This document shows positions 1-64,000 of a stretch of DNA of 64,000 nucleotides, piece by piece (positions within the stretch are counted from its first letter, which is position 1; every line of letters begins with the position of its first letter). The notes beneath the pieces are model-generated. The model worked only from the letters and a program-made list of their open reading frames with translations, had not been told where the DNA came from and ran no database searches. Source of the DNA: Burkholderia sp. USMB20 (lineage in GTDB: Bacteria; Pseudomonadota; Gammaproteobacteria; Burkholderiales; Burkholderiaceae). The stretch is from assembly GCF_000949135.2 (NCBI RefSeq), contig NZ_JTAN02000020.1, forward strand, positions 1 through 64,000, written 5' to 3'. The translations under genes were made by a program, and so were the position numbers.

Positions 1-278
1 TTCGTTGCGACGGCTGGGGTTCAACTTCCTGCACCGCCGAGGCCGCTACGACCCGCCCGACAGCACCGCTTCCCTTCTTCTCCCGCGCTGCGTTTCCGTT
101 AGCGCGAAAGAGGCGTGATTCTAAGCACCCGCCCTCGTCTGCGCAACCCCCTTTGTGAAAATATTTTGAAAAGCCCCCGTGCGCTGCCGCGCACGGGGGC
201 TTGGGGTTCGTTGCACCAGGCGATCATGGCGGCGACCGACACCCGTCGCTCGCCAAGCTCCACCCGGCCGCCGGCGAA
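1..278. other. Left-edge non-coding stretch
   Basis: No convincing gene is seen here. The stretch holds the terminator of the minus-strand paaF gene at 171-202, and an AT-rich segment around 155-170 that supplies its U-tract. The first 115 bases have no reading frame with a good start and ribosome binding site, and I could not identify them; they may belong to the flank of a gene lying to the left of the window. Confidence 0.5.
165..202 (-). terminator. Rho-independent terminator of paaF
   Basis: A perfect 14-bp inverted repeat, AAGCCCCCGTGCGC (171-184) and its complement (189-202), encloses the 4-base loop TGCC. Read on the minus strand the hairpin is followed by TTTTCAAAATATT, a U-rich tail, so it ends transcripts from the minus-strand paaF gene that stops 77 bases before it. 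Confidence 0.9.
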
Positions 279-1055
279 TCAACGGTTCTTGAATACCGGT
301 TTCCGCTTCTCGACGAATGCCGCCATCCCTTCCTTCTGATCTTCGGTCGCGAACAACGAGTGGAACAGTCGACGCTCGAAATGGACGCCCTCGGCCAGCG
401 TCGTCTCGTATGCGCGGTTCACCGACTCCTTGACCATCATGACCGCCGGCAGAGAAAACTCGGCGATCGTCGTCGCAGCGGCAATCGCCTCGTCGAGCAG
501 CTTGTCGGCAGGCAGCACACGCGACACCAGCCCGGCCCGCTCCGCCTCGGCTGCATCCATGAAACGTGCGGTCAGGCACATGTCCATGGCCTTCGCCTTC
601 GAGACAGCGCGCGGCAGGCGCTGCGTACCGCCTGCGCCAGGCATCACGCCCAGCTTGATCTCGGGTTGACCGAACTTGGCCGTTTCCGCCGCGAAGATGA
701 TGTCGCACATCATCGCGAGTTCGCAGCCACCGCCGAGCGCGAAGCCCGCCACGGCAGCGATGATCGGCTTGCGGATCTCGCGGACGGTCTCCCAGTTACG
801 GGTGATGTAGTCGCCGCGGTAAACATCCATATAGGAATAGGTCGCCATCATGCCGATGTCGGCCCCGGCCGCGAACGCCTTCTCGCTCCCCGTCACGACG
901 ATTGCGCCGATCTCGTCGTCCGCGTCGAACGCTTTCAGCGCAGCGCCCAATTCATCCATCAACGCATCGTTCAGCGCATTCAGCGCCTTCGGACGATTCA
1001 GCGTGACCAGCCCGACTCGCCCCCGGGTCTCCACCAGGATGTTCTCGTAAGACAT
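279..1055 (-). CDS. paaF: Enoyl-CoA hydratase PaaF
   Basis: A 258-residue crotonase-fold protein, normal length for the family. It should hydrate 2,3-dehydroadipyl-CoA to 3-hydroxyadipyl-CoA in the beta-oxidation part of the phenylacetate pathway, in the cytoplasm. The oxyanion-hole segment FAAGADIG is at residues 61-68. The two catalytic glutamates of the family are present: E112 in [11 protein letters not shown] and E132 in GQPEIKLG. The start at 1055 gives the expected N-terminus MSYENILVE and has a purine-rich GAGGAGAAAT upstream. It is divergent from paaN across a 129-bp gap with a PaaR-like palindrome. Annotation as PaaF rather than a generic fatty-acid enoyl-CoA hydratase rests on this context. 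Confidence 0.93.
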
Positions 1056-1122
1056 CTATTTCTCCTCGATCAATGAAATGAGAAACGCCTCGCACATGCG
1101 AATAGTTTGATGCTACCATTCT

Positions 1123-1146
1123 CCGACCAACCGGTCGGTTAATTAA
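1123..1146. promoter_or_regulatory. PaaR-like palindromic operator between paaF and paaN
   Basis: The gap between the divergent paaF and paaN genes contains the palindrome AACCGGTCGGTT (1129-1140) nested in the larger inverted repeat CCGACC-N4-GGTCGG (1123-1138), followed by AATTAA. Operators of the TetR-family repressor PaaR upstream of Burkholderia paa operons are inverted repeats built on ACCGA/TCGGT half sites, and this one fits that type. One operator here could control both directions. The regulator gene is not in the window. A possible minus-strand promoter (TTGGTC, 17 bases, AACTAT) overlaps it. Confidence 0.75.
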
Positions 1147-1184
1147 TCGATCCAACCCTTCTCAACGTCCATCAGGCCGCCGTC

Positions 1185-2891
1185 ATGACCCATGCACTGT
1201 TCACGAAGCACGAAGACACGCTGAAACACGCCCTCGCCGCCATCGAGAGCCGCGGGTACTGGAGCCCGTTCGCGGAAATGCCGAGTCCCAAAGTGTACGG
1301 GGAAAGCGCGAACGCCGATGGCGAAGCGGCGTTCAAGGCACACCTCGGCAACACGTTCGTGCTCGACCAGCCGGCGTCCGGCGGAACCGTCGGCGCGGAG
1401 CAGTCGCCGTACGGGGTCGCGCTGGGCATCCGCTACCCGAAATCGACGCCCGACGAACTGATTGCCGCAGCCGCCGCGGCCCAGCGTGCATGGCGCGAAG
1501 CCGGCCCGAGCGCCTGGATCGGCGTCAGCCTGGAAATCCTCGCGCGACTGAATCGCGCGAGCTTCGAGATTGCCTACAGCGTGATGCACACGACGGGCCA
1601 GGCGTTCATGATGGCGTTCCAGGCCGGCGGCCCGCACGCGCAGGATCGAGCACTCGAAGCGGTCGCCTACGCATGGGACGAGTTGCGTCGCATCCCCGCC
1701 GATGCGCACTGGGAAAAGCCGCAAGGCAAGAACCCGCCGCTCGCGATGCACAAGCGCTATACGATCGTCCCGCGCGGCACCGGCCTCGTGCTCGGCTGCT
1801 GCACGTTCCCGACCTGGAACGGCTATCCGGGCCTGTTCGCCGACCTGGCGACCGGCAACACGGTGATCGTCAAACCCCATCCGGGCGCGATCCTGCCGCT
1901 CGCGATCACGGTCCGCATCGCCCGCGACGTGCTGCGCGAAGCCGGCTTCGATCCGAACGTCGTCACGCTCCTCGCGACCGAGCCGAACGACGGCGCCCTT
2001 GTGCAGGACCTCGCACTGCGTCCTGAAATCAAGCTGATCGACTTCACGGGCAGCACGCAAAACGGCACGTGGCTCGAACGCAATGCCCATCAGGCACAGG
2101 TGTATACCGAGAAGGCAGGCGTCAACCAGATCGTGATCGACTCGACCGACGACCTGAAGGCCGCGGCCAAGAACATCGCGTTCTCGCTGGCGCTGTACTC
2201 CGGCCAGATGTGCACGGCACCGCAGAACATCTATGTGCCGCGCGACGGCATCCGGACGGCAGACGGTCATGCGAGCTTCGACGAAGTCGCGCAGGCCATC
2301 GCCGTCTCCGTGCAGAAGCTGACCGGCGACCCGGCGCGCTCGGTCGAACTGATCGGCGCGATCCAGAACGACGGCGTGACCGCGCGCATCGACGACGCGC
2401 GCAAGCTCGGCCGCGTGCTCGCCGACAGCCAGACGCTCCAGCACCCGGCGTTCGCCGACGCTCGCGTGCGCACACCGCTCGTGCTGCAACTCGACGTGGC
2501 CGACCGCGCGAAGTTCACGCAGGAATGGTTCGGCCCGATCTCGTTCGTGATCGCGACCGACTCGACCGCGCAGTCGCTCGATCTCGCCGGCGAAATCGCC
2601 GCGGAACATGGCGCATTGACGCTGTCCGTCTACAGTACCGACGACAAGGTCCTCGACGCTGCGCACGATGCGGCGGTGCGTGGCGGCGTCGCGCTGTCGA
2701 TCAACCTGACGGGCGGCGTGTTCGTCAACCAGTCGGCCGCCTTCTCCGACTTCCACGGCACCGGCGCGAACCCGGCCGCCAACGCGGCGCTGGCCGACCC
2801 GGCGTTCGTCGCCAACCGGTTCCGCGTGGTGCAAAGCCGCGTCCATGTTGCGCCGAAGGCAGTGCCCGCGGAAGCCGGCCAGACGGCATAA
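1185..2891 (+). CDS. paaN: PaaN/PaaZ-type oxepin-CoA pathway aldehyde dehydrogenase
   Basis: A 568-residue aldehyde dehydrogenase of the PaaN type. It should oxidise 3-oxo-5,6-dehydrosuberyl-CoA semialdehyde to the acid with NADP after ring cleavage in phenylacetate catabolism. The catalytic cysteine is C343 in SGQMCTAP and a probable general-base glutamate is E309 in YTEKAG. E. coli PaaZ is about 680 residues because it carries a C-terminal MaoC-like ring-opening hydratase; this protein ends shortly after the dehydrogenase core, so it appears to be the dehydrogenase-only form and the hydrolase must be encoded elsewhere. It is the first gene of the plus-strand paa operon, 87 bases before paaJ. 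In Burkholderia this gene is often called paaZ. Confidence 0.9.
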   Translation: MTHALFTKHEDTLKHALAAIESRGYWSPFAEMPSPKVYGESANADGEAAFKAHLGNTFVLDQPASGGTVGAEQSPYGVALGIRYPKSTPDELIAAAAAAQRAWREAGPSAWIGVSLEILARLNRASFEIAYSVMHTTGQAFMMAFQAGGPHAQDRALEAVAYAWDELRRIPADAHWEKPQGKNPPLAMHKRYTIVPRGTGLVLGCCTFPTWNGYPGLFADLATGNTVIVKPHPGAILPLAITVRIARDVLREAGFDPNVVTLLATEPNDGALVQDLALRPEIKLIDFTGSTQNGTWLERNAHQAQVYTEKAGVNQIVIDSTDDLKAAAKNIAFSLALYSGQMCTAPQNIYVPRDGIRTADGHASFDEVAQAIAVSVQKLTGDPARSVELIGAIQNDGVTARIDDARKLGRVLADSQTLQHPAFADARVRTPLVLQLDVADRAKFTQEWFGPISFVIATDSTAQSLDLAGEIAAEHGALTLSVYSTDDKVLDAAHDAAVRGGVALSINLTGGVFVNQSAAFSDFHGTGANPAANAALADPAFVANRFRVVQSRVHVAPKAVPAEAGQTA

Positions 2892-2978
2892 CCCGAATGG
2901 CTGACGTGCAAACGCCGTCACGTTCTCTACCATGAACGAATCCGCCACCCGGCGGGTTCGTTGCACATCGACACACCC

Positions 2979-4181
<1,203 letters not shown>

Positions 4182-4226
4182 CCGACGCACCGCGCGCCTA
4201 TAACGAAGTCATGAAGGAGACACTGC

Positions 4227-5018
4227 ATGTCATATCAGGCGATCCAGCTGGATATCGATCAGGCTGCCCACGTGGCCACGATCACCCTCAACCGTCCGGA
4301 CAAGCTGAACAGCTTCACGCGGACAATGCACCGCGAACTGCAGTCGGCACTCGATGAAGTAGAAACGGCCGGCGCGCGTGCGCTGATCCTGACGGGTGCG
4401 GGGCGCGGCTTCTGCGCAGGCCAGGACCTGGCCGACCTCGACTTCACGCCGGGCGCGTCCACCGACCTCGGCACGCTGATCGACGAGCATTTCAATCCAC
4501 TGATCCGCCGCCTGCAACGCATGCCGATTCCGGTGATCGCCGCCGTCAACGGCACGGCGGCCGGCGCCGGCGCAAATCTCGCGCTCGCCTGCGACATCGT
4601 GTTCGCCGCGCGCTCGAGCAGTTTCATCCAGGCCTTCGTCAAGATCGGGCTCGTGCCCGATTCGGGCGGCACATGGTTCCTGCCGCAACGCGTCGGCATG
4701 GCACGCGCGCTGGGGCTCGCCCTGACCGGCGACAAGCTCGGCGCCGAACAGGCCGAACAATGGGGCTTGATCTGGCGCGCGGTCGACGACGATGCGCTCG
4801 CCGCGTCGGCCCGTCAAGTTGCCAACCAGCTCGCGCAGCAACCGACGCTCGCGATCGCGTCGATCAAGCAGTCGATGCGCGACAGCGTCACGAATACGCT
4901 CGACCAGCAGCTCGACCTCGAGCGTGACCTGCAGCGCAAGCTCGGCCAGTCGTACGACTACGCGGAAGGCGTGAAGGCGTTCATCGAGAAGCGCGCGCCG
5001 CGGTTCGAGGGACGTTGA
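4227..5018 (+). CDS. paaG: 1,2-Epoxyphenylacetyl-CoA isomerase PaaG
   Basis: A 263-residue crotonase-fold isomerase. It should convert ring-1,2-epoxyphenylacetyl-CoA to oxepin-CoA, and also shift a double bond later in the pathway. The oxyanion segment GFCAGQDL is at residues 61-68, and the first catalytic glutamate of hydratases is replaced (GAGANLALACD), while the aspartate D145 in GLVPDSGGTW is kept, the pattern of PaaG rather than of a hydratase. A clear ribosome binding site, AAGGAGA, precedes the ATG. The stop codon is one base from the start of paaI, so the two are probably translationally coupled. Confidence 0.93.
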   Translation: MSYQAIQLDIDQAAHVATITLNRPDKLNSFTRTMHRELQSALDEVETAGARALILTGAGRGFCAGQDLADLDFTPGASTDLGTLIDEHFNPLIRRLQRMPIPVIAAVNGTAAGAGANLALACDIVFAARSSSFIQAFVKIGLVPDSGGTWFLPQRVGMARALGLALTGDKLGAEQAEQWGLIWRAVDDDALAASARQVANQLAQQPTLAIASIKQSMRDSVTNTLDQQLDLERDLQRKLGQSYDYAEGVKAFIEKRAPRFEGR

Positions 5019-5019
5019 C

Positions 5020-5472
5020 ATGACCACCTCCACCGACACGCTCGACCCCGATGCGCTCGCCCGTGCGGCGGCACGGGCCATGTACGACGCGGACGCCTGC
5101 AGCCGCGCGTTCGGCATGGAAATCGCCGAAGTGCGCGCCGGCTACGCACGCCTGCAGATGCGCGTACGGCCGGAATTCCTGAACGGGCACCAGACCTGCC
5201 ACGGCGGCATCATCTTCACGCTCGCCGATTCGACGTTCGCGTTCGCGTGCAACTCGTACAACCTGAATACCGTTGCCGCGGGCTGCTCGATCGAATACCT
5301 ACGCCCCGTCTACGGCAACGACCTGCTGACGGCCGAGGCGATCGAGCAGACACGCAGCGGCCGGCATGGCGTCTACGACATCCGCGTCACGAACCAGACA
5401 GGCGAAACGGTCGCGATGTTTCGCGGCAAATCGGCCCAGATCAAGGGCACGGTCCTCCCGGAAGACCGCTGA
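5020..5472 (+). CDS. paaI: Hydroxyphenylacetyl-CoA thioesterase PaaI
   Basis: A 150-residue hot-dog-fold thioesterase of the PaaI group. It hydrolyses stalled ring-hydroxylated phenylacetyl-CoA esters and so frees CoA when the pathway is blocked. The family signature is visible: N55, the HGG turn at 61-63, and D70 in TLADSTFAFACN. It starts one base after the paaG stop codon, and paaK follows 38 bases downstream, which places it firmly in the operon. Confidence 0.93.
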   Translation: MTTSTDTLDPDALARAAARAMYDADACSRAFGMEIAEVRAGYARLQMRVRPEFLNGHQTCHGGIIFTLADSTFAFACNSYNLNTVAAGCSIEYLRPVYGNDLLTAEAIEQTRSGRHGVYDIRVTNQTGETVAMFRGKSAQIKGTVLPEDR

Positions 5473-5510
5473 CGTCCACGGCTCGCTCATAACAATCACT
5501 GGAGACAGGC

Positions 5511-6809
5511 ATGACTACCCCGCTACCGCTCGAGCCGATCGAGACCGCTTCACGCGACGAGCTGACCGCATTACAGCTCGAACGCCTGAAATGGTCGCTC
5601 CGGCATGCGTATGAGCACTCCCCCGTCTATCGCCGCAAATTCGACGAAGCGGGCGTGCATCCCGACGACCTGAAGACACTCACGGATCTGTCGCGCTTCC
5701 CGTTCACGACCAAGAGCGACCTGCGCGACAGCTACCCGTTCGGCATGTTCGCGGTGCCTCAGGACCAGATCTCGCGCATTCACGCGTCGTCGGGCACGAC
5801 CGGCAAGCCGACCGTCGTCGGCTATACGGCACGCGACATCGATACGTGGGCGAATCTCGTCGCGCGCTCGATCCGCGCAGCCGGCGCGCGGCGCGGCGAC
5901 AAGGTTCATGTCAGCTACGGCTACGGTTTGTTCACCGGCGGGCTCGGCGCACACTACGGCGCCGAACGCGCAGGGCTCACCGTGATCCCGTTCGGCGGCG
6001 GCCAGACCGAGAAGCAGGTGCAGCTGATCCAGGATTTCCGGCCCGACATCATCATGGTGACGCCGAGCTACATGCTGTCGATCGCCGACGAGATCGAGCG
6101 CCAGGGTCTCGATCCCGCGCAGAGTTCGCTGCGCATCGGCATCTTCGGCGCGGAACCGTGGACCAACGACATGCGCGTGGCCATCGAGCAGCGGATGGGC
6201 ATCGACGCGGTCGACATCTATGGGCTGTCCGAAGTGATGGGCCCGGGCGTCGCGTCGGAATGCGTCGAGACCAAGGACGGCCCGACCATCTGGGAAGACT
6301 ACTTCTACCCGGAAATCATCGACCCCGAAACCGGCGAAGTGCTGCCGGACGGTGAACTCGGCGAGCTGGTCTTCACGTCGCTGACGAAGGAAGCGCTGCC
6401 GATCATCCGCTACCGCACGCGCGACCTCACGCGCCTGCTGCCCGGCACCGCGCGCACGATGCGCCGGATGGAAAAGATCACCGGGCGCTCGGACGACATG
6501 ATGATCGTGCGGGGCGTCAACGTCTTCCCGACGCAGATCGAGGAACAGCTGCTGAAGCAGCGCGCGCTGGCACCGCACTATCAGATCGTGCTGACGAAGG
6601 AAGGTCCGCTCGACGTGCTGACGCTCAACGTCGAGCCGTGTCCCGAAACCGCCCCCGACACGGCGGCGATCCATGCGGCCAGGCAGGCGCTCGCACACGA
6701 CATCAAGTCGCTGATCGGCGTGACGGCCGTGATCAACGTGCTGCCCGTGAACGGAATCGAGCGCTCGGTCGGCAAGGCGCGACGCGTCATCGACAAGCGC
6801 AAGGGCTGA
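5511..6809 (+). CDS. paaK: Phenylacetate-CoA ligase PaaK
   Basis: A 432-residue adenylate-forming ligase that activates phenylacetate to phenylacetyl-CoA with ATP, the entry step of the pathway, whose product is the inducer that releases PaaR. The phosphate-binding loop SSGTTGKP is at residues 93-100; the motif YGLSEVMGPG and the hinge region YRTRDLT are present downstream. GGAGACAGGC is the ribosome binding site. It is the last gene of the plus-strand paa run and faces mltA across a shared terminator hairpin. Burkholderia often carry a second paaK elsewhere, so this need not be the only copy. Confidence 0.95.
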   Translation: MTTPLPLEPIETASRDELTALQLERLKWSLRHAYEHSPVYRRKFDEAGVHPDDLKTLTDLSRFPFTTKSDLRDSYPFGMFAVPQDQISRIHASSGTTGKPTVVGYTARDIDTWANLVARSIRAAGARRGDKVHVSYGYGLFTGGLGAHYGAERAGLTVIPFGGGQTEKQVQLIQDFRPDIIMVTPSYMLSIADEIERQGLDPAQSSLRIGIFGAEPWTNDMRVAIEQRMGIDAVDIYGLSEVMGPGVASECVETKDGPTIWEDYFYPEIIDPETGEVLPDGELGELVFTSLTKEALPIIRYRTRDLTRLLPGTARTMRRMEKITGRSDDMMIVRGVNVFPTQIEEQLLKQRALAPHYQIVLTKEGPLDVLTLNVEPCPETAPDTAAIHAARQALAHDIKSLIGVTAVINVLPVNGIERSVGKARRVIDKRKG

Positions 6810-6861
6810 TACCGGCTACGGCACGAGGGCGCTCCGGAACAGCGATCATGCGCGGCCCTCG

Positions 6862-6897
6862 AAAAAACAGCCCGACCGGCCAAAACCGGTCGGGCTG
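6862..6897. terminator. Terminator between convergent paaK and mltA
   Basis: A 12-bp perfect stem, CAGCCCGACCGG (6868-6879) with its complement (6886-6897), encloses a 6-base loop. The A-run at 6862-6867 becomes a six-U tail for minus-strand transcripts, so the hairpin is a canonical terminator for mltA. On the plus strand it lacks a U-run but may still end or protect the paaK transcript. Confidence 0.85.
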
Positions 6898-6945
6898 CCT
6901 CGTCTCGATGCGCCGGCTACACGTGCGTGCCGGCGTCACCGCGGA

Positions 6946-8070
6946 TCACGAATTCGGGAACAGCAGCCACATCCGGCCGATCTGCTTCATCCGTCCGGCC
7001 TGGTCGCCGGCGTCGTCGCCGAGCCCCCAGAAATAGTCGGCCCGCACGCCGCCCTTGATCGCGGAACCCGTGTCCTGCGCGAACACGAGCCGGTTCATCG
7101 GCGTATTCGTCAGCGGACGCGTGGTCTGCAGGAACACCGGCGTGCCGAGCGGGATCGACGACGGATCGACCGCGATCGAACGCTCCGCCGTGAGCGGCAC
7201 GCCGAGCGCACCGATCGGGCCGTCCGCGCCGCCGTGCGGTGCATCTTCCTTCGTCGGCATGTCGCGGAAGAACACGAATCGCGGATTCGTGTCGAGCAAC
7301 GCATCCACGCGAGTCGGGTTCGCCTTCGCCCACGCCTTGATGCCCTGCATCGTCGCCTGGGCGGGCGTCAGCTCGCCGCGATCGAGCAGCCACTTGCCGA
7401 TCGAGCGATACGGCTGGTTGTTGGTGCCGCCGAAACCCACCCGCATCACCGAACCGTCGTCGAGCAGCACGCGTCCCGAGCCCTGCACCTGCAGGAAGAA
7501 CGCCTCGATCGGATCGTCGACCCACACGAGTTCGTTGCCGTTCAGGATGCCGGCGCGCTCGAGCTGCGCGCGAGCGGGCAGCGCGGCACCGGCGCGATAG
7601 CCGGCCGGCCAGCGGTACAGCGCGTACTGGTAAGGACCGCGACGCACGCGGGAGCCATGCAGCAGCGGCTCGTAATAGCCGGTCACGAGCCCGTCGAGCG
7701 TGCCGTCGGTGTTCGCCAGCTGAAACGGCGTGAAATACGTTTCGAAGAAGGTACGCGCGCTGCTGACGTCGAGTTCGTCGAGGCGATCGGCGGCCGCGCA
7801 GGCGCGCTGCCACGCCGGCTGCCGCGCAAGCCGCGCGCAGTTCTGCCGCAGCGCGGCCGTCGCGCCGATCAGCGAATCGTCCTGCCACCCCGGCACCTGT
7901 TGCCATGCGACAGGCGTCAGCCGCTTCGCGGCGACCTGCCCCGGCACGATCGCCGCACCGGTCGGCGGCTTGAGCGTCGACGTGCGCGTCGGCGCGCCGC
8001 CGCACGCGGCAAGCAGCGCCGCCGTCGCGACCGCCGCAACCCAGCCGGCCGCCCGCGGCCCAAACCACAT
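6946..8070 (-). CDS. mltA: Membrane-bound lytic murein transglycosylase A
   Basis: A 374-residue lipoprotein that should cleave peptidoglycan glycan strands to 1,6-anhydromuramyl products at the inner face of the outer membrane. The N-terminus is a lipoprotein signal: MWFGPR, a hydrophobic stretch, then the lipobox LLAAC. MltA-family segments follow, including VTGYYEP and, near the C-terminus, the 3D-domain part GSAIKGGVRADYFWG. I chose the ATG at 8070, which has ACGGA six bases upstream; an in-frame ATG at 8100 would add ten residues and would overlap the start of the opposite-strand small gene. It is monocistronic and ends at a strong terminator. Confidence 0.92.
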   Translation of the reverse strand: MWFGPRAAGWVAAVATAALLAACGGAPTRTSTLKPPTGAAIVPGQVAAKRLTPVAWQQVPGWQDDSLIGATAALRQNCARLARQPAWQRACAAADRLDELDVSSARTFFETYFTPFQLANTDGTLDGLVTGYYEPLLHGSRVRRGPYQYALYRWPAGYRAGAALPARAQLERAGILNGNELVWVDDPIEAFFLQVQGSGRVLLDDGSVMRVGFGGTNNQPYRSIGKWLLDRGELTPAQATMQGIKAWAKANPTRVDALLDTNPRFVFFRDMPTKEDAPHGGADGPIGALGVPLTAERSIAVDPSSIPLGTPVFLQTTRPLTNTPMNRLVFAQDTGSAIKGGVRADYFWGLGDDAGDQAGRMKQIGRMWLLFPNS

Positions 8071-8098
8071 ACAATGTCCGTTCTTGATGGAAACCGCC

Positions 8099-8242
8099 AT
8101 GTCAGATTTTCTCGACCAATATCCGATGCTCATCTTCGCGCTCGAAGCCTTCGTAGCGCTTGCCCTGCTGATCTTCATCGTCGTGTGGACGTCGTCGGGC
8201 AGGAAGAAGCACGCCCGCGGCAACGACCGCCAGCCGCGCTGA
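8099..8242 (+). CDS. 47-residue single-span membrane protein
   Basis: A very small gene: an acidic N-terminus (MSDFLDQYP), one membrane segment at about residues 9-30 (MLIFALEAFVALALLIFIVV) and a basic tail ending GRKKHARGNDRQPR. The positive charges after the span predict N-out, C-in. The consensus-like -10 box TACAAT at 8070-8075 and GGA eleven bases before the ATG support expression. It is divergent from mltA with starts only 29 bases apart and convergent with apaG, leaving a 15-base gap. I do not recognise a family; a coding origin is supported by the clean topology. Confidence 0.65.
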   Translation: MSDFLDQYPMLIFALEAFVALALLIFIVVWTSSGRKKHARGNDRQPR

Positions 8243-8257
8243 CCAGCGCCCGCACGC

Positions 8258-8632
8258 TCAATGCAGCGTGCGCGGCATGTGCAGCGCAAACTCGTCGACC
8301 GGCGCGTCGAACCGCTCGCCGTCCTCCGCCACGCAAAAGTACGCGCCGCGCATCGTGCCGACCGGCGTCGCGATCACGGCCCAGCTCGTGTATTCGAACT
8401 GTTCGCCCGGCTGCAGCAGCGGCTGGTGCCCGACGACGCCGAGCCCCTTCACTTCCTGCACGTGGTTTTCGCTGTCCGTGATGATCCAGTGACGCGCGAT
8501 CAGCTGGGCCGCGACCTGCCCGGTATTGCGGATGGTCAGCGTGTACGCGAATGCGTATTGACGTCGATCGGGGTCGGATTGTTCCGGCAAGAAGCTGGTT
8601 TTCACCGAAACGGTGAACTGATACTGACTCAT
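8258..8632 (-). CDS. apaG: ApaG family protein
   Basis: A 124-residue ApaG protein (DUF525), the usual length. The fibronectin-like fold is shown by the family segments AYTLTIRNTGQ, RHWIITDSENHVQEVKGLGVVGHQP and FEYTSWAVIATPVGTMRGAYF. ApaG has been linked to Co2+ resistance and Mg2+ efflux in enterobacteria, but its biochemical role is not settled. The ATG at 8632 is preceded by GGAAAC; longer in-frame starts upstream have no family similarity. It is divergent from rpe. Confidence 0.93.
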   Translation of the reverse strand: MSQYQFTVSVKTSFLPEQSDPDRRQYAFAYTLTIRNTGQVAAQLIARHWIITDSENHVQEVKGLGVVGHQPLLQPGEQFEYTSWAVIATPVGTMRGAYFCVAEDGERFDAPVDEFALHMPRTLH

Positions 8633-8809
8633 GATGTTTCCGCTGTAGGTAACCGCCCGCGCCGACTCGAGCGGCCGGGCCGCGGGCGCGCCGCACTGGT
8701 TCGGCATTCTATGCGGAATCGGGCCGCATCCGCACGGCCCGTCGCCGCGCACCGGGTCGCCGGACGGTAGAATGGCGGTTTTGCGCCGCAGCGTCCCCGC
8801 TCCCCTGTC

Positions 8810-9496
8810 ATGACTCAATTCCGCATCGCTCCCAGCATCCTGTCGGCCGACTTTGCACGGCTCGGCGAAGAAGTCCGCAACGTGGTCGCCGCCGGCGCCG
8901 ACTGGATTCACTTCGACGTGATGGACAACCATTATGTGCCGAACCTCACGATCGGCCCGCTCGTCTGCGAGGCGATCCGCCCGCACGTGCAGGTGCCGAT
9001 CGACGTGCACCTGATGGTGCGCCCGGTCGACCGGATCGTGCCCGATTTCGCGAAAGCCGGCGCGAACCTGATCAGCTTTCACCCGGAAGGCTCGGACCAC
9101 ATCGATCGTACGCTGTCGCTGATCCGCGATCACGGCTGCAAGGCCGGCCTCGTGTTCAACCCGGCCACGCCGTTGAACTATCTCGACCACGTGATGGACC
9201 GCCTCGACTTCGTGCTGCTGATGTCGGTGAACCCGGGCTTCGGCGGCCAGTCGTTCATTCCGGAAACGCTGAACAAGCTGCGCGAAGCGCGCGCCCGCAT
9301 CGACGCGTACACCGAGCGCACCGGCCGCGAGATCCTGCTCGAGGTCGACGGCGGCGTGAAGGCCGACAACATCGCGGAAATCGCGGCGGCCGGCGCGGAC
9401 ACCTTCGTCGCGGGTTCGGCGATCTTCGGCAAGCCCGACTACCGCACGGTGATCGACGAGATGCGTGCCGCGCTCGCCACCGTCGCGCGGAGCTGA
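8810..9496 (+). CDS. rpe: Ribulose-phosphate 3-epimerase
   Basis: A 228-residue TIM-barrel epimerase that interconverts ribulose-5-phosphate and xylulose-5-phosphate in the pentose phosphate pathway. Recognisable active-site segments are [13 protein letters not shown] (N-terminus), [37 protein letters not shown] and EVDGGVK, which hold the metal-binding His/Asp residues and the phosphate loop. A -10-like TAGAAT at 8768-8773 may be its promoter. The next gene, gph, starts four bases after the stop codon, so both are probably co-transcribed, an arrangement common in proteobacteria. Confidence 0.96.
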
Positions 9497-9500
9497 CGCC

Positions 9501-10247
9501 GTGGCCGATTCCTCGCTGGCCGGGCCCGCAGCCGACGGCGCGGTCCGTTTCGCGACGCCGCGCATCGACGCGGCACTGATCGACCTCGACGGCACGATGG
9601 TCGACACGGCCGACGATTTCACGGCCGGGCTGAACGGAATGCTCGCGCAGCTCGGCGCGCCGGCCACGTCGCGCGACGAGGTGATCGGCTACGTCGGCAA
9701 GGGCTCCGAGCATCTGATCCAGAGCGTGCTGAAGCCGCGCTTCACGCCCGACGAAGCGCACGCGCGCTTCGACGACGCGCTCGCGATCTACCAGACCGAG
9801 TACGCGAAGGTCAACGGCCGCCACACGCGTCTCTATCCGGACGTCGCAACCGGCCTCGATGCGTTGCGCACGGCCGGCATCCGGCTCGCATGCGTGACGA
9901 ACAAGCCGCACCGCTTCGCGGTCGAGCTGCTCGAGCAATACGGGCTGATCGATCGCTTCGGCATCGTGCTCGGCGGCGACAGCGTCGCGCGCAAGAAGCC
10001 CGATCCGCTGCCGATGCTGACGGCGTGCGAAGCGCTCGGCGTCGCGCCGGACGCGGCGGTCGCGATCGGCGACTCGGAAAACGACGCGCTGGCGGGCCGC
10101 GCGGCCGGGATGGCGACGCTGACGGTGCCATACGGCTACAACCACGGCAAAGCTATACAAACGATAAATTCGGATGGTATAGTCGATTCGTTGCTGGTCG
10201 CAGCCCGCGCGATCACCGCGCACAACGCCGGCCGGCCAACCCTCTGA
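9501..10247 (+). CDS. gph: Phosphoglycolate phosphatase
   Basis: A 248-residue HAD-superfamily phosphatase that removes phosphate from 2-phosphoglycolate. HAD motif I is DLDGTMVDT with the nucleophile at D28 and D30; motif II is CVTNKPH; motifs III and IV appear as KKPDPLPML and IGDSENDALAGRAAG. I chose the GTG at 9501 because it has GGAG at 9489-9492; another GTG at 9465 lies inside rpe and would add 12 unrelated residues. The last 35 codons are unusually AT-rich around 10151-10190 and may contain the promoter of the downstream trp leader. Confidence 0.93.
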   Translation: MADSSLAGPAADGAVRFATPRIDAALIDLDGTMVDTADDFTAGLNGMLAQLGAPATSRDEVIGYVGKGSEHLIQSVLKPRFTPDEAHARFDDALAIYQTEYAKVNGRHTRLYPDVATGLDALRTAGIRLACVTNKPHRFAVELLEQYGLIDRFGIVLGGDSVARKKPDPLPMLTACEALGVAPDAAVAIGDSENDALAGRAAGMATLTVPYGYNHGKAIQTINSDGIVDSLLVAARAITAHNAGRPTL

Positions 10248-10264
10248 TTATTTCTTCCATCCGC

Positions 10265-10339
10265 ATGTTTCTGAATAAAAAACGGAGTCTGAGCAGCATC
10301 GACCGGGGAGCCTGGCCCTGGCGTCGCTGGTCGCGCTAA
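10265..10339 (+). CDS. trpL: Trp leader peptide of the trpE attenuator
   Basis: A 24-codon open frame ending MFLNKKRS... ...GAWPWRRWSR with three tryptophans in six residues (WPWRRW, codons 17-22) followed by a stop at 10337-10339. It lies 18 bases after gph and is immediately followed by mutually exclusive hairpins and a U-run, exactly the layout of a ribosome-mediated trp attenuator. No good Shine-Dalgarno sequence is visible before the ATG, so translation initiation may be weak or use another signal. The gene name is given by function; I did not compare it with described leaders. Confidence 0.82.
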   Translation: MFLNKKRSLSSIDRGAWPWRRWSR

Positions 10340-10385
10340 CCTCTTCGATGAGGTACGCTGAGGCACGTCTTCAGCGCCGTTTTTT
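10295..10385 (+). promoter_or_regulatory. Tryptophan transcription attenuator
   Basis: Three alternative hairpins can be drawn by eye. Hairpin 1:2 pairs AGC-AT-CGACC (10295-10304) with GGTCG-C-GCT (10329-10337) and puts the Trp codons in its loop. Hairpin 2:3 (antiterminator) pairs GCG...ACCTC (10333-10343) with GAGGT-A-CGC (10350-10358). Hairpin 3:4 (terminator) pairs CGCTGAGG (10356-10363) with CTTCAGCG-type arm 10369-10376, one G-U pair, with GG/CC extending it around a bulge, and is followed by T6 at 10380-10385. Hairpins 2:3 and 3:4 share 10356-10358, so they exclude each other. Ribosome stalling at the Trp codons would free region 2 and allow read-through into trpE. Confidence 0.82.
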
Positions 10386-10605
10386 ATCTCGCTGCGCAGC
10401 CGCGCGCCGATCGTCGCACCACCTCGAGTTCTACCGCGTCCGAACGCTTGCGTTCAGGACCGGCCGCAGGCTCGCGACGTTCACGCCCGGCGTGCCGGCC
10501 GGCAACAGGCACTTCTCGATCGACCGCCCTTTCGCCGACGGCAGCCCGCGCAGCGTCAAGTGATCCCTGGCGCACGCCGCCGCTCGTCCCGAACAGGACC
10601 GGAAC
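10386..10605 (+). other. Long untranslated spacer between attenuator and trpE
   Basis: About 220 bases separate the attenuator U-run from the trpE start. No credible gene or further terminator hairpin is visible. It would be the 5' untranslated part of the read-through mRNA; the length is unusual for a trp leader. Confidence 0.5.
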
Positions 10606-12099
10606 ATGACCGAACTCGAATTCCAATCGCTTGCGAACGAAGGCTACAACCGCATCCCGCTGATCGCGGAAGCGCTCGCCGACCTCGAAACGCCGCTGTC
10701 CCTCTACCTGAAGCTGGCCCAGCCTGAACGCGCGGGCGCCAACTCGTTCCTGCTCGAGTCGGTGGTCGGCGGCGAACGCTTCGGCCGCTATTCGTTCATC
10801 GGCCTGCCCGCCCGCACGCTGGTGCGCACCCGCAACGGCGTGTCCGAAGTGGTGCGCGGCGGCCAGGTCGTCGAGACGCACGACGGCGACCCGTTCGAAT
10901 TCATCGAGTCGTTCCAGGCGCGCTTCAAGGTGGCGCAGCGCCCGGGCCTGCCGCGCTTCTGCGGTGGCCTCGCCGGCTATTTCGGTTACGACGCGGTGCG
11001 CTACATCGAGAAGAAGCTCGCGAACACCGCGCCGCGCGACGATCTCGGCCTGCCCGACATCCAGCTGCTGCTCACCGAAGAAGTCGCGGTGATCGACAAC
11101 CTCGCCGGCAAGCTCTATCTGATCATCTATGCGGACCCGGCCCAGCCGGAAGCCTATACGAAGGCCAAGCAGCGCCTGCGCGAGCTGAAGCAGCGCCTGC
11201 GCACGACCGTGCAGCCGCCCGTCACGTCGGCGAGTGTGCGCACCGAGACGTTCCGCGAGTTCAAGAAGGAAGACTATCTGGCCGCCGTGCGCCAGGCGAA
11301 GGAATACATCGCGGCCGGCGAACTGATGCAGATCCAGGTCGGCCAGCGTCTGACGAAGCCGTATCGCGACAATCCGCTGTCGCTGTATCGCGCGCTGCGT
11401 TCGCTGAATCCGTCGCCGTACATGTACTACTACAACTTCGGCGATTTCCACGTGGTCGGCGCATCGCCGGAAATCCTGGTGCGCCAGGAAAAGCGCGGCG
11501 AAGACCAGATCGTCACGATCCGTCCGCTCGCCGGCACGCGTCCGCGCGGCAACACGCCCGAGCGCGATGCGGAACTCGCGACCGAACTGCTGAACGATCC
11601 GAAGGAAATCGCCGAGCACGTGATGCTGATCGACCTCGCGCGCAACGACGTCGGCCGCATCGCGGAAATCGGCTCGGTGCAGGTGACCGACAAAATGGTG
11701 ATCGAAAAGTACTCGCACGTGCAGCACATCGTCAGCTCGGTCGAAGGCAAGCTGAAGCCCGGCATGACGAACTACGACGTGCTGCGCGCGACGTTCCCGG
11801 CCGGCACGCTGTCCGGCGCGCCGAAGGTGCGCGCGATGGAACTGATCGACGAGCTCGAGCCGATCAAGCGCGGGCTGTACGGCGGCGCCGTCGGCTACCT
11901 GTCGTTCTCGGGCGAGATGGATCTCGCGATCGCGATCCGCACGGGCCTGATCCACAACGGCAACCTGTATGTGCAAGCGGCAGCCGGCGTCGTCGCGGAC
12001 TCGGTGCCCGAATCCGAATGGCAAGAGACCGAGAACAAGGCGCGCGCGGTGCTGCGTGCGGCCGAACAGGTCCAGGACGGCCTCGATAGCGACTTCTGA
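10606..12099 (+). CDS. trpE: Anthranilate synthase component I
   Basis: A 497-residue chorismate-utilising enzyme that makes anthranilate from chorismate with ammonia from TrpG, the first step of tryptophan synthesis. The N-terminal part has the Trp-binding LLES motif ([17 protein letters not shown]), the site of feedback inhibition. The C-terminal catalytic region shows [47 protein letters not shown] and [18 protein letters not shown]. It is the first structural gene after the attenuator, and trpG starts 13 bases after its stop. Confidence 0.97.
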
Positions 12100-12112
12100 C
12101 CGGAGACTGACC

Positions 12113-12712
<600 letters not shown>

Positions 12713-12725
12713 CGGGAGACGCACG

Positions 12726-13757
12726 ATGACGATTACCCCGCAGGAAGCGCTGCAACGCACGATCGAGCACCGCGAGATCTTCCACGACGAAATGCTGCAC
12801 CTGATGCGGCTCATCATGCGCGGCGACATGTCGCCCGTGATGGCGGCCGCGATCATCACCGGGCTGCGCGTGAAGAAGGAGACGATCGGCGAGATCGCCG
12901 CCGCCGCGACCGTGATGCGCGAATTCGCGAACCACGTCGAAGTGCAGGACAACTCGAACTTCGTCGACATCGTCGGCACGGGCGGCGACGGCGCGCACAC
13001 GTTCAACATCTCGACCGCGTCGATGTTCATCACGGCGGCGGCCGGCGCGAAGGTCGCGAAGCACGGCAACCGCGGCGTGTCGAGCAAGTCCGGCAGCGCC
13101 GACGTGCTCGAGGCGCTCGGCGTGAACATCGACCTGCAGCCCGACCAGGTTGCCGCATCGATCGCCGAAACCGGCATGGGCTTCATGTTCGCGCCGAACC
13201 ATCATCCGGCGATGAAGAACATCGCGGCCGTGCGCCGCGAGCTCGGCGTGCGGACGATCTTCAACATTCTCGGCCCGCTGACCAATCCGGCCGGCGCGCC
13301 GAACCAGCTGATGGGCGTGTTCCACCCCGACCTCGTCGGCATCCAGGTGCGCGTGATGCAGCGCCTCGGCGCGCAGCACGTGCTGGTCGTGTACGGCAAG
13401 GACGGGATGGATGAAGTATCGCTGGGCGCCGCGACGCTCGTCGGCGAATTGCGCGACGGCAAGGTGCACGAATACGAGATCCATCCGGAGGACTTCGGCC
13501 TGCAGATGGTATCGAACCGCACGCTGAAGGTGGAAAATGCCGAGGAATCGCGCACGATGCTGCTCGGCGCGCTGGACAACCAGCCGGGTGTCGCACGCGA
13601 GATCGTCACGCTGAACGCGGGCACCGCGCTCTACGCAGCCAATATCGCCGAATCGATCGCCGACGGCATCCAGCTCGCCCGCGAAGCGATCGCGAGCGGC
13701 AAGGCACGCGCGAAGGTCGACGAACTCGTGCGCTTCACGCAGCAGTTCAAGCGCTGA
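12726..13757 (+). CDS. trpD: Anthranilate phosphoribosyltransferase
   Basis: A 343-residue enzyme that joins anthranilate to PRPP, the second committed step of tryptophan synthesis. The PRPP-binding glycine-rich loop [14 protein letters not shown] lies at about residues 82-95, and the family segments [22 protein letters not shown] and [25 protein letters not shown] follow. A strong GGGAGA ribosome binding site precedes the ATG. The order trpE-trpG-trpD-trpC as one unit, apart from trpFBA, is typical of betaproteobacteria. Confidence 0.97.
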
Positions 13758-13786
13758 CTCCCTTTACGAATCAAGCAGGAACCCAC

Positions 13787-14572
13787 ATGAGCGACATTCT
13801 CGACCGAATCATCGCCGTCAAGCGCGAAGAAGTCGCGGCGGCCATGCGCAGCACGCCGCTCGAGGCACTGAAACTGGACGCATCGGCGCGCGACCTGCGC
13901 GACTTCGTCGGTGCACTGCGCGCGAAGCAGGCAGCGGGCCAGGCGGCGGTAATCGCCGAAGTGAAGAAGGCGAGCCCGTCGAAGGGCGTGCTGCGCGAGC
14001 ATTTCGTGCCGGCCGACATCGCGCGCTCGTATGCGGCCCACGGCGCGGCGTGCCTGTCGGTGCTGACCGACGAGCAATTCTTCCAGGGCAGCGTCCGCTA
14101 TCTCGAGGAAGCGCGTGCGGCGTGCACGCTGCCGGTGCTGCGCAAGGACTTCATCGTCGACGCGTACCAGATCCTCGAGGCGCGCGCGATGGGTGCCGAC
14201 GCGATCCTGCTGATCGCGGCCGCGCTCGACACGCCGCTGATGCAGGACCTCGAGGCGTACGCGCACTCGCTCGGCCTCGCGGTGCTGGTCGAAGTTCACG
14301 ACCGCGACGAGATGGAACAGGCGCTGACGCTGAAGACGCCGCTGCTCGGCATCAACAACCGCAACCTGCGCACGTTCGAGACGACGATCCAGACCACGCT
14401 CGACATGCTCGACATGATTCCGCCGGACCGCATGGTCGTGACCGAGTCGGGCATCCTGTCGCGCACCGACGTCGACACGATGCGCGCGGCGAACGTGAAC
14501 GCGTTCCTCGTCGGCGAAGCGTTCATGCGCGCCGACCAGCCGGGCGAGGAACTGGCGCGGATGTTCTTCTGA
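13787..14572 (+). CDS. trpC: Indole-3-glycerol phosphate synthase
   Basis: A 261-residue TIM-barrel enzyme that cyclises carboxyphenylamino-deoxyribulose phosphate to indole-3-glycerol phosphate. Active-site segments visible are [14 protein letters not shown] (catalytic Lys), [41 protein letters not shown] and VTESGI. It is monofunctional: no phosphoribosylanthranilate isomerase domain is fused. The stop codon TGA overlaps the ATG of the next gene by one base (TGATG), implying translational coupling to the CYTH protein. Confidence 0.97.
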
Positions 14573-15198
14573 TGGCGATCGAAAAGGAAATCAAGCTCGC
14601 ACTGCCGGCCGGCCAGGCCGATGCGGCGCGGCGCTTTTTCGAGACGCTGACCGGCGAAACCGGTAACGTGATCGCGCTGGCGAACGTCTACTACGACACG
14701 CCCGACCTCGCGCTGGCGCGCTCGAAGAGCGCGGTGCGCGTGCGCCGCACGCCGCACGGCTGGCTGCAGACCTTCAAGACGGTCGGCAGCGCGGAAGCCG
14801 GCCTGCATCGCCGCCATGAATGGGAATTGCCCGTCGCCGGCGATGCGCTCGAAATCGATGCGCTGGTCACCGCGTGCGACGTGCCGGAGGCTGCCGGCGC
14901 GCTGCGCGATGCGGCGCCCGCGCTGCACGCACTGTTCCGGACGGATTTTTCGCGTACGCTGTGGCGCATCGCAATCGGCGGCGCAACCGTCGAGGCCGCG
15001 GTGGACGTCGGCGAGATCGTCGTCCAGGCGGAACACGATACGCGCCGCGAACCGATCAGCGAAATCGAACTCGAACTGATCGACGGCCCGGAAGCGGCGC
15101 TCGCGACACTCGCCGCCGAACTGCAGCAAGCGCTGCCGGGCCTCGCCCCCGAAAACATCAGCAAGGCGCAACGCGGCTACCGGCTGCGCGCGCAATAA
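14572..15198 (+). CDS. CYTH-domain protein (triphosphatase-like)
   Basis: A 208-residue CYTH-domain protein. The metal-binding signature EXEXK is present as EKEIK at residues 4-8, followed by YYDTPDLALARSKSAVRVRR, LQTFKT, RHEWELPV and EIELEL near the C-terminus, which line the triphosphate tunnel. Relatives hydrolyse inorganic triphosphate or act as adenylate cyclases; the C-terminal CHAD domain found in some is absent. The precise substrate cannot be read from the sequence. The start overlaps the trpC stop by one base, so it should be expressed with the trp genes, though no role in tryptophan synthesis is known. Confidence 0.82.
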   Translation: MAIEKEIKLALPAGQADAARRFFETLTGETGNVIALANVYYDTPDLALARSKSAVRVRRTPHGWLQTFKTVGSAEAGLHRRHEWELPVAGDALEIDALVTACDVPEAAGALRDAAPALHALFRTDFSRTLWRIAIGGATVEAAVDVGEIVVQAEHDTRREPISEIELELIDGPEAALATLAAELQQALPGLAPENISKAQRGYRLRAQ

Positions 15199-15211
15199 AC
15201 CCGCATCACGC

Positions 15212-16153
15212 ATGGCAACCCGCAAGACTCTCCGCACGCCGCAGCAGGCGTCGCTGTTCGATGATCCCGTGCCGGAAACGGCGCAGGACGATGTTCCCGC
15301 CCCGGCGCCTGCGCCGGCCGCAGCCGGGCGCAAGCCCGCAAAGAAGGCCGCGGCCGCCGCGCCGGTTTCCGCCGGGCCGCAGCCCGCTGCCGCCGACGCT
15401 CCCGGCACTCCCGCCGCCCCTGTTGTCGCGGATGTCCCGCACCTCGCCGCGCAATTCGACGCGCTGCCGGCCGTCTGGCGCGACGTGCTGAAACCCTTCA
15501 CCGACAGCGACGCGTATGCGCCGCTGTGCCGCTTCGTCGACGACGAACGCGCGGCCGGCAAGACGGTCTACCCGACCGACGTGTTCCGCGCGCTGCGCCT
15601 GACGAGCCCGGACGACGTGAAGATCGTGATCCTCGGCCAGGACCCGTACCACGGCGACGACCGCGGCACGCCGCAGGCGCACGGCCTCGCGTTCTCGGTG
15701 CCGCCGGCCGTGCGCACGCCGCCGTCGCTGCGCAACATCTTCAAGGAGATCGCCGCGAATTTCGGCCACGACACGCCGCGTCACGGCTGCCTCGATACCT
15801 GGGCGCGCCAGGGCGTGCTGCTGCTCAACACCGTCCTGACGGTCGAGCGCGGTGCGGCCGCGAGCCACGCGAAGCGCGGCTGGGAGCAATGCACGGACAC
15901 GCTGATCCGCGAACTCGCCAACCGCCATCGCGGCCTCGTGTTCATGCTGTGGGGCGCGCATGCGCAGGCCAAGCGCGCGCTGTTCGACGCGAACGCGCAC
16001 TGCGTGCTCGAGGCGCCGCATCCGTCGCCGCTGTCCGCTCACCGCGGCTTCCTCGGTTGCCGCCACTTCGCGCTCGCGAACGACTACCTGGCCGACGCGG
16101 GGCGCGAGCCGATCGACTGGCGCCTGCCGGAGGTGGCCGAAACGCTTGCGTAA
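15212..16153 (+). CDS. ung: Uracil-DNA glycosylase with extended N-terminal tail
   Basis: A family 1 uracil-DNA glycosylase of 313 residues that removes uracil from DNA to start base-excision repair. The water-activating loop GQDPYHGDD has D144 and H147, and the DNA-intercalation loop is HPSPLSAHRG near residue 270. The catalytic core starts at about residue 78. The first 77 residues are an Ala/Pro-rich tail absent from the E. coli enzyme, and inside it QASLF (12-16) resembles the beta sliding clamp-binding motif QL(S/D)LF. It follows the CYTH gene by 13 bases and ends at a strong terminator. Confidence 0.95.
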   Translation: MATRKTLRTPQQASLFDDPVPETAQDDVPAPAPAPAAAGRKPAKKAAAAAPVSAGPQPAAADAPGTPAAPVVADVPHLAAQFDALPAVWRDVLKPFTDSDAYAPLCRFVDDERAAGKTVYPTDVFRALRLTSPDDVKIVILGQDPYHGDDRGTPQAHGLAFSVPPAVRTPPSLRNIFKEIAANFGHDTPRHGCLDTWARQGVLLLNTVLTVERGAAASHAKRGWEQCTDTLIRELANRHRGLVFMLWGAHAQAKRALFDANAHCVLEAPHPSPLSAHRGFLGCRHFALANDYLADAGREPIDWRLPEVAETLA

Positions 16154-16202
16154 CCGCGTTGCGCATTTAGCGCTTCACGTTTCGCTTTCGTCCGCATCAA
16201 GC

Positions 16203-16240
16203 AAAAACGCCGCGTCCCTTTCGGGACGCGGCGTTTTTTT
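16203..16240. terminator. Bidirectional terminator after ung
   Basis: The stem ACGCCGCGTCCC (16207-16218) pairs perfectly with 16223-16234 around the loop TTTC, flanked by A5 on one side and T7 on the other. It should stop the ung transcript on the plus strand and the azoreductase transcript on the minus strand. Confidence 0.93.
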
Positions 16241-16281
16241 CATCCGTCGGACGCAGCGGGTGCAGCGCACCCGCGTCGGCC

Positions 16282-16878
16282 TCAGACGGCAGCGATCGCT
16301 TCGCGTGCGCTGGCGAGCGCGGCGCTCTGCGCATCCGGCCCGAGGTTCAGGCCTTCAGCGTGGATGAAGTTCACGTCGGTCAGGCCGATGAAGCCGAGGA
16401 ACGAGCGCAGGTACGGCGTCTGGCTGTCGTTCGGCGTACCCAGGTACTTGCCGCCGCGGGCCGTCACCACGTGAACCTTCTTGCCCTTGATCAGGCCTTC
16501 CGGACCGTTCTCGGTGTAGCGGAACGTGACGCCTGCGCGGGCGATCCAGTCGAAATACGTCTTCAGTTGCGACGACACGCCGAAGTTGTACATCGGTGCG
16601 CCGATCACGATGATGTCGGCGGCTTGCAGTTCGGCGATCAGCGCATCGCTCTTCGCGACGATCGCATTCTGTTCCGCGCTGCGCTGGTCGGCCGGCGTGA
16701 AGAATGCGCCGAGCACCGATTCATCGAGGTGCGGCAGCGCGTCGGCCAGCAGGTCGCGAACCACGACCTTCGAACCGGGGTTCGATTGTTGCAGCTTTGC
16801 CGTCAGTTCGTTGGCCAGCAGCGTGGATTGCGCACCTTGCGAGCGCGCCGCGGAATTGATTTGCAGAATGGTCGTCAT
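16282..16878 (-). CDS. azoR: FMN-dependent NADH-azoreductase
   Basis: A 198-residue flavodoxin-fold quinone/azo reductase of the AzoR family, acting in the cytoplasm with FMN and NADH. Family segments are [15 protein letters not shown] (phosphate of FMN), [41 protein letters not shown], split here by the known FMN contact MYNFG, and VTARGGKY. The ATG at 16878 gives MTTILQINS as expected; the frame is open farther upstream but without homology. Physiological substrates are likely quinones. It is monocistronic. Confidence 0.92.
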
Positions 16879-17025
16879 GTCAGGCTCCGGTTTGGTTGCG
16901 CTTCGGTAGCGCGAGTGACGCCATTGTGCGTGGCCGCATGGCCGCGAAAAAGCGGGTTCAGGGCGACGGATTGTTGCAGCAACAGAACAATCCATGATCG
17001 CGCCCCGAAACCCGCCCGTGCATGC

Positions 17026-18825
17026 TCAGCCCTTCAGCCAGGCTTCGCGGGCCTTCTGCGCGGCAGCCGGTTTCGCGGCGGCCGCGAGCCGGTAGCGCGC
17101 GATTTCCGGCCCGTCCAGTTTCAGTTTCGCGGTCCGCAGCTCGTCGCGGCGGAATACGTGCACCTCGACCTTGTCGCCCGGCCGGTAACGCGCGAGCAGC
17201 ATGTCGAGGTTCGTGCCGGTGACGCGCAGCCCGTCGAGCGCGATCAGCGTGTCGCCCGCCGACAGCCCCGCGCGATGCGCGCCGCCGCCTTCGTAGACCG
17301 CCGCCAGCGTGCAGTCCGCGCCGCCGCGCAGCCGCGCGCCGATGGTCGGCTTCGCGGTCGCACCCGCTGCAACCTCCGGCGTGAGCGTCACGCCGAACGG
17401 CGCGAGCAGGTCGGCGAGCGGCAGGTCGCGCGTGCCGTGCACGGCGTCGGCGAACAGCCGGCCGAGCGCCACGCCCGTCGCTTCCTCGATCAGCGTGTCG
17501 ACCTCGTTTTCCTCGACACCCGCCTGCTTGCCGCGATAGAACTCGCGGCCGTAGCGTTGCCACAGCAGACGCATCACGTCGTCGAGCGACTTGCGGTTGC
17601 GCGTCTGCGCGCGGATCGCGAGATCGAACGCAAGCGCGACGAGCGAACCCTTCGTGTAATAGCTGACGATCGCGTTGGTCGCGTTCTCGTCCTGACGGTA
17701 GTACTTGATCCACGCGTCGAACGAGCTGTCCGCGACGCTCTGCTTCAGGCGCCCCGTACCGCGCAGCACGCCGCCGACGGTACGGCCGAGCGCCGCGAAA
17801 TATTCGTCCTGCGACATCAGTCCGCTGCGCACCAGCATCAGGTCGTCGTAATACGACGTGAAGCCTTCGAACAGCCACAGCAGCGACGTGTAGTTTTCGC
17901 GCGCGAGGTCGTACGGCACGAACGCGGCCGGTTTGATGCGCTTCACGTTCCACGTATGGAAATACTCGTGGCTGCAAAGGCCGAGGTAAGTACGATAGCC
18001 TTCCGTCGTTTCCGACCGGCCCTTCACCGGCAGGTCGGTGCGGTTGCAGATCAGCGCGGTCGACGCACGGTGCTCGAGGCCGCCGTAGCCGTCGCTGACC
18101 GCGAGCGTCATGAACACGTAGCGGTCCATCGGCGCCTGCTTCGATTTCGGTTCGAACAGCGCGATCTGCGCTTCGCACACGCGCTTCAGGTCGGTGCGCA
18201 GCCGCTCCATGTCGAGCTGCGTCACGCGCCCGGCGATCACGATGTCGTGCGGCACACCGTGCGCGTCGAACGTCGCCAGCGCGAATTCGCCGATCGTCAC
18301 CGGATGGTCGGCGAGCTCGTCGTAGTTCGCTGCGCGATACGCGCCGAACCCGTAGCGCCTGGTCCCGCGTGCCTCGGGCAACGACGTGCCGACGCGCCAC
18401 GTGCGAAACGCCGGGCCCGCCGGTTTCGCGATGTCGACCTCGCATGGCGCATCCTCGCGGCCGGCGGCGCTCAGGAACACGGCCGTGGCGTTGAAGAAGC
18501 CGCCCGAGTCGTCGAGATACGCGGAGCGGACCGACAGGTCCCATGCGTACACGTCATAGCGCAACGTCAGCGCGCCGTTCACCGGCGCGGCCTGCCACGT
18601 GTTCTTGTCGGTTTTCGCGATCCGCACCTTGCGGCCCGCGTCGTTGAACGCGGCGAGCGTCACGATGTTGCGCGCGAACTCGCGCACGAGGTAGCTGCCC
18701 GGAATCCATACCGGCAGCGAGAAGCGCTGGCCTTCGGGATCGGGATCGGTGACCGTCACCGTCACTTCGAACAGGTGCGCGGCAAGATCTTTCGGGGCAA
18801 TCGAATAGCGGATCGGCTGGGTCAT
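17026..18825 (-). CDS. M61-family peptidase with PDZ domain
   Basis: A 599-residue peptidase of the M61 glycyl aminopeptidase family. The zinc motif HEYFH with its following TWNVKRIKP lies near residue 290, and the third ligand is probably in LFEGFTSYYDD about 25 residues later. A PDZ domain near residues 495-565 is shown by GGAHRAGLSAGDTLIALDGLRV. The N-terminal beta domain contains the segment VWIPGSYLVREFARN. No signal peptide is visible, so it seems cytoplasmic. Members trim glycine or small residues from peptide N-termini; the in vivo substrate is not known. The downstream gene order, dsbC-like then ubiH-like, is all on the minus strand. Confidence 0.9.
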   Translation of the reverse strand: MTQPIRYSIAPKDLAAHLFEVTVTVTDPDPEGQRFSLPVWIPGSYLVREFARNIVTLAAFNDAGRKVRIAKTDKNTWQAAPVNGALTLRYDVYAWDLSVRSAYLDDSGGFFNATAVFLSAAGREDAPCEVDIAKPAGPAFRTWRVGTSLPEARGTRRYGFGAYRAANYDELADHPVTIGEFALATFDAHGVPHDIVIAGRVTQLDMERLRTDLKRVCEAQIALFEPKSKQAPMDRYVFMTLAVSDGYGGLEHRASTALICNRTDLPVKGRSETTEGYRTYLGLCSHEYFHTWNVKRIKPAAFVPYDLARENYTSLLWLFEGFTSYYDDLMLVRSGLMSQDEYFAALGRTVGGVLRGTGRLKQSVADSSFDAWIKYYRQDENATNAIVSYYTKGSLVALAFDLAIRAQTRNRKSLDDVMRLLWQRYGREFYRGKQAGVEENEVDTLIEEATGVALGRLFADAVHGTRDLPLADLLAPFGVTLTPEVAAGATAKPTIGARLRGGADCTLAAVYEGGGAHRAGLSAGDTLIALDGLRVTGTNLDMLLARYRPGDKVEVHVFRRDELRTAKLKLDGPEIARYRLAAAAKPAAAQKAREAWLKG

Positions 18826-18951
18826 CGTGGCAATCGGTCGAAAATCGGACGGGAAATCAGACGGAATACGGCGGCGGAAACGAAGAGAGGCGCCGGCAGA
18901 GATCGCGGGCGCCCCTCGCTGGCCGGGCCGTGCGGCCCGGCGTGTCGCCGG

Positions 18952-19680
18952 TTACTTGCTCGACGCGAGCGCCTGGTTCAGCTGGTCGGCCGACACCGCG
19001 CCCGGCAGGCGGCGGCCGTCGGGCAGGAAGATCGTCGGCGTGCCGGTGACGTTCATCCCGCGGCCGAGCGCGAGGTTCTTGTCGAGCGCGGTCGTATCGC
19101 AGGCGCCGGCGCCGGTCGGCACGCGATGGTCGAGCATCCAGCCCTCCCAGGATTTCGCGCGGTCGGTCGCGCACCAGATCGCCTTCGACTTCGTGGTCGA
19201 ATCGGGCGACAGCACCGGATACAGGAACGTGTAGACGGTCACGTTGTCGACCGACTGCAGCGTCGTCTCGAGGCGCTTGCAGTACGGGCAGTTCGGATCG
19301 GAGAACACCGCGATCTTGCGGGCGCCGTTGCCCTTGACGACCTTGATCGCGTTCGCGAGCGGCAGGCTCGCGAAGTCGATCTTGTTGAGGTCGGACAGGC
19401 GCGCGTCGGTCAGGTTCTTGTGCGTCTTGGTGTCGACGAGATCGCCGAGCAGCACGTAGTCGCCGGCTGCATCGCTATAGATGATCTGCGTGCCGAGGTT
19501 CACTTCGTACAGGCCCGCGACGGGCGACTTCGACACGCTCTTGATCGGCGCGTCGTTGCCGAGACGCGCTTGCAGCGTGGCTTTCAGCTTGTCGGTGGTC
19601 TGGTCGGCCTGCGCGGTACAGCCGAGCGTCGCCATCGTGACGGCCAGCGCCAGCGATGCGATGCGGATCGTTTTTTTCAT
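18952..19680 (-). CDS. dsbC: DsbC-like periplasmic thiol:disulfide isomerase
   Basis: A 242-residue protein with a signal peptide (MKKTIRIASLALAVTM..., likely cut after AQA at 25). The N-terminal dimerisation segment is followed by a thioredoxin domain with the active site C131-P-Y-C134 in DPNCPYCKRLE and the cis-proline loop VTGTPTIFLPDG. Two more cysteines (IWCATD and GACDTT) match the structural disulfide of DsbC. It should reshuffle wrong disulfides in the periplasm, kept reduced by a DsbD-type protein. AAGGAA precedes the ATG. A GC hairpin without U-run at 18922-18941 lies after the stop. Confidence 0.92.
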   Translation of the reverse strand: MKKTIRIASLALAVTMATLGCTAQADQTTDKLKATLQARLGNDAPIKSVSKSPVAGLYEVNLGTQIIYSDAAGDYVLLGDLVDTKTHKNLTDARLSDLNKIDFASLPLANAIKVVKGNGARKIAVFSDPNCPYCKRLETTLQSVDNVTVYTFLYPVLSPDSTTKSKAIWCATDRAKSWEGWMLDHRVPTGAGACDTTALDKNLALGRGMNVTGTPTIFLPDGRRLPGAVSADQLNQALASSK

Positions 19681-19770
19681 CCTGTCGTTCCTTCAGCTCA
19701 ATCGGAGTGCACGTCACAGTGTACGCCGTAACGGAACCGAGTCCGACAGGCCGAGGGCGCGAAGGTTCGC

Positions 19771-20949
19771 TCAGCCGAGCGCGGCCGACACGAGCCAGCG
19801 CTTCACGAGCGGTTGCGCGCCGACGAACGCCATGCCCGCGTTGCGGACCGCCTTCGCGAACGAGCCCGGAACCGCGAACAGCCGCTGCAGCCCGTCGGTC
19901 GCGACCATCAGTGCGCGGATGTCCTCGCGGCGCGAGCGCTCGTAGCGGCGCAGCAGCACCGTGTCGCCGAGGTTGCGGAAGCTCTCCTTGTTCGCGATCG
20001 CATCGGCGAGTGCCGCGACGTCGCGCAGCCCGAGGTTCATCCCCTGCCCCGCGAGCGGATGGATCAGGTGCGCGGCATCGCCGACCAGCGCGACGCGCGG
20101 GGCGATCAGCTTGTCGACCGTCTGCAGCGCGAGCGGGAAGCCGGCCGCCGGCGTCACGCATTCGAGCGTGCCGACCTGGCCGTGCGACACGCGCTCGACT
20201 TCCGCCGCGAGCTGCGCGGGATCGAGCGCGAGCAGTTCGTCCGCATGCGCTGTGTGCGCGGACCACACGAGCGATACGTGACCGTCCGGCAGCGGCAGCA
20301 ACGCAATGATCTCGCCTTCGTGAAACCACTGACAGGCCGTCTCGCGGTGCGGCAGCGACGCCTTGAAGTTCGCGACGACGCCCGTCTGCCGGTAATCGCG
20401 CCGCTCGACCCTGGCCCCCATTTGAGAACGCACCCACGAATGCGCGCCGTCCGCGCCGACCACGAGGTCCGCTTCGAGCACCTGGCCCGACGACAGCGTG
20501 AGCACGGCCGCGTCGTCGCGCACGTCGAAGCCCTGTGCACGCGCGTCGAACCACGTGAGGTTCGGCTGAAACCGCAGCGCCGCGTCGAGCGACGTCTCGA
20601 TCAGCGACGATTCGGCGATCCAGGCCAGTTGCGGCACGGAGGCCTGGTACGCGGAGAAATGCAGTTCCGCGTGCGCGTCGCCGTACACGCGCATGTCGTA
20701 GACCGGCGCGAGCCGGCCATGGTCGAGCGCCTGCCAGACCCGCAGCCGCTCCAGCAATGCCTGCGAGCTGGACGACAGCGCGTAGATGCGGATGTCGAAC
20801 GCGAGATCGGCGGGGCGCGGCGTGGCCGGCTGGGCGAGCAAGGCGGTCTTGTAGCCGGACTGGGTCAGTGCGAGCGCGGCCGTCTTGCCGACGAGCCCGC
20901 CGCCGACCACGGCGACGTCGAAGGTGTGGTGGGCAGTCATGGCGGGCAT
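19771..20949 (-). CDS. UbiH/UbiF-type FAD-dependent hydroxylase
   Basis: A 392-residue flavoprotein monooxygenase of the UbiH/UbiF/VisC group, expected to hydroxylate the ring of a ubiquinone precursor. The FAD dinucleotide motif is VVGGGLVGKTAALAL near the N-terminus, the second motif is GADGAHSWVRSQMG, and the third is ALVGDAAHLIHPLAGQGMNLGLRD. Which ring position is modified cannot be decided from sequence. An ATG three codons downstream (20940) is an equally good start, because a TATAAT box overlaps the first ATG. Confidence 0.88.
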   Translation of the reverse strand: MPAMTAHHTFDVAVVGGGLVGKTAALALTQSGYKTALLAQPATPRPADLAFDIRIYALSSSSQALLERLRVWQALDHGRLAPVYDMRVYGDAHAELHFSAYQASVPQLAWIAESSLIETSLDAALRFQPNLTWFDARAQGFDVRDDAAVLTLSSGQVLEADLVVGADGAHSWVRSQMGARVERRDYRQTGVVANFKASLPHRETACQWFHEGEIIALLPLPDGHVSLVWSAHTAHADELLALDPAQLAAEVERVSHGQVGTLECVTPAAGFPLALQTVDKLIAPRVALVGDAAHLIHPLAGQGMNLGLRDVAALADAIANKESFRNLGDTVLLRRYERSRREDIRALMVATDGLQRLFAVPGSFAKAVRNAGMAFVGAQPLVKRWLVSAALG

Positions 20950-21196
20950 TATAGCCGTGGGGCCAATCCCTTACGCGGCCGGACTTTGCGGGAAATCAGC
21001 AGAATCGCAGGCGGGTCCGGCAGCGCGGCGGCCCGTCGCATCGGGCGTTCGGGTGAAGGCCGGAAACCGGGGCGTCGGCACGGTACAATAGCGCCTTTGA
21101 ACGTCGGCCCGCCGCGCCCCGCGCGCCGGCCGTCCCTATTTTCCCGCGCCGCCGTGCCTTGTCCGGCCGCGCCGCTCCACCCGTCCGAAGGATTCC

Positions 21197-22291
21197 ATGA
21201 GTCTCAAATGCGGCATCGTCGGCTTGCCCAACGTCGGCAAGTCCACCCTGTTCAATGCGCTGACCAAGGCCGGCATCGCCGCCGAGAACTACCCGTTCTG
21301 CACGATCGAGCCGAACGTCGGCATCGTCGAAGTGCCTGACACGCGCCTGAAGGCGCTCGCCGAGATCATCAACCCCGAGCGCATCGTGCCGGCCGTCGTC
21401 GAATTCGTCGACATCGCGGGCCTCGTCGCGGGCGCGAGCAAGGGTGAAGGCCTCGGCAACCAGTTCCTCGCGAACATCCGCGAAACCGATGCGATCACGC
21501 ACGTCGTGCGCTGCTTCGAGGACGACAACGTCATCCACGTCGCCGGCAAGGTCAGCCCGATCGACGACATCGAAGTGATCAACACCGAACTCGCGCTCGC
21601 CGACCTCGGCACCGTCGAGAAGGCGCTCACGCGCTACTCGAAGGCCGCGAAGTCCGGCAACGACAAGGAAGCGGTGAAGCTCGCCGCGGTGCTCGAGAAG
21701 GTGCGCGCGCACCTCGACCAGGGCAAGGCCGTGCGCGGCCTCGATCTGTCGGACGACGAGCAGGCGCTGCTCAAGCCGTTCTGCCTGATCACCGCGAAGC
21801 CGGCGATGTACGTCGCGAACGTGAAGGACGACGGCTTCGAGAACAACCCGCACCTCGACGTGGTGCGCAAGTATGCGGAAAGCGAGAACTCGCCGGTGGT
21901 CGCGGTGTGCGCGGCGATCGAGGCGGAAATCGCCGATCTCGACGATGCGGACAAGGAAGCGTTCCTCGCCGACATGGGCATGGAAGAGCCGGGCCTCGAC
22001 CGCGTGATCCGCGCGGGCTTCAAGCTGCTCGGCCTGCAGACCTACTTCACCGCCGGCGTGAAGGAAGTGCGCGCGTGGACGATCCATATCGGCGACACGG
22101 CGCCGCAAGCGGCCGGCGTGATTCACACCGACTTCGAGCGCGGCTTCATTCGCGCGCAGACGATCGCATTCGACGACTTCGTCGCGTACAAGGGCGAACA
22201 AGGTGCGAAGGAAGCCGGGAAGATGCGCGCGGAAGGGAAGGAATACGTCGTGCACGACGGGGATGTGATGAACTTCCTGTTCAACGTCTGA
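21197..22291 (+). CDS. ychF: Redox-regulated ATPase/GTPase YchF
   Basis: A 364-residue Obg-family P-loop NTPase. The P-loop GLPNVGKST is at residues 9-17, switch I is [13 protein letters not shown]3 is [20 protein letters not shown] and the specificity region is [11 protein letters not shown], which lacks the NKxD guanine signature, fitting the preference of YchF for ATP. The C-terminal TGS-like domain carries [14 protein letters not shown]. YchF binds ribosomes and modulates the oxidative stress response. A -10-like TACAAT lies at 21084-21089, giving a leader of roughly 100 bases. A strong terminator follows. Confidence 0.97.
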
Positions 22292-22334
22292 CGCATCAAC
22301 AGACGCTGTTTCGTGCAGTGTCACGGTAACCAGG

Positions 22335-22363
22335 AAAAGCCCGCGGAAGTCGCGGGCTTTTTT
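22335..22363 (+). terminator. Rho-independent terminator of ychF
   Basis: AAAAGCCCGCG (22335-22345), a 5-base loop GAAGT, and CGCGGGCTTTT form an 11-bp stem that runs into T6. It is 44 bases past the ychF stop codon. Confidence 0.92.
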
Positions 22364-22706
22364 CATTTCGAACGGGTTCGTGAAGGTTTGCGATGAGTGG
22401 TCGCGGATAACCTTTACGTCATTTCCTTCGTCGCCGCCGTTACACAGATCGCCTGTGCCGCAGGTCGCATCGAACCATGGCTCCATGCGTTACGCGTCGA
22501 TTTTTCGCATGATGCGTCGGGCGCTTTCTTCCACTTTGCGATCCCGCTTCGAGCTTCTGCCTGCGCCGAGGCCGCTCGCACACCAGCGTGTCGACCAGTT
22601 GCTGCAGCGCTCGCTCGGCGACAAGTTGATCTCTCCACGCGTGGCAATTCATGCGGGTCCGATTCGAATCGAGCGCCCGCCATACACCCGTGCGACGCCG
22701 GAATCC
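22364..22706. other. Gene-free stretch of lower GC between ychF and hydrolase
   Basis: No gene can be supported. Short frames exist on both strands (for example about 70 codons on the minus strand at 22440-22652) but none has a ribosome binding site or a family I recognise. The base composition is less GC-rich than the neighbours, and the minus strand looks like it could hold the worn remains of a gene whose reading frame has been lost. Confidence 0.4.
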
Positions 22707-23576
22707 TCAACGTTGCAATCCTGCGGCGAGTTCCGGCCACAGCGATGAATGGCTGCGGCGAAACATGCCGACGTGACCGATTGCTCGGCCTTCGCAGTTT
22801 TCCGGACTGATGAAGTGGATATGGCTTCTGGCGCGCGGCAACCATCGCAGCCAGTCTTCTATATTGGCCGGCGTTGCAAGCGGATCGTCGACTGCCGCGA
22901 CGACCGTGATCGGCGCGCAGAATTCGCCGTAGTAATGGTGTGTGACGCCGCGCCCGAACTCGTTCGCGACGTATCCGGGGCGGCGACACCATCGCGCCCA
23001 TTGCAGCCCGACCTGCGCCGGCAGATCGTCGCCCCAACCGAGTGCTCTGGCTGGCACATAGCCGAACAGGCGTGCAAAAACCGGTACATAAAGATGCACC
23101 AACCATGACGCGGCGATTCGCGTCGGCCACCCGATGTTGCCGACGTAACCGGAGGAGGCGGATATCGCACACAGCGAGCGAACCGATGCGTGGTTCGGCA
23201 TCAGGCCGACCAGTTGCGCACCCGCGCTATGTCCGATCAGGTGCGCATCGCTTGCTCGGGTTTCGTCGAGGAGCCAATCGAGCGCAGCGGGCATGTCCAG
23301 TTGCCCCCAATCCTGTTTGCGGGCGCGCGAATGGCGGACGTGCCTCTCGTCGAGCGATGCGCCGATCCCCCGGTAATCGAATACGAACGTCGGATGGCCG
23401 CTATCGCGCAGCCACTCCGCGAACGCAAAATAGAAAGACTGACGCAACCCGGTTGCAGGACAGACGAGCACGGGTGAACGGCTATCGGCCGCTGCCGGGA
23501 AATAGGTGCCCTGCAGCGCATACCCGTCGACGGCGCGAAACGCAACGCGCACTCGGGGAAGTGATGGCTCAGTCAT
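22707..23576 (-). CDS. Alpha/beta hydrolase
   Basis: A 289-residue alpha/beta hydrolase of the predicted-hydrolase group COG4757. The nucleophile elbow GHSAGAQL places the catalytic serine at residue 117; the oxyanion side is VLVCPATGLRQSFY, and VFDYRGIGAS follows the usual strand. A late aspartate (AAVDDPLATP) and a histidine (AIGHVGMF) complete a plausible triad. I chose the ATG at 23576 (MTEPSLPRV) instead of a TTG 16 codons upstream. Substrate unknown. It stands alone in a stretch of lower GC than its neighbours, which hints at acquisition by transfer, though this is only an impression. Confidence 0.82.
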   Translation of the reverse strand: MTEPSLPRVRVAFRAVDGYALQGTYFPAAADSRSPVLVCPATGLRQSFYFAFAEWLRDSGHPTFVFDYRGIGASLDERHVRHSRARKQDWGQLDMPAALDWLLDETRASDAHLIGHSAGAQLVGLMPNHASVRSLCAISASSGYVGNIGWPTRIAASWLVHLYVPVFARLFGYVPARALGWGDDLPAQVGLQWARWCRRPGYVANEFGRGVTHHYYGEFCAPITVVAAVDDPLATPANIEDWLRWLPRARSHIHFISPENCEGRAIGHVGMFRRSHSSLWPELAAGLQR

Positions 23577-23801
23577 TGCGTTCGATAACGAACGAGCGAT
23601 CTCGTTTCGAGACGCAATGACCAATCAACGCTCGCCAAATCGATCCTTCCATCGATTCACTCCAGTTCTCGAAGTGACCAATGTATGGAGAGGGCGTCGG
23701 CGATGAAATCAGACGAGTTCGATTTTGCGAGTCCTTATGTCAATGATTCGCTGCGGTGATGAACGCTCCAGGTTCCGCGACAAGTGCCTCCGTTTGCTGG
23801 T
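23577..23801. other. Gene-free stretch upstream of the alpha/beta hydrolase
   Basis: About 225 bases with no supported gene. It should contain the hydrolase promoter on the minus strand, but I could not pick clear -35 and -10 boxes. It is bounded on the right by the gabP terminator. Confidence 0.4.
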
Positions 23802-23840
23802 GCAAAACAAATGGCCCGATCGCCAATGCCGATCGGGCCA
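23802..23840 (-). terminator. Terminator of gabP
   Basis: TGGCCCGATCG (23812-23822) and its exact complement (23830-23840) enclose a 7-base loop. On the minus strand the hairpin is followed by ATTTGTTTTG, a U-rich tail. It lies about 70 bases past the gabP stop codon. Confidence 0.85.
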
Positions 23841-23909
23841 CTTTCACGACGGGAATCCCCGTGTCTACCGACAGCGAACGCTCAGGCCCGCTGCCGCATC
23901 GTCACTTCA

Positions 23910-25301
23910 TCACATCGCCGACACCCGCCGCCCCGCCCCCGCTCGCGCATCGCGACCGCGCTTGTTCAGCCAAGACGCAAACAGCACGAGCAGCGCGAGC
24001 ACGGCCGTCGCACCGACTTCCATCCGGTGTTCCTCGCTGACGAACATCACGGTCAGCGTGCCGCAGATGAACAGGATCACCGCCCACGTGAGCCACGGGA
24101 ACAGCCACATCCGCAGCGTCAGGTCGGCGCCGCCCGATTCGAGCGTCCTGCGCATCCGCAGCTGCGAGATCGCGATCACGAGATACACGAGCAGCGCGAT
24201 CGCACCCGACGTCGCCAGCAGGAAGCCGAACACCTGCTCCGGCATCAGGTAGTTCGCGATCACGGTCAGGAAACCGAATGCGGTCGATGCCAGCACGGCC
24301 GCACGCGGCGTACCGGTCGAATCGGTGCTGTGCAGGAACGCAGGTGCGTCCTTGCGCTTGGACAGCGAGAACAGCATCCGTGATGCGGTGTACAGCGCGG
24401 AATTCAGGCAGCTCGCGACCGACACGAGCACGATCACGTCGATGATCGCCTTCGCGTTCGGAATGCCGATCAGCTCCATCGCACGCTGATACGAGCCGTG
24501 CTTCGGCAGCAGCGGATCGTTCCACGGCACGATCGCCGCGACGACGAGGATCGAGCCGAGATAGAACAGCGTGATACGCCAGATGACGGAATTGGTCGCA
24601 CGCACGATCTGGCGTTGCGGGTTGTCCGACTCGGCGGCCGCGATCGTCACGATCTCGGTACCGAGGAACGAGAACATCGTCGTCAGCATCGCCGCGAGCA
24701 CCGCGCCGGCGCCGTTCGGCATGAAGCCCTGGTGCGCGAAGAGGTTCGACACGCCCGATACGGCCGGCGCGGGCACGATGCCGACGATCGCCGCACCGCC
24801 GATGCACAGGAACACGACGATCGCGACAACCTTGATCAGCGCGAACCAGAATTCGAATTCGCCGTAGTTCTTGACCGAGAAGAGGTTGGTGATCGTCAGC
24901 AGCAGCGTGATGCCGAGCGCGAAGATCCAGGTCGCGACGCCGGGGAACCACGCATTGAGGATGGTAGCCGCAGCGGTTGCCTCGATCGGGATCACGAGCA
25001 CCCAGAACCACCAGTACAGCCAGCCGATGGAGAAGCCCGCCCAGTGACCGATCGCGCGATCGGCATAGGTCGAGAACGAACCGCTGTCCGGATGCGCGAC
25101 GGCCATCTCGCCGAGCATGCGCATCACCAGCACGACCAGGACGCCCGCGATCGCATACGCGAGGATCGAAGCCGGGCCGGCTTCCGCGATTGCGTGGCCG
25201 GAGCCGACGAACAAGCCCGCGCCGATGACGCCGGCAATCGACATCATCGTCACGTGCCGCTGCTTCAGACCCGTGCCGAGGCCTGTCTTGCTTCCACTCA
25301 T
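23910..25301 (-). CDS. gabP: GABA permease GabP
   Basis: A 463-residue amino acid permease of the APC superfamily with about 12 membrane segments. It closely follows the E. coli gamma-aminobutyrate permease: LKQRHVTMMSIAGVIGAGLFVGSG at the start is split between two helices, and DSGSFSTYADRAIGHWAGFSIGWLYWW, SVKNYGEFEFWFALIKV, MFSFLGTEIVTIAAAESDNP and ATNSVIWRI can be aligned by eye, each shortened here. It should import GABA with protons through the inner membrane. The ATG at 25301 has the strong site GGAGAGAGA; earlier in-frame starts have none. The upstream region contains several inverted repeats that could be operators. Confidence 0.9.
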   Translation of the reverse strand: MSGSKTGLGTGLKQRHVTMMSIAGVIGAGLFVGSGHAIAEAGPASILAYAIAGVLVVLVMRMLGEMAVAHPDSGSFSTYADRAIGHWAGFSIGWLYWWFWVLVIPIEATAAATILNAWFPGVATWIFALGITLLLTITNLFSVKNYGEFEFWFALIKVVAIVVFLCIGGAAIVGIVPAPAVSGVSNLFAHQGFMPNGAGAVLAAMLTTMFSFLGTEIVTIAAAESDNPQRQIVRATNSVIWRITLFYLGSILVVAAIVPWNDPLLPKHGSYQRAMELIGIPNAKAIIDVIVLVSVASCLNSALYTASRMLFSLSKRKDAPAFLHSTDSTGTPRAAVLASTAFGFLTVIANYLMPEQVFGFLLATSGAIALLVYLVIAISQLRMRRTLESGGADLTLRMWLFPWLTWAVILFICGTLTVMFVSEEHRMEVGATAVLALLVLFASWLNKRGRDARAGAGRRVSAM

Positions 25302-25561
25302 GTGTCTCTCTCCAAAAAACGGTTCCGGTATGACCGGTGTCGCGTGAAGGCGGCAGGGAGTTGTCGTTGTTGAACCCGGCAGCCCGCCGCGCATGCGCGC
25401 ATACGGGCAGGAAGCCGGGTCGAGCTGTTCCGGTCGGTGCGCGACGCAGTCTGCGAAGCCGCGGGTGCGATGCGGCGCACGAGGTGCCGGCGCATCGCGT
25501 GCGCCCCTTCCGTCGGCTGTCGGTCAGCCGCCTTCGAAGCGAAGGAGTGTAAGCATCAAAC

Positions 25562-25579
25562 GGTTCTTCACTAAGAACC
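25562..25579. promoter_or_regulatory. Inverted repeat, possible operator for gabP
   Basis: Perfect 7-bp arms GGTTCTT and AAGAACC separated by CACT. The symmetry and its place in the AT-rich part of the gap suggest binding of a dimeric regulator about 260 bases upstream of gabP. No regulator gene is adjacent. Confidence 0.45.
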
Positions 25580-25606
25580 AATTGAAGAATTTCGATGGAT
25601 CCACTT

Positions 25607-25632
25607 GTTGCATCGATGCGAACCGATGCAAC
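25607..25632. promoter_or_regulatory. Inverted repeat with 9-bp arms upstream of gabP
   Basis: GTTGCATCG (25607-25615) and CGATGCAAC (25624-25632) are perfect complements with an 8-base spacer. It could be an operator or, because of arm length, a hairpin near the end of the preceding YjbR-like gene; there is no U-run next to it, so a terminator is less likely. Confidence 0.45.
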
Positions 25633-25756
25633 GCATGATCCGGTTCGGCGTCCGCCTGCGGGCAGCCGGATCGGGCAAGTGATGACGGCGCGTGCCCGCT
25701 CGGCATCATGGTGAACACGTTCCGTCGAAGCGGATCGCGTGCCGCGCCGGCGCGGC

Positions 25757-26101
25757 TCAGTTGGCGTCGTCCGGCCCTGCGTCGCGCCATTTGGCCGGCA
25801 CGATTGCGCGCCATTCGCGCAGAAGCAGGTTTTTCACGGCGTCGGGATGCGCGGCCGACAGGCGCACCAGCACGATCGGCCAGCCCGCATAGTGGTCGGT
25901 CACGTAATACACGTCGGGTTCCGCTTCGATCAGCCACGCGCGCTCGTCGGGGCCGACGCCCTTCACGACGAGCGTATCGCCGTCCTCGCGCAGGCGCGCG
26001 AGCATCTTGCCCTTCACCTTGAGTGCGGGCGTGCCGTACGACGTCCCCTCCTCGACGCCGCGCCATGCGAGCGCGATCTGCCGCACTTCGTCGAATGTCA
26101 C
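25757..26101 (-). CDS. MmcQ/YjbR family DNA-binding-like protein
   Basis: A 114-residue protein of the MmcQ/YjbR fold. Family segments include VRQIALAWRGVEEGTSYGTPALKV split across the first two helices, KGKMLARLREDGDTLVVKG, DVYYVTDHYAGWPIVLVRL and LLLREWRAIVPAKW. The fold resembles a double-wing DNA-binding domain, but no function is established. The start is a GTG at 26101 with the strong site GGAGG eight bases upstream; the frame remains open upstream without similarity. It follows the MFS gene by about 100 bases. Confidence 0.82.
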   Translation of the reverse strand: MTFDEVRQIALAWRGVEEGTSYGTPALKVKGKMLARLREDGDTLVVKGVGPDERAWLIEAEPDVYYVTDHYAGWPIVLVRLSAAHPDAVKNLLLREWRAIVPAKWRDAGPDDAN

Positions 26102-26204
26102 GATGCGCCTCCAGCCGTCGATGATCGAGTTCCGGCCACCGTAACGGAAATCGTAGATCGCGCCTAGCTGGAAGGCGCCGTGCCTTGCAGCGGGCGACGC
26201 GCGT

Positions 26205-27524
26205 CTAGCGGCCGGCCGCGCGCACGGCCATCTGCGCGCGGCCGGTGGTGGCGACGATCGCGAACGCGATCGCATTGGCGGCCGCGCTGGCCAGGATCGG
26301 CACGAGATAACCGCCACCCGCGTCGTAGATGAAACCGGCCGCAGCCGGCCCGATCAGCGTGCCGAACGCAATGCTCGTGTACAGCACGCCGATGATCGCG
26401 CTCACGTTGCGGCCGCCGAAGTAGTCCATCACGACGGCGGGCAGCACGGCGACCCAGCCGCCGTAGAACACGCCGAACACGAGTGCGAACGCGGCCAGCG
26501 TCGCGACGCTGCCGGCGCCGGCCCACGCGACGAGCGCGACGGCCATGCCCGCGAACATCGCGAGCAGCGATGCGCGGCGGCCGAAGCGGTCGGCGAGGCC
26601 GCCGAGAAAGAAGCGCCCAGCCGTGCTGCCGACGCCGATCGCGCCGAGCAGCAGCACGGCCGTCGACGATGCGACGCCATGATCGAGCGCATACGGCACG
26701 AGGTGCACGAACGGCACGAAGACGCCGAACGAGCACACGAGGCACGCCGCGTAGAGGCTCGCGAACGGTCGCGACGTGACGGCCTCGCGCAGCGTCGCAC
26801 CGGTGGGCGCCGATGCGGCAGCCCGCGCGCGATCAGCAGCGTTCACGGAGTCCGGGGCCCCTGCCGTGTGCCCGCCCGCTTCCGGCAAGCCTCCGCCGGC
26901 GGCGGGATGCACGGCCTCCCCGTCCGGCAACAGCCCGCGCCCGCGCGGGTCGTTCTCGATCAGCAGCGACATCCCGGCGCCGATCGCGACGGCGAGCGCC
27001 GCAAGCGTGAAATAGGCGCCGCGCCAGCCGACGTGCGCGATCAGCGCAGAGGCGAGCGGCGGCATCACGAGCGTGCCGACGCCGATCCCCGCGACCGCGA
27101 GCCCCGACGCGAAGCCGCGCCGCCGCACGAACCAGCGCTGCACGGCGCCGACGGCCGGCACATACGCGCAGCCGACGCCGAGACCGACACCGAGCCCGTA
27201 CGCGACATAGACCTGCAGCAGCGTATGCGCGGCGCCGGCCGCCGCGAGACCCGCCGCCGTCAGCAACATGCCGGTGACGGCGAGCCGCCGTGAGCCGAAA
27301 CGATCGGCAAGCGGGCCGCTGACGATGCCGAAGCCGAAATACAGAAAGCCGGCCAGCGAGAACACGAGCGAGATCTGCCCGCGCGATGCGGCGAAATCCC
27401 GCTGCAGCGCTTCGACGAACGCGCTGAACGTGTACGCACTGCCGAAGCCGACGAACGTGACGGCGAACGCGGCCGCCACCACATACCAGCCGTAGAAAAC
27501 GCGCGACGCGCGCGGGCCGCTCAT
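26205..27524 (-). CDS. MFS transporter (oxalate/formate antiporter-like)
   Basis: A 439-residue major facilitator transporter with 12 predicted membrane segments and a central hydrophilic loop near residues 200-240. The N-terminal half has FYGWYVVAAAFAVTFVGFG and the loop 2-3 signature GPLADRFGSRRL; the second half repeats it as GGLADRFGRRASL. This N-terminus is typical of the OFA (oxalate:formate) subgroup, suggesting a small carboxylate substrate, but the substrate is an inference. It is divergent from a LysR-type regulator with palindromes between them, so it is probably that regulator's target. Confidence 0.85.
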   Translation of the reverse strand: MSGPRASRVFYGWYVVAAAFAVTFVGFGSAYTFSAFVEALQRDFAASRGQISLVFSLAGFLYFGFGIVSGPLADRFGSRRLAVTGMLLTAAGLAAAGAAHTLLQVYVAYGLGVGLGVGCAYVPAVGAVQRWFVRRRGFASGLAVAGIGVGTLVMPPLASALIAHVGWRGAYFTLAALAVAIGAGMSLLIENDPRGRGLLPDGEAVHPAAGGGLPEAGGHTAGAPDSVNAADRARAAASAPTGATLREAVTSRPFASLYAACLVCSFGVFVPFVHLVPYALDHGVASSTAVLLLGAIGVGSTAGRFFLGGLADRFGRRASLLAMFAGMAVALVAWAGAGSVATLAAFALVFGVFYGGWVAVLPAVVMDYFGGRNVSAIIGVLYTSIAFGTLIGPAAAGFIYDAGGGYLVPILASAAANAIAFAIVATTGRAQMAVRAAGR

Positions 27525-27547
27525 GACGATGCTCCTCTCAGGTTCCG

Positions 27548-27596
27548 CCGGACGCCGCGCGGCGTCCGGATTGCCTCATGGATATAGTTGAACTAT
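27548..27596. promoter_or_regulatory. Palindromes between MFS and LysR genes
   Basis: Two symmetric elements lie in the 193-base divergent gap. CCGGACGCCGC (27548-27558) is followed directly by its complement, a 22-bp perfect palindrome just upstream of the MFS gene. ATAGTT-G-AACTAT (27584-27596) is an AT-rich palindrome containing the T-N9/11-A spacing expected of LysR-type operator boxes. The second is the better operator candidate. Confidence 0.55.
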
Positions 27597-27717
27597 GTTG
27601 GTCGCATCGACCGCCGCAAGTCAGCCGTGACGAATCGGATCCGACGCGACAACGGTACTCGCGCGCATGCCTTGCCTCAAACGATATTTCGTCGGCCTTT
27701 CGCTTTAGAAAAACTCA

Positions 27718-28635
27718 ATGAACCGTTCCCGTCTGCCACCGCTCAACGCGTTGCGCGCGTTCGAGGCGGCGGCCCGCCACCTGTCGGTGAAATCGGCAGC
27801 GCAAGAGCTGTCGGTCACGCCCGGCGCGGTGAGCCAGCTGATCCGCACGCTCGAGACCCATCTCGGCGTGCAACTGTTCGAGCGCGTGAACCGCGGCATC
27901 CTGCTGACCGCCGCGGGCCGCGACTATCTGCCGCCCGTGCGCAACGCGTTCCGGCAAATCGCCGACGCGTCGCAGCGCGTGTCGGGCGCCGCCGACAGCG
28001 GCGTGCTGACGGTGAGCGTCACGCCGTTTTTCGCATCCGCATGGCTCGTGCCGCGCCTCGCGCAGTTCCGCGATGCATGCCCGGACGTCGACCTGCAGAT
28101 CGTCGCGAGCCATGCGCTCGCCGATTTCTCGCGCGACGGCGTCGACGTCGCGATCCGCCACGGTCTCGGCCGCTACATCGGGCTGTGCAGCGAACGGCTG
28201 CTGACCGTGGAGATCGTCGCGCTTGCGGCGCCGGAACTCGTCGCGCGGCTGGGCATGCCGGCCACGCCCGCCGACCTGGCCGGATGGCCGCATCTGCACG
28301 ACGCCGAACGCAAGGGCTGGCACATCTGGTTCGACGCGCAGCGAATCGCCGATTTCGGCCCGCCGCGCGGCCCCGCGTTCGACGATTCCAGTCTGTTGCT
28401 GCAGGCGATCCTCGCCGGCCAGGGCGCCGGCCTGCTGCCGGCGGCGATGGTGCGCGGCGAGCTCGCGAGCGGCCGGCTCGTGCAGCTTGCCGACGTCGCG
28501 TGGCTCGACGACTTCGCGTACTACCTCGTCTATCCGCCGCATCATGCGGAGCGCGCGAAAGTCGCCGCGTTCCGTCGGTGGATTCTCGAGGCCGCCCAGG
28601 CCGACGGCGCGGCATCGATGACGGGCACGGCGTAG
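27718..28635 (+). CDS. LysR-family regulator (GcvA-like)
   Basis: A 305-residue LysR-type transcriptional regulator. The N-terminal winged helix (residues 6-65) contains LNALRAFEAAARHLSVKSAA followed by ELSVTPGAVSQLIRTLE, and the C-terminal periplasmic-binding-like effector domain spans about 93-295. The opening PPLNALRAFEAAARH is typical of the GcvA branch. It is divergent from the MFS gene and likely regulates it and itself. The effector is not known. The start is supported by position rather than by a strong ribosome binding site. Confidence 0.9.
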   Translation: MNRSRLPPLNALRAFEAAARHLSVKSAAQELSVTPGAVSQLIRTLETHLGVQLFERVNRGILLTAAGRDYLPPVRNAFRQIADASQRVSGAADSGVLTVSVTPFFASAWLVPRLAQFRDACPDVDLQIVASHALADFSRDGVDVAIRHGLGRYIGLCSERLLTVEIVALAAPELVARLGMPATPADLAGWPHLHDAERKGWHIWFDAQRIADFGPPRGPAFDDSSLLLQAILAGQGAGLLPAAMVRGELASGRLVQLADVAWLDDFAYYLVYPPHHAERAKVAAFRRWILEAAQADGAASMTGTA

Positions 28636-28748
28636 CGTCGCTGCAGCGCGGGGCGGCGGCAACGATCTCGAGCCGATCGGCTAACATGCGGCCCGGGCCG
28701 TCGGCCCGCCAGCCACCGGCAACGGACAACGACATCCGCAGAGAGACC

Positions 28749-29057
28749 ATGCCCGCCCTGCTCCGCCGCGCGACACGCATCGCAACCCTGTCGGCCGCGC
28801 TGTTCGGCGCGTGCGCCGCCCTGCCGCCCGCGGCGCACGCCTATCGCGCGTCGCCCGGCTACGGCAGCGAAGCCGACCTCGACCGGCACGACACGTACCG
28901 CAATCGCGACGGCGACACCGTCCATGCACCGGCACATTCGAAATCGGGCCGCGTGCCCGAGGGCGCGAGCGCGCGCTGCCGCGACGGCACGTACAGCTTC
29001 AGCCGCCATCGGCGCGGCACCTGCTCGGGGCACGGTGGCGTCGCCGGATGGCTGTGA
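28749..29057 (+). CDS. Exported DUF3761 protein
   Basis: A 102-residue protein with a signal peptide (MPALLRRATRIATLSAALFG..., cut near AHA-YR at 31). The C-terminal third carries the DUF3761 pattern: GASARCRDGTYSFSRHRRG then TCSGHGGVAGWL, with two cysteines (C77 and C92) that could pair in the periplasm. Function unknown; the module often appears in small exported or nuclease-associated proteins. It follows the LysR gene by about 110 bases. AGAGA lies upstream of the ATG. Confidence 0.82.
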   Translation: MPALLRRATRIATLSAALFGACAALPPAAHAYRASPGYGSEADLDRHDTYRNRDGDTVHAPAHSKSGRVPEGASARCRDGTYSFSRHRRGTCSGHGGVAGWL

Positions 29058-29246
29058 ACGCGGGTCGGCCGAATGGCCAGCGCGGTGCCAGCGGCAGCCG
29101 GCGCCGAAGTACAATACGCGCTCGCACCGCCAACCCGCGGCGACACCGCTGCGCCCCGCGCGGCACGCTCCGTACCGAATCACCCGACGCCACGCACGCC
29201 GATGCGCTGCGCGGCAGTCTCAACCCTTTCTGAGTTTCACACCCAA

Positions 29247-30914
<1,668 letters not shown>

Positions 30915-30987
30915 ACGATGCGGCCCGTGTATCCGGCGACGCGACGCCGGGTGCCGAACGCGGCCGCCTCCGGATCGGCAGAACGAC

Positions 30988-31015
30988 AAAGCGGGCTCAT
31001 GGCCCGCTTTTTTTT
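30988..31015 (+). terminator. Rho-independent terminator of ettA
   Basis: AAAGCGGGC pairs with GCCCGCTTT around a 5-base loop and runs into eight Ts. Placed between ettA and the convergent HAD gene. Confidence 0.92.
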
Positions 31016-31057
31016 CATCCGCCTGTCTGCATTCGGCTGCGGCGTCCGGCGCGCCGC

Positions 31058-31681
31058 CTACGCGAGCGCGCCCAGCTCGCGCAAACGCGCCTCGGTCGCG
31101 GCCGCGCTCGTGTGATGAATGCCATGCCAGCCGAGTGCCGTCGCGGCCGCCGCGTTCTTCGCGTTGTCGTCGATGAACACGAGCTCATGCGGCGCAATGC
31201 CCGGCAGGTGCGGCTCGATCCGCGCGTGCATCTCGCGGTAGATCGCCGGATCGGGTTTCACGAGCTTCACGCGACCCGACACGACGATGTCCTTGAAGCG
31301 CCGCAGCACCGGGAAGTTGTCCCACGCATACGGAAAGGTCTGCGCGGACCAGTTGGTCAGCCCGAAGAGCGGCATCCCCTGCGCATCGAGCCGGTCGACG
31401 AGCGCGGCGCCTTCGTCGAGCACGCCGCCGATCATCTCGTGCCAGCGCGCGTAGAACGCGCGAATCAGCGTCTCGTGCGCCGGAAACTTCGCGACCAGCT
31501 CGCTCGTCCCTTCGTCGATTGTCTGCCCGCCGTCCTGGCGGATCACCCAGTCCATCGCGCACACGTGCGTGAGGAACCAGCGGCGCTCGGCTTCGTCCGG
31601 AATCAGATGCCGGTACAGGTACTCGGGGCTCCAGTCGATCAGCACGCCGCCGAAATCGAACACCACCGCCTTGATCGTCAT
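31058..31681 (-). CDS. HAD-superfamily hydrolase
   Basis: A 207-residue HAD phosphatase-like protein. Motif I is VVFDFGGVLIDW with the nucleophile D9 (a Gly replaces the usual second motif residue D+2 neighbourhood, as in epoxide-hydrolase-N-type HADs), motif II is FGLTNWSAQ, motif III KLVKPDPAIY and motif IV LVFIDDNAKN. The FDFGGVL form is common to haloacid-dehalogenase-like and FMN phosphatase relatives; the substrate is open. Its ATG overlaps the stop of the upstream isochorismatase-like gene (ATGA), so the two are translationally coupled. Confidence 0.88.
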   Translation of the reverse strand: MTIKAVVFDFGGVLIDWSPEYLYRHLIPDEAERRWFLTHVCAMDWVIRQDGGQTIDEGTSELVAKFPAHETLIRAFYARWHEMIGGVLDEGAALVDRLDAQGMPLFGLTNWSAQTFPYAWDNFPVLRRFKDIVVSGRVKLVKPDPAIYREMHARIEPHLPGIAPHELVFIDDNAKNAAAATALGWHGIHHTSAAATEARLRELGALA

Positions 31682-32229
31682 GCGAACTCCGTGGCGAGCA
31701 CGTCGGCGAGCGGACGCGGCGTCACCGCATTGCCCGACAGCGTATTGTTTTCCCACACGAAGTGATGATGCGCGACGATCTGCGCGGCCGACAGGTGCGC
31801 GCGCTCGTTCGTCGTGTGCAGGTCGGACACGACGGTCGTCCGGTAGCCGAGCAGTGCCGCGCGGCGCGCGGCCGAATCGACGCAGAACTCGGTCGCATAA
31901 CCGCAGATCAGCACCGAACGGATGCCATGGCCGTCGAGCTGCGCGGCGAGCGGCGTGTCGTGGAACGAATCGCTCACCTGCTTGCGGATGCGCCAGTCGG
32001 CGCGACCGACGATCAGTTCCTCATGCAGTTCCCAGCCGGGCGTGCCGGACACGATGTCGTCGTCCGCATCGCCGTCGTGCTGCACGAAGCACACGGGCGC
32101 GTTTGCCGCACGTGCCGCCGCCGTCAGCAGGTTGATGCCCGACACGACGTCGTCGAGCCGGTACGCGGGCCGCGCCCGCTGCACCAGCCCGCGCTGCATG
32201 TCGATCACGATCACTGCGGTGTCTGCCAT
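31678..32229 (-). CDS. Isochorismatase-like cysteine hydrolase
   Basis: A 183-residue isochorismatase-superfamily hydrolase. The catalytic triad is visible: D10 in VIVIDMQRGLV, a lysine in RIRKQVSDSF, and the nucleophilic cysteine in ATEFCVDSAARRA; the cis-peptide region is ICGYATEF. The cysteine makes it a likely amidase or nicotinamidase-like enzyme, not a true isochorismatase. It is coupled to the HAD gene and 66 bases downstream of aminopeptidase P. Confidence 0.88.
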   Translation of the reverse strand: MADTAVIVIDMQRGLVQRARPAYRLDDVVSGINLLTAAARAANAPVCFVQHDGDADDDIVSGTPGWELHEELIVGRADWRIRKQVSDSFHDTPLAAQLDGHGIRSVLICGYATEFCVDSAARRAALLGYRTTVVSDLHTTNERAHLSAAQIVAHHHFVWENNTLSGNAVTPRPLADVLATEFA

Positions 32230-32295
32230 CGATTGCCCTCTCCGTCGTGGTCCGGCCGTCGCGCGGCCGATATCTGTCGTGTATGGCGCGTCGCG

Positions 32296-34110
32296 TCAGA
32301 TCGGCTGCGTGCGCGCGTCGAGCCACGCCTTCGCGTCGCCGCTCACGTGCCGGCCGACGCGTTCGCGCACGGTCGCGTGATACGCGTTCAGCCACGCGCG
32401 TTCTTCTTCATGCAGCATCTCGATCAGCACGCAGCGCGTGTCGATCGGGCACAGCGTCAGCGTCTCGAACGCGAGGAAGTCGCCGAACTCGGTCTGCCCG
32501 CCCGCGCGGTTCACGACCAGGTTTTCGATCCGGATGCCCCATTTGCCGGGCCGGTACACGCCCGGCTCGATCGACGTGATCATCCCCTCTTCCATCGCCG
32601 TGTACGGCTCGGCTGGCGCGTAGTGCGAGATGACCTGCGGGCCCTCGTGCACGTTCAGGAAGTAGCCGACGCCGTGACCGGTGCCGTGGCCGTAGTCGAG
32701 CCCGGCCGCCCACATCGGCGCGCGCGCGATCGCGTCGAGCATCGGCGAGCGGATGCCGCGCGGGAAGCGTGCGCGCGACAGCGCCATCATCGACTTCAGC
32801 ACGATCGTGAAATCGCGGCGCTGCAGGTCGCTGACCGTGCCGACCGGCACGACGCGCGTGATGTCGGTGGTGCCGGTCGTGTACTGGCCGCCCGAATCGA
32901 CGAGCAGCAGGCCGTCGCCGGCGATCGTCGCGTGCGACTCGGGCGTCGCGCGATAGTGCGGCATCGCACCGTTCGCGTTGAAGCCGGCGATCGTCGCGAA
33001 GCTCGGCGACACGTAGCCGGGGCGCCGTGCGCGCGCGGCCGTGAGTCGCTCGTCGATCGTCAGCTCGGTGATCGTCTCGCGGTTCACCGCCTGCTCGAAC
33101 CACGCGAAGAACTCGGCGAGCGCGGCGCCGTCGTGCTCCATCGTCACGCGCACGTGCTCGATCTCGGCGGACGTCTTGCGCGACTTCGCGAACGTCGACG
33201 GGTTCACGGCCTCGATCAGCTTCACGCCGGCCGGCACGGCCTCGAGCGTGCCGAACGTCACGCGGCGCGGATCGATCAGCAGCGTCGCGCCGTCCGGCAG
33301 CGCCGCGAGCGCCGCGCGCGCGGCGTCGTACGCGCGGACCTCGACGCCGTCCTGCGCGAGCGACGCGGCCAGCGCCGGCGACACCTTGCCGTCGGCGACG
33401 AACAGCGTCGCGCGATCGGCCCCGATCATCGCGTGTGCGACGAACACGGGGTTGAAGTTGACATCGGCGCCGCGCAGGTTGAACAGCCACGCGAGATCGT
33501 CGAGCGTCGACACGAAATGCCATTGCGCGCCCTGCGCGTGCATCGCACGGCGCACTTCGGCGAGCTTGCTCGCGCGTGTCGTGTCGGCCTGCGGCGCCAC
33601 GTGCTCGAACACCGCGTCGCCCGGCAGCCCCGGGCGCTCCGGCCAGATCGCGTCGAGCAGGTCGAGATCGGTGCGCAGCGCGATGCCGCGCGCGCTCAGC
33701 GCGGCCGTCAGCGCGCGTGCCGCCGCGACGCCGAGCACGGCGCCGTCGACGCCGACCGTCGTCCCGGCCGGCACGTTCTGCGCGAGCCAGTCGACGTGCG
33801 GCGCGCTCTGCTGCCCGCCCGTCATCTTCATCAGCTGGACGCCCGTGCCGGCGAGTTCGGCCTCGGCCTGCACCCAGTAGCGGCTGTCGACCCACAAGCC
33901 CGCGAAATCCGCGGTCACGACCAGCGTGCCGACCGAGCCCGTGAAACCGGACAGCCAGCGTCGCGCCTGCCAGCGCTCGGGCAGGTACTCGGACAGGTGA
34001 GGATCGGCGGACGGCACGAGATAGGCGGCCAGGTCCTCGCGGACCATCGCGCCGCGCAGCAGCGCGAGGCGGGCCGGCACCGACGAGACTTCGGGGAGAC
34101 GGGCATTCAT
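32296..34110 (-). CDS. Xaa-Pro aminopeptidase (long, three-domain type)
   Basis: A 604-residue M24 metallopeptidase that removes an N-terminal residue preceding proline. Two creatinase-like N-terminal domains (about 1-310) precede the pita-bread catalytic domain. Metal ligands are seen in LLLVDSGGQYTTGTTDITR, GHGTGHGVGYFLNVHEGP and SIEPGVY, with the last glutamate near LAFETLTL. This length matches the eukaryote-like cytosolic aminopeptidase P1 and not the 440-residue E. coli PepP, so I do not give the symbol pepP. No signal peptide. Confidence 0.93.
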   Translation of the reverse strand: MNARLPEVSSVPARLALLRGAMVREDLAAYLVPSADPHLSEYLPERWQARRWLSGFTGSVGTLVVTADFAGLWVDSRYWVQAEAELAGTGVQLMKMTGGQQSAPHVDWLAQNVPAGTTVGVDGAVLGVAAARALTAALSARGIALRTDLDLLDAIWPERPGLPGDAVFEHVAPQADTTRASKLAEVRRAMHAQGAQWHFVSTLDDLAWLFNLRGADVNFNPVFVAHAMIGADRATLFVADGKVSPALAASLAQDGVEVRAYDAARAALAALPDGATLLIDPRRVTFGTLEAVPAGVKLIEAVNPSTFAKSRKTSAEIEHVRVTMEHDGAALAEFFAWFEQAVNRETITELTIDERLTAARARRPGYVSPSFATIAGFNANGAMPHYRATPESHATIAGDGLLLVDSGGQYTTGTTDITRVVPVGTVSDLQRRDFTIVLKSMMALSRARFPRGIRSPMLDAIARAPMWAAGLDYGHGTGHGVGYFLNVHEGPQVISHYAPAEPYTAMEEGMITSIEPGVYRPGKWGIRIENLVVNRAGGQTEFGDFLAFETLTLCPIDTRCVLIEMLHEEERAWLNAYHATVRERVGRHVSGDAKAWLDARTQPI

Positions 34111-34128
34111 GATTTCACCTGAGAGCGT

Positions 34129-34383
34129 TCAGCGACGGGCCGACACGGCGACCGTCACGGCTACGGCGAGGAACGCGACACCGGTGCAGACCGGCCATTC
34201 GAGCGTTTCGCCGTCGTAAAACAGTCCAGAGAGATTGCCGGCCATGCGCGCGGCGGCGGCGCCTGCGATGCCGACCAGCACCACGATCCACCATGCCGGC
34301 CGGCCCGTGCGCCGCATCGGATGCAGCCACCGGCCGAACAGCCCGACGGCCGCTCCCAGGACAAGGATTCCAAACCAGTTCAT
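34129..34383 (-). CDS. Small GlsB/YeaQ-like membrane protein
   Basis: An 84-residue protein with three hydrophobic segments (about 3-19, 31-48 and 63-80). The pattern of a glycine-rich first helix followed by GRWLHPMRRTGRPAWW and GIAGAAAARMAG resembles the transglycosylase-associated (GlsB/YeaQ/YmgE) small membrane proteins. These are stress-related but have no proven enzyme activity. It precedes the aminopeptidase P gene by 18 bases on the same strand and may be co-transcribed with it. Confidence 0.72.
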   Translation of the reverse strand: MNWFGILVLGAAVGLFGRWLHPMRRTGRPAWWIVVLVGIAGAAAARMAGNLSGLFYDGETLEWPVCTGVAFLAVAVTVAVSARR

Positions 34384-34554
34384 TCGACGCCTTCTATAAA
34401 TTCAGATTCGTCCCATAGGCGTGAACGTTGCCAGCGGCTAGCATCGATTCATCCATCGAACCCGAGACCAGCCGGGCGCCGCGAACATTCGAGTGTAGGG
34501 GCCGACCCGACGTTATGGCAAGCGCGCACCCGCAGGCGTATTGAAGAAATCCTC

Positions 34555-35316
34555 ATGCGAATCGCTCTCATCGATCCGGAGGCGCATCATGCTGCGCTCC
34601 TGAACCGCCTGCTGTTCGCCGGCGGTCATGTGTGCCACGCGTTTCCGTCCAGCGCGGCGTTCTTCGAGTGGCTCGCCACCGATACCTGCGACATGCTGAT
34701 CATCGGCAACTGGGCCGGCGACCAGCCGGCCGAGGTAGTCATTCCGCGGGCGCAGGCGATCCTGCCCGGGCTGCCGGCCATCGCCGTGATGCAGCTAGCG
34801 CGCGAAAGCGAAGTCGTGTCGTGCCTGCACGCGGGCGCCGACGACTGCCTCGTGCGCCCGGTGAGCGGCCCCGAGCTCCTCGCACGCGTCAACGCGCTGA
34901 GCCGGCGCGCGGGTGTCCGGCGGCCGCCGAATCGCTCGCGCGAAATGTATGGAGAATACGCATTCGATGCGACCCACAGCCTCGTGCGCTTCGGCAATGC
35001 GATCGTCGCGCTCACGCCGAAGGAGTTCCGCTTCGCACAGCTGCTGTTCGCGAACCTGTCGCGGCCCGTGTCGCGCGCCCATATCCTCGAAACGGTGTGG
35101 GCCCGCCGCCGCGACATGAAGTCGCGCACGCTCGACACCCATGCGTCCCGGCTGCGCAGCAAGCTGCGGCTGCTTCCGGAGCGCGGCTACCGGCTTCTGC
35201 CGCTCTACGGCTACGGCTACCAGCTCGACCGCGTGCCGATCGAGCCCCCAAATTCGAGGCCGCGCCACGCCGATGCCCGGTATGCCGCAAGTGAGGAAAT
35301 CGCTGAAACGCTATAA
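34555..35316 (+). CDS. OmpR-like regulator with degenerate receiver domain
   Basis: A 253-residue protein with a receiver-like domain (1-117) and a winged-helix DNA-binding domain (about 130-225; LTPKEFRFAQLLFANLSRPVSR, SRTLDTHASRLRSKL, LLPLYGYGYQL). The receiver keeps only D7. At the place of the phosphorylated aspartate is DMLIIGNW, with glycine or asparagine; the Thr/Ser is Q80 and the conserved lysine is R101 in CLVRPVSG. It therefore probably works without phosphorylation. No sensor kinase gene is adjacent. hemA follows 26 bases later. The ATG at 34555 has GAAGAAA upstream. Confidence 0.85.
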   Translation: MRIALIDPEAHHAALLNRLLFAGGHVCHAFPSSAAFFEWLATDTCDMLIIGNWAGDQPAEVVIPRAQAILPGLPAIAVMQLARESEVVSCLHAGADDCLVRPVSGPELLARVNALSRRAGVRRPPNRSREMYGEYAFDATHSLVRFGNAIVALTPKEFRFAQLLFANLSRPVSRAHILETVWARRRDMKSRTLDTHASRLRSKLRLLPERGYRLLPLYGYGYQLDRVPIEPPNSRPRHADARYAASEEIAETL

Positions 35317-35317
35317 T
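35312..35317 (+). promoter_or_regulatory. -10 box of hemA
   Basis: TATAAT, a perfect -10 consensus, overlaps the stop codon of the upstream regulator and lies 25 bases before the hemA start. No convincing -35 box is seen at 17 bases. It would give a leader of about 20 bases. Confidence 0.6.
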
Positions 35318-35327
35318 ATGGGGCTAA

Positions 35328-36641
<1,314 letters not shown>

Positions 36642-36726
36642 CGCCGGCCGGTTGCCCCTGCCGCCGGCCGCGCGCCGGCCTATCCTTTTCGAATACCCCT
36701 TTTGTCCGGGAGCGTCGCTCCACACC

Positions 36727-37809
36727 ATGAAGACGAGCATGCAACGCAAGCTCGACCAGCTGTCTATCCGGCTGGCCGAACTGAACGACCTGCTGAGCCG
36801 CGAAAACGTCACGGCCGACCTCGACCAGTACCGCAAGCTGACGCGCGAACACGCGGAACTCGGCCCGGTCGTCGAGCAGTACGCGCTGTGGCGCCAGTCG
36901 CGCAGCGACGAGACGGCCGCGCAGGAGCTGGTCGCCGATGCATCGATGCGCGATTTCGCCGAAGACGAGATTCGCAGCGCGCGGGAACGCATGGTTCGCC
37001 TCGAAGGCGAGTTGCAGAAGATGCTGCTGCCGAAGGACCCGAACGACGACCGCAACATCTTCCTCGAAATCCGCGCGGGCACCGGCGGCGACGAATCGGC
37101 GCTGTTCGCGGGCGACCTGCTGCGCATGTACCTGCGCTTCGCGGAACGCCAGCGCTGGCAGGTCGAGATGATGTCGGAGAGCCCGTCGGATCTCGGCGGC
37201 TACAAGGAAGTGATCGTGCGGATCGCCGGCCAGGGCGCTTACTCGCGGCTGAAGTTCGAATCGGGCGGCCATCGCGTGCAGCGCGTGCCGGCGACCGAGA
37301 CGCAGGGGCGCATCCACACGTCCGCCTGCACGGTCGCGGTGATGCCGGAAGCCGACGAAATCGGCGAGGTCGAGATCAATCCGGCCGACCTGCGGATCGA
37401 CACGTTCCGCGCGTCGGGTGCGGGCGGCCAGCACATCAACAAGACCGATTCGGCGGTGCGCGTCACGCACATCCCGACCGGGATCGTCGTCGAGTGCCAG
37501 GACGACCGCTCGCAGCACAAGAACAAGGATCGTGCGCTGAAGGTGCTCGCCGCGCGCATCAAGGACAAGCAGTATCACGAGCAGCACGCGAAGGAAGCGG
37601 CGACGCGCAAGAGCCTGATCGGCTCGGGCGACCGCTCGGAGCGGATCCGCACGTACAACTTCCCGCAGGGCCGGATGACCGACCACCGGATCAACCTCAC
37701 GCTGTACCGGCTCGAGGCGCTGATGGACGGCGATCTCGACGAACTGATCGGCGCGCTCGTCACCGAACACCAGGCCGAACTGCTCGCGTCGCTCGGCGAC
37801 ACCGACTGA
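36727..37809 (+). CDS. prfA: Peptide chain release factor 1
   Basis: A 360-residue class I release factor that reads UAA and UAG. The GGQ catalytic motif is at residues 233-235 with the glutamine at 235, the same number as in E. coli RF1. The stop-codon recognition tripeptide of RF1 type is PAT in [10 protein letters not shown], and [12 protein letters not shown] follows. The GGQ glutamine is the expected substrate of PrmC, encoded directly downstream. I chose the ATG at 36727; an upstream in-frame start has no similarity. Confidence 0.97.
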
Positions 37810-37816
37810 GGTCGCG

Positions 37817-38659
37817 ATGTCCGACACCACCGCCGACGATCTGCTGCGCGCGTCGCCGCTCGACCCGGTCGATGCGCGCGTGCTCCTCGCGTACGCGCTC
37901 GGCTGGACCCGCACGCAGCTGATCACGCGCGGCGACGCCCCGCTCGAGCCAGCCGCGATCGCGCGCTACCGCGCGCTCGAAGCGCGCCGCGTGGCGGGCG
38001 AGCCGGTCGCGCAGCTCGTCGGGATGCGCGAATTCTTCGGCCGGCCGTTCGATGTGACGCCCGACGTGCTGATCCCGCGCCCCGAAACCGAACTCCTCGT
38101 CGAAGCCGCGCTCGACGCGATCGACGGTCGCCCGCATCCGGCCGTGCTCGATCTCGGCACCGGCAGCGGCGCGATCGCCGTGTCGATCGCCGCCGAACGG
38201 CCCGACGCACGCGTGTGGGCGCTCGACCGCTCATCGGCCGCGCTCGACGTCGCCCGGCGCAACGCGCACAAGCTGCTCGACGCGCGCCGCCCCGGCGGCC
38301 CGCTGCACTGGCTGCAGAGCGACTGGTACGCCGCGCTCGATCCGACGCTCGCGTTCGACACGATCGTCAGCAATCCGCCGTACATCGCGCAGCACGATCC
38401 GCACCTCGCGCAGGGCGACCTGCGGTTCGAGCCGCGCGGCGCGCTCACCGACGATGCCGACGGCCTCAGCGCGATCCGCACGATCGTCGCAGGCGCCGGC
38501 GCCTACCTGAAACCGGGCGGCACGCTCTGGATCGAGCACGGCTACGACCAGGCCGAAGCCGTGCGTGCCTTGCTCGTGTCACGCGGCTTCGTCGCGGTCG
38601 AATCGCTCGCCGATCTCGCCGCGATCGAACGCACCACGGGCGGCCGCCGGCCCGTCTGA
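37817..38659 (+). CDS. prmC: Release factor glutamine methyltransferase PrmC
   Basis: A 280-residue SAM-dependent methyltransferase that N5-methylates the glutamine of the GGQ motif in RF1 and RF2. The SAM motif is VLDLGTGSGAIAVSIA and the catalytic motif NPPYIAQHDPHL; the family sequence IPRPETELLVE precedes them. It starts seven bases after the prfA stop codon, a conserved and functionally sensible pairing. Confidence 0.97.
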   Translation: MSDTTADDLLRASPLDPVDARVLLAYALGWTRTQLITRGDAPLEPAAIARYRALEARRVAGEPVAQLVGMREFFGRPFDVTPDVLIPRPETELLVEAALDAIDGRPHPAVLDLGTGSGAIAVSIAAERPDARVWALDRSSAALDVARRNAHKLLDARRPGGPLHWLQSDWYAALDPTLAFDTIVSNPPYIAQHDPHLAQGDLRFEPRGALTDDADGLSAIRTIVAGAGAYLKPGGTLWIEHGYDQAEAVRALLVSRGFVAVESLADLAAIERTTGGRRPV

Positions 38660-38726
38660 CGGCCGGCCCGCCCGGTTGAAATCCGCTATCATTTCGTTCT
38701 AACGCCCCGCCAACGCAAGGTCAGTC

Positions 38727-39038
38727 ATGGACACCCAACAACGTATCAAGCAAATCGTCGACGAAAACCAGGTCGTGCTCTTCATGAAGGGCAACGCGCA
38801 ATTCCCGATGTGCGGCTTTTCGGGCCGCGCCGTGCAGGTGCTGAAAGCCTGCGGCGTCGACCAGTTCAAGACGGTCAACGTGCTCGAGGACGACGAGATC
38901 CGCCAGGGCATCAAGGAATTCTCGAACTGGCCGACCATCCCGCAGCTGTACGTGAAGGGCGAATTCATCGGCGGCTCGGACATCATGATGGAGATGTACC
39001 AGTCGGGCGAACTGCAGCAACTGTTCGCCGCCGCGTAA
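38727..39038 (+). CDS. grxD: Monothiol glutaredoxin Grx4
   Basis: A 103-residue monothiol glutaredoxin. The active site CGFS is at residues 29-32 ([10 protein letters not shown]), and the glutathione-binding [16 protein letters not shown] and GGSDIMMEM complete the family. Such proteins bind and transfer [2Fe-2S] clusters, often with BolA-type partners. It lies in line with prmC and ubiX (gaps of 67 and 13 bases). A TATCAT sequence upstream may be a -10 box. Confidence 0.96.
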
Positions 39039-39051
39039 CGCCCCGTTCCCG

Positions 39052-39648
39052 ATGGCATCTCCCAGCGCGCCGCCACGCCGGCTGATCGTCGCGATCACCG
39101 GCGCCACCGGCGCGGTCTACGGCGTGCGGCTGCTCGAATTGCTGCGCGCCGCCGGCGGCGTCGAAACGCATCTGCTGGTTTCGAACGCCGGCTGGCTCAA
39201 TATCCAGCATGAATTGCAGCTGTCGAAGGCTGAAGTCGAAAGCCGGGCGGATGTCGTGCATTCGGTGCGCGATGTCGGCGCGACGATCGCGTCCGGTTCG
39301 TTCGCGACCGACGGGATGGTGATCGCCCCGTGCTCGATGAAGACGCTCGCGAGCGTCGCGCACGGCCTGTCGGACAACCTGATCACGCGCGCGGCCGACG
39401 TCACGCTGAAGGAACGCCGCCGTCTCGTGCTGATGGTGCGCGAAACGCCGTTCAACCTCGCGCATCTGCGCAACATGACCGCCGTGACCGAAATGGGCGG
39501 CATCGTGTTTCCGCCGCTGCCCGCGTTCTACGCGATGCCGAAGACGATCGAGGAACTCGTCGACCAGACCGTCACGCGCGTGCTCGACCTGTTCGCGCTC
39601 AGCGCACCGATGACGACGCCGTGGGCCGGCATCCGGCCCGCACGGTAA
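39052..39648 (+). CDS. ubiX: Flavin prenyltransferase UbiX
   Basis: A 198-residue flavoprotein that attaches a dimethylallyl group to FMN to make the prenyl-FMN cofactor of UbiD decarboxylases in ubiquinone synthesis. Recognisable segments are IVAITGATGAVYGVRLLELL, the SxN region LVSNAGWLN, VIAPCSMKTLASVAHGLSDNLITRAADVTLKE, shortened here, and LVLMVRETPFNLAHLRNM. UbiD is not in the window. It follows grxD by 13 bases. Confidence 0.95.
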   Translation: MASPSAPPRRLIVAITGATGAVYGVRLLELLRAAGGVETHLLVSNAGWLNIQHELQLSKAEVESRADVVHSVRDVGATIASGSFATDGMVIAPCSMKTLASVAHGLSDNLITRAADVTLKERRRLVLMVRETPFNLAHLRNMTAVTEMGGIVFPPLPAFYAMPKTIEELVDQTVTRVLDLFALSAPMTTPWAGIRPAR

Positions 39649-39872
39649 GCCGCTCGCCGCGGCGCTTCGGCGCCGTTCTCCACGTATCTTCGTCGATTCG
39701 GCCGCCTTCCGGTTCGATCCAGCCGCGCCCAGCTTCCCCGCGCCTGCTCCCGCGCACCCGAATCGGCCTAATTATCAACCATCGCGATTCAATCAAATTC
39801 CAGCAAGCCGATTTATCAATGTCCGGTGCGCGCCTATAGTCACATGCAACCCACTATTGCAGGCTCCCCACC

Positions 39873-40664
39873 ATGAACCGCTTGCCTTCGCTTTACCTGT
39901 CACACGGCGCCCCGACGCTGCCGATCGACCCGACGCTGCCGTCCGGCGCATTCACGCACCTCGGCGCCGAATTGCCGCGCCCCCGCGCGGTGCTGATGCT
40001 GTCCGCGCACTGGGGCACGCAGCAGCCGGTCGCGAGCGTGGCCGCGCACCCGGAAACGATCCATGACTTCTACGGCTTCCCGCGCGCACTGTACGAGATC
40101 CGCTACCCGGCACCGGGCGCGCCCGAGGTCGCCGAGCGGGCGGCCGCGCTGCTGAACGCGGCCGGCATCGCGACCGCGACGACCGAGCACGGCCTCGACC
40201 ACGGCGCGTGGGTGCCGATGCTGCTGATGTTCCCGGAAGCCGACGTGCCCGTCGCGCAGTTGTCGATCCAGCCGCGTGCGGACGCGGCCCATCACTTCGC
40301 GCTCGGCCGCGCGCTGCGGCCGCTGCGCGACGATGGCGTGATGGTGATCGGCTCGGGCCAGATCACGCACAACCTGCGCGCGGCCGATTTCAGCGCGGCG
40401 CCCGAGGATGCGGACCCGCGCGTCGCGGAATTCACCGACTGGTTCGAGGCGAAGCTCGCCGCGCGCGACGTCGACGCGCTGCTCGACTATCGCCGGCAGG
40501 CGCCGCACGCGGCGCTGATGCATCCGACCGACGAGCACCTGCTGCCGGTGTTCACCGCGCTCGGCGCAGCCGACGACGACTACCAGCTCGGCGTCCAGTC
40601 GCTCGGCACGTATCAACGCGTGCTCGCGATGACGAACTACGTGTTCGCAAGCGCGGCCGCCTGA
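39873..40664 (+). CDS. DODA-type extradiol dioxygenase family protein
   Basis: A 263-residue class III extradiol dioxygenase-like protein (YgiD/4,5-DOPA dioxygenase family). Conserved metal-ligand histidines are seen in YLSHGAPTLPID, LMLSAHWGTQQP and EHGLDHGAWVPML, and a further one in IGSGQITHNLRA. E. coli YgiD opens the catechol ring of L-DOPA; the natural substrate of most family members is unknown. An AT-rich 220-base gap before it probably holds its promoter, and a terminator follows directly. Confidence 0.9.
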   Translation: MNRLPSLYLSHGAPTLPIDPTLPSGAFTHLGAELPRPRAVLMLSAHWGTQQPVASVAAHPETIHDFYGFPRALYEIRYPAPGAPEVAERAAALLNAAGIATATTEHGLDHGAWVPMLLMFPEADVPVAQLSIQPRADAAHHFALGRALRPLRDDGVMVIGSGQITHNLRAADFSAAPEDADPRVAEFTDWFEAKLAARDVDALLDYRRQAPHAALMHPTDEHLLPVFTALGAADDDYQLGVQSLGTYQRVLAMTNYVFASAAA

Positions 40665-40701
40665 ATCGCGCGACACGGCGACACAAGCGCCGAGCACAAA
40701 T

Positions 40702-40739
40702 AAAAAGCCCGCCCGAGCATCGCTCGGACGGGCTTTTTT
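40702..40739. terminator. Bidirectional terminator
   Basis: AAAAAGCCCG and CCGAG pair with CTCGG and CGGGCTTTTT with one C-A mismatch and a small loop. With A5 and T6 on the two sides it can stop both the dioxygenase gene (plus) and the APC permease gene (minus). Confidence 0.9.
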
Positions 40740-40779
40740 GCGCTTTCCGCCACCGCCGATTCCGGTGGCAGGTCAGGCG

Positions 40780-42378
40780 TCAGGCACCGACCCCTTCAAG
40801 GATCTCGTCGTGCGCCTCGCGCTCGTCGAGATACTGGGTCCGGTAACCGGTATTCACGCCCCAGAAGTAGAACACCAGCGAGATTGCCGCGACGATCAGC
40901 ATGTCCCAGCCGTACGGCAGCACGCCGTAACCGCCGAACTCCTTGCTGCCGACCAGCGACAGCACGGCCATCGTCGGCAGGTAGGCGACCAGCCACCATG
41001 CGGCCTTCAGGTCGGCGCCCCAGCCGGTCCAGCCCGACTTCGCCTGGAAGTAGAAATACACCGGCAGCGCGACGATCATCAGCAGGATGATTTCGCCCGT
41101 CAGCGGCCACTTCGCCCAGTACAGGATCAGCGACGCGCAGACGAACGCGAACGGTGCGATCAGCTTCATCAGCGGGATCGACAGCGGACGCTCGATGTCG
41201 GTCGCCGCGCGGCGCAGCGCCATCAGGCTGATCGGGCCGGTCAGGTACGAGATCACCGTTGCGACCGAGATCACTGCCGCGAGCGAGCTCCAGCCGCGGA
41301 AGAAGAACAGGAAGATGAACGACACGAGCAGGTTGAACCACATCGCCTGGCGCGGCACACCGTAGATCGGGTGCACGTTGCCGAACATCTTCGGCATCGT
41401 GTTGTTGCGCTCCATCGCGTAGATCATGCGCGTGGTCGTCGCCATGTAGGTCGTACCGGTGCCGCTCGGGCTGATGAACGCGTCGACGTACAGCAGGATC
41501 GCGAGCCAGTTCAGGTTCAGCGCGATCGCGAGTTCGGCGAACGGCGACGAGAAGTTGAACTGCGACCAGCCCTTCGCGACGTCGGCCGGATTCACCGAAC
41601 CGATGTACGCCATCTGCAGCAGCACGTAGATCACGAGTGCGATCAGGATCGACGTGATCACCGCGAACGGCACGCTGCGCGACGGATTGCGCGCTTCGCC
41701 GGCCAGGTTCACCGGGCTCTGGAAGCCGTTGAACGCGAACACGATACCGCTCGTCGCGACCGCGGTCAGCACGGCCGACCAGCCGTACGGCGCGAAGCTT
41801 GCATTCGATGCAGTGCCGAGGTTTTCCGAGTGGAAGCTCGACAGCATCAGGCCGAGGATCGTGAGGCCGGGGATCAGGAACTTGAAGATCGTGATCGCGG
41901 TGTTCGCACGTGCGAAGGCCTTGACGCCCCAGTAGTTCAGCAAGAAGTAGATGACGACCAGCACGGCCGACAGCAGCAGGCCGGGTGTCGTCAGCTCGCC
42001 GTTCACGAACAGCGCATGCGCCCACGGATACTGCCACGTGCTCATGTACTGGATCGACGCTTCCGCCTCGATCGGGATCACCGATACGATCGCGATCCAG
42101 TTCGCCCACGCGCTGATGAAGCCCACCAGCGAACCGTGCGAGTAGCGCGCGTAGCGCACCATGCCGCCCGACTCGGGGAACATCGCACCGAGTTCAGCGT
42201 ACGTCAGCGCAATCGCGAGAATCACGACCGCGCCGATGATCCATGCGCAAATCGCCGCCGGACCGGCAATCTTCGCAGCCTTCCAGGCGCCGAACAGCCA
42301 GCCCGAACCGATAATCGAACCCAGCCCCGTCAGCATCAGTGCAAACGGGCCGATGTTCCGTTGAATAGAACTCTTCAC
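40780..42378 (-). CDS. APC-superfamily amino acid permease
   Basis: A 532-residue amino acid/polyamine permease with about 12-14 membrane helices. The first helix has the GSIIGSGWLFG unwound-substrate site; SVIPIEAEASIQYM and GIVFAFNGFQSPVNLAGEARNP fit the branch of the aspartate:proton symporter YveA, but the substrate is inferred only. The start at 42378 (MKSSIQRNIGPFALMLTG) has AGGAGAGGAT upstream. It is divergent from the cold-shock gene across 421 bases and has no linked metabolic gene. Confidence 0.88.
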   Translation of the reverse strand: MKSSIQRNIGPFALMLTGLGSIIGSGWLFGAWKAAKIAGPAAICAWIIGAVVILAIALTYAELGAMFPESGGMVRYARYSHGSLVGFISAWANWIAIVSVIPIEAEASIQYMSTWQYPWAHALFVNGELTTPGLLLSAVLVVIYFLLNYWGVKAFARANTAITIFKFLIPGLTILGLMLSSFHSENLGTASNASFAPYGWSAVLTAVATSGIVFAFNGFQSPVNLAGEARNPSRSVPFAVITSILIALVIYVLLQMAYIGSVNPADVAKGWSQFNFSSPFAELAIALNLNWLAILLYVDAFISPSGTGTTYMATTTRMIYAMERNNTMPKMFGNVHPIYGVPRQAMWFNLLVSFIFLFFFRGWSSLAAVISVATVISYLTGPISLMALRRAATDIERPLSIPLMKLIAPFAFVCASLILYWAKWPLTGEIILLMIVALPVYFYFQAKSGWTGWGADLKAAWWLVAYLPTMAVLSLVGSKEFGGYGVLPYGWDMLIVAAISLVFYFWGVNTGYRTQYLDEREAHDEILEGVGA

Positions 42379-42799
42379 ATCCTCTCCTATGTCTCAAAAA
42401 GCATGGTCGGCCCGCGGTCCGGGATCGGCTCGGACAGCAGCGCGCATGCAATTTTGGGGGGAAGGATCACCCGATCGGGGCAACCCGTCCACGCGGCGCG
42501 TAGTTTAACGGTTGCACCTCCAAGTTGGCGCCAAAATCGTTCGGCCCCTACAAAAAAGTCGCATCGTTTGCAAGGTTTGTAAACCTTAACTCCGCAATAA
42601 CCCTGAGTGCATGGAAATCCGGTTGACCGCGCGACCGATTACCCGTATAAACAACGTTGCAGGATTTCAAGCGGCGAGTGAATTGGTTCTTTCGTAGTTC
42701 GCCCATCAACGGTACTCCGGTTGGTCCCATTACCCCCTTCCTTGATTTTCCGCACCCCATGGGCCTCGGCCCCGTTTTATCTTTTTAGGAACAAGTAAC
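42379..42799. other. Divergent regulatory gap, permease and cold-shock gene
   Basis: A 421-base gene-free region. The right half carries the promoter (42623-42651) and an approximately 140-base 5' untranslated leader of the cold-shock gene. The left half is AT-rich with runs such as TTTTGGGG and should hold the permease promoter on the minus strand. No gene is supported inside it. Confidence 0.7.
42623..42651 (+). promoter_or_regulatory. Sigma-70 promoter of the cold-shock gene
   Basis: TTGACC (42623-42628) and TATAAA (42646-42651) are separated by exactly 17 bases, close to the ideal vegetative promoter. Transcription would start near 42658 and leave a leader of about 142 bases, the length typical of cspA-family mRNAs whose leader acts as a cold sensor. 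Confidence 0.85.
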
Positions 42800-43003
42800 A
42801 TGGCAACCGGTACCGTCAAGTGGTTCAATGACGCAAAGGGCTTCGGCTTCATCACCCCGGAAGGCGGCGGCGACGATCTGTTCGCGCACTTCTCGGAAAT
42901 CCGCGTCGAAGGCTTCAAGACGCTGCAAGAAAACCAGAAGGTTGAATTCGAAGTGAAGACGGGCCCGAAGGGTCTGCAAGCTGCGAACATCCGTCCGGTC
43001 TAA
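42800..43003 (+). CDS. cspA: Cold-shock protein (CspA family)
   Basis: A 67-residue OB-fold nucleic-acid chaperone. The RNA-binding motifs are KGFGFITP (residues 13-20) and DLFAHF (26-31), with KWFN at 7-10. It should melt secondary structure in mRNA, either constitutively or after cold shock. A long leader and strong promoter precede it, AGGA lies eight bases before the ATG, and a hairpin terminator follows within 25 bases. Burkholderia have several paralogs, so the letter is by family only. Confidence 0.95.
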
Positions 43004-43025
43004 GTTCGGCGCGATAATTCGTGTA

Positions 43026-43053
43026 AAAAAGCCCCGCTTCGGCGGGGCTTTTT
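43026..43053 (+). terminator. Terminator of the cold-shock gene
   Basis: AAAAAGCCCCGC (43026-43037), loop TTCG, and GCGGGGCTTTTT form a 12-bp stem with the stable UUCG tetraloop and a following T-run. It faces the convergent YegD-like gene and may serve both. Confidence 0.95.
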
Positions 43054-43106
43054 GTTTTCCGGCGCGGGCAGCCATGCGGCCGCCGCCGATCGAGAATGGC
43101 CTCCGG

Positions 43107-44357
43107 TCAGCCGAACAGCCGCTGCGCGTGAATGCCGAGCCCGGTCGCGACGCTCGCGAGGCGATCGCCGAACACCGGCTGCGCATCCGGGAATGCGCCG
43201 GCGAGCGCACCCGACAGGAACGCGAGCCCGGTCGAGCCGCCGGTGAAATACAGCGCGCCGACGTCGCGCGGCGCGACGCCCGCCAGCCGCACCGTTTCGC
43301 GCGCGGCATCGACGATGCGCGCGGTGTCGTCGACGCTCGCGTCGACGAGGCGTTCGGCGTCGAACGCGATCTGCAGATCCTCTTCCACGTCGTTCAGGTC
43401 GATCATCGTCTCCCCGCCCGCCGCCACACCGATCTTCGCTTCTTCCGCGCGCGCCATCAGTGCATGCCCGAGCCGCTGCTCAACCACGCGCGTGAGCCGG
43501 TCGTACTGCCGCACGTCCTGGTACAGGTGCTTCATCAGCTTCAGCTCGCCCAGCCGCTTCGGCGTGTAGACCGTGTTGATCAGGTGCCAGGTCGCCAGGT
43601 CGAAGTAGATCCGGTTCGGCAGCTCGCGTCCCTCGGGATCGAGCGCGCGGTAGCCGAACGCCGGCAGGATCGCCGCCAGCTCGACGCGCCGGTCGTAGTC
43701 GGTGCCCGCGACGTGCACGCCGTGGTGCGCGAGCACGTCGTCCTTGCGCTCGAGGCGCGCCATCCGCTCCGGCCCGACGCGCACCAGCGAGAAGTCCGAC
43801 GTACCGCCGCCGATGTCGGCGACCAGCACCAGCCGCTCGGCCTGCTGGCGCGACTCGTAGTCGAACGCGGCCGCGATCGGTTCGTACTGGAAATGCACGT
43901 CCGCGAACCCGACCGACTGCGCGGCCGCTTCGAGCTGGTCCTGCGCGAGACGGTCGGCGCGCGGATCGTCGTCGACGAAGAACACCGGCCGGCCGAGCAC
44001 CGCGCGGCCGATCGGCGCGCCGGCGCGCGCTTCGGCCTTGCGTTTCAGGTGCGTCAGGAAGCGCGCGATGATCTCCGTGTACGCCATCGCACTACCGTCG
44101 CCGAGATCCGTCGTCGTTTCCGCGAGCGGCGAGCCGAGGATGCTCTTCATCGAGCGCATCAGGCGGCCGTCGAAACCGTCGATATAGGACGCGAGCGCCG
44201 CCCGGCCGTATTCGACCGTCTGCTCGTCGTTGTTGAAGAAGATCGCGGTGGGCAGCGTCAGGTGGTCGCCCTCGACGGGCGCGAGGCGCATGGCGTCGCC
44301 GTCGGGCAGGGCCACGGCGGAATTGGACGTGCCGAAATCGATCGCGCAGTAAGTCAT
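43107..44357 (-). CDS. YegD-like Hsp70-family protein
   Basis: A 416-residue Hsp70-type ATPase of the YegD group with only the actin-like nucleotide domain and no substrate-binding domain. The phosphate loops are IDFGTSNSAVALP at the N-terminus and LVADIGGGTSDFSLV near the middle; the adenosine motif is YFTGGSTGLAFL near the end. A helical insertion with ATWHLINTVYTPKRL is typical. The role is unknown, possibly a chaperone. The start at 44357 is chosen by family; a start six codons earlier is possible, and neither has a good ribosome binding site. Confidence 0.88.
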   Translation of the reverse strand: MTYCAIDFGTSNSAVALPDGDAMRLAPVEGDHLTLPTAIFFNNDEQTVEYGRAALASYIDGFDGRLMRSMKSILGSPLAETTTDLGDGSAMAYTEIIARFLTHLKRKAEARAGAPIGRAVLGRPVFFVDDDPRADRLAQDQLEAAAQSVGFADVHFQYEPIAAAFDYESRQQAERLVLVADIGGGTSDFSLVRVGPERMARLERKDDVLAHHGVHVAGTDYDRRVELAAILPAFGYRALDPEGRELPNRIYFDLATWHLINTVYTPKRLGELKLMKHLYQDVRQYDRLTRVVEQRLGHALMARAEEAKIGVAAGGETMIDLNDVEEDLQIAFDAERLVDASVDDTARIVDAARETVRLAGVAPRDVGALYFTGGSTGLAFLSGALAGAFPDAQPVFGDRLASVATGLGIHAQRLFG

Positions 44358-44660
44358 GGGAAGGTGCCGCAGCATGGCCGGCGCGAAAACGGAAAGGACG
44401 GGCTTTTTAACATGAAGCCCGCCGGATCACAACCGGGGGCGGCCGCCGGCGCGGTGCAACCGGCCCGGGGCGGAGATCAGGCGCGCCTGCGGCATGCCGG
44501 CGACAGGTTCGGACAGAGTGCTCGACGCGCCCCGGCACCCGCTTGCGGCACACCGGCGACAGGCGCAGACGGGGTGCCCGACGCGCCCCGCTGCCCGCCT
44601 GCGGCGCACCGGCAACCGGTGCGGACAAGGTGCTCGACGCACGCCTGCCCGCTTGCACCA
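44358..44660. other. Gap with tandem repeats between YegD-like and nitroreductase genes
   Basis: About 300 bases with no supported gene. The right part, 44485-44659, is a three-copy imperfect tandem repeat; the left part up to 44484 holds the start region of the YegD-like gene and nothing recognisable. Confidence 0.6.
44485..44659. repeat. Imperfect 56-bp tandem repeat, three copies and a stub
   Basis: Copies run 44485-44540 (56 bp), 44541-44596 (56 bp) and 44597-44650 (54 bp), then a 9-base start of a fourth copy. Each begins GCYTGCGGC and contains ACCGGCGACAGG or a close variant, then GGACARRGTGCTCGACGC. The array begins right after the nitroreductase stop codon on that gene's 3' side. Copies differ at several positions, so it is not a recent expansion. 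Confidence 0.82.
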
Positions 44661-45266
44661 TCAGGCCGCGGCGTCGAAACCCTTCTTCCATGCGCCCGCA
44701 TACACGACCTCGCCGATCGCATGGCGCGTGCGCGGCGCCTTTTCGCGTTCGCGCAACACCGGGTCGAGCTTGTCGACGTTGCCGTAGTGGCCGAGCGAGA
44801 TGATCGCCGGAATCGCGACGTCGGCCGGAATCTCGAACGCATCGCGGAACGCCTTCGCATCGAAGCCGCTCATCTGGTGCGCGGCGAGACCCAGCGCGTG
44901 CGCCTGCAGCACCAGCGACATCGCGGCCGCGCCCGCATCGTACAGCGCGGTCGGCGCCGGCTCGCCCTTCGGCGTGAGCGTATGCGCGGTCACGGCGATC
45001 AGCACCGGCGCCGGCGCGTTCCAGCCCTGGTTGAACGGCACCAGCGTCGCGAATGCGTGCTTGAACGCCGCTTCGTCCTGCGTGCGATCGAACACGATGA
45101 AGCGCCACGGTTGCGCGTTGTAGGCGGACGGCGCCCAGCGCGCCGCTTCGAGCACCGCGTGCAGATCGGCGGCGCTGATCGGCTCGTCCGAATACGCGCG
45201 CGGGCTCCAGCGGCCGGCAATCAGGTCGTGAATCGAAACAGTGGTGGGAGCAGGTTTGACGGACAT
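44661..45266 (-). CDS. Nitroreductase-family oxidoreductase
   Basis: A 201-residue FMN-dependent nitroreductase-like enzyme. Family features are RWSPRAYSDEPIS (FMN phosphate), ARWAPSAYNAQPWRFIV, and AAAMSLVLQAHALGLAAHQMSGFD. It should use NAD(P)H and FMN to reduce nitro compounds or quinones; the substrate is not known. The ATG at 45266 was chosen for the strong GAGGAA upstream; two in-frame starts farther upstream are less likely. The stop codon runs straight into the tandem repeat array. Confidence 0.88.
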   Translation of the reverse strand: MSVKPAPTTVSIHDLIAGRWSPRAYSDEPISAADLHAVLEAARWAPSAYNAQPWRFIVFDRTQDEAAFKHAFATLVPFNQGWNAPAPVLIAVTAHTLTPKGEPAPTALYDAGAAAMSLVLQAHALGLAAHQMSGFDAKAFRDAFEIPADVAIPAIISLGHYGNVDKLDPVLREREKAPRTRHAIGEVVYAGAWKKGFDAAA

Positions 45267-45423
45267 GCGGTTCCTCGCTGACATCGATGAAGGGCGCGAA
45301 CGCCCGGCGAACCGCAAGCATAACCGCTTGAGCCGTCGCGCGCCCGGTCATCCCGCGCAATGCAAATCACCGATCCTGCATTGACCGGCCGCACCCGCGC
45401 ACGGGCCGGCCGGCGCACCGCGC

Positions 45424-46707
45424 TCAGGCGGCCTGCGCGGCCGCGCGGGACGGGCCGCGATTGATCCGCAGCACGATCAGCGCACCGACGATGCAGAGCG
45501 CGCCCGAGATCATCGACGCGATCGTATAGGTGCCGAGGCTCGCGCGCAGCAGCCCCGCGCCGAGCGCCGCGAACGCCGCGCCCAGTTGGTGGCCGGCGAC
45601 GATCCAGCCGAACACGACCGGCGCCGCGGCCTTGCCGAACACGTCGGTGGCCAGCCGCACGGTCGGCGGCACGGTCGCGATCCAGTCGAGCCCGTAGAAC
45701 ATCGCGAACAGCGGCAGACCGAAGAAGTCGATGCCGAACGCATGCGGCAGGTAGATCAACGACAGCCCGCGCAGCCCGTAGTACCAGAACAGCAGCACGC
45801 GGTTGTCGTAGCGGTCGGACAGCCAGCCCGACAGCGTCGTGCCGAACAGGTCGAACACGCCCATCGCGGCGAGCAGCGACGCGCCCTGCACTTCGGACAT
45901 CCCGTAGTCGCTGCACATCGCGATCAGGTGCGTGCCGACGTAGCCGTTGGTGCTCGCGCCGCAGATGAAGAAGCTGAAGAACAGCAGCCAGAAGTCGCGC
46001 GAGCGGCTCGCCGTCAGCAGCGTGCGGAACGCGACCGCGAGCGGGTTCTCCTTCGTCGCGTCGGGCGCCGCCGGCGCGTCGGCCGGCTCGCCGTACGGAC
46101 GCAGCTGCACGTCGGCCGGCCGCTCGGGCAGCAGGAACGCGACCAGCGGAATCACGATCGCGGCCGCCACCGCGACGACCAGCACGACCGGCCGCCAGCC
46201 GTGGCGCTGCGCGATCGCCGCGAGCATCGGCAGGAACACGAGCTGCCCGGTGGCCGTGCTCGCGGTCAGGATACCCATCACGAGACCGCGCCGCGCATGG
46301 AACCAGCGTGTGACGAAGGTCGCGGACAGCGTCAGCGCGACGACACCCGTCGAGCAGCCGACCATCAGCCCCCAGATCACGACCATCTGCCAGCTCTGCG
46401 TCATCATCGACGACAGCGCGACGCCCGCGCTCATCGTCACGAGCGCGGTCAGGATCGTCGGCCGCAGCCCGAAACGCTGCATCGCCGCGGCCGCGAACGG
46501 CCCCGTCAGGCCGTACAGCGCGATGTTCACCGAAATCGCCAGCGAAATCGCCGCGCGGCTCCAGCCGAGTTCGCGCTCGAGCGGCACCATCAGCACGCTC
46601 GGCGTCGCGCGCGTGCCGGCCGCCGCCAGCAGGATCAGGAAAACCACCGCCGCCGCGAGCCATCCATAGTGGAAGCGCCCGCCGATTCGTGTCACTGCCC
46701 AGTTCAT
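45424..46707 (-). CDS. MFS transporter
   Basis: A 427-residue major facilitator transporter with 12 membrane segments. The first half shows GPFAAAAMQRFGLRPTIL in loop 2-3 and the second half GTTLSGWLSDRYDNRVLL, both variants of the MFS motif. A loop near residues 205-225 is the cytoplasmic linker. GGAGAG precedes the ATG at 46707. It is divergent from a TetR-type repressor with two paired operator-like sites between them, so it is probably repressed by it and induced by the transported compound. Substrate unknown. Confidence 0.87.
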   Translation of the reverse strand: MNWAVTRIGGRFHYGWLAAAVVFLILLAAAGTRATPSVLMVPLERELGWSRAAISLAISVNIALYGLTGPFAAAAMQRFGLRPTILTALVTMSAGVALSSMMTQSWQMVVIWGLMVGCSTGVVALTLSATFVTRWFHARRGLVMGILTASTATGQLVFLPMLAAIAQRHGWRPVVLVVAVAAAIVIPLVAFLLPERPADVQLRPYGEPADAPAAPDATKENPLAVAFRTLLTASRSRDFWLLFFSFFICGASTNGYVGTHLIAMCSDYGMSEVQGASLLAAMGVFDLFGTTLSGWLSDRYDNRVLLFWYYGLRGLSLIYLPHAFGIDFFGLPLFAMFYGLDWIATVPPTVRLATDVFGKAAAPVVFGWIVAGHQLGAAFAALGAGLLRASLGTYTIASMISGALCIVGALIVLRINRGPSRAAAQAA

Positions 46708-46839
46708 GTTGTCGCTCTCCAGTTGGCGGGCCCGCGCTCGCGCGCCAGCCCCGCCTCACCTCCGGGCCACCTCCGCCGCACGCTGCATCGGCTGACCCGG
46801 GCCGATACGTGGCATTTGTCTGTCGATCCGGGCGGCATT

Positions 46840-46889
46840 GTTACCGCTCGGTCACAAGTGTGTTGCGATCGTAGTGACCAGTCGGTAAC
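46840..46889. promoter_or_regulatory. Paired TetR operator between MFS and tetR-type genes
   Basis: GTTACCGCTCGGTCAC (46840-46855) and GTGACCAGTCGGTAAC (46874-46889) are a 16-bp near-perfect inverted repeat with an 18-base spacer. Each arm is itself a small palindrome of ACCG/CGGT half-sites. This suggests two dimer sites for the TetR-type regulator encoded 36 bases to the right, controlling the MFS gene and itself. Confidence 0.8.
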
Positions 46890-46924
46890 ATGTCAAGCAA
46901 TTCACCACGCAGTCGAGGGTCATC

Positions 46925-47548
46925 ATGTCGGGCATCGAGGCCGCCAACAAGCCGCCGGCACGCCGCACGCGCCGGCCGATCGCCGCGGCCGCCGCGCAGG
47001 AACACCTGCTGCGCGCCGCGGAGGAGCTGTTTTACAAGGAAGGGGTGCGCGCGGTCGGCGTCGAGGCGGTCGTGGAGCGCGCGGGCGTCAACAAGATGAG
47101 CCTGTACCGCCAGTTCTCGTCGAAGGACGAGCTGATCCTCGCGTATCTGGAACGGATGGATGCGTGCTTCTTCGAGCGTCTCGATTCGAGCGTCGCGAAG
47201 CATCCGGGCCAGCCGAAGGCGCAACTGATCCAGTATTTCGTCGATCTGGCCGAACGCGCGACGCAGAAGGACTATCGCGGCTGTCCGTTCGTCAACGTCG
47301 CGGCCGAATTCCCGGATACGTCGCATCCGGCGCGCGAGCGCGTCGCGCAGAACAAGGAACAGCTGATGAAGCGGCTCGTCGAGTTGTGCGAAGGCGCGGG
47401 CGCCCGGCAGCCGAAAGCGCTCGCCGATGCGCTCGCGCTCATCGTCGAAGGCATCTACGCGGCCAGCCAGACCTACCGGCACGGCGAAACGCCGATCGGC
47501 ACCGCGCCCGCGCTGGCCACGCAGCTGATCGAAGCCGCCTGCGCGTGA
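46925..47548 (+). CDS. TetR-family regulator
   Basis: A 207-residue TetR-type repressor. After a basic tail (PARRTRRPIAAAA) the helix-turn-helix spans about residues 20-70: AAEELFYKEGVRAVGVEAVVERAGVNKMSLYRQFSSKDEL. That stretch is longer than shown in one piece here, but the core VVERAGVNKMSLYRQF is diagnostic. The C-terminal domain binds an unknown ligand. Its divergent partner is an MFS transporter, and the gap holds paired operators, a common self-regulated efflux arrangement. Confidence 0.9.
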   Translation: MSGIEAANKPPARRTRRPIAAAAAQEHLLRAAEELFYKEGVRAVGVEAVVERAGVNKMSLYRQFSSKDELILAYLERMDACFFERLDSSVAKHPGQPKAQLIQYFVDLAERATQKDYRGCPFVNVAAEFPDTSHPARERVAQNKEQLMKRLVELCEGAGARQPKALADALALIVEGIYAASQTYRHGETPIGTAPALATQLIEAACA

Positions 47549-47630
47549 CGGGCGGCGCACGCCCCGCCCCGGCGTGCCCGCTCCGGCTACAATGCGGCCC
47601 TCGCTGCCGCTTCGCCCGACCGCCTCCGCC

Positions 47631-48203
47631 ATGACCGATACCCGCCCCGACTCGCACGACGACATTCTCGCCGCCACGCGGCACTGGCTCGCGCGCGCGG
47701 TGATCGGGCTCAATCTGTGCCCGTTCGCGAAGAGCGTCTATGTGAAGGACCAGGTACGCTACGCGATCAGCGAAGCGACGACGCTCGAGGACGCGCTCGC
47801 CGATCTCGAAACCGAGCTGCGCGCGCTCGAAGCGGCGGATCCGCAGCAGGTCGACACGACGCTCGTGATCTATCCGCGCGCGTTCGCGGATTTCGTCGAC
47901 TACAACGATGCGCTGTTCTTCGCCGAGCGGCTCGTGCGGCAACTGCGACTCGACGGCGTGCTGCAGATTGCGAGCTTCCATCCCGAGTACCGGTTCGAAG
48001 GCAGCGAAGCCGACGACATCGAGAACTACACGAACCGCGCGCCGTATCCGATCCTGCACCTGCTGCGCGAGGACAGCATCGCGCGCGCGGTCGATGCGTT
48101 CCCGGACGCATCCGCGATCTACGAGAAAAACCAGGAAACGCTGCGCCGCCTCGGCCATGACGGCTGGCGTGAATGGATGCGCCGGCCGGGCGACGACGTC
48201 TGA
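47631..48203 (+). CDS. DUF1415 family protein
   Basis: A 190-residue cytoplasmic protein of the DUF1415 family. Typical segments are RAVIGLNLCPFAKSVYVKDQVRYA, split here around the cysteine in NLCPFAKS, VIYPRAFADFVDYNDALFF, LQIASFHPEYRFEG and NRAPYPILHLLRE. No function is known. A -10-like TACAAT lies at 47587-47592. I chose the ATG at 47631; an earlier frame start at 47574 has no similarity. Confidence 0.85.
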   Translation: MTDTRPDSHDDILAATRHWLARAVIGLNLCPFAKSVYVKDQVRYAISEATTLEDALADLETELRALEAADPQQVDTTLVIYPRAFADFVDYNDALFFAERLVRQLRLDGVLQIASFHPEYRFEGSEADDIENYTNRAPYPILHLLREDSIARAVDAFPDASAIYEKNQETLRRLGHDGWREWMRRPGDDV

Positions 48204-48250
48204 CGCGTCGCACGGCGGGTGGCTGGCGCGCGGCAGCCGGGCCGGACGTC

Positions 48251-48300
48251 GGTCCGCCTCAGTCCGCCTCAGTCCGCCTCGGTCCGCCTCAGTCCGCGGA
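48251..48300. repeat. 10-bp tandem repeat at the end of a methyltransferase gene
   Basis: Five adjacent units of (A/G)GTCCGCCTC, the last diverged at its end (AGTCCGCGGA). The array overlaps the last codons and the stop codon (48289-48291) of the minus-strand methyltransferase gene. Because 10 is not a multiple of three, gain or loss of a unit shifts reading frames after it, but each unit supplies a TGA on the minus strand, so the protein end would change only slightly. Confidence 0.9.
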
Positions 48301-49179
48301 CTGCTCGACGGCCTCGCCGGCCGCCGCCGCGGGCGCCGGCGCGAAGAAGCGCTCGTTCAGTTCGGCGAGCCCGAACATGCCGAGGATCTCGTTCAGCCGC
48401 TCGCCGGGCTTGCGGCGGGGCAGGTTCTTGTACTGCGCGATGATCAGCTCGTTCTTCATCGAATGCTCCCAGCCGACCAGCTCGGTCACGCTCACCTGGT
48501 AGCCGTGCGCCTCGAGCTGCAGGCAGCGCAGCACGTTGGTGATCTGGCTGCCGAATTCGCGCGTATGCAGCGGATGCCGCCACACTTCCGTCAGCGCGTT
48601 CGCGAGCGACTTGCCCTTGTTCTTGCGCAGCACGCCCGCGACCTCCGCCTGGCAGCACGGCACCAGCACGATGTGCTGCGCGCGCTTCGCGAGCGCGAAC
48701 CGGATCGCGTCGTCGGTCGCCGTGTCGCATGCATGCAGCGCGGTGACGACGTCGACCGTTTCGGGCAGCTTCGGCGACGTGATCGAATCGGCGACCGACA
48801 GGTTCAGGAACGACATCCCGCCGAATCCGAGCCGCGCGGCGAGTTCGGTGGAGCGCGTGACGAGTTCCTCGCGCGTCTCGATCCCGTACACGTGCGACGC
48901 GAACGCCGGCGTGCCGTGCCCCGGCTGCTGCTTGAAGAACAGGTCGTACAGGATGAAGCCGAGATACGACTTGCCGGCGCCGTGATCGACGAGCGTCACG
49001 CCGCCCTTGTCGGCCTGCACGCTCGCGAGCAGCGGCTCGATGAACTGGAACAGGTGATAGACCTGCTTCAGCTTGCGGCGGCTGTCCTGGTTCAGCTTGC
49101 CGTCGCGGGTCAGGATGTGCAGTTCCTTCAGCAGCTCGACGGACTGCTCCGGACGGATTTCGTAGGTCTTGTTCGACAT
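48289..49179 (-). CDS. Class I SAM-dependent methyltransferase
   Basis: A 296-residue SAM-dependent methyltransferase. The SAM-binding glycine loop is VTLVDHGAGKSYLGF near residue 62, and the next motifs include VDVVTALHACDTATDDAI and HIVLVPCCQAEVAG. These cysteine-rich segments are like those of METTL25/Trm13-type enzymes, so an RNA or protein target is possible, but the substrate is unknown. The ATG at 49179 (MSNKTYEIRPEQSV) was chosen over one seven codons earlier. The C-terminus is Ala-rich and ends inside a 10-bp tandem repeat. It follows another methyltransferase gene by 89 bases. Confidence 0.85.
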   Translation of the reverse strand: MSNKTYEIRPEQSVELLKELHILTRDGKLNQDSRRKLKQVYHLFQFIEPLLASVQADKGGVTLVDHGAGKSYLGFILYDLFFKQQPGHGTPAFASHVYGIETREELVTRSTELAARLGFGGMSFLNLSVADSITSPKLPETVDVVTALHACDTATDDAIRFALAKRAQHIVLVPCCQAEVAGVLRKNKGKSLANALTEVWRHPLHTREFGSQITNVLRCLQLEAHGYQVSVTELVGWEHSMKNELIIAQYKNLPRRKPGERLNEILGMFGLAELNERFFAPAPAAAAGEAVEQSAD

Positions 49180-49268
49180 CGTGAAACGGCGCCGGGCCAC
49201 GGTCGGTCGACCACGGCCCGGCGGCGGGAATTCGTGAGGAATGGCGACAGTTTACCGAAAATACGCGA

Positions 49269-50402
49269 TCAGGCTCGCGCGCCGAGCCGCCAGAGCGACG
49301 TGACCTCGGCGCGGCGCGCGGCGTGCAGCGGATCGTCCGCGTCGGACGACTTCGGGTGCGCGGGGCGGATGTCTTCGCGGCCGAGCACGACGAGGCCCGC
49401 TTCGTCGATCCATTGCAGCAGCGTGTCGCGCGGCCGCAGGCCGAGATGCTCGGCAAAATCGGACAGGATCAGCCAGCCCTCGCCGCCCGGTTCGAGATGG
49501 TCGGCAAGCCCCGCGAGGAAACCGCGCAGCATGCGGCTGTCGGGATCGTAGACCGCGTATTCGATCGGCGCGCTCGGACGGGCCGGCACCCACGGCGGGT
49601 TGCAGACGACGAGCGGCGCGCGGCCGGCCGGAAACAGGTCGGCTTCGACGACGTCGACGCGCCCGGCATGACCGAGCCGCGCGACGTTCTCGCGGGCGCA
49701 TGCGAGCGCACGCGGATCCTGGTCGGTCGCGACGATGCGCTCGACGCCGCGCGACGCGAGCACGGCCGCGAGCACGCCGGTGCCCGTGCCGATATCGAAC
49801 GCGAGCGAGGTCGCGGGCAGCGGCGTGCGCGCGACGAGTTCGACGTATTCGCCGCGCACCGGCGAGAACACGCCGTAATGCGGATGGATCGGCGCGCCGC
49901 CGAGCGCCGGGATCGGCACGCCCTTCTTGCGCCATTCGTGCGCGCCGACGAGGCCGAGCAGTTCGCGCAGCGACACGACCGACGGCGCGCCGCCCGGGCC
50001 GTATGCTTCCTCGCATGCGGCGCGCACGTCGGGCGCGCGGCGCAGCGGGATCGTGTAGTCGGCGTCGAGCGGGATCAGCAGCATCCCGAGCGTGCGGGCG
50101 CGCTGCGATTGCGCGAGCCGGTGCAGGTTGAACGCGTCGACGCCGACCGCGGCCTTCGCCTTCTTCGGCTTGCGTTCGACGCGGCGCGCCATCGCCTGCA
50201 CGAGCTGGCGCGCATTCTGGAAATCGCCCTGCCAGACGAGTGCGGTGCCCTCGCACGCGAGGCGGTACGCCGCGTCGGCGGTGACGCGGTCGTCGGCGGG
50301 CACGGCGCGCTTCGGCGGCTGCACGCCGGCTTCGGAACGCCAGCGCACGGCATGTTCGGCGCCGTCGGCGTCGGTCCAGTGGAAAACGGGGAAATCGGTC
50401 AC
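49269..50402 (-). CDS. N-type methyltransferase (NPPW motif)
   Basis: A 377-residue methyltransferase with an N-terminal extension and a C-terminal small-methyltransferase domain. The SAM motif is LAFDIGTGTGVLAAVLASRG near residue 199, followed by VERIVATDQDP and the catalytic NPPW in VVCNPPWVPARPS. The NPPW/NPPY motif belongs to N-methyltransferases acting on a nitrogen of a base or glutamine. The N-terminal part with SLRELLGLVGAHEWRKKGVPIP is not assigned by me. It is upstream of the other methyltransferase on the same strand. Confidence 0.84.
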   Translation of the reverse strand: MTDFPVFHWTDADGAEHAVRWRSEAGVQPPKRAVPADDRVTADAAYRLACEGTALVWQGDFQNARQLVQAMARRVERKPKKAKAAVGVDAFNLHRLAQSQRARTLGMLLIPLDADYTIPLRRAPDVRAACEEAYGPGGAPSVVSLRELLGLVGAHEWRKKGVPIPALGGAPIHPHYGVFSPVRGEYVELVARTPLPATSLAFDIGTGTGVLAAVLASRGVERIVATDQDPRALACARENVARLGHAGRVDVVEADLFPAGRAPLVVCNPPWVPARPSAPIEYAVYDPDSRMLRGFLAGLADHLEPGGEGWLILSDFAEHLGLRPRDTLLQWIDEAGLVVLGREDIRPAHPKSSDADDPLHAARRAEVTSLWRLGARA

Positions 50403-50548
50403 GCGAGCTCGGCTACGGTTGGCTTCAGACAGGCGGCGCTACCGGACTACCGGAGTGCGCCGCGCGGACCACACCATACCGCGCTTTGCCCGCGCGGCAA
50501 AGCGCGGGCGACCGCCCTGGCCGCCACCCGCGCGATGCTCGCGGCGTG

Positions 50549-50881
50549 TCAGCTCTGGTCGTCGAGCGCCGCGTCCGGCGCGTTCTGCTTCACCGACGCG
50601 ATGCCGTTCTCGCGGCCGGCTTCAGCCTTGTACAGCTCGCTCGTGCCGATGATCTCGTGATTGCCGGCCTTCAGGTTGAACATGAACTGGCCGTTGCTCG
50701 CGGTCTTGCGCTCGTAGCGCGCGTCGTCCGGTGCGTTCTTGCGCACGGACGCGACGCCGTTTTCCGCCGACGCCTTGGTCTTGTACAGCTCGCTGCGCAG
50801 AATGATCTCGCCGTTGGCGGCCTTCAGGTGGAACAGGAACTGCCCGTCGTTCGCTTTCTTGATGACGAATTTCGCTGCCAT
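50549..50881 (-). CDS. YegP-like DUF1508 tandem protein
   Basis: A 110-residue protein of two DUF1508 repeats of about 50 residues each: FVIKKANDGQFLFHLKAANGEIIL with SELYKTKASAENGVASVRKNAP, and YERKTASNGQFMFNLKAGNHEII with SELYKAEAGRENGIASVKQNAP, each written in parts. The fold matches E. coli YegP. Function unknown. A strong GAGAGGGCACC is upstream of the ATG. The gene stands alone with gaps of about 150 and 170 bases. Confidence 0.9.
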   Translation of the reverse strand: MAAKFVIKKANDGQFLFHLKAANGEIILRSELYKTKASAENGVASVRKNAPDDARYERKTASNGQFMFNLKAGNHEIIGTSELYKAEAGRENGIASVKQNAPDAALDDQS

Positions 50882-51048
50882 GGTGCCCTCTCCAAAAAGT
50901 CGTCCGGCCCTCCGGACCGAGGCAGTCTAAACGCGATTGCAGCGCAAAACGTAAGGCGCGCGAAACACGATCGTCAGGAATCGTCAGACGGCGCTGCGAT
51001 TGCGCCGCTTCGTCCAGCCCGGCATCCGGGGTGTCGCGCAGGCATCGT

Positions 51049-51543
51049 CTAGCCGCCCCACCCCGGCGTCGCCGGCATGCGCAACGTGCCCGCATCGCTG
51101 AAACGCACGGTGCCGAGCACGCCGCCGGCGAGCCGGCCGCGCAGCGCGTACGGCAACTCGCCGCTGGCTGCCGCGCCGGGCAGGTTCCACGCCTGCCGCG
51201 CGGCGGCGAACGCCGACACCGAAACGGGCACGTCGATCACGGCCTCGCCGAAGCGCGGCACGGCGCCCGAGCGATCGCTGACCCCGCTCGCGAACGGCGT
51301 GCCGTTCAGGTCGAGCGCGACCGAAATGCCGTCGTATTCGATCGGCGTGTCATTCGGGTTCTGCACGCGCAGCTTCAGGCTGAAGCGCATCTCGAGGCCC
51401 TGTCCGGCCAGCGGGTCGAGCCCGGCGACGGTCACGCTCACGGGCTCGCGCGTCAGGCCCGCGCAACCGCCGAGCGCGAAGACGGCGGCGAACAGCAGCA
51501 GCATGGCGCGCAGCGGCGCGATACGGAACAGGGCTCGTGGCAT
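51049..51543 (-). CDS. LEA type 2 family lipoprotein
   Basis: A 164-residue lipoprotein with the lipobox LGGC (after MPRALFRIAPLRAMLLLFAAVFA), followed by one LEA type 2 (water stress and hypersensitive response) domain: VTVAGLDPLAGQGLEMRFSLKLRVQNPNDTPIEYDG and a C-terminal beta segment. Written in parts these match the family. It is likely anchored in the outer membrane, facing the periplasm; role unknown. The strong AAGGAGG just upstream decides the ATG at 51543. Confidence 0.88.
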   Translation of the reverse strand: MPRALFRIAPLRAMLLLFAAVFALGGCAGLTREPVSVTVAGLDPLAGQGLEMRFSLKLRVQNPNDTPIEYDGISVALDLNGTPFASGVSDRSGAVPRFGEAVIDVPVSVSAFAAARQAWNLPGAAASGELPYALRGRLAGGVLGTVRFSDAGTLRMPATPGWGG

Positions 51544-52188
51544 GGGCTGGCCTCCTTGCGGCAATCGATCGGCGGGTCGTCGCCGCATTGTACCGAGCGC
51601 GCCGCGCCACGCCCTGATTCGTAGTTTTCGCGTGCCGCCGAGATCGTTAATAGATTAAAACTACGGAAACGAACGGCTAAACAGAAAGCGAATTAATGCC
51701 TCCCAGCATTCAATGGCGCGCGAAAAACTCAAGAGAAGCACTTTCTAATTTTTTCGTTTCCTTTACCCAAAACCATCAAGTATATTTACGCATCCTTCGA
51801 GCAGGCCGACAAACCTTCAAGCCGTATGACGGCGATTTTACGGAACGGCGACACGCCGTCCTTCCGTCCTGCGGCCTGGTACGGCCAGCCCCGTGGGTCG
51901 TCGGTTCAAAGGGAATGCACGCCCGCACAAGGGCGGGCGGCCCCGTGTCGTGCGCGCGAAATCAATTCAGTACAACCCGCGCCCGGCCATTTTGAACCGG
52001 CCAGTTAACCGACATCCGGAAACACAGAGGGGGCAGTAAACCATGATTACCTTCACGTAGTCGGCCGGCCGTCTTTTCGAATAATCCGTCATTGGCATTT
52101 CTCGTCGCTGTTGATTAACGGCGAGGGATTTCTTTTGCCGGCGTTTTCGCAGCACTGAACGATTCTTTCAACAATCGAGGTTTCAGTC
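51544..52188. other. AT-rich gene-free leader of the M1 peptidase gene
   Basis: A 645-base gap, the longest in the window. The part at about 51640-51830 is strongly AT-rich (TTAATAGATTAAAAC, TTTCTAATTTTTTCG), unlike the rest of the window. A GC hairpin CGCCCGC-N6-GCGGGCG sits at 51920-51939 without a U-run. No gene is supported; a minus-strand frame of 62 codons at 51967-52155 has no clear ribosome binding site. It may be the promoter and long leader of the peptidase gene or contain a small RNA; I cannot tell. Confidence 0.5.
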
Positions 52189-54357
52189 ATGTCGATCAAC
52201 ATTCACAAGATGCGTTACCTGCCGCTGGTTGCCGCACTCGCGCTCGCCGGGTGCGGCGGCGACGACAGCGGCGTCGGCTCGGCTTCCGCACTCAGTTCCG
52301 CCGGCGCGCCGCACTCGAGCTCGTCGCCCGCCGCCAACACGCCGCCGTCAGCCTCCAACGTCGACAAGAGCGTGTCGCCCGTCGAGCTGCCGGACACCGT
52401 GGTACCGGTCAACTACCGGCTGTGGTTCCGCCCGAACGATGCGCTGAACGCGTTCGACGGGCGCGCCGACGTCGAGATCAAGGTGCTGAAGCCGGTCAAC
52501 AACATCGTGATCGCCGGCCACCGGATCAAGTTCACGAACGGCCGCATCACGCTGCAGCCGGGCAACATCCAGCTGATCGCGACGCCGCAGGACAAGGGCG
52601 ACTTCTACCAGCTGCGCCCCGTCGCCGGCACGATCGCGCCGGGCAACTATTCGCTGCACATGGAATGGTCGGGCATCATCAACTTCAAGTCGTACGACGA
52701 TCCGGCCACGCAGACGGGCGGCAGCTGCGGCGACGATCCGTATCCGGGCTGCTCGGCCGCCGAAGGCGTGTTCCGCGTCGACCTGAAGGGCACCGACGGC
52801 AAGACGAGCGGCGCGATCCTCACGCAGGGCGAAACCAACCTGTCGCGCCAGTGGTTCCCGGGCTGGGACGAGCCGGCCTTCCGGCCGACCTATGAAGTGA
52901 CGGCCGAAGTACCGCAGAACTGGCGCGTCGTGTCGAACGCGGCCGAGAAGCCGTCGACCAACGTCGGCGGCGGCTACAAGCTCGTGCAGTTCGAGAAGAC
53001 GCCGCCGATGCCGTCGTACCTGCTGTTCTTCGGCGGCGGCCTGTTCGATACCTACGAGGACGACTTCTCGAGCCCGCTGCCGGGCGGCAAGGGCGGCCTG
53101 CACCTGCGCGTGTTCACGCCGCCGGGCATGAGCGACTGGGCCAAGCCGGCGATGGACCGCACCAAGCAGGCGCTCGATTTCTATTACCGCTACACGGGCA
53201 TCCCGCTGCCGCTGACGAAGTTCGATACGGTCGCCGCGAACGACGCGTTCAAGGAGCAGAAGGACCTGAACTTCGGCGGGATGGAGAACTGGGGGTCGAT
53301 CCTCGAGTTCGCCGACGACATCCTGCCGCAACCGGGCCAGCCGATGTCGCGCTACGGTAACGAGGTGCTGACGCACGAAGTCGCGCACCAGTGGTTCGGC
53401 GATCTCGTCACGGCCGACTGGTGGGACAACGTCTGGCTCAACGAGTCGTTCGCGACGTTCTTCGAGACGAAGACGACGATCCAGTTCTTCCCCGACGAGT
53501 TCAGCTGGCTCGACCAGGTGAAGAACAAGTATCGCGTGATCAATCGCGACATCGGCCCGAACGCGTTCCCGGTCGCGCCGAACTTCAACGACTGGGCATC
53601 GAACGACTTCGTGCTGAGCGCGAGCGCGTTCACGTACGACAAGGGCGGCCATGTGCTGAAGACGCTCGAGAACTATCTCGGCGAGCAGACATTGCGCCGC
53701 GGCCTGCAGCAGTACCTGGTCGACTACTCGTTCGGCAACGGCACGCCGAAGCGCCTGTGGGATGCGCTGTCGAAGGAAAGCGGCCAGGCGGTCGGCCCGA
53801 TCGGCGACAGCTACGTGCGCCAGACGGGCGTGCCGCTGATCTCGCTCGACACGCAGTGCGACATGACGAAGAACCAGACGGTCGTCACGCTGAAACAGCA
53901 GCCGTTCCCGAACAAGAACGCGTATCCGGGCCTGCAGTGGACGGTACCGATCACGCTCGCGTACGGTCAGGGTCTCGCGAAACGCACGACGCTCGCGCTG
54001 AAGGATACGCAGACGCAGACGCGGATCGACGGCTGCACGGGCGTGGTCGCGGATCCGAGCGGTCTCGACTACTACGTCGTGAACTACAGCGACGCCGCGT
54101 GGAGCGGCCTGCTCACGCAGGTCAACAGCTCGGTCGATCCGGTGCTGCTCGCGAACCTGAAGAGCGAGGCCGCGCTGCTCGTCGCGAACAACCTCGCGCC
54201 GGCTTCGCGCTCGACGTCGATCGGCTCGGTCGCTTCGCCGGCCGCAATGAAGCTGCGCCAGACGCCGAGCTTCGGCGGCATCGCGCCGACGGTGAAGGAA
54301 CGTCCGTCGCTGCGCTACCAGGGCATGTTCAAGCCGCGCAAGACGCTGGTTCAGTAA
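52189..54357 (+). CDS. Exported M1-family aminopeptidase (lipoprotein)
   Basis: A 722-residue zinc aminopeptidase. The lipobox ALAGC at residues 17-21 predicts a lipoprotein anchored outside the inner membrane, followed by a Ser/Ala-rich linker to about residue 60. The exopeptidase motif GGMENWG is near residue 363 and the zinc motif HEVAHQWFGD gives H396, E397 and H400, with the third ligand in NESFATFF. An N-terminal beta-domain (VVPVNYRLWFRP) precedes the catalytic domain; the C-terminal helical part is short. A long AT-rich leader precedes it. The substrate could be extracellular peptides. Confidence 0.92.
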   Translation: MSINIHKMRYLPLVAALALAGCGGDDSGVGSASALSSAGAPHSSSSPAANTPPSASNVDKSVSPVELPDTVVPVNYRLWFRPNDALNAFDGRADVEIKVLKPVNNIVIAGHRIKFTNGRITLQPGNIQLIATPQDKGDFYQLRPVAGTIAPGNYSLHMEWSGIINFKSYDDPATQTGGSCGDDPYPGCSAAEGVFRVDLKGTDGKTSGAILTQGETNLSRQWFPGWDEPAFRPTYEVTAEVPQNWRVVSNAAEKPSTNVGGGYKLVQFEKTPPMPSYLLFFGGGLFDTYEDDFSSPLPGGKGGLHLRVFTPPGMSDWAKPAMDRTKQALDFYYRYTGIPLPLTKFDTVAANDAFKEQKDLNFGGMENWGSILEFADDILPQPGQPMSRYGNEVLTHEVAHQWFGDLVTADWWDNVWLNESFATFFETKTTIQFFPDEFSWLDQVKNKYRVINRDIGPNAFPVAPNFNDWASNDFVLSASAFTYDKGGHVLKTLENYLGEQTLRRGLQQYLVDYSFGNGTPKRLWDALSKESGQAVGPIGDSYVRQTGVPLISLDTQCDMTKNQTVVTLKQQPFPNKNAYPGLQWTVPITLAYGQGLAKRTTLALKDTQTQTRIDGCTGVVADPSGLDYYVVNYSDAAWSGLLTQVNSSVDPVLLANLKSEAALLVANNLAPASRSTSIGSVASPAAMKLRQTPSFGGIAPTVKERPSLRYQGMFKPRKTLVQ

Positions 54358-54446
54358 CGTGATCCGGCCGGCCGGTGCCGCGCGATACGCGGCGCCGGCC
54401 GGCGTTCGACGCTTCATGTCCCTTCACGTCCCTTCACCTCCTATCG

Positions 54447-54474
54447 CAGGCCCCGGATGCGGGGCCTGTTTTTT
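54447..54474 (+). terminator. Terminator of the M1 peptidase gene
   Basis: CAGGCCCCG (54447-54455), loop GATG, CGGGGCCTG (54460-54468) and T6. A 9-bp perfect stem, about 90 bases after the stop codon. Confidence 0.92.
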
Positions 54475-54538
54475 GTTGCCGCCGCGTGCGGCGCCCCGCC
54501 AATGCCGGCCTGGCGCCTGTTCACGCCAATAGCGAGCC

Positions 54539-55567
54539 CTAGCGATCGTCGCGCCGGCGAAACGCCCACCACGCGGCGAGCGCGGTAAAGCCCGCGACCA
54601 GCAGCACCATCAGCCAGAACCCGTGCTTGTTCTCCGAGAACGGCACGCCGCCGACGTTCATCCCGAAGAAGCCCGCGACGATGTTGATCGGCAGCGCGAT
54701 CACGGTCACGAGCGTCAGCGTGAACAGCGTCCGGTTGTTCTGCTCGTCGAGCCGCGAACCGATCTCTTCCTGCAACAGCTTGATCCGCTCGTTGAGCCCC
54801 GACAGATCGGCGAGCACCAGCGAGAACTCTTCGGTCGATTCGCGCAGCTCCTGCACGTCTTCGGCGTGCAGCCACGCGGGCGGTTTCGCGAGCAGCCGGA
54901 AAATCGAGCCGGGCTCGGGCGCCAGCATGCGCTGCAGCCGCGTCAGCGTGCGGCGCATCGCGCCGAGCTCGATGCGGTTCGACGTGAGCCGTTGCGACAG
55001 GAAGCGATCCTCGATGCGATCGACGTCGATGCTCGTGCGCCGCATGATCTGGATCAGCAGGTCGGCCTGGTCGCGCAGCAGGTGCACGAGCAGTTCGGCC
55101 GGCGACCGGAACCGCTCGCCGTCGCGCACGCAGGCGCGCAGCGTATCGACCGAGCGCAGCGGCTTGAGCCGCGCGGTGACCATGATGCGCCGCTCGACGT
55201 GGACGAACAGCGTCGCGATTTCCGACGGCGTCAGCTCGAGGTTGAACATCACGTCGTTGACGATCGCGCGCAGCGCGCCGTCCTCCTGCTCGATGCGCGT
55301 CGAGCGCGATCCTTCGTGGAGGAATTCGAAGAAGCTGTCGGGCAATCCGAGGTGCGTGCGCATCCAGCGCTCGCTCGCGCCGTGCGCGAGATTGAAGTGC
55401 AGCCAGACGAAATCGTCCGATGCGGCCGCATCGCGCTCGCGGCACGCGCGCAGCCATGCGGCGGCCGCATCGGCATCGAGCATCGCGCCCGATCCGCCCG
55501 GGACGAAGCGGAATCCGCACACCATGCCGGACGTATCGGCGCCGTAAGTCTGTACGATCAGGTCCAT
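54539..55567 (-). CDS. CorA/ZntB-family metal ion transporter
   Basis: A 342-residue member of the CorA superfamily, an inner-membrane pentameric channel with a large cytoplasmic N-terminal domain and two C-terminal helices. The pore signature GMN is at residues 302-304 in FFGMNVGGVPF, and the short C-terminal tail RRRDDR follows the last helix. The overall form (short GVPF loop after GMN, length near 340) suits ZntB-type zinc transporters as well as CorA, so Zn2+ or Mg2+ is left open. The ATG at 55567 (MDLIVQTYGAD) was preferred to one 15 codons upstream. Confidence 0.88.
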   Translation of the reverse strand: MDLIVQTYGADTSGMVCGFRFVPGGSGAMLDADAAAAWLRACRERDAAASDDFVWLHFNLAHGASERWMRTHLGLPDSFFEFLHEGSRSTRIEQEDGALRAIVNDVMFNLELTPSEIATLFVHVERRIMVTARLKPLRSVDTLRACVRDGERFRSPAELLVHLLRDQADLLIQIMRRTSIDVDRIEDRFLSQRLTSNRIELGAMRRTLTRLQRMLAPEPGSIFRLLAKPPAWLHAEDVQELRESTEEFSLVLADLSGLNERIKLLQEEIGSRLDEQNNRTLFTLTLVTVIALPINIVAGFFGMNVGGVPFSENKHGFWLMVLLVAGFTALAAWWAFRRRDDR

Positions 55568-55713
55568 CGTGTCGAAGGTCGTGCGGCGCTCGCCGCGCCG
55601 CGCATCGCGCATTGCGGCGCCACGCCGGGAAATGGAAGGAAACGTATGCCCGATGCATGCGGCATTTTCGTGACATTGTCACATCCTGCCGTCCGGCGTA
55701 AGACGTCCCAAAA

Positions 55714-55739
55714 ACAACGCGCCGCCCGGTGGGCGGCGC
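55714..55739 (-). terminator. Terminator after the Ala/Lys-rich membrane protein gene
   Basis: GCGCCGCCC (55719-55727), loop GGT and its complement (55731-55739) form a 9-bp GC stem. On the minus strand it is followed by GTTGTTTTT, ending transcripts of the gene at 55771-56736. Confidence 0.85.
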
Positions 55740-55770
55740 AGGTGCGATGTGCAGGCTGGTGTGATGCCGG

Positions 55771-56736
55771 TTACTGCCGCGTCTCCGACTGCGCGGCGGT
55801 CGGGCAGGCCGGATCCTTGCCCCAGTGGCCGTCGCAGACGCGCCAGCGGCACAGCTGATCCTCGAAAAAGCCGCGCTCCGCGCAATCCTTCACGCGCGAT
55901 GCGAGCGAACCGCCCGTCGCGGCGGCCGTCTTGGTCGGCACGACCTGCCCCTTCTGCGCGGCGACCTTCTTGTCGGCCGGCTTCGTACGGGCGACGAGCG
56001 CGGCGAGCAGGTCCGCATCCGGGTCGTCCTTCCCGGACGCCTTCGCGCTCGTGGAACGGGTCGTCGCTTCGCGACGCTTCTTCGCCTGCGCGAGCTCCGC
56101 CTGCTGTTCCTTGTGATGCTTGCGAGCCTCCGCCTTCGCATCGGCCTTCGCATCGGCCTTGCTGCGGGCGGCGACCTTGTCGCTCTTCGCGGCGTCGGCC
56201 TTCGCGGATTTCGTCGTCGCCGCTGCTGCGGCAGCCGTCGCGGCGACGGCGCCCGCCGTGGCCGCGCCCGATGCATCGTCGGCACCGTTCGCGAGCGCGC
56301 GCGACAAGCGGCTGTTGTCCGCGCCCGACGCGCCCGATGCGGACGCAACGACCTGGGACGCGGCATCGTCGTTGACGATCGTCGCCGTTTGCACGACGGG
56401 CGCAGCCGACGCGGCATTCTGCGCGACCTGCACGGCGGCGGCGCTGGCCGGCTCGGCCTTTGCCGGTGCCTGCACGGGCGCGGCGGCCACGACGGCCGCC
56501 TCGCCGGATTGCTGCTGCCAGCGCCATGCGCCCCAGCCGCCGACGGCGACCACGAGCGCGACGACGGCCGCGATCGGCCCCTTCAGCGAACGGCGCGGCG
56601 GTTCGGCCGGCGGCGTGACACGTCCTTCCAGATTCGCGAGAATGCGCGACTGCTGCGGTTCGCCCCCGCCTGCCGGTTTGGTATCGGATAGCAGGCTGGG
56701 CGGGGTTTTCGAATTTGAATTTTCCGGCGCACTCAT
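55771..56736 (-). CDS. Ala/Lys-rich single-span protein with C-terminal four-cysteine motif
   Basis: A 321-residue protein not assigned to a known function. It has a Pro/Ser-rich N-terminus, one membrane segment (about 53-71, IAAVVALVVAVGGWGAW), a low-complexity Ala/Lys-rich stretch (about 150-270, with KADAKADAKAEARKHH) that is probably extended, and a C-terminus with four cysteines at 285, 296, 301 and 311 (DCAERGFFEDQLCRWRVC, DPACP). The spacing C-x10-C-x4-C-x9-C looks like a small disulfide-bonded module; its orientation after the span is likely periplasmic. It is divergent from tagX, so it borders the T6SS genes and may belong to them, but this is context only. Confidence 0.82.
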   Translation of the reverse strand: MSAPENSNSKTPPSLLSDTKPAGGGEPQQSRILANLEGRVTPPAEPPRRSLKGPIAAVVALVVAVGGWGAWRWQQQSGEAAVVAAAPVQAPAKAEPASAAAVQVAQNAASAAPVVQTATIVNDDAASQVVASASGASGADNSRLSRALANGADDASGAATAGAVAATAAAAAATTKSAKADAAKSDKVAARSKADAKADAKAEARKHHKEQQAELAQAKKRREATTRSTSAKASGKDDPDADLLAALVARTKPADKKVAAQKGQVVPTKTAAATGGSLASRVKDCAERGFFEDQLCRWRVCDGHWGKDPACPTAAQSETRQ

Positions 56737-56857
56737 TCAGCGTCTCATTGAATCCTGGTTTAATTCACCGCGATAATATAGCCCGGCCTCTCAAAGCAGC
56801 CTGATTCTAAGAGCAAGCATTGCAAAACACAATCAATTCCAATTTCCGGGGATTTCG
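56737..56857. promoter_or_regulatory. AT-rich divergent promoter gap at the T6SS edge
   Basis: The 121-base gap between the divergent membrane protein gene and tagX is far richer in A and T than its flanks, with GATAATATAG and TTGCAAAACAC-type stretches. It should hold both promoters. I could not fix -35 and -10 boxes with confidence. Low GC is typical at edges of laterally exchanged T6SS loci. Confidence 0.55.
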
Positions 56858-57703
56858 TTGATTGCCGTCGCACTCGTCGCCTATTTCGCCCTTGCCGTCG
56901 CGGTTGCGGCACTGTTGCTTTTACCGGGTATCCGCGCGACCGTTTTCGAATCCGTCGCCCAGTTTCGCGGCCGCCTGACGCGCCGCGCGAACGATCACGC
57001 CGCACGTACGCGAAGTCAAATTGTTAAATCGGCAACCGTTACGCGCGGCGCATTAAGTGACGTGCAAAATTTACTGATCCGGCGGCGCTTGATGATTATG
57101 GTATCGGCAGGTATTCTTGCGACGCCGCCATTGGTGGCCATTGCGTTACGCGGTCGGCAATTATTTCAGTACGACGACACGGCGCGCGTGCCTGACGAGA
57201 AGATCGCCGCGCTGCTGCAGGGCGAACAGCTCGTGCCGCCGCCGCCGTTGCCGCCGGAAGTCTTTGCCACGAAGGAAGTCGAACAGGTGCGGCCTGCGCT
57301 GAGAGATGCAAGCCGCGACTGGAACCTGCTGGATCCCGATTTCCGTACGCGTTTGCTGCTGGTCTACAAGATCATGCACGAACAATATGGTTACGAGATG
57401 GCGCTGCTGGAAGGTTACCGGAGTCCGGAACGACAGAACCGGCTCGCGCAGATGGGCACCAACGTGACCAATGCGGCGGCCTTCCAGAGTTATCACCAGT
57501 TCGGGCTCGCGGCCGACAACGCGTTTCTGCGCGACGGCAAGCTGGTCATTTCCGAGAAAGATCCCTGGGCGATGCGCGGCTACCAGTTGTACGGACAGGT
57601 CGCCGAGCAAGTCGGCCTGACCTGGGGAGGCCGTTGGAAAATGATGGATCTCGGGCACGTGGAATACCATAAACCCGGTTTTAAACTGGGACGCGGCAGC
57701 TAG
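56858..57703 (+). CDS. tagX: T6SS-associated peptidoglycan endopeptidase TagX
   Basis: A 281-residue membrane-anchored M15-type peptidase. Two hydrophobic segments (about 3-22 and 80-98) precede the periplasmic catalytic domain. Its zinc site is H213 and D220 in SYHQFGLAAD and H267 in DLGHVEYH, with D264 as probable catalytic residue; R188 lies in LLEGYRSPERQ. TagX proteins cut peptide cross-links so the T6SS apparatus can cross the cell wall. The start is TTG at 56858 with GGGG upstream; no ATG gives the first hydrophobic segment. It is followed by tssM after 301 bases. Confidence 0.87.
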   Translation: MIAVALVAYFALAVAVAALLLLPGIRATVFESVAQFRGRLTRRANDHAARTRSQIVKSATVTRGALSDVQNLLIRRRLMIMVSAGILATPPLVAIALRGRQLFQYDDTARVPDEKIAALLQGEQLVPPPPLPPEVFATKEVEQVRPALRDASRDWNLLDPDFRTRLLLVYKIMHEQYGYEMALLEGYRSPERQNRLAQMGTNVTNAAAFQSYHQFGLAADNAFLRDGKLVISEKDPWAMRGYQLYGQVAEQVGLTWGGRWKMMDLGHVEYHKPGFKLGRGS

Positions 57704-58004
57704 TCAGGGCTGCCGGACAAGAAATAATGAGGGCGGCATGGGGCTTTTTAATCACCCGGCAGGAAACGATTTGGGCGGTGCAAACGATCGGGCATTCCGT
57801 TGCGCGATTTTTTCAGGCAGCCGCTTCCGTTTTAATTCTCACAGCGTCCTTTCATTATTGCGCGCGCCTTCTCCGATGCCGCGGGCGCATTGATGCCAGC
57901 CCCCTTCATCCCGTTTGACAGCATGGCGACACATCGCGGCGCCACGCTTGCCGCTCGGCGCGCCTGCGTCGCCTCACCGAATCGCACCGGAACCTGAACG
58001 TCCT
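57704..58004. other. Gap between tagX and tssM
   Basis: About 300 bases with lower GC than the neighbouring genes. A 63-codon frame at 57727-57918 shows no recognisable features. There is no strong hairpin terminator after tagX, so tagX and tssM could still be one transcript. The frame of tssM is open from 57915, but the ATG at 58005 is the better start. Confidence 0.45.
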
Positions 58005-61000
58005 ATGCAACGCATCCTCAACGTGCTGACTCATCCGCGTACGCTCTCGATTGTCGGGATCGTCGCGCTAGCGGCGATTCTCTTCATCGCTGCCGACATG
58101 CTGCAGCTGCCGCTCCTGTGGGCGGCGGTCGCCTTCGCGGCGATCCTCGTGCTGTGGCTCGGCGTCGCACTGGTGCGCCGCTGGCGCGTGAAGCGCGCGA
58201 ACCGGCAGCTAGGCCAGGTGCTGGAAGAGCAGGCGGAAACCGGCAAGATCGCCGCGCCGGCCGCGGCCGCGCTCGCACCCGACACGAAAACCGCCGACCT
58301 CGACGTGCTGCGCACGCGCCTGTCCGACGCGGTGAAGACGATCAAGACGTCGAAGATCGGCCAGGTGTCGGGCGGCTCCGCGCTGTACGAACTGCCGTGG
58401 TACATCGTGATCGGCAACCCGGCCGCCGGCAAGAGCAGCGCCGTGCTGAACTCCGGCCTGCAGTTTCCGTTCGCGGACAAGAACAGCGCGGTGATCCACG
58501 GCATCGGCGGCACGCGCAACTGCGACTGGTTCTTCACGACCGAAGGGATCCTGCTCGACACGGCCGGCCGCTACTCGGTGCACGAGGAAGACCGCAGCGA
58601 ATGGCTCGGCTTTCTCGGCCTGCTGAAGCGCTATCGTCCGAAGGCGCCGATCAACGGCATCATCGTCACCGCGAGCATCGCCGAACTCACCGGCAACCGC
58701 CCCGAATTCGCGATCAACCTCGCGAAGAACCTTCGTCAGCGCGTTCAGGAACTGACGGAGAAGCTCGAGGTGTTCGCGCCGGTCTACGTGATGTTCACCA
58801 AGGCCGACCTGATCACCGGCTTCACCGAATTCTTCAGCAGCAGCGACAAGCACGAATACGACCGCGTGTGGGGCGCCACCCTGCCCTACGAGCCCGATGA
58901 CAAGCGCGACGTGGTCGCGCAGTTCGACACGCACTTCGAGGAACTGTACGAAGGGCTGAAGGAAATCAGCGTCGCGCAGCTGTCGCTGTCGCGCGGCAAC
59001 CAGCTGTCGCCGGGCCAGCTGAGCTTCCCGCTCGAATTCTCGACGATCAAGCCGTCGCTGCGCGCGTTCCTCGCGACGCTGTTCGAGAACAACCCGTTCC
59101 AGTACAAGCCTATTTTCCGCGGCTTCTACTTCACCAGCGCGCTGCAGGAAGGCGAAACCAACAGCGCCGCCGCGCAGCGCATCGCGCACCGCTTCGGCCT
59201 CGACGCGAGCGCGCTGCCCAAGCCGCACAGCGCGTTCTCGAAGAACGGCTTCTTCCTGCGCGACCTGTTCTCGAAGGTGATCTTCGCGGACCGCCAGACC
59301 GTGCGCCAGTTCGCGAGCCCGACCAAGACCCGGCTGCGCTACGCGACCTTCTTCGGCTTCGTCGCGGCGCTCGCACTCGCGCTCGGCGGCTGGACCTGGT
59401 CGACGATCGGCAACCAGCAGCTCGTCGCGAACGTGCAGGCCGACCTCGACAACGTCACGCGCCTGCAGCAGGGCCGCAACGACCTGCAGTCGCGCCTGCA
59501 GGCGATGGACATCCTGGAAGACCGCATCGAACAGCTCGAACAGTTCCGCCGCGACAAGCCGGTGTCGGTGTCGCTCGGCCTGTACCAGGGCGACCGTCTC
59601 GAGCAGCACCTGCTGACCGAGTACTACAACGGCGTGCGCCAGATCCTGCTGGCGCCGGTCTCGCAGAACCTCGCGTCGTTCATGAAGGACGTGAACGCGC
59701 ATCCCGAACAGCTCGTGCCGATGACGCGCCCGCCGGAATCGGGGGCCGTGCAGGGCGGCGCGATTCCCGTGTCGACGAACCCGCCGGGCGCCACGCCGCT
59801 CGCCGGCGCCGCGCAAGGCGCATCCGCGGCGGCGGCCGCCGCGCCGCAACAGCCGGCCGCGCCGCAAGGCGGCCTCTACAGCGACGCGTCGCCGACCAAC
59901 GTGCAGGACGCGTACAACGCGCTGAAGACCTACCTGATGCTGTCCGACAAGCGTCACGTCGAACAGGCGCACCTGACCGACCAGCTCGCCCGCTTCTGGC
60001 GCGGCTGGCTCGAGACGAATCGCGGCAACATGCCGCGCGACGAGATGATCAAGAGCGCCGAGCGCATGATCTCGTTCTATCTCGCCCGCGTGAACGACAA
60101 CGACTGGCCGATGATCGACGCGAACCTCGCGCTCGTCGACCAGACCCGCGAGAACCTGCGCCGCGTCGTGCGCGGCATGCCGGCCCGCCAGCGCGTCTAC
60201 GAGGAAATCAAGGCGCGCGCGTCGACCCGCTTCGCGCCGATGACCATCGCGCGCATCGTCGGCGACGGCAACCAGGGGCTGGTCGCCGGCAGCTATGCGA
60301 TTCCGGGCACGTTCACGCGCGAAGCGTGGTTCGACTACGTGCAGCCGGCGATCCGCGACGCGGCGACCAAGGAACTGCAGGCGAAGGACTGGGTGCTGAA
60401 CACGTCGACGCAGGACGACCTGACGCTGGAAGGCAGCCCCGAGCAGATCCAGAAGACGCTCGTCGGGATGTACAAGACCGAGTACGCGCAGCACTGGCAG
60501 AAGTTCATGCAGGGCATCGCGGTGCAGGGCTTCAGCAGCTTCGGCCAGGCCGTCGACGGGATGAACCGCCTCGGCGACCCGCAGGATTCGCCGATCCGCA
60601 AGATCCTCGAGACCGCGTACGACCAGACGTCGTGGGACAACCCGTCGCTGGCGAACGTCGCGATCAAGAAGGCGCAGACCGGCGTCGTGAACTGGGTCAA
60701 GCAGCTGTTCACGCGCTCGCAGGCCGGCCAGGTGGCGGCTGCGAACATCGACATCAACGGCAATCCGGCCGAGGTGCCGATGGGTCCGATCGGCCAGGAG
60801 TTCATCGGGCTCGCGCGGATCGTCGCGACGCACGACGGCACGTCGATGCTCAAGGGCTATATGGACTCGCTGTCGAAGGTCCGTACGCGCTTCAACGTGA
60901 TCAAGAACCAGGGCGACCCCGGCCCCGGCGCGCGCCAGCTGATGCAGCAGACGCTCGACGGCAACGGCTCGGAACTCGCCGATTCGCTGAAGTTCGTCGA

Positions 61001-61946
61001 CGAGCAGATGCTGACCGGCCTCACCGATTCGCAACGCAAGTCGCTGCGTCCGCTGCTGGTGCGGCCGCTGATGCAGGCGTTCTCGGTGGTGATCCAGCCG
61101 GCCAGCGCGGAAGTCAACAAGGTATGGAACGCGCAGGTCTACCAGCCGTTCCAGAGCTCGCTCGCGACCAAGTACCCGTTCGCGGCGAACGCGAAGGTCG
61201 AGGCCGGCGCCGGTGAAATCGCGCAGGTGTTCGGTCCGGACGGTGCGATCGCGAAGTTCGTCGGCACGACGCTGGGCCCGCTCGCGGTGCGCCGCGGCGA
61301 CACGCTCGCCGCCCGCACGTGGGGCGACATGGGCATCGGCCTCACGCCCGACTTCACGAACGGCTTCGCGCGCTGGGTCGCCCCGCTCGCCGGCGGCGCC
61401 GCGGGCGGCGCCGCCGCGGCGGCCGAACCGCAGACCGTGTTCCAGATCCTGCCGCAGCCGAGCACGGGCACGACGGAATACACGATCGCGATCGACGGCC
61501 AGCAGCTGCGCTACCGCAACACGCCGCCGCAGTGGACCAACTTCGTGTGGCCGAACCCGCAGGGCTCGCCGGGCGCGACGCTGTCCGCGACGACCTTCGA
61601 CGGCCGCACGGTGCAGCTCGTCAACGAGCCGGGCCGCTACGGTCTCGAGAAGCTGATCAACTCGGCGCAGCGCAAGCGCCGTCCGGACGGCACCTTCGAC
61701 CTCACGTGGGTCCAGGGCAGCGTGAACGTGTCGGTGACGATGCGCATCATCAGCACGTCGCAGCCGACCAGCAGCGGCGGCGACCAGCCGCAGCAGCAGA
61801 GCCTGCGCGGCCTGCAGCTGCCGTCGTCGGTCGCCGACGCGAGCGCGGGTGCCGCGCAGAACGCGACGCAGGCCGGCTCGGGCGCGCCGGCGGCCGCACC
61901 GGCCGTCGCGGCCGCCACCGCAACGAACGCACAGGGGGCGCAATGA
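58005..61946 (+). CDS. tssM: T6SS membrane core protein TssM (IcmF family)
   Basis: A 1313-residue IcmF-type protein of the T6SS membrane complex with TssL and TssJ, spanning the inner membrane to the periplasm. Two membrane segments occur near residues 15-55 and a third near 450. Between them is a cytoplasmic NTPase-like domain with the Walker A GNPAAGKSS at about residue 138. The long periplasmic part follows, and the C-terminal region ends in an Ala/Pro-rich tail. I chose the ATG at 58005 (MQRILNVLTHPR). The stop codon overlaps the tagF start by four bases (ATGA). Other core T6SS genes are outside the window. Confidence 0.95.
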   Translation: MQRILNVLTHPRTLSIVGIVALAAILFIAADMLQLPLLWAAVAFAAILVLWLGVALVRRWRVKRANRQLGQVLEEQAETGKIAAPAAAALAPDTKTADLDVLRTRLSDAVKTIKTSKIGQVSGGSALYELPWYIVIGNPAAGKSSAVLNSGLQFPFADKNSAVIHGIGGTRNCDWFFTTEGILLDTAGRYSVHEEDRSEWLGFLGLLKRYRPKAPINGIIVTASIAELTGNRPEFAINLAKNLRQRVQELTEKLEVFAPVYVMFTKADLITGFTEFFSSSDKHEYDRVWGATLPYEPDDKRDVVAQFDTHFEELYEGLKEISVAQLSLSRGNQLSPGQLSFPLEFSTIKPSLRAFLATLFENNPFQYKPIFRGFYFTSALQEGETNSAAAQRIAHRFGLDASALPKPHSAFSKNGFFLRDLFSKVIFADRQTVRQFASPTKTRLRYATFFGFVAALALALGGWTWSTIGNQQLVANVQADLDNVTRLQQGRNDLQSRLQAMDILEDRIEQLEQFRRDKPVSVSLGLYQGDRLEQHLLTEYYNGVRQILLAPVSQNLASFMKDVNAHPEQLVPMTRPPESGAVQGGAIPVSTNPPGATPLAGAAQGASAAAAAAPQQPAAPQGGLYSDASPTNVQDAYNALKTYLMLSDKRHVEQAHLTDQLARFWRGWLETNRGNMPRDEMIKSAERMISFYLARVNDNDWPMIDANLALVDQTRENLRRVVRGMPARQRVYEEIKARASTRFAPMTIARIVGDGNQGLVAGSYAIPGTFTREAWFDYVQPAIRDAATKELQAKDWVLNTSTQDDLTLEGSPEQIQKTLVGMYKTEYAQHWQKFMQGIAVQGFSSFGQAVDGMNRLGDPQDSPIRKILETAYDQTSWDNPSLANVAIKKAQTGVVNWVKQLFTRSQAGQVAAANIDINGNPAEVPMGPIGQEFIGLARIVATHDGTSMLKGYMDSLSKVRTRFNVIKNQGDPGPGARQLMQQTLDGNGSELADSLKFVDEQMLTGLTDSQRKSLRPLLVRPLMQAFSVVIQPASAEVNKVWNAQVYQPFQSSLATKYPFAANAKVEAGAGEIAQVFGPDGAIAKFVGTTLGPLAVRRGDTLAARTWGDMGIGLTPDFTNGFARWVAPLAGGAAGGAAAAAEPQTVFQILPQPSTGTTEYTIAIDGQQLRYRNTPPQWTNFVWPNPQGSPGATLSATTFDGRTVQLVNEPGRYGLEKLINSAQRKRRPDGTFDLTWVQGSVNVSVTMRIISTSQPTSSGGDQPQQQSLRGLQLPSSVADASAGAAQNATQAGSGAPAAAPAVAAATATNAQGAQ

Positions 61947-62932
61947 CGCAAACCGTTCAGGCGCAGATCGCCTACTTCGGCAAGATTCCGTCGCGCGGCG
62001 ACTTCGTGAAGAGCCCGCACAATCCGCAGTTGCTGCAGACGCTCGATCGCTGGATCGCGCAAGCACTCGAACTGCTCGCGGAAGATCCGCGCTGGAAGAT
62101 CGTCTACGAGGATGCGAAGCCGATGCATTTCGCGTTCCTCGGCTCGCGCAGCAAGCTCGCCATCGCGGGCCACATGGTCGCGAGCCACGACGTGTCGATG
62201 CGCCGTTTCCCGTTCCTCGGCGCGACCGCGCTCGAGGTCGACCGGCCGCTCGCGTTCCTCGCGCGCAGCCCGCTCGCGTTCGCGCGGCTGTGGTCGCGCG
62301 TCGCCGCGCAGATGCCGGCGCTGCTCGCGAAGGAGGAGCCGCCCGGCGCGCTGCAGGCGCTCGGCGATACGCAGGTGCCGATCGACGTCGGCGGCCCCGG
62401 CACGTCGCATGACGGCACCTTCAACGACTTCATCGAACACCAGTCGCTGTACGGCCTGCAGCAGATGCTGCTCGAAAGCGGCCATCCGGTGCGACTGCGC
62501 GGCGCGATGCTCGCGCTCGGTTCGCTGTTGCGGCCCGTGATGCAGAGCGGCTCGTCGCACATCGAGCGCGGCCTCACGCTGCCGCTGCCGGTCGACCCGT
62601 TCTATCGCAGCCTCGTCGCCGCGTTCTGGCTCGAACTGATCGCACCGTTCGTCGCGCAGGCCGACTTCGAGCTCGCGATCTTCATCGGCACGATCGCCGA
62701 ACGCGAACGGCTGATCATCGGCTTCAACGGCGCGTCGTCGAAGACGCTGCTGAGCGTCGTCGATCCGCAGACCTACGCCGCCCACAACATCGACATCGAC
62801 GATCCCGAGTGGATCGACGCCCATGCGCAAAACGATCACCAGATCAGCAAGCTCGTCAGCTACCTCGACCAACCGCAACTGTCGCTGCGCGTCGCCATCG
62901 ACGCCTTCCGCGAAGCGTTCATCGGAGGCTGA
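61943..62932 (+). CDS. tagF: T6SS accessory protein TagF
   Basis: A 329-residue TagF/ImpM-family protein. The N-terminus FGKIPSRGDFVKS is diagnostic, and DRWIAQALELLAEDPRW and RPLAFLARSPLAF follow. In Pseudomonas TagF acts after translation to block T6SS assembly by sequestering Fha. This copy is longer than the Pseudomonas domain, with about 130 more C-terminal residues. The ATG overlaps the tssM stop codon, so the two are translationally coupled. Confidence 0.92.
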   Translation: MTQTVQAQIAYFGKIPSRGDFVKSPHNPQLLQTLDRWIAQALELLAEDPRWKIVYEDAKPMHFAFLGSRSKLAIAGHMVASHDVSMRRFPFLGATALEVDRPLAFLARSPLAFARLWSRVAAQMPALLAKEEPPGALQALGDTQVPIDVGGPGTSHDGTFNDFIEHQSLYGLQQMLLESGHPVRLRGAMLALGSLLRPVMQSGSSHIERGLTLPLPVDPFYRSLVAAFWLELIAPFVAQADFELAIFIGTIAERERLIIGFNGASSKTLLSVVDPQTYAAHNIDIDDPEWIDAHAQNDHQISKLVSYLDQPQLSLRVAIDAFREAFIGG

Positions 62933-62936
62933 CGGG

Positions 62937-63887
62937 ATGCAACGCACGATTCAGGTCCGGCGCACGCGCTTGTCGCCCTTCGTATCCGCTCTCGCCGCCG
63001 CGGGCCTCGTCGCCTGCGGCGCGGCCCATGCGCAGAACACGGGCGGCGCGACCGTCACGCCGGTCGGCAACGGCACGGTCGCGACCGCCGCCCTGCCCGC
63101 GAACGCCAACCCCGGTGCCGCGCCGGCCACGGCGTCCGGCACGGTGGTGCGCGGCACGGCCGGCATGATCGCACCGCCGCCCGCGAACGCGTCGCCCGGC
63201 CAGGTGGTGGTCGGCGGCAAGGTGCCCGACGAGGCGACCAAGGCCGCCGTGCTGCAGAAGCTGCGCGACACCTACGGCGCGGCGAACGTGGTCGACCAGA
63301 TCGAGGTCGGCGACGTCGCGACGCCGCCGAACTGGAGCGCGAACGTGCAGAAGCTGCTCGGCGCGCAGTTGAAGCAGATCAGCAAAGGCCAGCTGAAGAT
63401 CAACGGCACGCAGATCGAGATGAAGGGCGAGGTGCACAACGAGGCGCAGCGCCAGCAGCTCGCGAGCGACATGGCGAATACGCTGAATCCGACTTATACG
63501 ATCAAGAACGGGCTGCGCGTGTCGGCGTCCGAGCAGGGGCTGCTCGACCAGACGCTCGCGAATCGCACGATCGAGTTCGAAACGGGCAGTGCGACGCTCA
63601 CGCCGCAAGGCAAGCAGATTCTCGATCAGATGGCGGCCGCGCTCGCGAAGATGCAGAACCGCACGGTCGACATCATCGGGCATACCGACAACTCCGGGAA
63701 CCGGACGTCGAACATCGCGCTGAGCCAGGCGCGTGCGGATGCGGTGAAGGGGTATCTGATCACGAAGAGCATCCCGCCGCAGCAGATGACGACGACAGGG
63801 GTCGGGCCGGATCAGCCTATTGCGCCGAATGATACGGCCGAGGGGCGCGCGAGGAATCGGCGGATCGAGTTCCGGGTGGGGCAGTAA
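62937..63887 (+). CDS. OmpA-family periplasmic/outer-membrane protein of the T6SS locus
   Basis: A 316-residue exported protein. The N-terminus is a signal, ending LVACGAAHA, which could be a lipobox (LVAC) or a type I site. The middle shows two BON-like repeats: GKVPDEATKAAVLQKLRDTYG and MKGEVHNEAQRQQLASDMANT, written in parts. The C-terminal OmpA domain, about 220-316, has IEFETGSATLTPQGKQIL, DIIGHTDNSGNRTSN and GRARNRRIEF, the peptidoglycan-binding site. It starts four bases after tagF. It probably tethers the T6SS envelope complex to peptidoglycan. Confidence 0.9.
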   Translation: MQRTIQVRRTRLSPFVSALAAAGLVACGAAHAQNTGGATVTPVGNGTVATAALPANANPGAAPATASGTVVRGTAGMIAPPPANASPGQVVVGGKVPDEATKAAVLQKLRDTYGAANVVDQIEVGDVATPPNWSANVQKLLGAQLKQISKGQLKINGTQIEMKGEVHNEAQRQQLASDMANTLNPTYTIKNGLRVSASEQGLLDQTLANRTIEFETGSATLTPQGKQILDQMAAALAKMQNRTVDIIGHTDNSGNRTSNIALSQARADAVKGYLITKSIPPQQMTTTGVGPDQPIAPNDTAEGRARNRRIEFRVGQ

Positions 63888-63927
63888 GCGGAGCATTCGG
63901 GGGCATGGCGAGAATCCAGCAATTCCG

Positions 63928-64000
63928 ATGAAATTCGCTCTGCGCTGCTTGCGATCGGCCATTCTTCTGGTTTTCGGTGCGGTCTTCGTGCTGGTGGGCG
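63928..64000 (+). CDS. Truncated gene at the right edge
   Basis: A reading frame starts at the ATG 63928 (MKFALRCLRSAILLVFGAVFVL) and runs off the window. The basic start followed by a hydrophobic stretch looks like a signal peptide or membrane anchor. It lies 40 bases past the OmpA-family gene and is probably the next T6SS-locus gene; the product is not determinable from 24 codons. Confidence 0.5.
   Translation, partial: MKFALRCLRSAILLVFGAVFVLVG

Follow-up and report, generated by a model that had tools for sequence, protein, structure and literature searches.

A probable tryptophan attenuator ahead of trpE in Burkholderia and a covarying helix that spans its leader reading frame

The DNA analysed here, a stretch of 64,000 nucleotides from Burkholderia sp. 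USMB20 (hereafter the window), carries between gph and trpE a leader that is best read as a tryptophan attenuator, as the initial annotation had proposed, because both its Trp codons and its RNA pairing are conserved. The parts of this leader, their conservation and their covariation can be seen directly in the sequences of relatives. Among them is a helix, here called helix A, in which codons 4 to 7 of the leader open reading frame (ORF) pair with the tail of the terminator. That the attenuator is real and that helix A is a genuine, kept RNA helix we regard as highly probable; what helix A does is something that we infer, and that it closes the terminator is put forward tentatively. The design had also been called classic, which holds for the leader and the terminator but not for the textbook 2:3 pairing, which does not rise above chance, and helix A had been missed.

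The leader, its promoter and its distribution

The source of the window stands close to B. ambifaria, as its TrpE is 100% identical to that of B. ambifaria (L001) over 497 residues and its trpE DNA 97% identical to that of L003. Gene matches agree with the annotated order of gph, leader and trpE-G-D-C (Table 1), and the 220-base spacer, read directly, ends at the trpE ATG at 10606. The genes trpG, trpD and trpC presumably form one operon, and are co-transcribed, with trpE.

Table 1. Features of the trp leader and its surroundings in the window
Feature	Position	Strand	Description	Basis
gph	9501-10247		directly ahead of the leader region	
Promoter	10154..10183	+	TATACA-18-TATAGT, TG ahead of the -10, within the 3' end of gph	scan match
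Leader ORF	10265..10339	+	MFLNKKRSLSSIDRGAWPWRRWSR and stop; Trp codons 17, 19 and 22; no Shine-Dalgarno sequence	read directly; putatively translated
Helix A, 5' arm	10275..10285	+	ATAAAAAACGG, codons 4-7	perfect 11-base complement of 10377-10387; covariation
P1	10286..10337	+	hairpin within the ORF, role of 1:2	fold; covariation
AT	10320..10369	+	extended 2:3 pairing, would take up the 5' arm of T	fold
P2	10339..10354	+	hairpin ACCTC/GAGGT from the stop codon	fold; covariation
T	10356..10376	+	terminator hairpin (3:4), CGCTGAGG-CACGT-CTTCAGCG	scan; covariation
Terminator tail and helix A, 3' arm	10377..10387	+	CCG 10377-10379, U6 10380-10385, AU	
trpE	10606..12099	+	anthranilate synthase component I, first gene controlled	TIGR00564, 552 bits against a cut-off of 517.7
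trpG	12113-12712	+	trpG/papA family	NCBIfam match
trpD	12726-13757	+	trpD family	NCBIfam match
trpC	13787-14572	+	trpC family	NCBIfam match

The 24-codon, Trp-rich frame that had been noted between gph and trpE is indeed present, and it recurs widely. We compiled 121 trpE upstream regions (the window, 80 loci and 40 further genomes) and called a leader by script where a start of the form ATGTT(Y)..AA(Y) was accompanied by at least two Trp codons, which was the case in 110 regions. All 110 leaders carry AWPW at codons 16-19, so that Trp17 and Trp19 are invariant there, and the expected conservation of Trp codons is thus borne out, with Trp22 lost in several leaders. Since Trp22 is replaced by Ser in five of them (L029, L050, L080, L081 and L083), two Trp codons seem to be enough. 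The leader is taken to be translated because it is conserved. In L084, L132 and L133 its stop codon is lost and the frame extends by three codons to a TGA inside P2.

No leader was found by this call in 11 of the 121 regions (L097, L098, L099, L104 and L114-L120), which fall in the Burkholderiaceae groups g2, g11, g12, g18, g19, g21, g22 and g23. Three of these (L098, L115 and L116, of groups g18 and g12) have short PWFWR, PWLWR or SWIWR frames ahead of trpE, which are perhaps diverged Trp leaders. The AWPW motif was required by pattern or script in three further samples. Among 40 additional stretches 37 have the leader, the exceptions being L155-L157 (group g25), which show no leader of the tested pattern within 500 bases upstream of trpE and in which it is either lost or diverged; among 20 further stretches of groups g3 and g24, picked partly for a prior match to the strict pattern, all 20 have it. 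Family-wide, 305 of 398 Burkholderiaceae genomes and 14 of 25 genera carry the strict leader pattern; among the matches listed, each positive genome has a single one and a reversed control pattern has none across the Burkholderiaceae genomes. Across the order, it was found in 3 of 200 Burkholderiales genomes, all three being Burkholderiaceae, and the RNA model R1 matched 2 of 120 Burkholderiales genomes, again both Burkholderiaceae.

Transcription probably starts at about 10190. Similar promoter hexamers at a spacing of 18 were present in 108 of the 115 leaders with sufficient upstream sequence and absent from 7, the remaining 52 of the 167 leaders surveyed being too short upstream to judge. 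The promoter lies in coding sequence, and no ATA codon besides its three (at 10155, 10164 and 10179) occurs among the 103 Ile codons of six neighbouring genes.

The lack of a Shine-Dalgarno sequence, previously remarked upon as odd, is real, since none of 93 distinct leader upstream stretches contains a Shine-Dalgarno 4-mer at -18 to -5, compared with all 23 distinct stretches in the trpE control. The leader stretch is also poor in G (11%). However, because relatives lack the sequence too, its absence is no oddity of this strain. Leaderless translation was considered as its cause and rejected, as in the twelve commonest classes 68-96 bases separate the conserved -10 element from the ATG.

Hairpins and a predicted switch at the terminator base

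The region 10248-10400 folds better than all of 200 dinucleotide shuffles (z -3.27). Pairing was followed in 76 distinct sequences, thinned from 147 leaders; this set omits groups g3, g5, g7 and g24 on account of their ORF length or missing tail, and its rows L024, L028 and L031 are incomplete because of the limits of the pattern. The share of paired cells in these sequences is 93.9% for P1, with 4 of 18 pairs changed on both sides, 87.3% for P2 (79.2% at its inner pair), with 3 of 4 pairs so changed, and 98.9% for the seven inner pairs of T, with 4 of 7; the outermost pair of T (C-G in the window) reaches just 14.9%. The whole structure contains 15 pairs with changes on both sides, compared with 5 or 6 in slid versions. 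P1, P2 and T thus hold through both-side changes, as had been expected of relatives if the element were real, and the U6 tail that was placed after the last hairpin is there.

Three alternative hairpins with overlapping arms had been described. All three (P1, AT and T) can be drawn, P1 and the extended AT overlapping and P1 and P2 coexisting in the minimum energy fold, but the middle one, AT, does no better than shuffled sequence. It is paired in 83.9% of cells with five both-side-changed pairs, three of which are P2 pairs. In equilibrium folds of truncated RNAs, for which the footprint of the ribosome was guessed and by which alone the three ribosome states are predicted, the 5' arm of T would be taken up to 0.72 in the window (median 0.63 in 100 leaders) when the ribosome stalls at Trp17 and to 0.08 (median 0.12) when it stands at the stop codon; the E. 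coli trpL control, taken from the K-12 record, gives 0.71 and 0.01, respectively. Yet this sequestration was matched by 239 of 500 versions of the window with a shuffled upstream part (78 of 500 for E. coli trpL), and by energy 81 of 500 shuffles were as good as AT of the window, compared with 6 of 500 for E. coli trpL. Since shuffles do as well, AT as the antiterminator is unproven.

A different feature of the terminator drew our attention. Between the best local hairpin and the U run there is a gap of 3 bases in the window and of 7-10 bases in four g8 leaders, and over 99 leaders this gap is 0-2 in 52, 3-10 in 43 and not found in 4; six E. coli leaders all have a gap of 0. Among the leaders listed, those with a gap of 1 touch the U run solely through pairing of a GG before T with the CC after it. 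The GG in question (10352-10353) lies in the 3' arm of P2, which makes it an alternative partner of the CC at 10377-10378. In the same kind of equilibrium folds, the CC is predicted to pair upstream of T with a median probability of 0.93 for a ribosome at the stop codon, but of 0.10 for one at Trp17 and 0.02 for one at Trp19 (96 leaders). Closure of the base at the stop codon exceeds that at Trp17 by more than 0.1 in 84 of the 96, 2 leaders show the opposite direction, and in L089 and L093 the stop-codon state fails to close the base. Compared with shuffles, closure at Trp17 is unusually low in 5 of 21 leaders (L091, L096, L101, L141 and L147, of groups g11, g15 and g16, with 3-6 of 200 shuffles as low) and not unusual in the window (60 of 200), L102 (45 of 200) and the other 14 (25-129 of 200). 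From these folds, pairing or non-pairing of the GG before T with the CC after T would be the likelier switch than the textbook 2:3 pairing.

Termination and its dependence on tryptophan could then come about as follows. Transcription would begin inside the 3' end of gph, and the 24-codon leader would be translated by a ribosome. With ample charged tRNA-Trp, the ribosome would reach the stop codon and cover the 5' arm of P2, the freed GG would pair with the CC, T would reach the U run and RNA polymerase would stop. With scarce charged tRNA-Trp, the ribosome would stall at Trp17 or Trp19, P2 would form and hold the GG, T would be left without its base, and trpE-G-D-C would be transcribed.

Behind the U run, TCGCTGCGC is found at 10389-10397 of the window and in many relatives, and in some Paraburkholderia (e.g., L045) a second T6 run follows soon after it, which is perhaps a backup terminator.

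A helix from the leader start to the terminator tail

Helix A is paired in 93.4% of cells of the 76 sequences and beats all of 500 shuffles in cells paired, in both-side-changed cells and in covariation score; it is not above shuffles in the number of both-side-changed pairs (137 of 500 as high) or of pair types (151 of 500). Three of its varying pairs are never broken in this set, namely 12:187 (CG 41, UA 30, UG 2), 14:184 (AU 58, GU 13, GC 2) and 15:183 (AU 64, GC 8, GU 1), whereas 21:176 is broken in 6 of 74 sequences and 11:188 in 40 of 73, so that the helix mostly has 10 pairs. In 81 of 81 sequences including the window, the last base of codon 4 is complementary to the base that follows the U run (69 U-A, 12 C-G), with six changes on each side along the TrpE tree; the four independent pairs on well-supported branches all change together, too few for a sign test (p 0.125). 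In group g11 a synonymous AAG accompanies the interrupted run UUUCUU, whereas AAA accompanies U6 in two other leaders of g11, L096 and L149. The letters that vary in codon 4, and in g11 in codon 5, are synonymous.

Eight leaders of the family reach a tail pairing score of 23-29, with 0-2 of 300 shuffled tails as good, compared with 10.5-16 and 64-275 of 300 for six leaders from E. coli. For this reason we rejected the idea that attenuators in general have a paired tail. Two further readings of the complementarity were set aside: a longer helix reaching into the 3' arm of T as antiterminator, since codons 8-10 of g11 vary, as judged by eye, without matching T, and a palindrome at the level of DNA, which is disfavoured by the preservation of G-U pairs.

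In groups g3, g5 and g24 (L105-L112 and L162-L181), which keep a 28-codon Trp leader peptide, the 5' arm has its partner elsewhere. The same arm pairs immediately behind the stop codon over 10 bases in g5 and 8 in g24, and in g3 with one A-C mismatch; L106 has a matching change on both sides of this stop-adjacent helix. The single g7 leader has a 13-base partner 122-134 bases behind the stop. From these placements, the 5' arm is fixed and its partner mobile but always beyond the ORF. No T5 run was found within up to 200 bases behind the leader in 24 of the 28 leaders of g3, g5 and g24, in which control may run via Rho or translation. In L108, L109, L111 and L112 another copy of GCGTTTGC, likewise complementary to this arm, is found nearer to trpE, 196-245 bases past the stop codon of the leader.

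When no ribosome is present, folding predicts that P2 and helix A form together and that the CC is not paired with the GG. With six U made, the predicted pairing of CC with codons 5-8 has a median of 1.0 and exceeds 0.5 in 90 of 97 leaders; with no U made it is 0.35 and exceeds 0.5 in 34 of 97, and L089 and L101 barely form helix A in the full fold. In the absence of a ribosome, P2 would thus form too, the CCG would be taken by codon 7 (CGG) and the U run by codons 4-6, and helix A would both close the terminator base and hide the leader start region. The closed base would end transcription of an untranslated leader. In E. coli, it is the 1:2 hairpin that makes an untranslated leader terminate, and helix A would replace it here. 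We offer it as a tentative idea, with clearly less than even support in our own judgement, that helix A is a gate for ribosome occupancy, in which codon 7 and the CCG form a terminator base that is shut only when no ribosome sits between the arms. Stalled, finished and absent ribosomes would be told apart by the partner of the CC, and the helix of g3, g5 and g24 would gate another output, e.g., Rho.

A possibility to which we give the same modest weight is that the attenuator works but helix A merely locks the start region of the finished leader RNA and has no part in termination. With the U run added, opening the start region is calculated to cost a median of 11.2 kcal/mol instead of 5.9, and the rise exceeds 1 in 23 of 25 leaders picked for diversity. 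Furthermore, since g3, g5 and g24 pair behind the stop and 24 of 28 have no T5 run, the helix needs no terminator, and a precedent of sorts exists in E. coli trpL, where GGGTATC ahead of the start complements a downstream GATACCC and where pairing of the start region limits leader peptide synthesis. Such a lock leaves unexplained why the CCG ahead of the U run is preserved and why codon 7, CGG, pairs with it (the last G of the codon in 68 of 74). Terminator closure and start-region locking are, as inferences, about equally likely and mutually compatible.

Less probable is a textbook attenuator in which only P1, AT and T matter and the complementarity between codons 4-7 and the U run is a side effect, the A-rich codons 4-7 aiding initiation without a Shine-Dalgarno sequence and the U run serving termination. 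Like the locking of the start region, it is a variant of the main attenuator reading. The predicted uptake of the 5' arm of T by AT resembles that of E. coli trpL (0.72/0.08 versus 0.71/0.01), and the GCU/AGC of AT is preserved in 98.2% of cells. However, AT is not above shuffles, the letters of helix A covary and three varying pairs are never broken, this covariation extends to leaders with an interrupted U run (UUUCUU with AAG), and tail pairing of this kind is absent from the six E. coli leaders.

It is improbable that the correlated changes in helix A arose by template switching between inverted-repeat arms and not by selection. In its favour, the two arms form near-perfect inverted repeats, and one pair has few intermediates (2 UG among 73). 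Against it, G-U is common at 14:184 (13 GU, mostly in group g10), and arms of unrelated sequence are paired in g5, g24 and g7, as they are, apart from a single mismatch, in g3. Finally, an unregulated gph terminator next to a chance Trp-rich frame, conceivable from the mere 17 bases between the end of gph and the leader ATG, is very hard to reconcile with a start codon and Trp codons conserved across Burkholderiaceae and with the covariation of P1, P2 and T.

Relation to known attenuators and meaning

Ribosome-mediated attenuation of trp genes is a known kind of control. Like E. coli trpL, the Burkholderia leader consists of a short ORF with Trp codons before trpE and a terminator with a U run, and the position of the ribosome is predicted to set the fold. 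Unlike in E. coli, where T abuts the U run, the two are 3 bases apart in the window, trpG and trpD are separate genes, a Shine-Dalgarno sequence is lacking and the promoter lies inside gph. The start region of E. coli trpL has its partner in an internal segment and shows no significant pairing to the tail of the terminator, whereas here codons 4-7 join the U run. Leader-peptide attenuation ahead of split trp genes is also known from trpE and trpGDC of Pseudomonas and from trpE(G) of Rhizobium, a design that the present leader would share.

The Trp_leader family of Rfam (RF00513) belongs to the same functional class. Nothing in the window scored as high as the gathering score of any Rfam family, and searching 10150-10620 under relaxed conditions yielded just three weak matches, to other families.

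Outside the enterobacteria, Sinorhizobium peTrpL is likewise the leader peptide of a Trp attenuator and is reported to act in trans (PMC7298713). For B. cenocepacia, another study reports 82 short 5'UTRs (PMC5688073). Neither a Burkholderia trp attenuator nor pairing between a leader start and a terminator tail was reported in the titles and abstract openings of the literature searched, of which the coverage was partial. Given this coverage, the attenuator itself may already be in print, for instance in comparative studies of proteobacterial attenuators; what we regard as new is the spanning helix, together with its covariation and the choice between two partners that is open to the CC.

Overall, the present analysis adds a leader that is missed by every Rfam model in the window, and helix A would account both for the CCG before the U run and for the fixed synonymous codons of the leader. 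Attenuation is taught mostly from one wiring, and the Burkholderiaceae seem to reach the same three-way logic by another, in which the start of the leader ORF is tied to the tail of the terminator. As such, the finding opens the testable question whether a helix across an ORF can sense the presence of a ribosome.
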